52,224 nucleotides of DNA from Xenorhabdus koppenhoeferi (GTDB taxonomy: Bacteria; Pseudomonadota; Gammaproteobacteria; Enterobacterales; Enterobacteriaceae): contig NZ_FPBJ01000024.1 of NCBI RefSeq assembly GCF_900116635.1, forward strand, positions 1 through 52,224, read 5' to 3'. A program made the position numbers and the translations under genes. Under the pieces are notes generated by a model. The model was not told the DNA's origin, did no database searches, and saw nothing but the letters and a program-made list of their open reading frames with translations. This document shows positions 1 through 52,224 of this stretch, one piece after another (position 1 is the first letter of the stretch; every line of letters starts with the position of its first letter).

Positions 1-105
<105 letters not shown>

Positions 106-128
106 TTTTTTTAATGTGTTCATTTTGG

Positions 129-154
129 AAGGGCATCAATAGATGCCCTTTTTA
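129..154 (+). terminator. Rho-independent terminator after tufB
   Basis: A 9-bp perfect stem (AAGGGCATC / GATGCCCTT) with the loop AATA is followed by a run of five T. It begins 24 bases after the tufB stop codon, so it should end the tufB transcript and separate it from secE-nusG. Confidence 0.85.
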
Positions 155-170
155 TACGTTGTCTTAAGAA

Positions 171-270
171 GAACCTATCTCATCAATAGTTGTTCATTAA
201 ATCACTCTCTGATGGCAGACAAATCGCCATTTGACAGTTATCCTTAATTGTTGGTGAGATAGGCTTTTGA
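171..270. repeat. Inverted-repeat element (MITE-like), about 95 bp
   Basis: CCTATCTCATCAA (174-186) is repeated in inverted form as TTGGTGAGATAGG (251-263) with one mismatch, enclosing about 64 bases that contain a smaller hairpin (ATGGC 212-216 / GCCAT 226-230). There is no coding capacity. The size and end symmetry fit a miniature inverted-repeat element, but no target duplication is obvious and I cannot name a parent transposon. With the repeat at 303-361 it fills most of the unusually long tufB-secE gap (106-501). Confidence 0.45.
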
Positions 271-302
271 TACAACGGATGGGATTTGATATCGTTGAGA
301 TA

Positions 303-361
303 TATACTCAAAGGATTTCAAGAGGCAGCCCACAAAGCTGCAACTTAAAAGACGAAGGGTA
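303..361. repeat. Short copy of the TATACCC palindromic repeat
   Basis: The left end TATACTCAAAGGATTTCAAG and the right end AACTTAAAAGACGAAGGGTA match the two termini of the 196-bp element at 8419-8614, but the central hairpins are missing. It lies upstream of secE. The rest of the gap to the secE start (362-501) holds no recognisable gene; it includes a small CTTGC/GCAAG hairpin near 440 and must contain the secE-nusG promoter, which I could not place with confidence. Confidence 0.7.
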
Positions 362-501
362 AAAAGTCCTGCTGAATTATGGCGCCGGGTCAGATACAAT
401 TGCAATTATCTTTGGGTTCGGTCTGATTTGTTTTGCTCTTGCGAGGCAAGCTGGCTATCTATTTACATCATAGTTACTTACATATAGTTACAGGTTGGTT
501 T

Positions 502-885
502 ATGAGTGCGAATAGCGATGCTCAAGAAAGCGGGCGTGGTCTTGATATAGCAAAATGGCTATTGGTAGCTGTGCTGCTAGTAGCTGCTATAGTGGGTAAT
601 TATTATTACCGAGAGTATAACCTGCCTCTGCGTGCGATAGCCGTTGTGGCTATTGCTGCCTTTGCAGGAGCAGTTGCATTGTGGACAGTGAAAGGTAAAG
701 CTGCATTAGCATTTGCCCGTGAAGCCCGCATTGAAATGCGTAAAGTCATTTGGCCAACTCGCCAGGAAGCTCTGCATACGACTTTGATTGTTGCAGCTGT
801 AACAGCTGTCATGTCTCTGATCTTATGGGGACTGGACGGTATTCTGGTGCGTTTAGTTTCATTTATTACAGGCCTGAGGTTTTAA
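502..885 (+). CDS. secE: Protein translocase subunit SecE
   Basis: SecE is the essential small subunit of the SecYEG channel that clamps SecY in the inner membrane. The 127-residue product matches E. coli SecE in length and nearly exactly over its C-terminal half. Two hydrophobic segments (about residues 19-36 and 45-63) precede the conserved cytoplasmic amphipathic helix (FAREAR...[12 protein letters not shown], about 73-90) and a third membrane helix to the C-terminus. The ATG at 502 was chosen over a longer upstream reading because the family start MSAN lies here, with AGGTTGG just ahead as ribosome binding site. It is cotranscribed with nusG, whose start follows the secE stop by two bases. 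Confidence 0.96.
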
Positions 886-887
886 AA

Positions 888-1433
888 ATGTCTGAATCCC
901 CAAAAAAGCGTTGGTATGTCATACAGGCATTTTCTGGGTTTGAAGGTCGTGTTGCTCAATCTCTGCGTGAGCATATCAAATTACAAGATATGGAAGATTC
1001 TTTCGGCGAAGTGATGGTGCCGACAGAAGAAGTGGTTGAGATCCGCAGTGGCCAACGCCGTAAAAGCGAGCGTAAATTCTTCCCTGGTTATGTTTTGGTA
1101 CAAATGGTAATGAACGATGCAACTTGGCATCTGGTTCGTAGTGTACCTCGCGTAATGGGTTTTATCGGTGGCACGTCTGACCGTCCGGCACCAATTAGCG
1201 ATAAAGAAGTTGATGCGATTATGGATCGTCTTCAGCAAGTTGGTGATAAACCACGGCCAAAAACTCTGTTTGAGCCAGGCGAAATGGTTCGGGTCAGCGA
1301 TGGCCCATTTGCAGACTTCAATGGTGTGGTAGAAGAAGTCGATTACGAGAAGAGCCGTTTGAAAGTATCGGTTTCTATCTTTGGTCGTGCTACGCCTGTT
1401 GAGCTGGACTTTAGTCAGGTAGAGAAAGTTTAA
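888..1433 (+). CDS. nusG: Transcription termination/antitermination factor NusG
   Basis: NusG binds the RNA polymerase clamp, suppresses pausing, and links polymerase to Rho, ribosomal S10 and the antitermination complex. The product has 181 residues as in E. coli. It shows the N-terminal NGN domain ([15 protein letters not shown] at the start, [10 protein letters not shown] around residue 65) and the C-terminal KOW domain ([20 protein letters not shown], about 126-145). The start at 888 follows the secE stop directly, and the GAGG of the secE end serves as ribosome binding site. The reading frame stays open upstream inside secE, but the family start MSESPKKRW fixes the start. Confidence 0.97.
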
Positions 1434-1459
1434 TCTGACGATAAATCAAACAAGCTCAC

Positions 1460-1488
1460 TTGCAAAGGGTGTGAAATTAGCATACAAT
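1460..1488 (+). promoter_or_regulatory. Sigma-70 promoter of the rplKA(JL-rpoBC) operon
   Basis: TTGCAA (1460-1465) and TACAAT (1483-1488) are separated by 17 bases, between nusG and rplK where the E. coli L11 operon promoter lies. It would give a leader of about 160 bases before rplK. Confidence 0.7.
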
Positions 1489-1587
1489 TTCGCGCCTTTT
1501 GTTTTTATCTAGACATTATTTTTTAATTATGTTTTCTAGATAACTTAGGTAAAAGTTTTAAGTGGTCTGGTCTTTATAATAGAATAA

Positions 1588-2788
<1,201 letters not shown>

Positions 2789-2840
2789 TTCGAGCTGAAA
2801 AGGATTATCGCTTTACCTTGGCGTTAGATTTGTCTAAAAT

Positions 2841-2868
2841 TTGGCACCTTATGTTTGGCTGGTAGATT
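2841..2868 (+). promoter_or_regulatory. Candidate internal promoter before rplJ
   Basis: TTGGCA (2841-2846) and TAGATT (2863-2868) stand 16 bases apart in the rplA-rplJ gap, where E. coli has the L10 promoter. The -10 hexamer is weak, so this is a moderate-to-low call. Confidence 0.35.
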
Positions 2869-2894
2869 ATATATTAGTTGAACAAAAAGTTTTA

Positions 2895-2985
2895 GGTTGG
2901 AGCTTGGCCTGATCCAAGCCCCGTCCAAGACCGCAGGCGTAAGTAATTACTTAATATCCTGCGTAGACGGTGACAGAGCCAAATG
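2895..2985 (+). promoter_or_regulatory. L10 leader (L10-L12 autoregulatory mRNA structure)
   Basis: GGAGCTTGGCC...CCAAGCC, followed by CCGTCCAAGACCGCAGG and CCTGCGTAGACGGTGACAG, reproduces the paired segments of the enterobacterial L10 leader. In E. coli the L10-(L7/L12) complex binds this structure and blocks rplJL translation. The strong CGTCCAAGACCGCAGG / CCTGCGTAGACGG pairing is conserved while the loop between differs. The 306-base rplA-rplJ gap holds this element, the candidate promoter at 2841 and the rplJ ribosome binding site. Confidence 0.8.
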
Positions 2986-3094
2986 AAATTTATTTTCTGG
3001 ATTCTGCTCACCGTGTTTTAGCGCTCAGGCACATTCCGTGTTTTGAGTGAAGTGAGTTCCGGGTTTTCCCGGTTAATCCAGGAGCAAGAAGCTA

Positions 3095-3601
3095 ATGGCA
3101 CTAAATCTTCAAGACAAACAAGCGATTGTTGCTGAAGTCAGCGAAGTAGCCAAAGGCGCGCTGTCTGCGGTTGTTGCGGATTCTCGTGGCGTTACCGTAG
3201 ATAAAATGACTGAACTGCGTAAAGCATGTCGTGAAGCTGGCGTTAACGTACGCGTTGTACGTAACACCCTGCTGCGTCGTGCTGTTGAAGGTACTCAGTA
3301 TGAGTGCCTGAAAGAAGCGTTTTTTGGTCCAACCTTGATTGCTTTCTCTTCCGAACATCCGGGCGCAGCTGCTCGTCTGTTCAAAGAGTTCGCTAAAGCG
3401 AATCCAGCACTCGAGATTAAAGCAGCAGCCTTTGAAGGTGAGTTTATCCCAGGCTCAAATATCGATCGTCTGGCAACACTCCCAAATTACGAAGAAGCAA
3501 TCGCACGCCTGATGTCAACCATGAAAGAAGCCGTTGCAGGCAAACTGGTTCGTACTCTGGCTGCGTTACGCGAGTTACGCGAGCCGAAAGAAGTAGCTTA
3601 G
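3095..3601 (+). CDS. rplJ: 50S ribosomal protein L10
   Basis: L10 anchors two or three L7/L12 dimers to the ribosome and, in complex with them, represses rplJL translation. The product has 168 residues, close to the 165 of E. coli. The N-terminal rRNA-binding part ([15 protein letters not shown]...) and the C-terminal helix that binds L12 dimers ([19 protein letters not shown], about 142-160) are clear. The start follows CCAGGAGCAAGAAGCTA, a good ribosome binding site. rplL follows after 63 bases. Confidence 0.97.
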
Positions 3602-3664
3602 TTGCTGATTTCCTTCGTTGCTTTTTAACGTATAAATTATTTCTGAATTTTAGGAACACTTGTT

Positions 3665-4030
3665 ATGTCTATCAATAAAGAACAAATTCTGGACGCAGTT
3701 GCAGACATGTCCGTTATGGATGTTGTTGAACTGATCACTGCAATGGAAGACAAATTCGGCGTTTCTGCTGCTGCGGCTGTAGCTGTTGCTGCTGGCGCTG
3801 CTGAAGCTGTTGAAGAACAAACTGAGTTTAAGGTCACTCTGTCTGCTATTGGTGCTAACAAAGTTGCAGTTATCAAGGCAGTACGTGGCGCAACTGGCCT
3901 GGGTCTGAAAGAAGCGAAAGACCTGGTTGAAACTCCAGACGCTACACTGAAAGAGGCTATCAGCAAAGAGGACGCTGAAGCACTGAAAAAATCTCTGGAA
4001 GAAGCAGGCGCTTCTGTTAAGATTGAGTAA
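3665..4030 (+). CDS. rplL: 50S ribosomal protein L7/L12
   Basis: L7/L12 forms the flexible stalk that recruits translation GTPases. The 121-residue protein has the N-terminal dimerisation domain ([16 protein letters not shown]), an alanine-rich hinge (about 35-52) and the conserved C-terminal domain (VKTAVRG-type motif, here [20 protein letters not shown], about 68-87), ending SVKIE. Its codon use is strongly biased, as expected for a very highly expressed gene. Confidence 0.98.
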
Positions 4031-4069
4031 GTTTAATTTTAAGTTAGCAGCCTGACTTTAGAGGCTGAC

Positions 4070-4100
4070 GGCTGGTGATTTTTTGATCACCAGCCTTTTT
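4070..4100 (+). terminator. Leaky terminator/attenuator between rplL and rpoB
   Basis: GGCTGGTGAT (4070-4079) and ATCACCAGCC (4086-4095) form a perfect 10-bp stem with loop TTTTTG, followed by five T. E. coli has a partial terminator at this place that lets only a fraction of transcripts into rpoBC; the same role is inferred here. Confidence 0.8.
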
Positions 4101-4367
4101 GCGCTGTAGGGTATTAGTAGCATTTCCACTATTTAGCTATTAATTAACCCCAAATACTTTTTCCTATTGACGACTTAATATACTGCGTTCTCAGTTACGA
4201 TCCACTCGGGTAGCTCGGTAGTAAGGTAACGCAATGAAATGATTTAAGAGTAATAGTAATGAGTATTATGGAAAATAATTCAATTTTCTATTCGAAAAAA
4301 TAGTGCCGTAAAGAGTTGTCCTTTAGGGCGGCAGAGTGGGTCACTTATCAGCGAGCTGAGGAACCCT
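4101..4367 (+). other. rpoB leader region
   Basis: This is the rest of the 337-base rplL-rpoB gap. It contains no open frame of note. In E. coli this interval carries an RNase III processing site and control of rpoB translation. A -35-like TTGACG (4167-4172) and a TATACT (4179-4184) occur but are wrongly spaced for one promoter. The rpoB ribosome binding site is GAGG ahead of the ATG at 4368. Confidence 0.4.
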
Positions 4368-7300
4368 ATGGTTTACTCCTATACTGAGAAAAAACGTATT
4401 CGTAAGGATTTTGGTAAACGTCCACAAGTTTTGGATGTTCCATACCTTCTTTCTATTCAACTTGACTCGTTCCAGAAGTTTATCGAGCAAGATCCTGAAG
4501 GCCAGAATGGGCTGGAAGCGGCCTTCCGTTCTGTGTTCCCAATTCAGAGCTATAGCGGCAATTCTGAGCTGCAATATGTAAGCTACCGTCTTGGCGAGCC
4601 TGTTTTTGATGTTCAAGAGTGTCAGATCCGTGGTGTTACTTATTCCGCACCGCTGCGCGTTAAACTGCGTCTGGTGATCTATGAGCGCGAAGCGCCAGAA
4701 GGCACAGTCAAAGACATCAAAGAGCAAGAAGTCTACATGGGTGAAATTCCACTCATGACTGATAACGGGACTTTCGTTATCAACGGTACTGAGCGTGTTA
4801 TCGTATCTCAGTTGCATCGTAGCCCAGGCGTTTTCTTTGACAGTGATAAGGGTAAAACCCATTCATCCGGTAAGGTACTGTATAACGCACGTATCATCCC
4901 TTACCGTGGTTCATGGTTAGATTTCGAATTTGATCCAAAAGATAACTTGTTTGTGCGTATCGATCGCCGTCGTAAATTACCGGCTTCGATTATTTTGCGT
5001 GCGATGAGTTACTCTACTGAAGAAATCCTGAACCTGTTCTTCAACAAAACCGTTTTCGAAATTTGCGACAGCAAATTGCAGATGACTCTGGTTCCAGAAC
5101 GTCTGCGTGGCGAGACTGCTTCATTTGATATCGAAGCGAACGGCAAGGTCTATGTTGAAAAAGGCCGCCGTATTACTGCTCGCCATATCCGCCAGTTAGA
5201 AAAAGATCAGGTAAACTGCATTGAGGTACCTGTTGAATATATCGCTGGTAAAGTTGTAGCAAAAGATTACATCGACCAGAACACAGGTGAAATCATCTGT
5301 GTTGCTAACATGGAACTCTCTTTGGATCTGCTGGCGCGTCTTAGTCAGTCTGGCCACAAATCTATCGAGACCCTATTTACCAACGATCTGGATCACGGTG
5401 CATACATTTCCGAAACTCTGCGTATTGACCCAACCAATGATCGCCTGGGTGCACTGGTTGAAATTTATCGCATGATGCGTCCGGGTGAACCACCGACACG
5501 TGAAGCCGCAGAAAACCTATTTGAGAACCTGTTCTTCTCTGAAGATCGATACGATCTGTCGGCGGTTGGTCGCATGAAATTCAACCGTTCACTGGATCGT
5601 GAAGAGGTTGAAGGTTCCGGTATCCTGAGTAAAGAAGACATCATTGACGTGATGAAGAAGCTCATTGATATCCGTAACGGTAAAGGTGAAGTTGACGATA
5701 TAGACCATTTGGGCAACCGTCGTATCCGTTCCGTTGGCGAAATGGCTGAAAACCAGTTCCGTGTTGGTCTGGTACGTGTTGAACGTGCAGTGAAAGAGCG
5801 TTTGTCTCTGGGCGATCTGGATACTTTGATGCCACAAGACATGATCAACGCGAAACCGATTTCTGCGGCGGTGAAAGAGTTCTTTGGCTCCAGCCAGCTG
5901 TCCCAGTTCATGGATCAGAACAACCCACTGTCTGAAATTACCCATAAACGCCGTATTTCTGCGTTGGGTCCAGGCGGTCTGACCCGTGAGCGTGCAGGCT
6001 TTGAAGTTCGAGACGTACACCCAACCCATTACGGTCGGGTATGTCCAATCGAAACGCCTGAAGGTCCGAACATCGGTCTGATTAACTCATTGTCCGTTTA
6101 TGCGCGTACCAATGAGTACGGTTTTCTTGAAACCCCTTACCGATTAGTTCGTGATGGTGTAGTGACCGATGAAATTCACTACCTGTCTGCGATCGAAGAA
6201 GGTAACTACGTTATTGCACAGGCTAACTCCGTATTGGATGAAGAAGGCCGCTTCGTAGAAGAATTGGTCACTTGCCGTCATTACGATGAATCCAGCTTGT
6301 TCAACCGTGATCAAGTCCAGTACATGGACGTTTCGACACAACAGATCGTGTCCGTAGGTGCTTCCTTGATCCCATTCCTTGAACACGATGATGCCAACCG
6401 TGCATTGATGGGTGCGAACATGCAACGTCAGGCAGTCCCGACTCTGCGCGCTGACAAGCCACTGGTTGGTACAGGCATGGAACGTGCAGTAGCGGTTGAC
6501 TCCGGTGTAACCTCTGTTGCTAAACGCGGTGGAGTGGTTCAGTACGTTGACGCATCCCGTATTGTAATCAAGGTTAACGAAGATGAAATGTACGCAGGTG
6601 AAGCGGGCATTGATATCTACAACCTGACCAAATATACCCGTTCTAACCAGAACACCTGCATCAATCAGATGCCATGTGTTTCTCTGGGCGAATTGGTAGA
6701 GCGTGGTGACGTACTGGCTGATGGTCCATCTACCGATTTAGGTGAGCTGGCACTGGGTCAGAACATGCGCGTGGCATTCATGCCATGGAATGGTTATAAC
6801 TTCGAAGACTCCATACTCGTATCTGAACGTGTTGTTCAGGAAGACCGTTTCACCACTATTCACATTCAGGAACTGGCTTGTGTGTCTCGTGACACCAAAC
6901 TGGGACCGGAAGAGATCACAGCCGACATCCCTAACGTGGGTGAAGCTGCGCTGTCTAAACTGGACGAATCCGGTATCGTTTATATCGGTGCGGAAGTGAA
7001 AGGCGGCGACATTCTGGTTGGTAAAGTGACACCGAAAGGCGAAACCCAGCTGACACCAGAAGAAAAACTGCTACGTGCGATCTTCGGTGAGAAAGCGTCT
7101 GATGTGAAAGATTCTTCACTGCGTGTACCAAACGGTGTTTCCGGTACGGTTATTGACGTACAGGTCTTTACCCGTGATGGCGTAGAGAAAGATAAGCGTG
7201 CGTTGGAAATCGAAGAGATGCAGCTGCGTCAGGCGAAAAAAGATCTGACGGAAGAACTGCAAATTTTCGAAGCTGGCCTGTTTGCCCGTATTAACTCCGT

Positions 7301-8396
7301 GCTGGTTTCCGGCGGGGTTGAAGCGGAAAAACTCAGTAAGCTGCCTCGTGGACGCTGGTTGGAGCTGGGCCTGGCTGATGAAGAAAAACAAAATCAGCTG
7401 GAACAGCTGGCAGAACAGTATGACGAACTGAAAGCGGAGTTCGAGAAAAAACTGGATGCTAAACGCCGTAAGATCACACAAGGCGATGATTTGGCCCCAG
7501 GCGTGCTGAAAATTGTCAAAGTGTATCTGGCTGTGAAACGTCAGATCCAGCCTGGTGACAAGATGGCGGGTCGTCACGGTAACAAGGGTGTTATTTCCAA
7601 AATTAACCCGATCGAAGACATGCCTTACGATGAAAATGGAACAGCGGTAGACATCGTATTGAACCCGCTGGGCGTACCATCACGTATGAATATCGGTCAG
7701 ATTCTGGAAACTCACTTGGGTATGGCGGCAAAAGGCATTGGTGACAAGATCAATGCGATGCTGAAACAGCAGCAAGAAGTTGCCAAACTGCGTGAATTTA
7801 TCCAGAAAGCTTATGATTTGGGCGACGATACTCGTCAGAAAGTTGATTTGAGCAATTTCACCGACGAAGAAGTGATGCGTTTGGCAGAAAACCTGAAAAA
7901 AGGTATGCCAATTGCAACGCCAGTCTTTGACGGTGCGAAAGAAACCGAAATTAAAGAACTGTTGAAATTGGGTGGCTTGCCGACTTCTGGTCAGATCACA
8001 CTGTTTGATGGTCGCACCGGTGAACAATTTGAGCGTCAAGTAACCGTTGGTTACATGTATATGCTGAAATTGAACCACTTGGTTGATGACAAGATGCACG
8101 CCCGTTCTACCGGTTCTTACAGTCTGGTTACTCAGCAGCCGCTGGGTGGTAAGGCGCAGTTCGGTGGTCAGCGCTTCGGAGAGATGGAAGTGTGGGCATT
8201 GGAAGCATACGGTGCTGCGTACACCCTGCAAGAAATGCTCACAGTTAAATCTGACGATGTTAACGGTCGTACCAAGATGTATAAAAACATCGTGGATGGT
8301 AACCACCAGATGGAACCAGGCATGCCGGAATCTTTCAACGTATTGCTGAAAGAAATCCGTTCGTTGGGTATCAACATCGAGCTGGAAGACGAATAA
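4368..8396 (+). CDS. rpoB: DNA-directed RNA polymerase subunit beta
   Basis: The beta subunit forms one pincer of RNA polymerase and, with beta-prime, the active centre. The product has 1342 residues, exactly the E. coli length, so E. coli numbering applies. The rifampicin-binding cluster ([16 protein letters not shown], about 508-523, then [12 protein letters not shown]) is wild type, predicting a rifampicin-sensitive enzyme. The nucleotide-contacting segment [15 protein letters not shown] (about 1063-1077) and the C-terminal clamp anchor (GINIELEDE) are intact. It is cotranscribed with rplJL through a leaky terminator and with rpoC, from which it is separated by a repeat element. Confidence 0.99.
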
Positions 8397-8418
8397 ACCG
8401 TTTTCCCGCCAGTGATTA

Positions 8419-8614
8419 TATACCCATTGGATTTCAAGATGCAGCGCGACGGCAAGGGAATGACAAATTCGTCGGGAACGAATTTGCCCAGCCAAAGGCT
8501 GGCCTCCGGTGAAAGGCAGGAGCCTTTCATTAATCCCCTGGAGCATAGATAACTATGTGACTGGGGTGAGTGAGCGCAGCCAACAAAGCTGCAACTTGAA
8601 AGACGAAGGGTATA
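8419..8614. repeat. 196-bp palindromic repeat (MITE-like) between rpoB and rpoC
   Basis: The ends TATACCCATTGGATTTCAAG and (inverse) TATACCCTTCGTCTTTCAAG are imperfect inverted repeats that continue into TGCAGC. Between them are four hairpins: AAATTCGT/ACGAATTT, CCAGCC/GGCTGG, GAAAGGC/GCCTTTC, and a CCCC...GGGG stem enclosing CATAG/CTATG. The TA at each end is compatible with a TA target duplication, as for IS630/mariner-type miniature elements. It has no coding capacity and stretches the rpoB-rpoC gap to 284 bases, against well under 100 in E. coli. Shorter copies are at 303, 14663, 22396, 27499, 41515 and 45001. Confidence 0.8.
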
Positions 8615-8680
8615 CTGGTTATAGAGTTGAGTGGCATGGGCCACTCACCTAACAGGCCTAACTCCGACAGGAGCCATTTC

Positions 8681-11600
8681 GTGAAAGACTTATTAAAGTT
8701 TCTGAAAGCGCAAACTAAGACCGAAGAGTTTGATGCGATCAAAATTGCTCTGGCCTCTCCAGATATGATCCGTTCATGGTCATTCGGGGAAGTAAAAAAG
8801 CCGGAAACTATTAACTACCGTACGTTCAAGCCTGAGCGTGACGGCCTTTTCTGCGCCCGTATTTTCGGGCCAGTAAAAGATTATGAATGCTTGTGTGGTA
8901 AATATAAGCGTTTAAAACACCGTGGTGTGATTTGTGAGAAATGTGGCGTTGAAGTAACCCAGACTAAAGTTCGTCGTGAACGTATGGGTCACATAGAGCT
9001 GGCATCTCCAACCGCTCACATTTGGTTCCTGAAGTCTCTGCCATCCCGCATCGGTTTGTTGCTGGACATGCCTCTGCGCGATATTGAACGCGTATTGTAC
9101 TTCGAATCCTATGTGGTTGTTGAAGGCGGCATGACCAATCTTGAGCGTAGACAGATCCTGACTGAAGAACAGTATCTGGATGCGTTGGAAGAGTTCGGTG
9201 ATGAATTTGACGCAAAAATGGGCGCAGAAGCGATCCAGTCTTTGCTGAAAAACATGGATCTGGAAAACGAGTGTGAAACCCTGCGTGAAGAGTTGAACGA
9301 AACCAACTCTGAAACCAAACGCAAGAAGCTGACCAAGCGTATTAAACTGCTGGAAGCTTTCATTCAGTCTGGTAACAAGCCAGAGTGGATGGTTCTGACT
9401 GTTCTGCCAGTTCTGCCACCGGATCTGCGTCCACTGGTTCCACTGGATGGCGGTCGTTTTGCAACTTCAGACCTGAACGATCTGTATCGTCGAGTTATTA
9501 ACCGTAATAACCGTCTGAAACGCCTGCTGGATCTGGCTGCGCCAGACATCATCGTACGTAACGAAAAACGTATGTTGCAGGAAGCGGTTGATGCATTGCT
9601 GGACAACGGCCGTCGCGGTCGTGCAATTACCGGTTCCAACAAACGTCCTCTGAAATCCTTGGCTGACATGATCAAGGGTAAACAGGGTCGTTTCCGTCAG
9701 AACCTTCTGGGTAAACGTGTTGATTACTCAGGCCGTTCTGTAATTACCGTAGGTCCATACCTGCGTCTGCATCAGTGTGGTCTTCCTAAGAAGATGGCTC
9801 TGGAGCTGTTCAAGCCATTTATTTACGGCAAGCTGGAACTGCGTGGTCTTGCGACTACCATCAAAGCGGCCAAGAAAATGGTTGAGCGTGAAGAAGCCGT
9901 CGTATGGGATATCTTGGATGAAGTTATCCGTGAGCACCCGGTTTTGCTGAACCGTGCACCTACCCTTCACCGTTTGGGTATTCAGGCATTTGAACCCGTT
10001 CTGATCGAAGGTAAGGCTATCCAGTTACACCCATTGGTGTGTGCGGCGTATAACGCCGACTTCGATGGTGACCAGATGGCTGTTCACGTACCGTTGACAC
10101 TGGAAGCCCAGTTGGAAGCGCGTGCGTTGATGATGTCTACCAACAACATTCTGTCTCCAGCGAGCGGTGAACCCATCATCGTTCCATCTCAGGACGTTGT
10201 ATTGGGTCTGTACTACATGACCCGTGACTGTGTTAACGCGAAAGGCGAAGGCATGGTTCTGAGTGGGCCTAAAGAAGCAGAGCGTGTTTACCGCGCAGGT
10301 CTGGCTTCTCTGCACGCTCGCGTTAAAGTTCGTATCACTGAAGAAGTGAGAGATGGCGAAGGCAATGTTACTGTTAATACAGGTTTAGTTGATACCACTA
10401 TCGGTCGTGCCATCCTATGGATGATCGTACCGAGAGGTCTGCCATATTCACTGATTAACCAGGCGCTGGGTAAAAAAGCAATCTCCAGAATGCTGAATAC
10501 CTGTTACCGCATACTGGGCCTGAAACCAACTGTTATCTTAGCTGACCAGACCATGTATACCGGTTTTGCTTACGCTGCCCGTTCAGGGGTGTCTGTAGGT
10601 ATTGATGACATGGTTATTCCTGAGAAAAAAGAAGGCATCATCGCTGAAGCGGAAGCTGAAGTGGCCGAAATTCAGGAACAGTTCCAGTCTGGTTTGGTAA
10701 CTGCTGGCGAACGCTATAACAAGGTGATCGATATCTGGGCTGCGGCGAACGAACGTGTTGCTAAAGCGATGATGGAAAACCTGTCTACTGAAACTGTTAT
10801 TAACCGTAACGGCGAAGAAGAACAGCAGGTTTCTTTCAACAACATCTTTATGATGGCCGATTCCGGTGCGCGTGGTTCTGCTGCTCAGATTCGTCAGTTG
10901 GCGGGTATGCGTGGCTTGATGGCCACTCCAGATGGTTCGATCATTGAAACGCCAATCACCGCGAACTTCCGTGAAGGTCTGAACGTACTCCAGTACTTCA
11001 TCTCAACCCACGGTGCTCGTAAAGGTCTTGCGGACACGGCATTGAAAACCGCGAACTCTGGTTACCTGACCCGTCGTCTGGTTGATGTTGCCCAAGACTT
11101 GGTCGTGACTGAAGATGACTGTGGTACTCACAACGGTATCCTGATGACTCCGGTTATCGAAGGTGGTGATGTTAAAGAACCACTGCGTGAGCGCGTATTG
11201 GGTCGTGTAACGGCTGAAGATATTCTGAAACCAGGCACTGCGGACATTCTGGTAGAGCGTAATACTCTGTTGAATGAAAAATGGTGTGATCTGTTAGAAG
11301 AAAACTCCGTTGACAGCGTGAAAGTACGTTCCGTAGTTAGTTGTGAAACTGACTTCGGTGTTTGTGCGAACTGTTACGGTCGTGACCTTGCTCGTGGTCA
11401 CCGTATCAACAAAGGTGAAGCAGTTGGCGTTATAGCGGCCCAGTCAATCGGTGAGCCGGGTACACAGCTGACGATGCGTACGTTCCACATCGGTGGTGCG
11501 GCATCTCGTGCGGCAGCAGAATCCAGCATTCAGGTACGCAACAAAGGTCATCTGAAACTGAGTAATGTGAAATTCGTTACGAATTCAGCAGGCAAACTGG

Positions 11601-12907
11601 TTATTACTTCCCGTAATACCGAATTGCGTCTGATCGATGATTTTGGTCGAACGAAAGAAAGCTATAAAGTGCCTTACGGCTCGGTATTGGCGAAAGGTGA
11701 TGGTGAAGCAGTAACCGGCGGTGAAACCGTTGCAAACTGGGATCCACATACCATGCCAGTCGTGAGTGAAGTGTCCGGTATCATCCAGTTCTACGACATG
11801 GTTGATGGCCAGACCATCACCCGTCAGACGGACGAATTGACCGGCCTGTCTTCACTGGTAGTTCTGGATAGTGCAGAGCGTACCGGTAGTGGTAAGGACC
11901 TGCGTCCGGCACTGAAAATCGTAGATACTCAGGGTAACGATGTTCTGATCCCAGGTACAGATATGCCTGCTCAGTACTTCCTGCCGGGTAAAGCGATTGT
12001 TCAGCTGGAAGATGGCATCTCTATCTCTGCGGGTGATACGTTGGCGCGTATTCCTCAGGAATCTGGCGGTACTAAAGATATTACTGGTGGTCTGCCACGC
12101 GTTGCGGACCTGTTCGAAGCTCGTCGCCCGAAAGAACCTGCTATTCTGGCAGAAATCAGCGGTATCGTTTCCTTCGGTAAAGAAACCAAAGGTAAACGTC
12201 GTCTGGTGATCAGTCCGCTGGATGGTAGTGACGCATACGAAGAGATGATCCCTAAATGGCGTCAGCTCAACGTATTTGAAGGTGAGGTTGTTGAACGCGG
12301 TGATGTTATCTCCGATGGCCCAGAGTCTCCACATGACATTCTGCGCCTGCGTGGTGTTCATGCGGTTGCCCGTTACATCACTAACGAAGTGCAGGAAGTT
12401 TACCGTCTGCAAGGCGTTAAGATTAACGATAAACACATCGAAGTTATCGTTCGTCAGATGTTGCGTAAAGCAACTATCGCAAATGCGGGTAGCTCTGAAT
12501 TCCTTGAAGGTGAGCAGGTTGAATACGCGCGAGTTAAAGTCGCGAACCGTAAGCTGGAGCAGGATGGTAAAGTACCTGCGACTTTCCAACGTGATCTGTT
12601 GGGTATCACCAAAGCATCACTGGCAACAGAATCCTTCATCTCTGCGGCGTCGTTCCAGGAAACAACCCGCGTACTGACTGAAGCTGCTGTTGCAGGTAAA
12701 CGCGATGAGCTGCGTGGCCTGAAAGAGAACGTCATTGTTGGTCGTTTGATCCCTGCCGGTACAGGTTATGCTTACCATCAGGATCGTATCCGCCGCCGTC
12801 ACGAAAACGAAGTGACAGAAGCGCCACAAGTTAGCGTTGATGAAGCAACCGCAAACCTTGCTGAATTGTTGAATGCAGGTTTCGGTAACAGCAGCGCTAA
12901 CGAGTAA
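8681..12907 (+). CDS. rpoC: DNA-directed RNA polymerase subunit beta-prime
   Basis: Beta-prime carries the catalytic magnesium site of RNA polymerase. From the GTG at 8681 the protein has 1408 residues (E. coli 1407). I chose GTG over the upstream in-frame ATG at 8627 because the family start is (M)[19 protein letters not shown] and an AGGAGCC ribosome binding site lies eight bases ahead. The zinc site CLCG...CEKC (70-88), the catalytic [10 protein letters not shown] (about 458-467), the second zinc site around [11 protein letters not shown] (about 888-898) and the trigger-loop segment ([20 protein letters not shown], about 917-936) are present. It is the last gene of the operon, closed by the terminator at 12951. 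Confidence 0.98.
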
Positions 12908-12950
12908 TATCGTGATGAGTAGCATACTCTATATGTATAGCTAATCGTGA

Positions 12951-12981
12951 AATGCCCTCTCTTGGTAGAGGGCATTTTTTT
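12951..12981 (+). terminator. Rho-independent terminator after rpoC
   Basis: AATGCCCTCT (12951-12960) pairs perfectly with AGAGGGCATT (12967-12976) around loop CTTGGT, followed by seven T. It lies 44 bases past the rpoC stop codon and only 15 bases before the next start codon at 12997. Confidence 0.9.
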
Positions 12982-12996
12982 GGATGAAAAATAAAA

Positions 12997-14292
12997 ATGA
13001 GACGAATTGTTCATGTTATTGCAATAATTTCCTTACCGTTTTTGATGTGTTTTTCCAATCCGGCTTTAGCGCAACATCATAGCCAGCCAAGCTACCGTTA
13101 TATGGAGATGACAAGAGATAGTGAAATCTATGCTTGGGTAGGAGAGCAAGTTATTGAGGTTGGAGTAATCAAAAAAGGACAAAGTTTACAAGCTATTAAA
13201 GAAACAGGAGAAGAAAGTGATTATTATGAATTCCATTTTGGTAATGGTAGTGGCTATATTGCCAAAGGAAATTTAAAGGAAATAGAGAAATCTGCATTTC
13301 CCAGTGATCCCTTCGATATTCTTCATAAAAAAGCTTCTCAAAATTTGGTGATTTTTAAAGCGGCTCAAGTCCACAGCACACCTGAAACTGATAGCAAACC
13401 AATTACAGTTTTGACGGGAAATCTCCGCTACCCGGTTTTAGACAAATTACGTGATCATTCATACCATACTTGGTATGAAATTAATTTCGGGGATCGACTG
13501 GGTTACATTAGTGATCGGGATGCTGAACTGGACAATGGTATTCCTCTGTTAACTTATCACCATATTCTTCGTGATAAAGAGAATAAACGTTTTCTCCATA
13601 CCTCAACAACGACATCTCTGACGGCTTTTCGTGAGCAGATGGATTACTTGAAACGGGAGGGATACACAACAATTTCATTGTATGAATTGGAAGGCTATTT
13701 AAATAGTACGATTAATTTACCAGCAAAAGTGGTTGGTTTGACCTTTGATGACGGTCTGAAATCTGTTTATCGTTATGCTTACCCTATTTTGAAAAATAAT
13801 AATCAGAAAGCGACATTCTTTATTATTTCATCCCGAATTAAACGTTATCCACAGAAATGGAATCCTGATAGTTTACAATTTACTAGCCTTTCTGAATTAT
13901 ATGCTATGCAGGATGTGTTTGATTTCCAATCTCATACGCATTTTCTGCATCGTTTAGGAAAAGAGAAACAGCCCATATTATTTAGTCGGTCGAGTAATAC
14001 TATTTTATATGATTTTGAACGTTCGAGACGTGCCTTGTCACAATTTAATCCGCATGTGCTTTATCTCTCTTACCCTTTTGGTGGATACAATTTAAAAGCA
14101 ATGAAAGCTGCTGAAAAAGCTGGGTTTCATTTAGCTGTCACTACGATACAAGGCAAAGTAAAACTGGGAGATAATCCATTTTCTTTGAAACGGTTATATA
14201 TATTACGGATAGATCCCATTGAAAAAATGGCAAGAATGATTGCTAATAATCCAGATCCAATGTCTTTGCAACCGATTGATAATAGAATGTAA
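12997..14292 (+). CDS. Exported polysaccharide deacetylase with SH3-like domains
   Basis: The 431-residue product has a Sec signal peptide (MRRIVHVIAIISLPFLMCFS, cleavage after NPALA near residue 25), two SH3-like repeats (about 30-95 and 110-175, each ending in GYI[AS]-type motifs) and a C-terminal NodB deacetylase domain (about 185-410). NodB hallmarks seen: LTFDDG (metal-binding Asp pair), SHTH (metal-binding His), and YPFGGYN. These enzymes remove N-acetyl groups from surface polysaccharides or peptidoglycan; closest in layout are PgaB/IcaB-type deacetylases, but there is no pga operon here, so the substrate is open. The gene is AT-rich compared with rpoC, suggesting a different history, and it starts only 15 bases after the rpoC terminator with a weak ribosome binding site (GGATGA). 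Confidence 0.8.
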   Translation: MRRIVHVIAIISLPFLMCFSNPALAQHHSQPSYRYMEMTRDSEIYAWVGEQVIEVGVIKKGQSLQAIKETGEESDYYEFHFGNGSGYIAKGNLKEIEKSAFPSDPFDILHKKASQNLVIFKAAQVHSTPETDSKPITVLTGNLRYPVLDKLRDHSYHTWYEINFGDRLGYISDRDAELDNGIPLLTYHHILRDKENKRFLHTSTTTSLTAFREQMDYLKREGYTTISLYELEGYLNSTINLPAKVVGLTFDDGLKSVYRYAYPILKNNNQKATFFIISSRIKRYPQKWNPDSLQFTSLSELYAMQDVFDFQSHTHFLHRLGKEKQPILFSRSSNTILYDFERSRRALSQFNPHVLYLSYPFGGYNLKAMKAAEKAGFHLAVTTIQGKVKLGDNPFSLKRLYILRIDPIEKMARMIANNPDPMSLQPIDNRM

Positions 14293-14366
14293 GATATAAA
14301 ATCATTTAGCCGATAAATAATAGTTGGTCACTCTTAATGTGATAATTTTTTCTGAGGATGGAAATT

Positions 14367-14624
14367 ATGGATTTCTTGGTATTAATATTGGAAATTTTTT
14401 ATGACTTTATAAAGTGTATTATCAAGTTTTTTGCCTGGATATTTGAGATTACCATGAAGGATATTGTTATTTCATTGCTTTCTATAAGTGTTTTATGCTG
14501 CATTATATTTTTATTCATAATGCCTAAGTTTATTTTCAATATCTTGTTATTATTGATATTCATTTGTTTGGTTTTTAAATTCCGTGGAAAAATAAGAAGA
14601 TATTTGAATAAGAAAGTCTTTTAA
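14367..14624 (+). CDS. Small membrane protein, unknown function
   Basis: An 85-residue, very hydrophobic product with about two membrane helices (roughly residues 3-28 and 34-70) and a basic tail (KFRGKIRRYLNKK). The ATG at 14367 has TGAGG at a good distance; the ATG at 14358 is too close to it. I do not recognise a family. It follows the deacetylase by 74 bases on the same strand and shares its AT-rich composition, so the two may have arrived together. A spurious AT-rich frame cannot be excluded. Confidence 0.5.
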   Translation: MDFLVLILEIFYDFIKCIIKFFAWIFEITMKDIVISLLSISVLCCIIFLFIMPKFIFNILLLLIFICLVFKFRGKIRRYLNKKVF

Positions 14625-14662
14625 TAGCCTATTTCTCTAGGATCTCAAGTTAAATATTTCTT

Positions 14663-14767
14663 TATACCCTATAAACTTCAAGTTGCGGCTCGTAAGACGA
14701 AAACTGCTTATTATCTCCCCGCAGCGCGGGGAGATAATAAATGTGTATTGAAGTACAACGAGAATAT
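14663..14767. repeat. Degenerate repeat copy with a perfect 33-bp palindrome
   Basis: The left end TATACCCTATAAACTTCAAG resembles the TATACCC repeat termini; the right end (ACAACGAGAATATA) is poorly conserved. Inside, TTATTATCTCCCCGC (14708-14722) and its exact complement (14726-14740) form a 15-bp stem with loop AGC. On the minus strand the stem is followed by GCAGTTTT and lies 47 bases after malM, so it may end the malKBM transcript; it also faces the end of the small membrane protein gene. Confidence 0.6.
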
Positions 14768-14786
14768 AATTATTTGGTAACTCAAT

Positions 14787-15757
14787 CTATTTTTTGTTTT
14801 TTATCATCTTGATAAAAGTTTCCCGTGCAGTTGGGGAACCAAGGCGTTCTGCTTCATCCAAAAGCTTCAGTGCCTTATCAATATCACTATTGCTAATTGC
14901 CTTCTTAATGGCGTCATTAAAATACTGTTCGGTATCGTTCAGTACAGGCTTAATTGTGGTAGTAGCAGGTTGCGACGTAACTGTAGCCGGTGTTATCACA
15001 GGTGCAGATAATGTTTGTGCAGAGCCGACAGTGAGCGGTTTTGGTGCTGGTGTAGAAAATATTTGCCCAATCAATATATTGCCCGCATCACGTTCTGATT
15101 TAATTTGTAGAGCTAAGGTCCCGGTTTCTGTATGGCGGGCGATGGGGTCAGGAATATTGGGGACTACGTTTCCGACTCCTTGAGCATAGGCTTTAGCAGG
15201 GTCGGTTATTTGTGTCGAGGTCTTTAAATCAGCAAGGGTAGTATAAACCAGCAGATAAATTCTCTGTTGTCCCAATGCAGGTGTTAGTTTTAATGTGCCT
15301 TCCAGTCTGTCGGCAGACATAATACCCGGTTGTTGATAGCGAAAATAATGACTTGGATAAAAGGCAGCAGGGCGTAGTTGTTCATCAAATATTAAAACAT
15401 TTGGTGAATATACCTGTTTATCCTTAACCAGACTATTTAGCGTGACTTCCAACGAACCTTGATTAGCCGGTAAAGCAAATGTAGCTATTGCCCCACGAAT
15501 ATTTTCAGCATTGAGCCGTTGCGATGAACCATTGAGGCTAATAGTTTGTGTAGCTTGAGTATTAATTGGCTGCCATTGCAACTTCTGTAAGGTTGGCAGG
15601 GACAAAACTGGAGCAATAGCACTTGTTTCTATGCCAGATCCTGTTTTATTAACCATTACTGTATCAGATTCAGCCGTATCTGATACGGCATAACTTACAG
15701 AAGGTATTAGGTTACAAAGCAAAGCGCCGAAACAAAGCGAAAGTAATTTATTTTTCA

Positions 15758-15758
<1 letters not shown>
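14787..15758 (-). CDS. malM: Maltose operon periplasmic protein MalM
   Basis: MalM is a periplasmic protein of the maltose regulon without a settled role. The 323-residue product has a signal peptide (MKNKLLSLCFGALLCNLIPS, cleavage near SYA, about residue 27), a central domain with the MalM-type LPTLQKLQWQPI and GNVVPNIPDPIARH segments, and a C-terminal helical tail (KPVLNDTEQYFNDAIKKAI). The ATG at 15758 overlaps the lamB stop (TAATG), so the TTG nine bases upstream was rejected. It is the last gene of malK-lamB-malM. Confidence 0.88.
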
Positions 15759-18158
<2,400 letters not shown>

Positions 18159-18363
18159 GTGCTCCCTCCCTAGGATTTGCCACCTCAGTCTTCTATTTAT
18201 TTCCTATTCACCGTATAAGGCATCCAGAGTAAAATTGATAGCAGAATTGTGTACAAAATAACAGGCGTGAGAATCCTCCATCCCAGAGTTTTTTGTGGGG
18301 GGAGGAATCAGGATGACGAGATTAAGGCGATTAGGTATTGGAAGAATAAATTATTAAATAAGA

Positions 18364-18379
18364 TGTGATTTGAGTCGCA
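18364..18379. promoter_or_regulatory. CRP site (malK-malE region)
   Basis: TGTGA-TTTGAG-TCGCA matches the CRP consensus TGTGA-N6-TCACA in nine of ten core positions. It lies between the malK-proximal and malE-proximal MalT boxes, as CRP sites do in E. coli. Confidence 0.6.
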
Positions 18380-18425
18380 TAAAATGATGCCATATTAGTA
18401 TTAACATTCTGATTTTAAATATTTT

Positions 18426-18441
18426 TGTAAGCTGGCTCACA
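18426..18441. promoter_or_regulatory. CRP site (malE-proximal)
   Basis: TGTAA-GCTGGC-TCACA matches the CRP consensus in nine of ten core positions, 27 bases upstream of the malE-proximal MalT box at 18468. Confidence 0.6.
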
Positions 18442-18545
18442 CTCATTTTGTTTAAGGCGTAGAGCAAGGGAGGATGAATATTTTCCTCGTTGGTAGCACA
18501 CTGGAAACTATTTTCTAGTCATGTAGTGAAGCAACTAGTAATGAA

Positions 18546-18581
18546 ACAGTTAGTAATACAGTTAGTAATACAGTTAGTAAT
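18546..18581 (+). repeat. Three exact 12-bp tandem repeats upstream of malE
   Basis: ACAGTTAGTAAT occurs three times without interruption, preceded by a degenerate unit (CAACTAGTAAT) near 18533. The array ends 45 bases before the malE start codon, probably in or near the 5' untranslated region. Confidence 0.85.
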
Positions 18582-18626
18582 AAAGTAGGTCATCCTGAAC
18601 TGACAATTGATAAAAAGGACGGAATA

Positions 18627-19826
18627 ATGACAAAAAAAATATTGAGCGTGGGTACCCGCACTCTGATATTTTCCGTTTTGACGACTTGGATGCTGTCTGC
18701 TCCTGCTGTTGCAAAGCTTGAAGAAGGCAAGCTGGTGATTTGGATTAATGGCGATAAAGGCTATAACGGACTGTCACAGGTTGGTGAAAAATTTGCAAAA
18801 GAAACGGGAATTCCTGTCGTTGTTGAACATCCCGATAAACTGGAAGAAAAATATACCCAGATTGCAGCGACCGGAGATGGGCCGGATATTATTTTCTGGG
18901 CTCATGACCGTTTTGGTGGTTATGCTCAATCAGGTTTGGTCACTGAAATTACACCTGATAATTCTTTTATCAATAAGCTATTTCCTTTTACATGGGATGC
19001 TGTTCGTTATGATGGAAAATTGATGGGGTATCCTGTCGCAGTTGAAGCACTCTCCCTTATCTACAATAAAGATTTGATCAAATCCCCTCCAAAAACATGG
19101 GAAGAAATTCCTGCCCTGGATAATGAACTGAAAAAGCAAAATAAAAGTGCAATTATGTTTAATTTGCAGGAGCCTTATTTCACCTGGCCGTTAATTGCAG
19201 CTGATGGCGGATATGCATTTAAGGCAGAAAATGGCACCTATAACGTTAAAGATAGTGGTGTTAATAATTCAGGTTCTAAAGCAGGGATGCAGTTTCTGGC
19301 TGATTTAATCAAAAATAAACATCTCAATGCTGATATTGATTATTCTATTGCTGAAGCCACTTTCAATAAAGGCAAAACAGCGATGACTATCAATGGGCCG
19401 TGGGCATGGGCGAATATAGATAAAAGCAAGATTAATTACGGAGTTACTTTATTGCCAACTTTCAAAGGAAATCCTTCTAAACCCTTTGTTGGCATCTTAA
19501 CCGCAGGAATAAATGCAGCCAGTCCAAATAAAGAACTGGCGAAAGAGTTTTTGGAAAACTATCTGCTCACAAACGAAGGTCTGGCAATGATGGATAAAGA
19601 TAAGCCGTTGGGAGCTGTGGCGTTGAAATCTTATCAGGCAATCCTGGAAAAAGATCCTCGTATTGCTGCTACGATGGTAAATGCCCAAAAGGGCGAAATT
19701 ATGCCGAACATTTCACAAATGAGTAGCTTTTGGTACGCAATGCGTAGCGCGGTTCTTAACGTGGTTAGCGGCCGTCAAAAGGTTGATGCCGCCCTCAATG
19801 ATGCCGAAGCGAGAATAACAAAATAA
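18627..19826 (+). CDS. malE: Maltose/maltodextrin-binding periplasmic protein
   Basis: MalE captures maltodextrins in the periplasm, delivers them to MalFGK2 and also serves maltose chemotaxis. The 399-residue precursor has a signal peptide ending PAVA (about residue 28) before [20 protein letters not shown], the standard mature start. The domain motifs [30 protein letters not shown] and the C-terminal binding segment [14 protein letters not shown] are intact. The start has an AAGGACGG ribosome binding site. It heads malE-malF-malG. Confidence 0.97.
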
Positions 19827-19834
19827 ACGGATGA

Positions 19835-19882
19835 CAGGTTCCTTTCAAATCAGGAGCCTTAGCGCCTATCTGGATAGGGGCT
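19835..19882 (+). other. Two imperfect hairpins in the malE-malF gap
   Basis: AGGTTCCT/AGGAGCCT and GCGCCTAT/ATAGGGGC form two adjacent stems, each with one mismatch, within 60 bases after malE. In E. coli this gap holds REP elements that stabilise malE mRNA relative to malFG; a similar role is inferred. No T-run follows, so this is not a full terminator. Confidence 0.5.
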
Positions 19883-19918
19883 TAATTACCGGAAAGAAAT
19901 AGTAACAGGACGTGCAAT

Positions 19919-21475
19919 ATGTCAGCGACATTAGAAAAAACAGTATGGTGGCAGAGTCCTGTCCTGAAATGGTTTGCTATTGGTTTGTGTCTGCTTTGTA
20001 CTGGTTATTTGGTTGTACTGATGTATGCGAAGGGAGAATATCTGTTCGCCATGTTGACATTGGTATTACTGGGAAGTGGTATTTATATTTTTTCCAATAG
20101 TAAGGCTTATGCTTGGCGTTATACCTATCCAGGAATTGCTGGAATAGGGTTGTTTATCCTGTTTCCGCTTATCTGCACGATTGCCATTGCCTTTACAAAT
20201 TACAGCAGCACTAATCAATTAACTTTTGAACGTGCTCAAACTCTGCTAATGAGTCGTCAATATCAGGCAGGACAGCCATTTAATTTCAAACTTTATTCTG
20301 TATCTGAGCAGTGGGTTTTAGTACTGAACGTCTCTGATAGTTCTCAATGGCTGGTATCTTCTCCTTTTTCACTCTCTGGGACGGAAGAAATTACTTTACC
20401 TTTACATGAACAGGAAATAAATTTTGAAGGTGATGCTGCGACACTTCGTACCATTACCCAGCATCGGCAGGTATTAGGTCAACTAGTGGCGGTTCTTCCC
20501 GATGGCAGTAAGTTGAGAATGAGTTCCCTGCGTCAGTTTTCAGCTATACACCCTCTTTATTCCCTTAGCGAAGATGGGACAACACTGACGAATAAACAAA
20601 CGGGCATACAATATCGACCAAATATGGAGACAGGGTTCTATCAATCCATTAACGCTGAGGGGGCATGGAATAAGGAAATATTGAGTCCTGGATTCACAGT
20701 TCCTATTGGTTGGAAAAACTTCTTACGGGTGATACAGGATGAAGGTATTCAAAAACCTTTTTTGTCTATTTTTGTCTGGACGATGCTTTTTTCTTTGCTG
20801 ACAGTTAGCTTAACGGCTGCGCTAGGCATGATCCTCGCTTGTATTATGCAGTGGGAAGCCCTTAAGGGGCGAGCAATTTACCGTGTACTGCTTATTTTGC
20901 CTTATGCGGTTCCTTCATTTATCTCAATTTTGATTTTCAAGGGTTTGTTTAATCAGAGTTTTGGTGAAATAAATCTGGTGCTGAATGGGTTGTTTGGTCT
21001 TAAACCGGATTGGTTTGCAGATCCGATATTGGCTCGAACGATGTTGATTGTCGTAAATACATGGTTGGGCTATCCCTATATGATGATCCTCTGTATGGGG
21101 CTGCTAAAGGCGATCCCGAATGATCTCTATGAAGCATCGGCGCTTGATGGAGCAGGGCCATGGCAAAACTTCACCAAAATTACCTTTCCATTATTGATTA
21201 AGCCTTTGACTCCGTTGCTGATTGCCAGCTTTGCTTTTAACTTTAATAACTTTGTCCTGATTCAGTTGTTAACCAATGGTAGGCCAGATCATATTGGCAC
21301 AACCACTCCAGCGGGTTATACCGATCTTTTGGTGAGTTATACCTACCGTATTGCGTTTGAAGGGGGTGGCGGGCAGGATTTTGGCCTGGCAGCAGCAATT
21401 GCGACACTAATATTCCTGTTAGTGGGTGCGTTAGCCATCATCAATTTGAAAACCACTCGCATTAAATTTGACTAA
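19919..21475 (+). CDS. malF: Maltose transporter permease MalF
   Basis: MalF is one of the two membrane subunits of the maltose importer and holds the sugar-binding site inside the membrane. The 518-residue product (E. coli 514) has three N-terminal helices (about 17-35, 39-58, 70-92), the large periplasmic P2 domain (about 93-275) that grips MalE, and five C-terminal helices. The coupling EAA loop is seen as EASALDGAGPWQNF (about 401). It is 92 bases downstream of malE and 12 bases before malG. Confidence 0.96.
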   Translation: MSATLEKTVWWQSPVLKWFAIGLCLLCTGYLVVLMYAKGEYLFAMLTLVLLGSGIYIFSNSKAYAWRYTYPGIAGIGLFILFPLICTIAIAFTNYSSTNQLTFERAQTLLMSRQYQAGQPFNFKLYSVSEQWVLVLNVSDSSQWLVSSPFSLSGTEEITLPLHEQEINFEGDAATLRTITQHRQVLGQLVAVLPDGSKLRMSSLRQFSAIHPLYSLSEDGTTLTNKQTGIQYRPNMETGFYQSINAEGAWNKEILSPGFTVPIGWKNFLRVIQDEGIQKPFLSIFVWTMLFSLLTVSLTAALGMILACIMQWEALKGRAIYRVLLILPYAVPSFISILIFKGLFNQSFGEINLVLNGLFGLKPDWFADPILARTMLIVVNTWLGYPYMMILCMGLLKAIPNDLYEASALDGAGPWQNFTKITFPLLIKPLTPLLIASFAFNFNNFVLIQLLTNGRPDHIGTTTPAGYTDLLVSYTYRIAFEGGGGQDFGLAAAIATLIFLLVGALAIINLKTTRIKFD

Positions 21476-21487
21476 GGAGATAAAAGT

Positions 21488-22378
21488 ATGGCGATGGTGC
21501 AACCCAAATCGCAACGCTGGCGGGTATGGATAACACATCTATTTATGTTGGCTTTTATCGCTTTGATTTTATTTCCTTTGTTGATGGTGATTGCTATTTC
21601 TTTGCGTCCGGGAAATTTTGCGACAGGTAGTCTCATTCCAGACGCTATTTCATGGGAACATTGGAAGCTCGCACTTGGCTATAGTGTAGAATCTTCTGAT
21701 GGGCATATGATACCCCCGCCATTTCCCGTTATGCAGTGGCTGTGGAATTCGGTGAAAGTTGCATTTATTACTGCGACTGGAATTGTTGCATTATCAACGA
21801 CCTGTGCATATGCGTTTGCCAGAATGCGTTTTCGCGGTAAGAGTGTTTTACTGAAAAGTATGTTGATTTTTCAGATGTTCCCCGCGGTACTTTCGTTGGT
21901 AGCACTATATGCCCTGTTTGATCGGTTGGGAGAATATCTTCCTTTTCTTGGACTCAATACCCACGGCGGGGTGATTTTTGCCTATATGGGGGGGATAGCT
22001 CTGCATGTATGGACGATCAAAGGTTATTTTGAAACGATAGATCGCTCGCTGGAAGAAGCCGCTATGTTGGATGGGGCATCATCGTGGCAAGTTTTCCGTT
22101 TGATATTACTGCCGCTTTCTGTGCCGATATTGGCTGTCGTGTTTATCTTGTCTTTTATTGGTGTAATTACTGAAGTCCCCGTTGCCTCGTTGTTACTACA
22201 GGACGTAGACAATTACACGTTAGCTGTTGGTATGCAGCAATATCTTCACCCTCAAAACTATCTCTGGGGCGATTTTGCCGCCGCAGCAGTGCTTTCTGCC
22301 ATTCCTATTACTATGGTTTTTCTACTTGCCCAACGTTGGTTAGTCGGAGGATTGACTTCGGGAGGCGTGAAGGGCTGA
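21488..22378 (+). CDS. malG: Maltose transporter permease MalG
   Basis: MalG pairs with MalF in the importer channel. The product has 296 residues, the E. coli length. Six membrane helices are expected; the EAA coupling loop is [12 protein letters not shown] (about 190), and the C-terminus (SGGVKG), which inserts into the MalK interface and reaches MalE in known structures, is conserved. The start has AAGGAG ahead and lies 12 bases after malF. malQ converges from the other side. Confidence 0.97.
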
Positions 22379-22395
22379 TCGTTGGTTAAAGCTAA

Positions 22396-22479
22396 AAATC
22401 CCCAGAAGCATAGATAACTATGTGACTGGGGTGAGTAAGCGTCGCCAATAAAGCTACAATCTGGAAGACGAAGAGTATA
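22396..22479. repeat. Partial palindromic repeat between malG and malQ
   Basis: The right half of the 196-bp rpoB-rpoC element is present here: the CCCC...CATAG-ATAA-CTATG...GGGG hairpin (about 22399-22431), then GCCAATAAAGCTACAATCTG and GAAGACGAAGAGTATA. The left terminus is absent. It sits between the convergent malG and malQ, so the hairpin might also help end transcription. Confidence 0.75.
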
Positions 22480-22556
22480 TAAGTGAGTTTTCTGGTCTTG
22501 ATTATAGCCATGTGTTAACTGAAAACTGTTTTTTCCCTTCTACACAATTTAACAAG

Positions 22557-24707
22557 TTATAAACTGTGCTTTCTGGCTTCTCCTATTGCTTGCAGCAGTT
22601 GGTTGATATGCGTATCTGCAAACATTGTTTCCAATGTAGTGGTGAGTTTTCGCCGCCAGTTGGGATATTCCGTCGTAGTGCCGGGGATATTGACAGGATT
22701 TGCCATATCCAGCCAGTCTTCAGGCTGTAATCCTAATAGGGCGCAATTGCTATGGGCAATATAGCAATGTATAGCTTGATTAATAGAGACTGACATGGGC
22801 AGCTCAGCTTGCTTCGATAATGTAGTTTGCTGCGATGCACCTTGGGCATCCTCTGTAGGCTGTGTTTCAGGTTCTGGCAGATAACCGTGGCGGATTAAAT
22901 TAGCTAATAATTCCTGTTTACAGCGTTTACGATCAGTATGTAACTCAGCGAGAAGTGTTTTATCAGGATATAAACCGATGGACTCACCCAGGCTCAGATC
23001 TCTGGCTTGCCAGAAACCACGTAGAGTAGGTAAGTCATGAGTGGTAATGGTTGCCATGGCTTGTTGAGGATATTCTTCTGGAGAACGGTATTCACCTTGT
23101 TCGTTGCGCTCAAAATAAAATACTTTATAAGAGTAAACGCCTCGTTCCCGTAATTTATCGACAATTTCTTGCGGTACAATTCCTAAATCCTCGCCAATTA
23201 CCATGCAATGATTACGTTGACTTTCCAGCGCAAGTATTGCCAGCAGATCATCAACCGGATAATGGACATAAACACCTTTATCTGCTGTTTCGCCTTGTGG
23301 TATCCACCAGAGCCTGAGTAGAGACATGACATGATCAATGCGCAATGCACCACAATGGCTCATATTACTGCGTAGCAATTCAATGAAAGGCTGATAGGAT
23401 TGAGCTTTTAATTCATGTGGATTCATTGGTAGAAGTCCCCAATTTTGTCCCCGTGGCCCTAAAATATCGGGTGGTGCACCTATTGATGCTTTAGTGCAGT
23501 AGATGTTTCGGTTACACCATGTTTCTGAACCGCCTTGTGCTACACCCACAGCAAGATCACGATAAATACCAATTGACATGTGATTGCTCTGGCTTGCAGT
23601 GAAACATTCTCTAAGCTGTATGTCCGCCAGCCACTGTAACCAAAGGAAAAACTCGATTTCTTGTAAATGTGAGTGACAGAATTCTTTAACTGTTTCACTT
23701 TCTGGCTCACGGTATTTTTCCGGCCATACAGGCCAGCCCCAGTAAGCATTATTTTCTTCGTAGAGTTGATGGTGAAGTGCATCGTAAGTTGCTTGAGAGT
23801 AAAGATTTTTACCACCCTTAAGCACAAATTTCTGAAAATCGATTTGTTGAATATCATCGTCGGGCCGACTCTTAAATTGTGGATAAGTCAGACGAAGTGC
23901 GTCCATTTTCAATGCCATCACGGTAGTATAATCGACCCACTCAGCTTGACGGGCTTGCTGGAGTTTGATTTGTGTTTCTGGCGAGTGCCACCATATTTGT
24001 GCTTCGGCATTCTGCCTAAAGTCTTCTACCTGATTCACTGCAATATAAATAATATTGAGCCAGTGGCGGGAAGACGGGCTGTAAGGGCTGGCACTTTCGG
24101 GCATTGCGGGATATATGGCATGCAGGGGATTTAAGCCAACAAAAGCGCCTCCATGTTGCGCCAGTTCTTGCAGCATGTATTTGAGGTCGCCAAAATCACC
24201 GATCCCCCAGTTATTTTCTGAACGTAGGGTATAAAGCTGAATGCAGGCCCCCCAGAGTTTTCCACCTTGTGTTAATGCCTGGGGTTCGTAGCAACGTTCG
24301 GGAGCAACAATAAGTTGTATGGATTGTTGCTGAGGACGGTTTTCTTGTTCCATTTCTGGTATGAGTGTCAGCGTGTGGTATCCCAAAGGAAGCCCGATTG
24401 GCAATGTGAATTGCTGTTGGCAGTGACCATGAAATATTTCGCCTTGTTCAGTATATATCTGCCATTGGTAATTTCCTGCCTCATTCAGAGGCAGGGTGGC
24501 TGTTTGTCCTTGAGTAATCACTTTTACGTTAGGTAAAGCAGGCATATGAGAAGAAACAGGCCTTTCGACCGGTATATTCATGCTCATAGCTTCCAGTATT
24601 CGGTGCCTGATTTCAGTCGGAATGGCCTGTGGTTTGCCATAGGCATTAATGTATTCGCTGGCAATGCCAGCCTCAGTTGCCAGGTCATTGAGGCTTTTAT
24701 TTTTCAT
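22557..24707 (-). CDS. malQ: 4-alpha-glucanotransferase (amylomaltase)
   Basis: MalQ disproportionates maltodextrins in the cytoplasm, releasing glucose and making longer chains for MalP. The 716-residue GH77 protein is about 22 longer than E. coli MalQ. The nucleophile aspartate is in GALRIDHVMS, the acid/base glutamate in VIGEDLG, and the third aspartate in TTHDLPTLRGFW. The extra length lies in a polar Gln/Thr-rich linker near residues 600-630 (EPETQPTEDAQGASQQTTL). The ATG at 24707 has GAGGGA at the right distance; the TTG at 24713 is too close. It is the second gene of malPQ. Confidence 0.95.
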   Translation of the reverse strand: MKNKSLNDLATEAGIASEYINAYGKPQAIPTEIRHRILEAMSMNIPVERPVSSHMPALPNVKVITQGQTATLPLNEAGNYQWQIYTEQGEIFHGHCQQQFTLPIGLPLGYHTLTLIPEMEQENRPQQQSIQLIVAPERCYEPQALTQGGKLWGACIQLYTLRSENNWGIGDFGDLKYMLQELAQHGGAFVGLNPLHAIYPAMPESASPYSPSSRHWLNIIYIAVNQVEDFRQNAEAQIWWHSPETQIKLQQARQAEWVDYTTVMALKMDALRLTYPQFKSRPDDDIQQIDFQKFVLKGGKNLYSQATYDALHHQLYEENNAYWGWPVWPEKYREPESETVKEFCHSHLQEIEFFLWLQWLADIQLRECFTASQSNHMSIGIYRDLAVGVAQGGSETWCNRNIYCTKASIGAPPDILGPRGQNWGLLPMNPHELKAQSYQPFIELLRSNMSHCGALRIDHVMSLLRLWWIPQGETADKGVYVHYPVDDLLAILALESQRNHCMVIGEDLGIVPQEIVDKLRERGVYSYKVFYFERNEQGEYRSPEEYPQQAMATITTHDLPTLRGFWQARDLSLGESIGLYPDKTLLAELHTDRKRCKQELLANLIRHGYLPEPETQPTEDAQGASQQTTLSKQAELPMSVSINQAIHCYIAHSNCALLGLQPEDWLDMANPVNIPGTTTEYPNWRRKLTTTLETMFADTHINQLLQAIGEARKHSL

Positions 24708-24732
24708 ATTCAATCCCTCAATCTTTCAACCT

Positions 24733-27180
24733 CTACTGGGTCTGCCAGATGCGCTGTTGATAATCCTGAATAGTGCGGTCAGAACTAAATTTCCCCATTC
24801 GGGCTGTATTAAGCACAGTACTGTGTGTCCAGGCCTGAGTATCTCGGTACAGAGTGTCAATTTGTTGATGAGCCTGGCAGTATGAGGCAAAGTCAGCCAG
24901 TACTAAATAAGGATCACCTCCGTCAGTCAGGCTATGCAGCATAAGATCAAATGCGTGCGTATTTCCATGACTGAATTCACCCTTGGAAAGGGTATTCAGT
25001 ATGCCTTTCAGGTGGTGATCCTGCCGCAGAATATCTTGTGGGTCATAGCCATTATTTAGTAAGGCCTTGGCTTCTTCTACCGTCTTTCCGAAGATGAAGA
25101 TGTTGTTATTTCCAACTTGTTCAGCGATTTCAACATTTGCGCCATCCAATGTTCCGACAGTCAGCGCACCGTTTAAGGCTAATTTCATGTTACCTGTACC
25201 AGAGGCTTCTTTGCCTGCCGTGGATATTTGCTCAGACACATCTGCTGCTGGGATCATTAATTCTGCTACGGAAACGTTGTAATCGGGAATAAGGGCAATT
25301 TTGATGCGATCACGGACAATCGGATCATGATTGATCTTCTTGGCGGCATGATTAATTGCAGAAATGATGTTTTTTGCCAGATAGTAGCCCGGTGCAGCTT
25401 TAGCGCCAAACAGGAACACGCGGGGATGAATATCCAGCTCCGGATTTTCCTGAATCTGTCGGTAAAGTGACAGAATATGGAGAAGGTTCAGGTGTTGGCG
25501 TTTGTATTCATGCAGGCGCTTTATCTGCACATCAAAAATAGCATGGGGATCCAGTTTGAGTCCCATGACTTTATTGACATAGTTGGACAGGCGGATTTTA
25601 TTGTCCTGTTTGATGGTTCGGTAAGCTGAACAGAATACGCTGTCATCAGCATAAGGTTCAAGTTGTTTGATAATACTAAGGTCATTAACCCATTTGCTAT
25701 TTAATGTCTGGCTAATCAGTGAAGAAAGTGCCGGATTACACTGTCTTAACCAACGGCGAGGGGTAACTCCATTGGTCACATTGTGGAATTTTGTCGGCCA
25801 CAATTGGTGATATTCGGGGAATAGATCTGTCACGATCAAGGATGAATGTAGTGCTGCGACCCCGTTAATAGCAAAGCAGGCGACAACGCAGAGATTAGCC
25901 ATTCTGACTTGATTATCATGGATAACCGCCAGTTTTTCCCAGACTTGTTGGTTATTAGGCCAAGTCTGCTCCACGGTTTTTTTAAAGCGTCGGTTAATTT
26001 CGAGAATAATACTGTGATGGCGTGGCAAAAGTTCTCGGATCAGGGATTCATCCCAACGTTCCAAACCTTCTGGTAGCAAAGTATGGTTGGTATAGGCAAA
26101 AGTTTTTCCGGTAATTTCCCATGCGGTTTCCCAGCTTAATTGGTGTGTATCAAGCAAAAGCCGCATCATTTCAGGAATGGCGATTGTGGGATGGGTATCG
26201 TTAAGCTGGATGACTTCGAATTGCGGCAGTGTTTCTATTTTTCGCCCTGCGTGTTGGTGGCGGCGCAGAATATCCGCCACGGCACAGGCACATTGAAAAT
26301 ACTGTTGCATCAGACGAAGGCGTTTACCCGTTTGGTGATTGTCATTTGGGTAGAGCACTTTGGTTAGGCTGTCTGCTTCAATGCCTTGCTGTTCGGCATG
26401 CAGGAACTGCCCATCATTGAAAAGCGAGAGATCAAAGGGATTATCATATGTCGCTTGCCATAGGCGTAGTGGCTGAATAACTCCATTACCATACCCAATT
26501 ACCGGTAAATCCCAGGCCTCACCAATGAGAGTAAATGCGGGAACCCATTTTTCATGTCCATCGGCGGTTTTTATGTTTTCGCCACCAAAACTGACATTAA
26601 CTTTTAATTGTGTGTTATGACGAAACCACGGATAGCTGCTTCTTCCCCAATCATCGGGTGCTTCAATTTGCTGCCCGTGTTCAAAAGACTGGCGGAATAG
26701 TCCATATTGATAATTTAGACCATATCCCGTAGCCGGTTGATTGAGCGTCGCCATTGAATCGAGAAAACAAGCTGCCAGCCGTCCCAATCCGCCATTACCT
26801 AATGCGGGATCGGCTTCTTCTTCCAATACCTCACTTAAAATGATGCCATATTCCGCTAAATAAGTTTGTACATCATCGTACCAACCAAGATTCAGTAAGT
26901 TATTAGCTGTCAGACGCCCTATCAAAAACTCCATTGAGATATAGTTCACGTGACGCTGACCATCAGGGGATGGTATGGCGTGCTTTTGCTGAGAAGAAAA
27001 GGGGAGTAATTCAGAAAGAGCGGAACTGACAGCCTGCCACCGCTGATGCAGGGTCATTTCCTGAACTGAATCAAGGCCAAAACGTTGCCATTGGCGTATG
27101 AATGCAGACTGAAACGCAGCTTTATCTAATTTGGGATTTTTATCTGTTGCGGATCTTTTATCGAATTCGGATAGTTGCAT
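24733..27180 (-). CDS. malP: Maltodextrin phosphorylase
   Basis: MalP cleaves maltodextrins with phosphate to glucose-1-phosphate using pyridoxal phosphate. The product has 815 residues (E. coli 797), with an N-terminal extension of about 15 residues. GT35 hallmarks are [35 protein letters not shown] and the PLP-lysine motif [17 protein letters not shown]. It heads malP-malQ; malQ begins 25 bases after it. The ATG at 27180 has only a distant AGGA, so a start a little downstream is possible. It is divergent from malT. Confidence 0.95.
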
Positions 27181-27263
27181 CGCGTTGTTATCCTGTCACT
27201 GAATAAGGGAAATGTGGGGGATTATTTAACGGGATATGCTGGGGGCTAGAGAGAAGTGAAACA

Positions 27264-27293
27264 TCATCCCGTGAAAATATTCGCGGGGAGGAG
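27264..27293. promoter_or_regulatory. MalT boxes of the malPQ promoter
   Basis: GGGATGA on the minus strand (27270-27264) and GGGGAGGAG on the plus strand (27285-27293) match the MalT-box core and lie 84-113 bases upstream of malP, where MalT is expected to act. The rest of the 411-base malP-malT gap carries a CRP-like site and a repeat copy, listed separately. Confidence 0.55.
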
Positions 27294-27366
27294 TGCAAGG
27301 GCGTAGCTATTTCTTTCGAATCTTTTCGCAATTTCATTGAGAAATGGAAAGGTTACAATCCCAGAA

Positions 27367-27382
27367 TGTGACAGGGTGCAAT
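27367..27382. promoter_or_regulatory. CRP-like site upstream of malT
   Basis: TGTGA-CAGGGT-GCAAT has one perfect CRP half-site and one weak half-site. malT transcription is CRP-dependent in E. coli, so this is the best candidate in the gap. Confidence 0.4.
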
Positions 27383-27498
27383 TTAACACAATGTAATCAA
27401 TCAACTTGTTTGCAAAAGATGGGCGTTTCTCTAAATTTGGTTGGGCATTTGATAAATGCTAATGATGTAAGTGATCAAATAGCATCGGTCAAAATTTT

Positions 27499-27559
27499 CA
27501 TACTCAATGAATTTCGGGTTTAAGCCAACAAAGCTACAGCTTGAAATACCAAGGGTATA
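27499..27559. repeat. Degenerate short repeat copy in the malT leader
   Basis: CATACTCAATGAATTTCGGG at the left, and GCCAACAAAGCTACAGCTTG plus CCAAGGGTATA at the right, match the termini of the repeat family without its centre. The right end lies 20 bases before the malT ribosome binding site, so it is probably within the malT leader. Confidence 0.6.
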
Positions 27560-27591
27560 TTGATTTCGTTGCTTGTGAAGGGAGGAAATTA

Positions 27592-30306
27592 ATGCTTATC
27601 CCATCGAAACTCAGTCGCCCCCTTCGTCTGAGTAATATGGTCATGCGGGAGCGTTTGCTAGACAAGCTCAATTCCGCACAGGATCATAAGCTTGTATTGA
27701 TAACCAGTCCTGCCGGATATGGTAAAACCACCCTGATGTCACAGTGGGCTGCCAGACAGCATAATTTGGGGTGGTATTCACTGGATGACAGCGATAATCA
27801 GCCAGAACGTTTTGCCAGTTATTTGATTACGGCCATTCAGCAGGCAACACAGGGGCACTGTGTGAAAAGTGAGATTCTGGCCCAGAAACATCAATATGCC
27901 AACTTATCGGCATTGTTTGCTCAACTGTTTATTGAACTCAGTGAATGGCGGCAATCGGTTTTGCTGGTGATTGACGATTATCATCTGATAGTTAATGGTT
28001 TGATCCATGAAGCGATGCGTTTTTTTCTCCGCCACCAGCCAGAAAATTTAACATTGATGATTCTATCACGCCACCTGCCATCGTTAGGCGTTGCCAACCT
28101 GCGGGTACGAGAACAGTTATTGGAGATTGATAGCCAGCAGTTGGCATTTGATTATCAGGAAACCCATCAGTTTTTTGCCAACCGTTTGGCAAATCCGTTG
28201 GACGCTGATAATTGCAAGCAACTATGCAACGATGTTGCGGGATGGGCAACAGCTTTGCAGCTTATTGCTCTTTCAGCCCGCCAATCGGGCAATGCGGCTG
28301 AAATATCAGCCAAGCGTCTTTCAGGGATTAATGCAACTCATCTGGCTGATTACCTTGTCGATGAGGTTTTAAATCGCGTGGATCAGGCGACACGTGATTT
28401 TTTGCTGCACAGTTCTATTCTGCGTTCCATGAATGATGGGTTGATTGTTTGTCTGACGGGGGAGGAAAACGGTCAGCAACGTCTTGAAGATATAGAACGG
28501 CAGGGGTTGTTTATCCAGCGAATGGATGATTCTGGAGAATGGTTCTGTTTCCATCCTTTGTTTGCATCATTTTTGCGTCAACGCTGCCAATGGGAAATGG
28601 CAACGAAATTGCCTGAATTACACAGGGCGGCAGTAAAAGGATGGTTGATGCAAGGATTCCCAGGGGAGGCTATTCACCATGCCCTTGCTGCCGGAGATTC
28701 CGTGTTGTTGAGAGATATTTTGCTGCAACATGCCTGGGAACTGTTCAATCACAGCAAACTGTCTTTGCTGGAAGAGTGCATGAATGCACTGCCATATGAA
28801 CAGTTATTGGAAAGTCCTCGTCTGGTATTGTTGCAAGCATGGTTGGCACAGAGTCAGCATCGTCACTATGAGGTGAATGCGCTATTGAACCAAGCTGAGC
28901 AATCGTTGCAGCAAAAACAGATAGCGATTGAGCCGGAATTATTGGGGGAATTTGATGCCCTGCGAGCTCAGGTGGCAATCAACGATGGCCGGCCAGACGA
29001 TGCAGAAGCTTTGGCTGAGAAGGCGCTAATGACGTTGCTGCCCGATAATCAATATGGTCGCATTGTAGCAATGTCAGTGAAAGGAGAAGTATTGCATTGT
29101 AATGGGCAGCTGGCGAGTGCACTGGCTCTGATGAAGCAGACGGAGCAACTCGCCCGACTTTGCCATGTTTATCACTATGCGTTATGGGCATTGTTGCAGC
29201 AAAGTGAGATTTTGCTGGCGCAAGGTTATTTACAGGCTGCCTATGATACTCAGACCCATGCATTTGATTTAATACGTGAACAGCATCTGGAACAGTTGCC
29301 AATGCATGAATTCCTGCTAAGGATCCGTTCGCAGCTTCTGTGGTGTTGGGCCCGCATTGATGAATCTGAAAAAGCAGCACGTCGAGGTCTGGAAGTGCTG
29401 TCCAATTTCCAGCCACAGCAACAATTGCAATGTCTGACCCAATTGGCTAAATGTTCTTTGAGCCGTGGGGATATTGATAATGCCCGTCGTTACTTATCCC
29501 GTTGTGAAAATCTGTTGAGTAATGGGAATTATCACCAAGATTGGCGCACAAATACCGACAAACTGCGTGTCGTCATCTGGCAGAGTTTGGAAGATAGCAA
29601 CGCGGTGACTCAATGGTTGCTACAGGCGGAAAGACCAGAAAGCTTCTGTAACCATTTTAACCAAAACCAGTGGCGTAATATTGCCCGCGCACAAATCCTG
29701 CTGGGTCAGTATGAAGAAGCTGAGTCTATATTGAATAAGTTGAGTGAATACGCGAGAAAACTACTGCTTATCAGCGACTTGAACCGTAATCTTCTTCTGT
29801 GCAATCTGCTGTACTGGCAGCTTGGACGCAAAGCGGAGGCTCAGGATGTTTTGATGGAAGCATTGAGCTTAGCTAATCGCACAGGGTTCATTAGCCATTT
29901 TGTTATCGAAGGGGAATTAATGGCTTTGCAACTTCGCCAGCTCATTCAGCTCAATATATTGCCTGAAATGGAACAGCATCGTGCACAGCGCATTCTGCGG
30001 GAAATCAACCGCCAGCATCGACATAAGTTTGCTCATTTTGATGAGGTATTTGTTGAGCAATTACTCACGCATCCTTATGTGCCGGAACTTATCCGCAATA
30101 GTCCGCTTACCCAGCGTGAATGGCAGGTCTTGGGTTTGATTTATTCTGGTTATAGCAATGATCAGATAGCAACAGAATTGGATGTGGCGGCGACTACGAT
30201 TAAAACCCATATACGAAACTTATACCAAAAAATGGGGATTACGCACCGGCAGGAAGCTATTCAGCAGGCCCAGAGCTTAATGCAGATGATGGGATTGGGA
30301 GTTTAA
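27592..30306 (+). CDS. malT: Maltose regulon transcriptional activator MalT
   Basis: MalT is an ATP- and maltotriose-dependent STAND activator of all mal operons. From the ATG at 27592 (GGGAGGA ribosome binding site) the protein has 904 residues (E. coli 901) and the family start [10 protein letters not shown]; the frame is open further upstream through a repeat and was not used. The Walker [10 protein letters not shown] (about 35-43), Walker B LLVIDDYH (about 123-130), tetratricopeptide-like sensor region and C-terminal LuxR-type helix-turn-helix ([20 protein letters not shown], about 840) are intact. Confidence 0.97.
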
Positions 30307-30447
30307 TGACTTTCTCTCATACTCTTTCTGAATGTGATTTGTTCATTTTTAATATTATTAATAAATATTAATCAAGGGGTATATGCATTTAAGATATATA
30401 TTAAATTTTAAAAATATTTAATATTTTTTGTTGTCTTTTTGTGATCG

Positions 30448-30477
30448 TAATCTAATTTAAATGGGATTAATCTAATT
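30448..30477. promoter_or_regulatory. 10-bp direct repeat upstream of the aminotransferase cluster
   Basis: TAATCTAATT occurs at 30448-30457 and 30468-30477, exactly 20 bases apart (two helical turns), within a very AT-rich 227-base gap. The spacing fits a dimeric regulator binding one DNA face. No promoter hexamers were assigned, and chance repetition in AT-rich DNA is possible. Confidence 0.35.
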
Positions 30478-30533
30478 CTCATCACAGCAGGGTATTTTTT
30501 CATTGTTGAATGTAACTAATAGTGGTGAGTGCT

Positions 30534-31784
30534 ATGGAAAATAAAAACCATCTTGAAGACACACTTTCTCGTTTTGTTGGTCAAGGTCCTTATTTGGTCA
30601 TTGATGGCGAAAAATATATTGATGCGGCATCAGGAACATTTAATTTACCACTTGGGTATACAAATCAAAGAATTGCAGAAAAGCTCAAACAGCAAATTGA
30701 TAGATGTACACATTTAAGTTCAGCTTATACACATGAAATGTCACAGTTTATTTTAAGTAAACTCGTGAAACATACACCAAAAGGAATAGATCATATTTGG
30801 TTGAGGGATGTTTCTGGTTCTGGGGCGGTTGAATGTGCCATCCGTATAGCGCAAAAAGCTACGGGTCGTTCCGGTATTATCTCATTTTTCCTTGCTCATC
30901 ACGGGCAATCTCTGGCGACAGCACAGATTTCTGGTAATGCGTTCAGAATAAAAGATTTCCATATCAACATTGATGGTTCGATAAAAATTCCAGCGCCAAC
31001 CAGTGTCTTGGCCGAATCAGAATCACAGTCGGAAAGAGTGCCGTTTGTCGATCTGGAACAGTTTATTCAATTAGGTTCTAGCGACAATATCGCATGTCTG
31101 ATTATTGAACCGATTCAGGGAAATGGGGGGAACAACGTTTTTCCGGTAGAGTTCTACCGCAAGATCAGGGATATCTGTCATCAGCATGGGATTATCATCA
31201 TTGCGGATGAAGTACAGACCGGTTTTGGTCGCACAGGAACCTTCTTCGCCTCAACGGGTTATGCTAAGGATTTAGAGCCGGACATTATTGTGTTCGCCAA
31301 AGGTGCGGGAGGTATTGGGATCCCGACCGGCGGTGTGTTGATGCGTCATTCACTGGATGTGTTGGAATCGTTTGAACATTCCAGTACTTCGGGTGCCAAT
31401 CCCCTTTCTTTAGTCGCCCTCAACGAAGTCATTGATATTATTGAAGATGACCATGTTCTGGAAAATGTACAGCAAAATGAAGGTCATTTACGTGATGGAT
31501 TGCTGAAGTTACAGCATAAATATCCGGAAATCACGGGAGTCAGGGGAGTGGGATATATGTATGGTTTTGATACGCCCTCGCCTGAGTTTGCAGCCCGGGC
31601 GATTGCAACTGCCAGCCGCCACCATTTGATTTTACGTGGTTCCCGCTATGGAAAAGGAAAAACAATTAAAGTTCGCCCACCGCTGATTTGTACACCGGCT
31701 CATCTGGACGAAATTTTATACAAACTGGATCTGACTTTTGCAGAATTAACGGTTACTTCACCAGTATATAGGGAGATTGCGTAA
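30534..31784 (+). CDS. Class III (GabT-like) PLP aminotransferase
   Basis: The 416-residue product belongs to the fold-type I class III aminotransferases (ornithine, GABA and related). It shows the PLP-phosphate segment SGSGAVECAIRIAQKATGR (about 95-113), the cofactor aspartate in IIIADEVQTGFGRTG (about 222-236), and the Schiff-base lysine in VFAKGAGGIGIPTGG (about 255). The ATG at 30534 has GGTGAG ahead; the in-frame GTG at 30522 lacks a site. It overlaps the next gene by one base (TAATG), so the two are translationally coupled. The context (zinc dehydrogenase, phosphatase, transporter) suggests transamination of a keto-sugar or keto-polyol rather than ornithine or GABA breakdown, but the substrate is unknown. 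Confidence 0.85.
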   Translation: MENKNHLEDTLSRFVGQGPYLVIDGEKYIDAASGTFNLPLGYTNQRIAEKLKQQIDRCTHLSSAYTHEMSQFILSKLVKHTPKGIDHIWLRDVSGSGAVECAIRIAQKATGRSGIISFFLAHHGQSLATAQISGNAFRIKDFHINIDGSIKIPAPTSVLAESESQSERVPFVDLEQFIQLGSSDNIACLIIEPIQGNGGNNVFPVEFYRKIRDICHQHGIIIIADEVQTGFGRTGTFFASTGYAKDLEPDIIVFAKGAGGIGIPTGGVLMRHSLDVLESFEHSSTSGANPLSLVALNEVIDIIEDDHVLENVQQNEGHLRDGLLKLQHKYPEITGVRGVGYMYGFDTPSPEFAARAIATASRHHLILRGSRYGKGKTIKVRPPLICTPAHLDEILYKLDLTFAELTVTSPVYREIA

Positions 31785-32845
31785 TGTTAGCACTTAAATA
31801 CCATCAGGCATGGAATGTCCAGATCCAACAAGTTGAACCGTTGTCTTGTATTGAAGCTGATGACGTTGTTGTTGATATTGCGGTATGTGGCATTTGTGGC
31901 ACCGATGTGGGCATTATTACTGACTCTTACCCGGTTGCTGTATCGGGAACCACATTGGGTCATGAGACTACGGGTGTAGTGGCTGAAATTGGCAAAGGTG
32001 TGACTCAGTTTCAAGTTGGGGATCGTGTTGTCATCAACCCGACATACTCTTGCGGGCATTGCCGGATGTGCCAAACAGGAAATCCTAATCATTGCGAGAA
32101 AAAAATGGGGACGGAAGCAGGGGTTTCCTACGATGGGGCGTTTGCGGGCCAATATCTGGCAAAAGAAAATCTGCTAATCAAGCTGGATGAACATGTCAGC
32201 ATGGAAGACGCGTCGTTGACAGAGCCATTGAGTTGCACACTGACGGGAGTGGATAAACTTGGGATCACCCACACGAATATTCGTGCGGCAGTAGCGGGTG
32301 CCGGCCCTATGGGAATGCTGTATATCTGGGCATTGCATGAGCGGGGCGTTAAGGCATTTATGGTTGAGAAAAATGAGAGCCGGAGGCAGTTTGCCAAAAA
32401 TAATTTGCCGTCAGAATGTCAGTTATATTCCGATTTTGATGAAGCATTGATTCAGGAATATGGCGATAAGACAACTTTGCTTGATTTATGCGTGGATACA
32501 ACAGGGCAATTGACTGAATATATTTTTGACCATCTGGCTCCGGGTGGAAAGTTACTGAATGTAGCCCTGAAAGATAAACATGCCAGCTTAGATATTATGA
32601 AGATTGCCGATAAAAGCCTCTCTGTTATCGGCTCTATTGACTCTTTGAACAACAGTTTTGAACGCGCTTATGCCATGATCCGTGATGGTATCATTCCTGT
32701 AGGACGCTTAATTAGTCATGTATTTGATTTCAAAGATTATCAACAAGCTTTCCTCACAGTTGGCTGTGATATCGCGGCAAAAACTCAAATACCGCTTAGT
32801 ACCCCAAACTGCAAGGTATTGATACGCATATCCGACTTAAAATAA
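31784..32845 (+). CDS. Zinc-dependent dehydrogenase (threonine/sorbitol dehydrogenase type)
   Basis: A 353-residue medium-chain dehydrogenase. The catalytic zinc ligands are in CGICGTDVG (about 35-43) and GHETTGVVAEIG (about 59-70). The structural zinc cysteines are CGHCRMCQTGNPNHC (about 85-99), and the nucleotide-binding glycines are AGAGPMGML (about 170-178). Such enzymes oxidise secondary or primary alcohols of polyols, amino alcohols or threonine with NAD(P). It overlaps the aminotransferase stop codon and is followed after 24 bases by a phosphatase. The glutamate after the nucleotide-binding strand (FMVEKNESRR) hints at NAD rather than NADP. The substrate is unknown. Confidence 0.85.
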   Translation: MLALKYHQAWNVQIQQVEPLSCIEADDVVVDIAVCGICGTDVGIITDSYPVAVSGTTLGHETTGVVAEIGKGVTQFQVGDRVVINPTYSCGHCRMCQTGNPNHCEKKMGTEAGVSYDGAFAGQYLAKENLLIKLDEHVSMEDASLTEPLSCTLTGVDKLGITHTNIRAAVAGAGPMGMLYIWALHERGVKAFMVEKNESRRQFAKNNLPSECQLYSDFDEALIQEYGDKTTLLDLCVDTTGQLTEYIFDHLAPGGKLLNVALKDKHASLDIMKIADKSLSVIGSIDSLNNSFERAYAMIRDGIIPVGRLISHVFDFKDYQQAFLTVGCDIAAKTQIPLSTPNCKVLIRISDLK

Positions 32846-32869
32846 TGAATTTCTTGAAGGCTATTTTTG

Positions 32870-33520
32870 ATGGATAAATGGAATGTCATTTTTGATATCG
32901 ACGGCGTTATTGTTGATAGTGAACAACTGCACTTTGACGTATTACTTGATGTACTGTCTGATGCATTAGGCGAACAAGCACCAGACCAAATAGCGGATAT
33001 TCAACCACAGCAATTGATAGGGCTCAGTCTGGAGGAAACCTTGGATAAGGTTGGGTGTCCATCATCAATGCAACAAGACATTACCCAAAAAATTATTTCG
33101 CGCTATAAAACAAAATTGTCAGGGCATTATCTGCGTCCGGGAATTACTAATCTGATTACTGCCTTGCAACAAAATGGTACTAATTTTGGATTTGTTTCCA
33201 CGGCACCGCGTGATGTGTGTTTAACCAATCTTGGTTTGCTGGATCTGTATGAACTGCCAGCCTTGATTTCGGGTGATGACGTAGAAAGAACCAAGCCTTT
33301 TCCTGATCCTTATTTGGCTATGCTGAGGCTGAAAGCGATGGATGTTCATCAAACATTAGTGATTGAAGATACTGATTTGGGGATTGCGGCGGCAAAACAG
33401 GCTGGTATTCCGTCGATATATGCCTGGCCTCACGCTTTGTCTTTGACAGAGCAATATGAGCAGGCTACCGGCGTTATTGTGAAGTTAGCGGATATTCCCC
33501 AGTTTGAAGGTATTGTTTGA
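32870..33520 (+). CDS. HAD-superfamily phosphatase (beta-phosphoglucomutase type)
   Basis: A 216-residue HAD hydrolase. Motif I FDIDGVIVDSE (about 8-18) holds the nucleophile and acid/base aspartates; motif II is FVSTAP (about 106); the motif III lysine is in DVERTKPFPDPYL (about 138-150); motif IV is IEDTDLGIAAAKQAG (about 163-177). This subfamily dephosphorylates hexose phosphates and similar small substrates, or acts as phosphoglucomutase. The ATG at 32870 was preferred over the TTG three bases earlier because of its spacing from GAAGG. It closes the tightly packed aminotransferase-dehydrogenase-phosphatase unit. Confidence 0.85.
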   Translation: MDKWNVIFDIDGVIVDSEQLHFDVLLDVLSDALGEQAPDQIADIQPQQLIGLSLEETLDKVGCPSSMQQDITQKIISRYKTKLSGHYLRPGITNLITALQQNGTNFGFVSTAPRDVCLTNLGLLDLYELPALISGDDVERTKPFPDPYLAMLRLKAMDVHQTLVIEDTDLGIAAAKQAGIPSIYAWPHALSLTEQYEQATGVIVKLADIPQFEGIV

Positions 33521-33669
33521 AGATCTTGCTTGAAGGTATTAGTACCAAGTTAATGTGATGCTTTGATGATAAACATTGGGTGTCTTTTTGGTGCCCTTCG
33601 ATAAATTTAGGGGAGGGCATGATTTTAAAAAAGAATAGCTTTAAAAGAATATAATTTGGAGGAATTAAG

Positions 33670-34821
33670 TTGTCTGAAGAATATGTAGCCTCTTCGATAA
33701 AGCAGCCGATCATGGCAACACGGATTTCGTTTTTTATTGCCGGATTCAGCATTGCAAGTTGGGCACCACTGATCCCGCTGGTAAAGGAACGATTGGGGTT
33801 GAGTGATGGCTCAATGGGGTTGCTGATATTGATATTTGGTATCGGCTCTTTCATTATGATGCCGATTGCAGGCATGCTGGCGACTCGTTTTGGTTGCCGG
33901 AAGGTTTTTACCTTCTTTGCCTTGCTGGCAATTTTGATATTGCCGGGGCTTAGTGTGCTCTCTACACCACTGACACTGGCTTGTGCCTTGTTTGTATTCG
34001 GTGCAGGCATTGGCGCGACTGATGTGGTAATCAATATTCACGCGGTCAATATTGAGAAACAGGTGCATCAACCGGTTATGTCGGGTTTCCATGCGTTGTT
34101 CAGCTTGGGGGGGATTGCCGGTGCAGGTCTTGTCAGCTTATTGCTGTTTATGGGCATTCCTCCATTTCAGGTCACCGTTGCTGTGGCGTTATTCATTATC
34201 CTGTTGTTGCTGCCGACGTGGAATGGGTTACTGGATAACGCTGAAACGGAGGAAACGCCATTTTTTGCCTTACCCCGGGGCATTGTTATTCTGATTGGCT
34301 CTCTCTGTTTTGTCGTTTATTTAATGGAAGGTTCCATGCTGGATTGGAGCGGGATCTTGCTAAGTAGCGTACATGACATGAGTCTCCATCAGGCTGGTTT
34401 TGGCTACACACTCTTCGCCATTACGATGACATGCGGCCGATTTTTGGGCGATAGAATTATTGCGGCTTTTGGATACCGGCGTGTATTTTTGGGCAGCGCA
34501 ATTTTAGCAACATCAGGTTTTGTTCTTATCTATCTGGCTACTGGCATGGTTCAGCTGGGAATTGCTTTCCTGATGATAGGTGCAGGGTTGTCTAACTTGG
34601 CACCGATGTTTTTCACCGCATCCGGGCAGCAAAAAGTAATGCCTGATGCGTTAGCAGTTTCTGCCGTTTCGACAATGGGATACTCGGGGATACTGCTTGG
34701 CCCGGCAATTATCGGAGGTTTAGCCCATCAAATAACATTGCATGGTGCTTTTGGCTGGATTGCTTTGCTGTCTCTTTCATTATTAGCGGGATACGGTTTG
34801 ATTAATCCCCCCAAAAAATAA
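33670..34821 (+). CDS. MFS transporter (YbjJ-like)
   Basis: A 383-residue major facilitator protein with about 12 membrane helices. The inter-helix 2/3 motif is present as GMLATRFGCRKVF (about 73-85) and a second-half counterpart as GDRIIAAFGYRRVF (about 260). The overall look is that of the E. coli YbjJ branch, whose substrates are poorly known. The TTG at 33670 is taken as start because GGAGGA lies eight bases ahead. A 149-base gap separates it from the phosphatase, and a TATAAT (33650-33655) sits just before the ribosome binding site, so it may have its own promoter. Import or export of the cluster's compound is inferred. Confidence 0.85.
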   Translation: MSEEYVASSIKQPIMATRISFFIAGFSIASWAPLIPLVKERLGLSDGSMGLLILIFGIGSFIMMPIAGMLATRFGCRKVFTFFALLAILILPGLSVLSTPLTLACALFVFGAGIGATDVVINIHAVNIEKQVHQPVMSGFHALFSLGGIAGAGLVSLLLFMGIPPFQVTVAVALFIILLLLPTWNGLLDNAETEETPFFALPRGIVILIGSLCFVVYLMEGSMLDWSGILLSSVHDMSLHQAGFGYTLFAITMTCGRFLGDRIIAAFGYRRVFLGSAILATSGFVLIYLATGMVQLGIAFLMIGAGLSNLAPMFFTASGQQKVMPDALAVSAVSTMGYSGILLGPAIIGGLAHQITLHGAFGWIALLSLSLLAGYGLINPPKK

Positions 34822-34835
34822 CAGGGTAAATATTG

Positions 34836-35432
34836 ATGAATTTGCAGGAATGTCAGTGGTTGAATGAGCCTGCCTCATGGTGGCATCAGGAAGATGAACT
34901 TCATGTTATGACGGATCATAAAACCGATTTCTGGCGTGATACATGGTATGGTTTTCAGCGTCATAGTGGTCATGTATTTGGTGGCTATATTGATGATTTT
35001 GAGCTTGAAGACGGTTTTACCGTTCAGTTTTGCATTGAAGGCCAGTTTGAGCAGTTATACGATCAGGCTGGCATTATGTTGCTGGTGGATGAGCAACATT
35101 GGCTGAAAGCCGGAATCGAGCATTCTGACGAGCAGGCAACCATTGGTAGTGTGCTGACAAATGGAGGCTCAGACTGGGCGATGGGAATTTTTCCGGGTAA
35201 TCCCGATAAGTTTTGGCTGCGGCTCACTTATGGAGAGGATGCTATCCGGTTACAGTATTCCACTGATGGTGTGACATGGCCGTTACTGAGATTGTCTCCT
35301 TTTAAGGTGAGTAATCGGCGCATTTTTGTTGGCGCAATGTGTTGCTCGCCGGAGCGTGAAGGATTACAGGTGAAATTTTCTGATTTCAGGTTGATGCCAT
35401 CAATGAAAAAACACCTGCATGATTTGAGTTAG
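34836..35432 (+). CDS. DUF1349 (concanavalin A-like fold) protein
   Basis: The 198-residue soluble product matches the DUF1349 family: DFWRDTWYGFQRHSGHVFGG near residue 29, QAGIMLLVDEQHWLKAGIE (about 80-98), then beta-strand-rich sequence with SDWAMG and RIFVGAMCCSPEREGL. The fold is predicted to be a lectin/glucanase-like beta-sandwich; the family has no established reaction, though its fold suggests carbohydrate contact. There is no signal peptide, so it is cytoplasmic. It follows the transporter by 14 bases and is certainly in its operon. Confidence 0.8.
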   Translation: MNLQECQWLNEPASWWHQEDELHVMTDHKTDFWRDTWYGFQRHSGHVFGGYIDDFELEDGFTVQFCIEGQFEQLYDQAGIMLLVDEQHWLKAGIEHSDEQATIGSVLTNGGSDWAMGIFPGNPDKFWLRLTYGEDAIRLQYSTDGVTWPLLRLSPFKVSNRRIFVGAMCCSPEREGLQVKFSDFRLMPSMKKHLHDLS

Positions 35433-35496
35433 TGTGTTACGACGTACTAATGGTTTTTTATCCAATTATGATCTTATTTTGGTGTATTAAAAGATA

Positions 35497-35518
35497 AGGT
35501 GCTGCGGTTGCAGCACCT
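35497..35518 (-). terminator. Terminator at the end of the thi operon
   Basis: AGGTGCTGC/GCAGCACCT form a 9-bp perfect stem with a four-base loop; on the minus strand it is followed by TATCTTTT. It lies 23 bases past the thiH stop codon. It may also slow plus-strand transcripts from the DUF1349 gene, although no T-run follows on that side. Confidence 0.7.
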
Positions 35519-35541
35519 CAAAGAACGGTTCTTTAAGATAA

Positions 35542-36670
35542 TTACCGACCCAAATAATTATCCCAATCTTTCCAGACGGGTTGCAAACCGACTCTGGCTA
35601 AAGTCTCAGCGACCTGAAAAACGGGACGATTGTCGTGGGGAGCAAATTGCTCCAGCTCGTGATGCCCATCGGCATAGCCGCCCGGTTGGGTTTTGGAACC
35701 TGCACTGATGCTATTGATCGCGAGTGGCACAACGTGATCGCGGAAGAAAGGTGACTCGCGGGTGGAAAGTGAAAGTTCTACATCTGGTGCCAGCAGGCGA
35801 AATGCGCAAATCAGTTGCACCAATTCGGCTTCATTCATGATGGAAGCTGGTTCAATGCCGCCTGCACAGGGGCGTAGCCGTGGGAAGGAGATGGAGTAAC
35901 GACTTTTCCAGAATTGTTTTTGCAGGAAAAGCAGATGCTCCGCTACCATATAGCAATCGGTTCTCCAATTGTGGGATAACCCGATCAAAGCACCCAATCC
36001 AATCTTGTCGATACCTGCCCGTCCAAGGCGTTCTGGTGTTTCCAGCCGCCAGTGGAAATCCTGTTTTTTGCCTTTTAAATGGTGCAACTGATAGCTGGGT
36101 TGGTGATAAGTTTCTTGGTAGACCATCACGCCATCCAGCCCCAGAGTTTTTAGTTCGGCGTACTCTTCTTGTGCCAATGGCTGGACTTCCATTGAGGCTG
36201 AACTGAAATGGCGATGTATCAAGGGAAGATAGCGGCGAAAATAATCCATGCCAACTTTGTTTTGATGCTCTCCTGTTACCAGCAAGATGTGCTCAAATCC
36301 CAGTTTCTTCAGTGCCAGGCATTCCGCCTCAATTTCCTGTTCATCCAGCGTCTTGCGTTTAATGTGATTACTCATGGAGAAACCACAATAGGTACAGTCG
36401 TTAGCACACAGATTGGAAAGGTAGAGTGGGATAAAAAATCCCACGGTATTACCAAAACGCTGGCGGGTGAGTTGCTGCGCACGCTGGGCGAGCGGCTCAA
36501 GATACGGCAGAGCGGCGGGGGAAAGCAGTGCCATAAAATCATCCAGAGTCAGACGGTCGCTATATCATTAGTGCGCGTTTAACATTCTGTGATGTTTTAC
36601 TGTTGATGCTCAGGGTGATGTCATCCCAATCCAATTGTTCCCAGCGCCGGCGAAAAGTGGCGGATTTCAT
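35542..36670 (-). pseudogene. thiH: 2-iminoacetate synthase ThiH, frameshifted near the N-terminus
   Basis: ThiH is the radical-SAM enzyme that cleaves tyrosine to dehydroglycine for the thiazole ring. The normal start (ATG 36670) overlaps the thiG stop (ATGA) and encodes [18 protein letters not shown], but this frame meets TAG at 36560 after 36 codons. The rest of ThiH continues in another frame from about 36557 (SDRLTLDDF, then MALLSPAA) to the end. Between the two homologous parts lie seven bases, i.e. one extra or two missing. The downstream frame has an ATG at 36534 (330 residues) and keeps the radical-SAM motif CANDCTYCGF, so a protein lacking about 46 residues could be made, but activity is doubtful. 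A sequencing error is the alternative. Confidence 0.8.
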
Positions 36671-37434
36671 AATGCCCCCAGAAAATCAGTCAGCGGGCTG
36701 GAAGCTTCAGCGTGAGATTTCTGGCTTGCTACGCCCGCCTGATGTGACAGTTCGCCGGCTTCAATGGCGGTTTTGAACGCCAATGCCATTTTTACCGGAT
36801 TGCGGGCAACTGCAATCGCGGTATTGACCAGCACCGCATCCGCGCCCATTTCGATGGCGGCCAGAGCATGGCTCGGCGCCCCGATACCTGCATCAACAAC
36901 GACGGGAACGTTAGCCTGTTCGATGATGATTTGCAGAAAGTCGCGGGTCAGCAAGCCCTTATTTGAGCCGATAGGTGCCCCCAATGGCATGACAGCAGCA
37001 CAGCCAACCTCTTCCAGCCGACGGCACAGGACGGGATCCGCACCACAATAAGGCAGGACGATAAACCCTTCTTTCACTAATTGTTCAGCCGCTTTCAGCG
37101 TTTCAATCGGATCGGGCAGCAGGTATTTGACATCGGGGTGGATCTCCAGCTTTACCCAGTTGGTTCCCAATGCTTCCCGCGCAAGATGAGCGGCGAATAT
37201 CGCCTCTTCTGCGGTTTTTGCGCCAGAAGTATTGGGGAGCAGCTTAACACCCAACTGTTGCAGCGGCGCGAGAATGCCATCTTCATTGCCATGAAGATCG
37301 ATTCGTTTCATCGCCATTGTTACTAATTGACTTCCAGAAGCGCGGATCGATTCGATCATTAATCCTGCATTCGAGAATTTGCCGGTTCCGGTAAACAGGC
37401 GGGAGTGAAAGTGAGAATCAGCAATCTTTAACAT
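36667..37434 (-). CDS. thiG: Thiazole synthase ThiG
   Basis: ThiG builds the thiazole phosphate from deoxyxylulose phosphate, dehydroglycine and sulfur carried by ThiS. The 255-residue product (E. coli 256) has the family start with [12 protein letters not shown], the Schiff-base lysine in WVKLEIHPD (about 94), and phosphate-binding [20 protein letters not shown] (about 183-202). It has a GGAGA ribosome binding site. The gene is intact, but its dehydroglycine supplier ThiH is frameshifted, so the pathway probably fails here. Confidence 0.95.
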
Positions 37435-37461
37435 AATTAATCTCCGACAATATTCGCCACA

Positions 37462-37658
37462 TTAACCACCGGCAATGGCCTGAAACAGCAGGATACTGTC
37501 CCCATCATTAACATGATGGGTATGCCATTCTGAACGCGGGATAATGGCCTGGTTGATGGCTAAGGCGATACCTGTTTGAGTGCGCTGTATATGTTCAAGC
37601 AACTGTCCGATTGTGATGGGCGCACTGAGTGTGATCGGTTGATCGTTGACGATAATAT

Positions 37659-37662
<4 letters not shown>
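37462..37662 (-). CDS. thiS: Sulfur carrier protein ThiS
   Basis: A 66-residue ubiquitin-like sulfur carrier. It ends in the required Gly-Gly (LLFQAIAGG), which ThiF adenylates so that a thiocarboxylate can form for thiazole synthesis. The start overlaps the thiF stop codon (ATGA), indicating coupled translation. The gene appears intact. Confidence 0.93.
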
Positions 37663-41026
<3,364 letters not shown>

Positions 41027-41166
41027 TTATCACCTGTATCATTGCTGATCAGGCTTAAGTTGAGAAAATTGCTTGTCTGGAGCTCGCAGGGAGTAATGGT
41101 TTGTTGCTGAATATGGTTTGTACACGATGCTGTCATAGGTGTACTAATATATCAGCGAGGTGATTA

Positions 41167-41278
41167 CTCTTGTTCCCTTCGCGGGTATTAGCCCGATCAG
41201 GTTCTGCGGATCCCGAATAAACGGTCTCAGCCTGTGTCCATCGTGGTATACGCTGAACGCTAGGCACTCCGACAAGAA
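41167..41278 (-). promoter_or_regulatory. TPP riboswitch (THI element) of the thi operon
   Basis: Read on the minus strand the element contains the THI-box hallmarks GGCTGAGACC, AGAACCTGATC and CTAATACCCGCGAAGGGAAC, closed by CTTGT/ACAAG as P1. It binds thiamine pyrophosphate and represses translation or transcription of the following operon. It lies 158 bases before the thiC start and looks fully preserved even though thiC is dead. Confidence 0.92.
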
Positions 41279-41299
41279 AAAACATCCCAGAGTATAAAA

Positions 41300-41513
41300 G
41301 GGGATTATAAAAACTACAACCTTTAACTGTAATCTTTTGGCAGATATCTACTTGTTCTTGTGGGACTTTGTGCATATTCAGCTTACCTGCACAGTAGTCA
41401 GCTATCATTTTCTGATCTGCCTCAAGAAAACGGGGATCAGTAATGATATTTTTCTCCCATAGATATTGTGTCCATAACTGGCCGGAATCTTCGCAAATTA
41501 ATGTTTCATCTAA
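41300..41513 (-). pseudogene. HAD-IB phosphatase remnant
   Basis: Within a minus-strand frame, residues LDETLICEDSGQLW, EKNIITDPRFLEADQKMI and ADYCAGKLNM match the N-terminus of HAD-IB hydrolases (family pattern FDLDETLI..DS..W). Here the frame lacks its start and the first catalytic aspartate (KCLDETLI in place of FDLDETLI). The break point coincides with the end of a palindromic repeat (41515-41536), and similarity fades about 50 residues in. It is therefore a fragment, truncated on both sides. In E. coli this slot between thiC and nudC holds rsd, of which I see no trace. Confidence 0.5.
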
Positions 41514-41514
41514 A

Positions 41515-41536
41515 CACTTGAAAGACGAAGAGTATA
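41515..41536. repeat. Right-end fragment of the palindromic repeat
   Basis: CACTTGAAAGACGAAGAGTATA matches the right terminus (AACTTGAAAGACGAAGGGTATA) of the rpoB-rpoC element. It abuts the truncated HAD-IB fragment and lies 54 bases upstream of nudC. Confidence 0.65.
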
Positions 41537-41590
41537 AATGAACATTATATCCTTGAAGACAATCGTACAACTCATGATGGATAGATACAG

Positions 41591-42367
41591 ATGATACAGC
41601 AAAAATTGACAGGTACAGAACAGGGCTGGTGGATTGTCAGTCTTGAGAATCAAATCTGGCTACCGCAGGGGGAGTTACCAACAGGGACTGCCCGCGAATG
41701 GTCATTGCAGGACCACATGGCGCAGCCCATCGGAGAATGGTTGGGGAATACAGTGTGGCTGATCCGCCATAAAATGGCTTCAGATATGTCTTCTCACCGT
41801 TTATTTGTTGATCGGGAAACCAAATTATTTCAATTGGTAGGGCGTGCTGTGCAATTGGCTGAGTTTTATCGTTCACATCACTACTGTGGTTACTGTGGTC
41901 ATGAAATGCAGCATAGCCAACATGAATGGGCCTGTTTGTGCAACCACTGTCAGGAATGTTATTACCCACAAATTGCTCCCAGTATTATTGTTGGCATTCG
42001 TCGTGATGAGCATATTTTGTTGGCACAGCACCAGCGTAGCCGAAACGGTATTCATACTGTGCTTGCTGGGTTTGTGGAAGTCGGTGAAACGTTGGAAGAA
42101 GCGGTGCATCGCGAAGTGATGGAAGAGAGTGGAATTAAAATCTGTAACTTGCGATATGTCGCTTCTCAACCATGGCCTTTCCCGAACTCATTGATGGTGG
42201 GGTTTTTGGCCGATTATGATAGTGGTGAAATTACAATTGATCCCGTCGAGCTTATCAGTGCAGACTGGTATCGCTACGATAACCTTCCTTTGATCCCTCC
42301 TTCTGATACGATTTCCCGTCGTTTAATTGACGATACGGTTGCGTTGTGTCGCCAGCAGTCATGTTAA
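41591..42367 (+). CDS. nudC: NAD-capped RNA hydrolase / NADH pyrophosphatase NudC
   Basis: NudC removes the NAD cap from bacterial RNAs and hydrolyses NAD(H) to NMN(H) and AMP. The 258-residue product (E. coli 257) has the zinc ribbon CGYCG...CLCNHCQEC (about 99-121), the Nudix box [20 protein letters not shown] (about 159-178) and the NADH-type motif SQPWPFPNS (about 191-199). It is transcribed away from the thi operon and converges with dcp. Confidence 0.95.
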
Positions 42368-42497
42368 TTGCTCAGTGAGTTGAGAAAGGGCTTTTAAAAA
42401 TATGTCCGGATCTGCAAGGGGATAATCGGTAACGGCTAATACAACTGTGACCGTATATCCCCTTCATTTTAAATCCCATAGGGTATGGCAATATACC

Positions 42498-44705
42498 TTA
42501 TTCTTTTTGTTCCTTTAGGCCCCGTTTTTTTAGCATAGGCTCAATACTTGGTGGCTTACCGCGGAAGTCGATATACAGCTTTTCCAGGTCTTCACTATTG
42601 CCACGTGACAGCACCTTATCGCGGAAACGTTGGCCATTCTCTAGTGTCAGTCCTCCGTGTTCGGTAAACCAGACAAAGGCATCGTCTGCCAGCATTTCTG
42701 TCCACAGATAAGCGTAATAGCCGGCAGAATAGCCGCCACCCCAAATGTGTTTGAAATAGCTGGAACGATAGCGCGGCGGCACGTAGCTGAGAGCGATATT
42801 GTCTTGTTGCAGAGACTCCTCTTCAAATTTATCTACATCCTTCTGTGGCTGATCAGTGGCCAGCATATGCCAGTGCATATCCAACAATGCGGCTGACAGC
42901 ATCTCGGTCATGAGGTAACCTTTGTTGAATTTGTCAGCCTTATTGATCTTATCCACCAACGCCTGTGGCATGGCTTCACCGGTTTGGTAATGCCTGGCGT
43001 AATGGGCAAATACCTTTGGATCACGCGCCCAGTACTCATTAAGTTGTGAGGGAAATTCCACAAAATCACGGGCGGTATTGGTACCGGACAGACTTGGATA
43101 TTTCTGATCGGCAAACATGCCGTGCAAGGCATGCCCAAACTCATGGAACAGGATAATCACTTCATCATACGACAATAGTGCGGGCTGGCCCGGCGCAGGT
43201 TTGGTAAAGTTGGTGACGTTGTAAATCACCGGTTTGGTTCCAATGAGCTTTGACTGACCGACAAAATTATTCATCCAGGCTCCACCCCCTTTATTGTCAC
43301 GTTTGAAGTTATCAGTATAAAACAACGCCAACGGCTTCCCGTCGTTATCGAAAACTTCATACACTCGGACATCGGGTTGATAAACCGGAATATCTTTACG
43401 TTCTTTAAAAGTGATGCCATACAGCAGATTAGCAGCATAGAATACGCCATTGTTCAGAACGTTATTCAGCTCGAAATACGGCTTAATTTGTGACTCATCC
43501 AAATCATATTTTGCTTGGCGTACCTGTTCAGCATAAAACGACCAGTCCCAAGCCTCCAGCTTGAAGTCTCCTTTTTGCTGGTCAATCACTGCCTGAATGT
43601 CTTTGGCCTCGCGCTCAGCGCGTGCCGTTGCTGCTGGTACAATATCGCGCAAAAATTTCAGCGCGTCTTTAGGCGTTTTTGCCATCTGATTTTGCAGTTT
43701 CCACGATGCATAATCCGGGAAGCCCAGCAGCTTAGCCTGCTCAGCACGGAGCTTCGCTAGTCGGCTCAGGGTTTGACGGGTGTCATTATCGTCACCTTTT
43801 TCGGCTCGGCTCCACGAGGCTTCAAATAACGCCTTACGTGTCTTGCGATCTTTCAGGTCTTGCAAACGTGGCTGCTGAGTGGTGTTTTGCAATACCAACA
43901 GCCATTGGTTGTCTAGCTTACGCTCATTGGCAGCCTGAGCAGCCGCAGCAATTTCGCCATCGGATAGCCCATCCAGCCAGGTTTTATCTTGAACCACCAG
44001 CGCGCCATTCTTGGTTGCTGCCAGCAATTTATTGGTGAACTGGGTACTGAGTATTGCTGCTTCCTGATTCAAAGCTTTTAACTTTACTTTATCCGGATCA
44101 GGCAAGTTGGCCCCTGCTAACTCGAAGCGTTGATAAGTCACTTCCACCAATCGGCGCGATTCCGGGTCCAGATTCAACGTTTCGCGCTGCTGATAAACAG
44201 CTTTGATACGGTTGAACAGCTTACTGTTCAACATAATTTCATCCTTCATCGCCGCCAGCTTTGGTGAAATATCCTCATCCAGTTTTTGTAGTTTGTCAGT
44301 GCTGTTAGCTGATGTCATCGCTCCAAATACGTTCATTACCCGTGTCAACATTGCGCCTGATTTCTCCAGTGCGACAAATGTATTTTCAAAGTCAGGTGTG
44401 GCGGGATTATTGGCTATTTTCCCGATCTCTTCCAGTTTCTGTTTAATGCCGGCAGCAATTGCGGGTGCATAGTCTGTTTCTTTTATTTTATCGAACGGAG
44501 GAGCCTGAAATGGTAGTTTGCTTGTGGAGAAGAAAGGGTTTTTGTGCTTGTACTGCTGTTGATTAGATTCACCGCTCACATTCATCTCCTTTACCTGATC
44601 ACTTGATGCGTTCGTGTGGTCAGATCCCGGTTTATTTTCTTCGGCCTGCGCCTGAGTGCCTAGCGCCAAGCTAATAGCCAGTACTAAAGTGGATAAACGT
44701 ATCAA
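42498..44705 (-). CDS. dcp: Peptidyl-dipeptidase Dcp (M3 family), with signal peptide
   Basis: Dcp is a zinc metallopeptidase that removes C-terminal dipeptides from oligopeptides. The zinc motif HEFGHALHGMF and downstream ligand helix EFPSQLNEYW are present, as is the family start NPFFSTSKLPFQAPPFDKI. Ahead of that is a signal peptide (MIRLSTLVLAISLALGTQAQA) and a polar spacer of about 40 residues, predicting a periplasmic enzyme. The TTG at 44705 was chosen since GGAGGAG lies six bases ahead; the ATG at 44720 overlaps that site and would add five residues. The product has 735 residues (E. coli 681). Between nudC and hemE, this gene has no counterpart in the E. coli order. Confidence 0.92.
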   Translation of the reverse strand: MIRLSTLVLAISLALGTQAQAEENKPGSDHTNASSDQVKEMNVSGESNQQQYKHKNPFFSTSKLPFQAPPFDKIKETDYAPAIAAGIKQKLEEIGKIANNPATPDFENTFVALEKSGAMLTRVMNVFGAMTSANSTDKLQKLDEDISPKLAAMKDEIMLNSKLFNRIKAVYQQRETLNLDPESRRLVEVTYQRFELAGANLPDPDKVKLKALNQEAAILSTQFTNKLLAATKNGALVVQDKTWLDGLSDGEIAAAAQAANERKLDNQWLLVLQNTTQQPRLQDLKDRKTRKALFEASWSRAEKGDDNDTRQTLSRLAKLRAEQAKLLGFPDYASWKLQNQMAKTPKDALKFLRDIVPAATARAEREAKDIQAVIDQQKGDFKLEAWDWSFYAEQVRQAKYDLDESQIKPYFELNNVLNNGVFYAANLLYGITFKERKDIPVYQPDVRVYEVFDNDGKPLALFYTDNFKRDNKGGGAWMNNFVGQSKLIGTKPVIYNVTNFTKPAPGQPALLSYDEVIILFHEFGHALHGMFADQKYPSLSGTNTARDFVEFPSQLNEYWARDPKVFAHYARHYQTGEAMPQALVDKINKADKFNKGYLMTEMLSAALLDMHWHMLATDQPQKDVDKFEEESLQQDNIALSYVPPRYRSSYFKHIWGGGYSAGYYAYLWTEMLADDAFVWFTEHGGLTLENGQRFRDKVLSRGNSEDLEKLYIDFRGKPPSIEPMLKKRGLKEQKE

Positions 44706-44720
44706 TTGAAACTCCTCCAT

Positions 44721-45000
44721 GTAGGTCTAATAGGTTATTTATCAATGAAAATAACTTCATAAGTACTTTGATGCAGTCAATTAACTAATGTAAATCAATT
44801 CATTTAACGATTAACTGAAGAGCGCGAACAATAATAGCGAGAACAATGAAGGATGATGGCAACGTGAGAAACCCTTCCCTGCGCATAACACATTAATAAC
44901 ATAAAAATAATATAATGGGGGCAATAAGCTGTTGGGCATAGCCCTTGTTCCGGGTTTTGTGACTCTGCCCATAAATTTTTTCAGCCGATGTCGTTCGTTA
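44721..45000. other. Intergenic region upstream of dcp and hemE
   Basis: This is the first part of the 400-base gap between divergent dcp and hemE. It is AT-rich with no supportable gene. It should hold the dcp promoter on the minus strand; I could not place it with confidence. Confidence 0.3.
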
Positions 45001-45060
45001 TATACCCAATGGATTCGAGTTACAGCCAATAAAGCCGTAGTTTGAAAGACGACGGGTATT
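45001..45060. repeat. Short copy of the palindromic repeat upstream of hemE
   Basis: TATACCCAATGGATTCGAGT at the left and GTTTGAAAGACGACGGGTATT at the right match the termini of the rpoB-rpoC element; the central hairpins are missing. It ends 100 bases before the hemE start. An extended -10-like TGTTATCAT (45114-45122) lies between it and hemE but has no convincing -35. Confidence 0.75.
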
Positions 45061-45159
45061 GCTGCTTGAACGTTTATTTATTGGAGGTCAAGACGGAAGT
45101 TCGGTTTCCGACGTGTTATCATGCGCCCGCTTTTTGTCGATAATCAAAGGGAGCCTGTC

Positions 45160-46224
45160 ATGAATGAGTTGAAAAACGACCGCTATCTGCGTGCCTTATT
45201 ACGTCAGCCTGTTGATATTACACCTGTGTGGATGATGCGTCAGGCCGGTCGATATTTACCAGAATATAAAGCGACACGTCAGGAGGCGGGAGATTTCATC
45301 TCGTTATGTAAAAATACTGAGCTGGCTTGCGAAGTCACTCTTCAGCCCCTGCGCCGTTTTCCTCTGGATGCTGCGATCCTGTTTTCTGATATCTTGACTA
45401 TTCCTGATGCGATGGGGTTGGGGCTTTATTTTGAAGCGGGCGAAGGGCCACGTTTTCAATCTCCGATTCTTAATCATGCTGATGTGGAAAAGTTGCCTGT
45501 CCCTGATCCAGAAATGGCGCTGGGCTATGTGATGGATGCTGTTCGTGCGATCCGCAATGCGTTGGCAGGTCAGGTTCCTCTGATCGGTTTTTCCGGTAGC
45601 CCGTGGACACTGGCAACCTATATGGTTGAAGGAGGAAGCAGCAAGGCATTTACCAAAATTAAAGCCATGATGTATGCTGAACCTGCGACATTGCATATGT
45701 TACTGGATAAATTGGCAAACAGCGTTATTCTATATCTGAACGCGCAAATTAAAGCGGGCGCTCAATCTGTCATGATTTTCGATACTTGGGGTGGAGTCTT
45801 ATCTCATCGCGCTTATCTGGAGTTTTCCCTGCAATATATGCATAAAATTGTAGATGGGTTGATCCGTGAACACGAAGGCCGTCGTGTGCCTGTTACCCTG
45901 TTTACCAAAGGGGGAGGCCAATGGCTTGAGGCGATGGCGGCAACGGGGTGTGATGCACTTGGGTTGGATTGGACGACGAATATTGCTGATGCCCGCCGTC
46001 GTGTTGGAGATAAGGTTGCTTTACAGGGTAATATGGACCCATCCACGCTGTATGCTGCACCGGCACGAATTGAAGAAGAAGTTTCAAGAATTTTACAAGA
46101 TTTTGGTGCAGGCAACGGGCATGTTTTCAATTTGGGACATGGCATTCATCAGGATGTTCAACCAGAGCACGCCGGCACCTTTGTCGAAGTAGTACACAGA
46201 CTTTCAGCAAAATATCATCAATAA
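45160..46224 (+). CDS. hemE: Uroporphyrinogen decarboxylase
   Basis: HemE decarboxylates the four acetate side chains of uroporphyrinogen III to give coproporphyrinogen III in heme synthesis. The product has 354 residues as in E. coli. The family signature [15 protein letters not shown] (about 22-36) and the catalytic aspartate region [15 protein letters not shown] (about 74-88) are present. The ATG at 45160 was chosen for its AGGGAG site and family start [12 protein letters not shown]; the upstream in-frame ATG at 45121 was rejected. nfi follows after four bases. Confidence 0.97.
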
Positions 46225-46228
46225 CTTT

Positions 46229-46906
46229 ATGATTGACACAAAAGCACTACGTCAGGAACAGATAGAGACATCACGGCAGGTTATCCGCCATGATGTGTTT
46301 TCTACGTCTTTTACGCCAAAGTTGATTGCGGGTGCTGATGTTGGGTTTGAAGATGGCGGTGCGGTGACGCGTGCCGCTATTGCGGTTTTGCAGTATCCCT
46401 CGTTAGAATTGATCGAATACCAAATCGCCAGAATTGACACAGTACTTCCCTATATCCCCGGCTTACTCTCATTTCGTGAATATCCTGCATTGATGGTTGC
46501 ATGGCAAAAATTAAGACTGCGGCCTGATTTGCTTATGGTGGATGGTCAGGGGATTGCCCACCCCCGACGTTTTGGAATAGCCAGCCATTTTGGATTGCTG
46601 GTGGATGTTCCAACAATCGGTGTGGCAAAAAGCCGCCTGTGTGGTGAACATGCACCTGTTGGAGATGCTCCGGGAAGTCGTCAGCCGTTGGTGGATCGTG
46701 GTGAACAGATCGGTGTCGTATTACGCAGCAAAAAAAGATGTAATCTGCTCTATATTTCCATCGGTCATCAGATCAGTATTAACAGCGCGGTATTCTGGGT
46801 TGAACAGTGTATGAAAGGTTATAGACTCCCTGAACCGACTCGTTGGGCGGATGGGATCGCCTCAAATAGACCGTTTTTTAAGCAAACAATGCAGAAAAAT
46901 CTATAA
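46229..46906 (+). CDS. nfi: Endonuclease V (deoxyinosine 3'-endonuclease)
   Basis: Nfi nicks DNA one base 3' of deaminated adenine (hypoxanthine) and starts repair. The 225-residue protein (E. coli 223) has the catalytic acidic residues in AGADVGFE (about 35-42), [11 protein letters not shown] (about 80-90) and [15 protein letters not shown] (about 107-121). It follows hemE by four bases and is probably cotranslated with it. Confidence 0.95.
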
Positions 46907-46982
46907 TTGTGGCGGAACTGTGTGGATATTCTTGTTTTTCAGGTAAACTTCGGCGCAAATTAAGCATTATGAGTAACGATCA

Positions 46983-47573
46983 ATGTTAAGAAACCCTATC
47001 CACCTGAGGCTGGAGAAGCTTGAAAGTTGGCAACATTTGACTTTTATGGCTAGTCTATGTGAGCGGATGTATCCGAACTATCAGGTGTTTTGTCTCCAGA
47101 GTGGGTTTGCAGACCCCTTACAGTATCGCCGCATTTTGGATCTTGTGTGGGAAGTATTGGTCGTTAAAGATGCAAAAGTGAATTTTGATAGTCAGCTGGA
47201 AAAGTTAGAGGCCATTATCCCATCATCAGAGAGTTATGATATTTATGGTGTGTATCCAGCGATTGATGCGTGCATTGCATTGAGTGAAGTAATTCATTCT
47301 CGTTTGAGTGGTTCGACGTTAGAACATGCAATAGCTGTCAGTGAAATGTCCGTCCGTACTGTTGCTATGCTGGAAATGACGCAGGCTGGCAGGGAAATGA
47401 CCGAGGATGAATTAAAAGTATTACCTGCCATTGAAGAAGAGTGGGACATTCAATGGGAAATTTACCGTTTATTGGCTAATTGCGAAGAACGGGACATTGA
47501 ACTAATTAAAGGATTAAAAGCTGATCTCCGTGAATCGGAGGTTAGTAATATCGGCATAAATTTGAAGCAATAA
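46983..47573 (+). CDS. yjaG: DUF416 protein YjaG
   Basis: A 196-residue, mostly helical cytoplasmic protein of the DUF416 family, conserved next to nfi and hupA in enterobacteria. Recognisable parts are LRLEKLESWQHLTFMASLCE at the start and EEEWDIQWEIYRLL near the C-terminus. No biochemical role is established. It is separated from nfi by 76 bases and from hupA by 186, the latter presumably holding the hupA promoter. Confidence 0.9.
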   Translation: MLRNPIHLRLEKLESWQHLTFMASLCERMYPNYQVFCLQSGFADPLQYRRILDLVWEVLVVKDAKVNFDSQLEKLEAIIPSSESYDIYGVYPAIDACIALSEVIHSRLSGSTLEHAIAVSEMSVRTVAMLEMTQAGREMTEDELKVLPAIEEEWDIQWEIYRLLANCEERDIELIKGLKADLRESEVSNIGINLKQ

Positions 47574-47759
47574 CTCATAAAGACGTGACTTAATGCTTGA
47601 TTTGCCGTATTTAAAGGCTTCACATTTGCCCTCACTCTGTTCTACATTGGGGGGCGAAAAGAAGTGGCTATCGGTGCGTGTATGCAGGGGTGCTGTCAAA
47701 TCGGCATATCCGTCGCACTCGATGCTTTGCAAACGATAAACACACTGTAAGGATAATCT

Positions 47760-48032
47760 ATGAATAAGACCGAATTAGTTGATGCAATTGCAGCAGGTGC
47801 AGATCTGACTAAAACTCAGGCTAAAGCTGCTCTGGAGTCAACTTTGAATGCAATCACTGACTCCCTGAAAAATGGTGATGCAGTGCAGCTGGTAGGCTTT
47901 GGTACTTTCAAAGTTAACCACCGAGCAGAACGTACTGGTCGTAACCCACAGACTGGTAAAGAAATTAAAATTGCAGCAGCAAACGTACCTGCTTTTTCCG
48001 CTGGTAAAGCACTGAAAGACGCAGTTAAGTAA
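47760..48032 (+). CDS. hupA: DNA-binding protein HU-alpha
   Basis: HU is a small histone-like protein that bends and compacts DNA. The product has 90 residues, with the typical start [11 protein letters not shown] and the DNA-contacting arm [14 protein letters not shown] (about 58-71). It ends [11 protein letters not shown]. An AAGGATAATCT ribosome binding site precedes the ATG. Strong codon bias suggests high expression. Confidence 0.97.
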
Positions 48033-48049
48033 TCGCATTGCGAAAAAAA

Positions 48050-48754
48050 ATGAGAGGGGGATATTTAAAACCCCTTTTGTTGATTCTACAGGGGCTGTTA
48101 GCATTAGGGTTCATCTCTTTGCTCAGCGCCTGCTCGATTCAGCCCAAAACACCACTTTTCAACGCCAGTGGTTTTGTAACTGATAACGGTGTTATCCGTT
48201 TATGGCGACTGAATGATCAAAAAAATAGTAAGCCTCAGGTTATTATGAGCGTTTACAGCCCCTACCATAATAAAAATACCATTGTTACTTTCTACGAGTA
48301 TCGTCATGGCAGCTTGTGGCAAATCCGCCGCAATGTGCTTGGTAATTCCTTAAGTGATAAAACGCCAATTGAGGAAACATTGCGTATCGATCAAAACAAC
48401 GCAGTCATTTTTAAACTTCGGCAATTAAAAGAGCGTAATGAAATAATTGCCGATAATGATGTGAAACGTCTACAGCTTGATGCCAGGCAGATACTGGACG
48501 TCAGTAACTCCTTAATTGCAAAAGGAAGTAAGCTGTTACAGGGGCATTGGCAGCATGGTCAGGTTACTACCTGTTCGGGGAAAAAATTATCCATTAAGTT
48601 TGAACCTGATGATCAGAAATGGCTTAAGGAGAGGCAAAGTAATAGTTCTGGCTCATTAACTATTGCTTGGCTGGATTCGTCAACGGGAAAGCAGTTATTG
48701 TTGGTCGCCAATGATGATTTTTGTCGTTGGGAACCGACGAAAGATAAGCTGTAA
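48050..48754 (+). CDS. yjaH: DUF1481 lipoprotein YjaH
   Basis: A protein of about 234 residues with a lipoprotein signal: hydrophobic stretch LLLILQGLLALGFISLLSAC with lipobox LSAC, so the mature protein should be membrane-anchored. The remainder matches the DUF1481 family found after hupA in enterobacteria; its function is unknown. The start is uncertain: ATG 48050 is used, with TTG at 48038 as alternative; neither has a strong ribosome binding site. It lies 17 bases after hupA, so it may be cotranscribed. Confidence 0.85.
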   Translation: MRGGYLKPLLLILQGLLALGFISLLSACSIQPKTPLFNASGFVTDNGVIRLWRLNDQKNSKPQVIMSVYSPYHNKNTIVTFYEYRHGSLWQIRRNVLGNSLSDKTPIEETLRIDQNNAVIFKLRQLKERNEIIADNDVKRLQLDARQILDVSNSLIAKGSKLLQGHWQHGQVTTCSGKKLSIKFEPDDQKWLKERQSNSSGSLTIAWLDSSTGKQLLLVANDDFCRWEPTKDKL

Positions 48755-48772
48755 AGCTGTTACTTTCGTCGG
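48734..48772. terminator. Hairpin between convergent yjaH and purD
   Basis: CCGACGAAAG (48734-48743) and CTTTCGTCGG (48763-48772) form a perfect 10-bp stem whose left arm lies within the yjaH end. Its symmetry and position between convergent genes fit a bidirectional terminator, though no long T-run follows on either strand. Confidence 0.5.
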
Positions 48773-48783
48773 TGTAGATTGAC

Positions 48784-50067
48784 TTATTTCAAGCGAGCAA
48801 TCGCTCGATAGCCGATATCTTTGCGGTAAAAACACCCTTCCCAGTTAATGTGTCCCACTCTCTGGTAGGCTTTTTTCTGTGCCTCGGCAATATCGTTGCC
48901 CAAAGCGGTGACACACAAAACACGCCCGCCAGCAGTGACAACGTTTTCATCCTTAAAATCTGTTCCTGAGTGAAAGATCTTTTCATCGGTTTCTGTATCT
49001 TGCGCTAACCCGCTGATAACATCACCTTTAGCGTAATTGGCGGGGTATCCTCCTGCCGCCAGTACAACACCTAATGCCGGACGGGGATCCCATAAGGATA
49101 TTTTCCCGCTTAATTGGCCTTGTGCCCCTGCAAGACAAAGTTCGACTAAATCAGAGTGTAAACGCATCATAATGGGTTGAGTTTCAGGGTCACCAAAACG
49201 GCAGTTAAATTCGATGACTTTGGGTTCACCTTGTTTATCAATCATCAGGCCAGCATAGAGAAAGCCGACATAAGTATGCCCTTCGGCTGCCATTCCCTCG
49301 ACAGTAGGGTAAATGATTTTTTCCATGACACGTTGGTGAATATCATCCGTGACGACAGGGGCTGGTGAGTAAGCGCCCATACCGCCGGTATTTGGCCCGG
49401 TATCGCCGTCACCTACACGTTTGTGATCCTGACTGGTAGCCATAGGAACCACGTTTTTACCATCAACCATGACAATAAAACTGGCTTCTTCGCCATCCAA
49501 AAATTCTTCAATGACAATACGATGTCCTGCATCACCAAACGCATTACCTGCCAGCATGTCTTTAACGGCATTCTGCGCTTCTTCCATGGTCATGGCGACA
49601 ACGACACCTTTACCAGCAGCCAGGCCATCCGCTTTAATGACAATCGGAATCCCCGCTTTTTCCAAATAGGCCAGTGCCGGCTCAATTTCCGTGAAATTTT
49701 GGTAGGCTGCGGTGGGAATATGATGACGGGCGAGGAAATCTTTGGTGAAGGCTTTGGAACCTTCAAGTTGAGCCGCAGCTTTTGTCGGGCCGAAAATAGT
49801 TAGCTCTGCTTGCCGGAAAGCATCAACTACGCCGATAACCAGTGGGGCCTCAGGCCCCACGATGGTCAAACCGATCTTATGGCTTTGGGCAAACTTCAGT
49901 AATCCATCAATATCGGTCGCGGTAATGTTCACATTTTCTAAATTCGCTTCCAGCGCAGTGCCTGCATTACCCGGTGCGACATAAACCTTATCTGCCAAAG
50001 GTGATTGTGCCGCTTTCCATGCTAACGCATGTTCTCTTCCACCATTGCCGATAATCAATACATTCAT
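48784..50067 (-). CDS. purD: Phosphoribosylamine-glycine ligase
   Basis: PurD joins glycine to phosphoribosylamine with ATP, the second step of purine synthesis. The 427-residue ATP-grasp enzyme starts MNVLIIGNGGREHALAWK and shows KADGLAAGKGV (about 145), EEFLDGEEASFIVMVDG (about 188) and EFNCRFGDPETQ (about 285). It lies 31 bases downstream of purH in the same operon. Confidence 0.97.
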   Translation of the reverse strand: MNVLIIGNGGREHALAWKAAQSPLADKVYVAPGNAGTALEANLENVNITATDIDGLLKFAQSHKIGLTIVGPEAPLVIGVVDAFRQAELTIFGPTKAAAQLEGSKAFTKDFLARHHIPTAAYQNFTEIEPALAYLEKAGIPIVIKADGLAAGKGVVVAMTMEEAQNAVKDMLAGNAFGDAGHRIVIEEFLDGEEASFIVMVDGKNVVPMATSQDHKRVGDGDTGPNTGGMGAYSPAPVVTDDIHQRVMEKIIYPTVEGMAAEGHTYVGFLYAGLMIDKQGEPKVIEFNCRFGDPETQPIMMRLHSDLVELCLAGAQGQLSGKISLWDPRPALGVVLAAGGYPANYAKGDVISGLAQDTETDEKIFHSGTDFKDENVVTAGGRVLCVTALGNDIAEAQKKAYQRVGHINWEGCFYRKDIGYRAIARLK

Positions 50068-50098
50068 TTAAGGCTCCTATTATTCAGGCGAAAGATTG

Positions 50099-51688
50099 TT
50101 AATGGCGGAAATGACGCATGCCAGTGAAGATCATTGCGATATCGTGTTCATTAGCAGCAGCAATAACTTCATCATCCCGAATGGAACCACCCGGTTGAAT
50201 GACACAGCTCACACCTACTGCGGCTGCGGCATCAATGCCATCCCGGAACGGGAAAAAGGCATCTGAAGCCATGGCACAGCCTCTAACCTCTAATCTTTCA
50301 TCTTCCGCTTTAATACCCGCTATTTTAGCTGAGTAAACACGGCTCATTTGCCCTGCGCCAATACCAATTGTCATATTGTTCTTGGCATAAACAATAGCAT
50401 TGGATTTGACAAATTTTGCCACTTTCCAGCAGAACAGCGCATCCTGCATTTCTTGTTTCGTTGGCTGGCGTTTGGAGACAACCCGCAGATCATCCTCGTC
50501 TACCATACCTAAATCGCGATCCTGTACCAGTAATCCACCGTTAACACGTTTGAAATCGAGTTCTGCAACGGGTGAGTGCCATTCTCCGCATGCCAGAACA
50601 CGGACATTTTGTTTGGTCGCCAGAATTGGCAAGGCTGCTTCATTAATAGAAGGAGCAATAATGACTTCAACAAATTGGCGTTCGATAATAGTTTTCGCGG
50701 TATCAGCATCCAATTCTCGGTTAAACGCAATGATGCCACCGAATGCGGAAGTAGGATCAGTTTTGAAAGCATGGTCATAAGCGGTATGAATATCAGTACT
50801 CACTGCAACACCACAAGGATTGGCGTGTTTGACAATCACACAGGCAGGTTTGGAGAATACTTTTACACACTCTAACGCAGCATCGGTATCCGCAATATTA
50901 TTATAAGAAAGCGCTTTACCCTGTAATTGGGTTGCTGTAGCAATCGAAGCTTCAGTAATTTCTTCTTCTATATAGAAAGCCGCATCTTGATGGCTGTTCT
51001 CACCATAACGCATATCTTGCTTTTTAATGAAATTCAGATTCAGAGTGCGGGGAAAACGCCCTGATGGTTGGCTTGTCTCACCATGATAGGGGGGAACCAG
51101 TGTGCCAAAGTAGTTGGCAATCATGCTGTCATAAGCGGCAGTATGCTCGAATGCCTTGATGGCTAAATTAAAGCGGGTAGGTTGCGTCAGTGCGTTTTGG
51201 TTGCTATCCATCTCCTCAATAATATTGTTGTAATCCTGGCTATTGACAACAATCACAACATCCTTGTGATTTTTAGCCGCAGAGCGAACCATTGTCGGGC
51301 CACCGATATCAATATTTTCGATGGCATCTTCCAGGGAGCAGTCTGGTTTTGCGACGGTTTGGGCGAAGGGATAAAGATTAACGACCACCATATCAATCGG
51401 GGCAATCTGATGTTTTGCCATTACATCATCATCCTGCCCACGACGACCCAAAATACCACCATGAATTTTGGGATGCAGCGTTTTGACTCGTCCATCCATC
51501 ATTTCTGGGAATCCTGTATGGTCCGAAACTTCGGTGACATTAAGTCCAGCTTCGGACAGCAGACGAGCAGTTCCTCCTGTTGAAAGCAGTTTAACACCAC
51601 GGCTGGATAAGGCCTTGGCAAATTCAACAACACCCGCTTTGTCAGAAACACTCAGCAGGGCACGACGGATTGGACGAAGCTGTTGCAT
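50099..51688 (-). CDS. purH: Bifunctional AICAR transformylase / IMP cyclohydrolase
   Basis: PurH carries out the last two steps of IMP synthesis. The product has 529 residues as in E. coli. The N-terminal cyclohydrolase domain has [19 protein letters not shown] and STGGTARLL; the C-terminal transformylase domain has KHANPCGVA with its catalytic Lys-His (about 266) and [15 protein letters not shown]. The ATG at 51688 gives the family start [12 protein letters not shown] with GGGATC ahead; the ATG at 51718 was rejected. It heads purH-purD under the PurR-box promoter at 51824-51845. Confidence 0.97.
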
Positions 51689-51823
51689 TGGTGTGATCCC
51701 TTGGATTTCATAAAACAAGAATGTGTTATTGAGAAAAAAACCACTAATCTAAGAGAGAAATAGCTTCTGCAATAACATTTCAAAACAACTTAAAAAAATC
51801 ATATAGTGATTTTTTCCCGGCAG

Positions 51824-51845
51824 ATTATAGCGCAAACGTTTGCGT
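51824..51845 (-). promoter_or_regulatory. purHD promoter -10 with PurR operator
   Basis: GCGCAAACGTTTGCGT (51830-51845) is a near-perfect palindrome matching the PurR operator consensus (ACGCAAACGTTTGCGT). Directly downstream on the minus strand is TATAAT (51829-51824). The operator therefore fills the promoter spacer, so PurR with hypoxanthine or guanine would block polymerase. The -35 hexamer is weak (GAGCAT at 17-base spacing). Confidence 0.93.
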
Positions 51846-51877
51846 GATGCTCGACAAATTTTAGCAAAATATCAAAT

Positions 51878-51886
51878 TGTGGATAA
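51878..51886 (-). promoter_or_regulatory. Consensus DnaA box
   Basis: TGTGGATAA on the plus strand is the exact complement of the DnaA box TTATCCACA. It is a single box between the purH and rrn promoters. Chance occurrence is possible. Confidence 0.4.
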
Positions 51887-51936
51887 CTTTGTGTGTAATA
51901 TGGTATAAACTGGCGTTTTGCTGTGTAATGCAGCGA

Positions 51937-51990
51937 GCAGTAATTTTTTTTGAAAAAAACTCTTGTCAGCGGCGGAAAACTCCCTATAAT
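51937..51990 (+). promoter_or_regulatory. rrn promoter P1 with UP element
   Basis: TTGTCA (51963-51968), 16 bases, then TATAAT (51985-51990), followed by GCGCCACCACTGA, reproduces the enterobacterial rrn P1 core including the GC-rich discriminator of stringent control. Upstream, AATTTTTTTTGAAAAAAAC (about 51942-51960) is a typical UP element for alpha-CTD binding. Confidence 0.93.
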
Positions 51991-52061
51991 GCGCCACCAC
52001 TGACCGACGCTGCGCTGAGACATGCCGCGGCGGGAAGTCGGAAAAGAGCGACAATAAACGC

Positions 52062-52089
52062 TTGACTCCGGAGGCAAAAAGCGTAAGAT
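52062..52089 (+). promoter_or_regulatory. rrn promoter P2
   Basis: TTGACT (52062-52067), 16 bases, then TAAGAT (52084-52089) lies 99 bases downstream of P1, matching the tandem P1-P2 arrangement of E. coli rrn operons. P2 gives the weaker, more constant expression. Confidence 0.85.
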
Positions 52090-52099
52090 ACGCCGCCTC

Positions 52100-52224
52100 G
52101 CAACCCGGAAGAACTTGCCGGTTGCCACCGCTCTTTAACAACTTAATCAGACAATCTGTGTGGGCACTCGCAGGACTGTATCTCACGCCGAAAGGCGAAA
52201 AAGATAACCAAGTCTTGAAGAGTG
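52100..52224 (+). other. rrn leader with boxB-like hairpin and boxA (16S not reached)
   Basis: GCAACCCGG...CCGGTTGC (about 52100-52125) forms a boxB-like hairpin, followed by boxA GCTCTTTAACAA (52130-52141), the NusB-S10 antitermination site of rRNA operons. The rest, to AAGTCTTGAAGAGTG, is the typical spacer before the 16S gene. The window ends before the 16S sequence. The operon points away from purHD, as E. coli rrnE does. Confidence 0.88.

Follow-up and report, generated by a model that had tools for sequence, protein, structure and literature searches.

The stretch of DNA that was analysed (the window) comprises 52,224 nucleotides of Xenorhabdus koppenhoeferi and is a single contig of a 3.18 Mb genome. 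An open reading frame check and a Pfam profile search revealed five open and intact genes on the forward strand (Table 1), in agreement with the positions given by a first-pass annotation of the same DNA. The dehydrogenase (DH) start lies on the stop of the aminotransferase (AT), with an overlap of 1 base, and the remaining genes are separated by 24 bases (DH to HAD), 149 bases (HAD to MFS) and 14 bases (MFS to DUF1349). The cluster is bordered upstream by malT and downstream by thiH. Farther along, a thiC-like frame is interrupted by two stops in frame and continues into thiE without a stop between them; it may be broken, fused, or the product of an assembly error. The AT-rich region between malT and AT includes a TGTGATCGAAATAAAATTT-like stretch that is retained in most of 15 aligned Xenorhabdus loci, and is a possible regulator site. 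A defence-gene reading was dropped, as PADLOC returned zero defence matches for any of the five proteins.

Table 1. Coordinates of the cluster and of neighbouring features in the window
Feature	Position	Strand	Profile match or basis of name
malT	27541-30306		name by eye from translation
AT-rich upstream region	30307-30533
Class III (PLP) aminotransferase (AT), GabT1-like	30534-31784	+	PF00202, 273.5 bits
Zinc-type medium-chain dehydrogenase (DH), GutB1-like	31784-32845	+	PF08240/PF16912/PF00107
HAD-superfamily phosphatase (HAD), sugar-phosphatase type	32870-33520	+	PF13419
MFS transporter (MFS), YbjJ-like, TTG start	33670-34821	+	PF07690
DUF1349 concanavalin-like protein	34836-35432	+	PF07081, 209.2 bits
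thiH	35542-36534	opposite to cluster	name by eye from translation
thiC-like frame	38477-41008	-	name by eye

Azasugar clusters were defined by Beal and Horenstein (2021; PMC8382821) as adjacent genes of PF00202, of PF00107/PF08240/PF16912 and of PF00459/PF13419/PF12710, and the window contains such a trio in its adjacent PF00202 aminotransferase, PF00107/PF08240/PF16912 dehydrogenase and PF13419 phosphatase. As putative azasugar producers, the same paper names 31 Xenorhabdus and 25 Photorhabdus entries. The azasugar idea for these genera is thus already in print, and the inference of the first-pass annotation, that the locus directs the biosynthesis of nojirimycin-type compounds, repeats a published prediction. 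Since one matching AT was found per genome (E <= 1e-60), we infer that the Xenorhabdus predictions refer to the present locus. Titles and abstract openings of the open-licence literature revealed no azasugar product from Xenorhabdus or Photorhabdus beyond the predictions of PMC8382821. According to that paper, the order AT-DH-phosphatase with HAD phosphatases occurs in Chitinophaga and Paenibacillus, MFS genes are frequent companions of azasugar clusters, and PF07081 (DUF1349) is found among the phosphatase Pfams of Chitinophaga and Paenibacillus strains. A putative fucose permease has likewise been described near the gabT1 orthologue of the P. polymyxa SC2 cluster, in a study of Streptomyces azasugars (PMC8466323). 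The HAD enzyme had been proposed to stand in for the Bacillus phosphatase Yktc1; a HAD phosphatase is indeed part of the cluster, but it is no new replacement, as AT-DH-HAD is the known Paenibacillus/Chitinophaga type.

In a tree of 32 aminotransferase rows, the 16 cluster enzymes formed a single group (support 100/100), to which the Streptomyces and P. polymyxa proteins belong. GabT and ArgD of E. coli fell outside this group, as did six further aminotransferases encoded in the genome of the window; four of these six lie on long branches, so that their own placement is unsure. All 16 cluster enzymes carry T50, Q141, N211, S298 and K398 (E. coli GabT numbering), with an arginine two residues further, a combination seen in none of the remaining 16 rows. 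Where E. coli GabT and ArgD have an Arg/Glu/Arg set (R141, E211, R398), every cluster enzyme has Q, N and K. Positions 141, 211 and 398 are the carboxylate-handling sites of GabT, and their replacement suggests that the substrate of AT is likely to be altered relative to that of GabT. These observations bear on whether the enzymes simply catabolise amino acids (GABA, ornithine or threonine), at which the annotation of homologues as DavT or aspartate aminotransferase would hint. The window AT scored far under the cut-off in every one of the NCBIfam aminotransferase families listed (25 of 71), and DH did so in all 22 dehydrogenase families, failing the threonine dehydrogenase models TIGR00692 (115 bits, cut-off 458) and NF003808 (128 bits, cut-off 380). 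With AT falling in neither the GabT nor the ArgD clade and devoid of R141/E211/R398, such a catabolic role is highly improbable, and the identity of the proteins as GABA, ornithine or threonine enzymes was rejected on the basis of the tree, the active-site residues and the NCBIfam scores. The placement in ornithine/GABA or threonine catabolic clades that the first-pass annotation had named as fatal to its reading was therefore not observed.

The published consensus of azasugar aminotransferases, SGNXFRXXXFPNXXXXXXXLXVPXPYCXRC (PMC8382821), specifies 16 letters, of which the window AT matched 8 by hand count (S, G, N, F, R, F, P, P). It retains SGN, FR, F and two prolines, and is devoid of PN, L, V and YCxRC. 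None of the 35 enterobacterial rows listed has the YCxRC element, although two of them have a single cysteine further on. The enzyme of P. polymyxa pPpO211 matched 16/16 letters, including YCxRC, with a spacing one residue shorter. In the Streptomyces enzyme a CxxC pair and two more cysteines are kept, and the Y and R of YCxRC are absent. This loop, with CxxC and two further cysteines, is shared by the Paenibacillus (L059) and Streptomyces (L058) proteins, in which it could form a metal site; the CxxC pair is missing in the enterobacterial rows. The authors of PMC8382821 noted that their consensus search overlooked some three-gene clusters. Strict use of the consensus would exclude the window AT, whereas its clade, active site, gene set and gene order suggest that it works like an azasugar-type enzyme. 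The enterobacterial branch would then widen the azasugar family past the published sequence motif.

The catalytic features of the other two enzymes are also conserved. Zinc-ligand-type residues and the GxGPxG motif of DH were retained in 11 aligned cluster rows, the HAD motifs (DxD, S/T, K and acidic) were retained in 11/11 rows, and the window HAD passed the broad HAD-IA model TIGR01509 with 47.8 bits (cut-off 29.4). Outside the Enterobacterales, the closest plasmid-borne relatives of AT and DH were a Streptomyces pair and the azasugar-type pair of P. polymyxa. The window AT is 52% identical to the Streptomyces protein and 42% to that of P. polymyxa pPpO211; the corresponding values for DH are 49% and 41% (the latter to a protein annotated GutB1), with 67% to Erwinia, and HAD shares 54% with Erwinia and 28% with P. 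polymyxa. When the pPpO211 proteins were used as plasmid queries, AT matched this clade at 42-49% and everything else at <=35.4% (best 30 of 391 matches listed), and DH matched the clade at 42-43%, followed by <=34.0% (best 25 of 199 matches listed). On pPpO211, genes for MFS, AT, the gutB1-annotated DH and HAD are co-directional, and a DUF1349 gene lies next to them on the opposite strand. The link to azasugar enzymes runs via pPpO211 (41-42% identity), which does not belong to the producer strain DSM 365.

In the Streptomyces relative (Streptomyces sp. NBC_00715 plasmid, L058), a glycosyltransferase occupies the place of the phosphatase, and the AT and DH genes are accompanied by DUF1349, a MATE transporter, a glycogen/starch synthase and an NAD-dependent epimerase. 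This cluster is perhaps a route to a larger sugar-mimic product. Its glycosyltransferase, synthase and epimerase are among the observations that favour the main rival to an azasugar product, namely that the window cluster makes an amino-polyol, amino sugar or aminocyclitol which does not cyclise to an azasugar, and which is perhaps a building block for a larger molecule. The best NCBIfam match of DH, scyllo-inosose 3-dehydrogenase (140 bits, cut-off 450), points the same way, as does the grouping of the aminocyclitol aminotransferase ValM with the azasugar enzymes in one 40% sequence cluster (PMC8382821). However, according to PMC8382821 the similarity of ValN to GutB1 is a mere 23% and that system is without a phosphatase, whereas a free phosphatase together with a dehydrogenase fits azasugar logic. 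The enterobacterial unit moreover consists of AT, DH, HAD and MFS, and no glycosyltransferase is annotated in the two named Erwinia regions. A non-cyclised product was judged rather unlikely on these grounds.

The cluster had been called accessory in the first-pass annotation, a description that its distribution contradicts. Within the window's genus, AT was present in 26 of 30 genomes, the window counted, as against 0/30 genomes of other genera in the same comparison (E <= 1e-60). The window protein is 84-99% identical to AT of 25 of the 29 other genomes of its genus, and 85-89% identical to that of 14 loci, every one named Xenorhabdus. The order malT-AT-DH-HAD-MFS-DUF1349 was kept in all 14 named Xenorhabdus loci fetched, with thiH farther downstream in 13 of them; the remaining contig (L018) stops before this point. 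In four genomes of a second genus (g235), the cluster is again found behind malT, with AT 83-84% and DH 85-86% identical to the window proteins, and thiH is visible in three of the four stretches. This genus is probably Photorhabdus, as a stand-alone LuxC frame (489 residues) occurs in each of its four genomes.

AT is missing from four genomes of the window's genus. Two of these (G001 and G004; loci L086 and L087) are without AT, DH, HAD and MFS and have kept malT, DUF1349 and thiH, so that DUF1349 directly adjoins malT. Because all five genes are found at this place in the probable sister genus, this state was read as the loss of a four-gene block. In the other two genomes malT was not found either, and one of them is 82% complete.

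Beyond these two genera the cluster is located elsewhere in the genome. In wider samples, AT was detected in 18 of 392 genomes from the family (9 of 154 genera), in 5 of 394 from the order and in 3 of 398 Pseudomonadota genomes, the latter being identical to the 3/398 with DH. Among plasmids, AT and DH co-occur in the same 6 records, and four extra AT records match at <=32.5%. E. coli contained no copy at blastn sensitivity, and viral contigs contained no relative of the window AT or the P. polymyxa AT. A further 14 distinct enterobacterial loci were fetched (L056, L057, L060, L061, L073-L080, L082 and L083; L081 and L056 are one plasmid and were counted once, and a second E. tracheiphila plasmid, H3, was left out). 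AT, DH, HAD and MFS are consecutive in all of them, so that the three enzyme genes do co-occur elsewhere, a point that the first-pass annotation had suggested checking. DUF1349 was whole in 10 of these loci, a fragment in L061, and was not found in L060, L077 and L078. Two of the 14 are Erwinia plasmids (Erwinia tracheiphila and Ca. Erwinia impunctatus), and an Erwinia homologue of MFS is annotated YbjJ. The genome of Ca. Erwinia impunctatus carries a broken chromosomal copy (L080), with a stop in AT and a split MFS, alongside the intact-looking plasmid copy (L056/L081). The flanks of 8 loci, read by eye with no family search, revealed no neighbours recognised as common between genera. Since G001 and G004 are without AT, DH, HAD and MFS as one block and yet keep DUF1349, the unit probably consists of these four genes, as a mobile block, and DUF1349 is an associated extra that is separable from it.

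The composition of this unit also bears on the possibility that the cluster serves to take up and degrade an amino-polyol or amino sugar, with MFS as the importer, DH and AT removing the amine, and the phosphatase as an ancillary enzyme. Such a role would suit the proximity of sugar-use genes (maltose) and the wide spread of the transporter, whose homologues occur in 164 plasmid records as against 6 for DH. The unit is, however, without a kinase, lyase or regulator, a phosphatase would be wasteful in catabolism, and the AT clade takes in the azasugar-type cluster of P. polymyxa; breakdown is accordingly improbable. The maltose connection itself, raised in the first-pass annotation, held only as to position. 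The cluster does adjoin malT, but none of four MalT-box-like patterns matched within 260 bases upstream of AT in 15 loci (a weak test), no maltose genes were recognised by eye in the flanking frames of 8 other loci, and the cluster occupies other sites outside Xenorhabdus and the probable Photorhabdus. A functional link to the maltose regulon is thus unsupported, and the location was taken as chance.

All five genes are under purifying selection. Median pairwise dN/dS values across 15 Xenorhabdus loci were 0.076 (AT), 0.056 (DH), 0.132 (HAD), 0.065 (MFS) and 0.070 (DUF1349), compared with 0.040 for malT in the same loci, and internal stops were found in none of them. Evolutionary distances of the cluster genes were correlated with r of 0.94-0.97 (18 loci), which is weak evidence of co-inheritance, because common ancestry alone yields such values. 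Relative to its nearest relative (G012), the window AT is 99% identical, and HAD 77% over residues 1-140. Recombination within the HAD gene was considered and rejected, since the 4.2 kb compared align as a single stretch with 90% DNA identity; the low identity is explained by the faster evolution of HAD (omega 0.132).

The gene set and order, the AT clade, the changed active site, purifying selection and the presence or absence of the block, together with the failed GABA, ornithine and threonine assignments, argue for azasugar-type biosynthesis as first proposed. Judged from sequence comparison, the four genes probably direct the synthesis and export of an azasugar (iminosugar); this is the most likely reading overall, with an aminocyclitol or amino-polyol as its main, and considerably less probable, rival. 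In the proposed pathway, AT would aminate a phosphoketose, such as fructose-6-phosphate or a pentulose phosphate, at its keto carbon, HAD would strip the phosphate, and the zinc dehydrogenase would oxidise the freed hydroxyl. The amine could then close on the new carbonyl to give a nitrogen ring, and the azasugar would be exported by the MFS protein. According to PMC8382821, what azasugars do in nature has yet to be established; the likely role here would be to inhibit glycosidases, either those of the insect host or those of competitors. A more speculative extension, which is doubtful as a whole, is that the enterobacterial branch, which has an altered AT loop and a HAD phosphatase and MFS exporter of its own, leads to a new azasugar, neither deoxynojirimycin nor DAB-1, that the nematode symbionts release in the insect against a host glycosidase such as trehalase, and that Erwinia living with insects and plants gained the cluster on plasmids. 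In these insect symbionts, the four genes form a candidate cluster that is found at a single locus in nearly the whole genus and from which two congeners are missing exactly those four genes, and such natural presence/absence strains make the role and product of the cluster directly testable.

The closest known systems include the homologous enterobacterial clusters of the Erwinia plasmids, the probable Photorhabdus and others, which have the same AT-DH-HAD-MFS order (AT 62-84%, DH 67-86% identity) and differ in genomic site outside Xenorhabdus and the probable Photorhabdus, and in DUF1349, which is whole in 10/14. The azasugar type of P. polymyxa and C. pinensis (PMC8382821) shares the order AT-DH-HAD, and pPpO211 also has MFS and DUF1349 nearby. 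The window cluster differs from the P. polymyxa type in an AT branch without YCxRC, in the low HAD identity given above, and in the position of MFS, which lies downstream of the enzymes here and upstream in P. polymyxa. The gabT1-yktC1-gutB1 cluster of Bacillus velezensis (deoxynojirimycin) is alike in gene type, with the same three activities, a PF00202 aminotransferase and a zinc-type dehydrogenase; its order is AT-phosphatase-DH, with an inositol-phosphatase-type PF00459 enzyme (PMC8382821), in contrast to AT-DH-HAD here. The small galactosyrin (gsn) cluster of Pseudomonas syringae (PMC11844564) resembles the window cluster in its PF00107-family dehydrogenase, phosphatase, transporter and protein of unknown function. 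As described in the available text of that paper, it is without an aminotransferase and employs a RibD-like reductase acting on a purine-pathway intermediate, unlike the window cluster.
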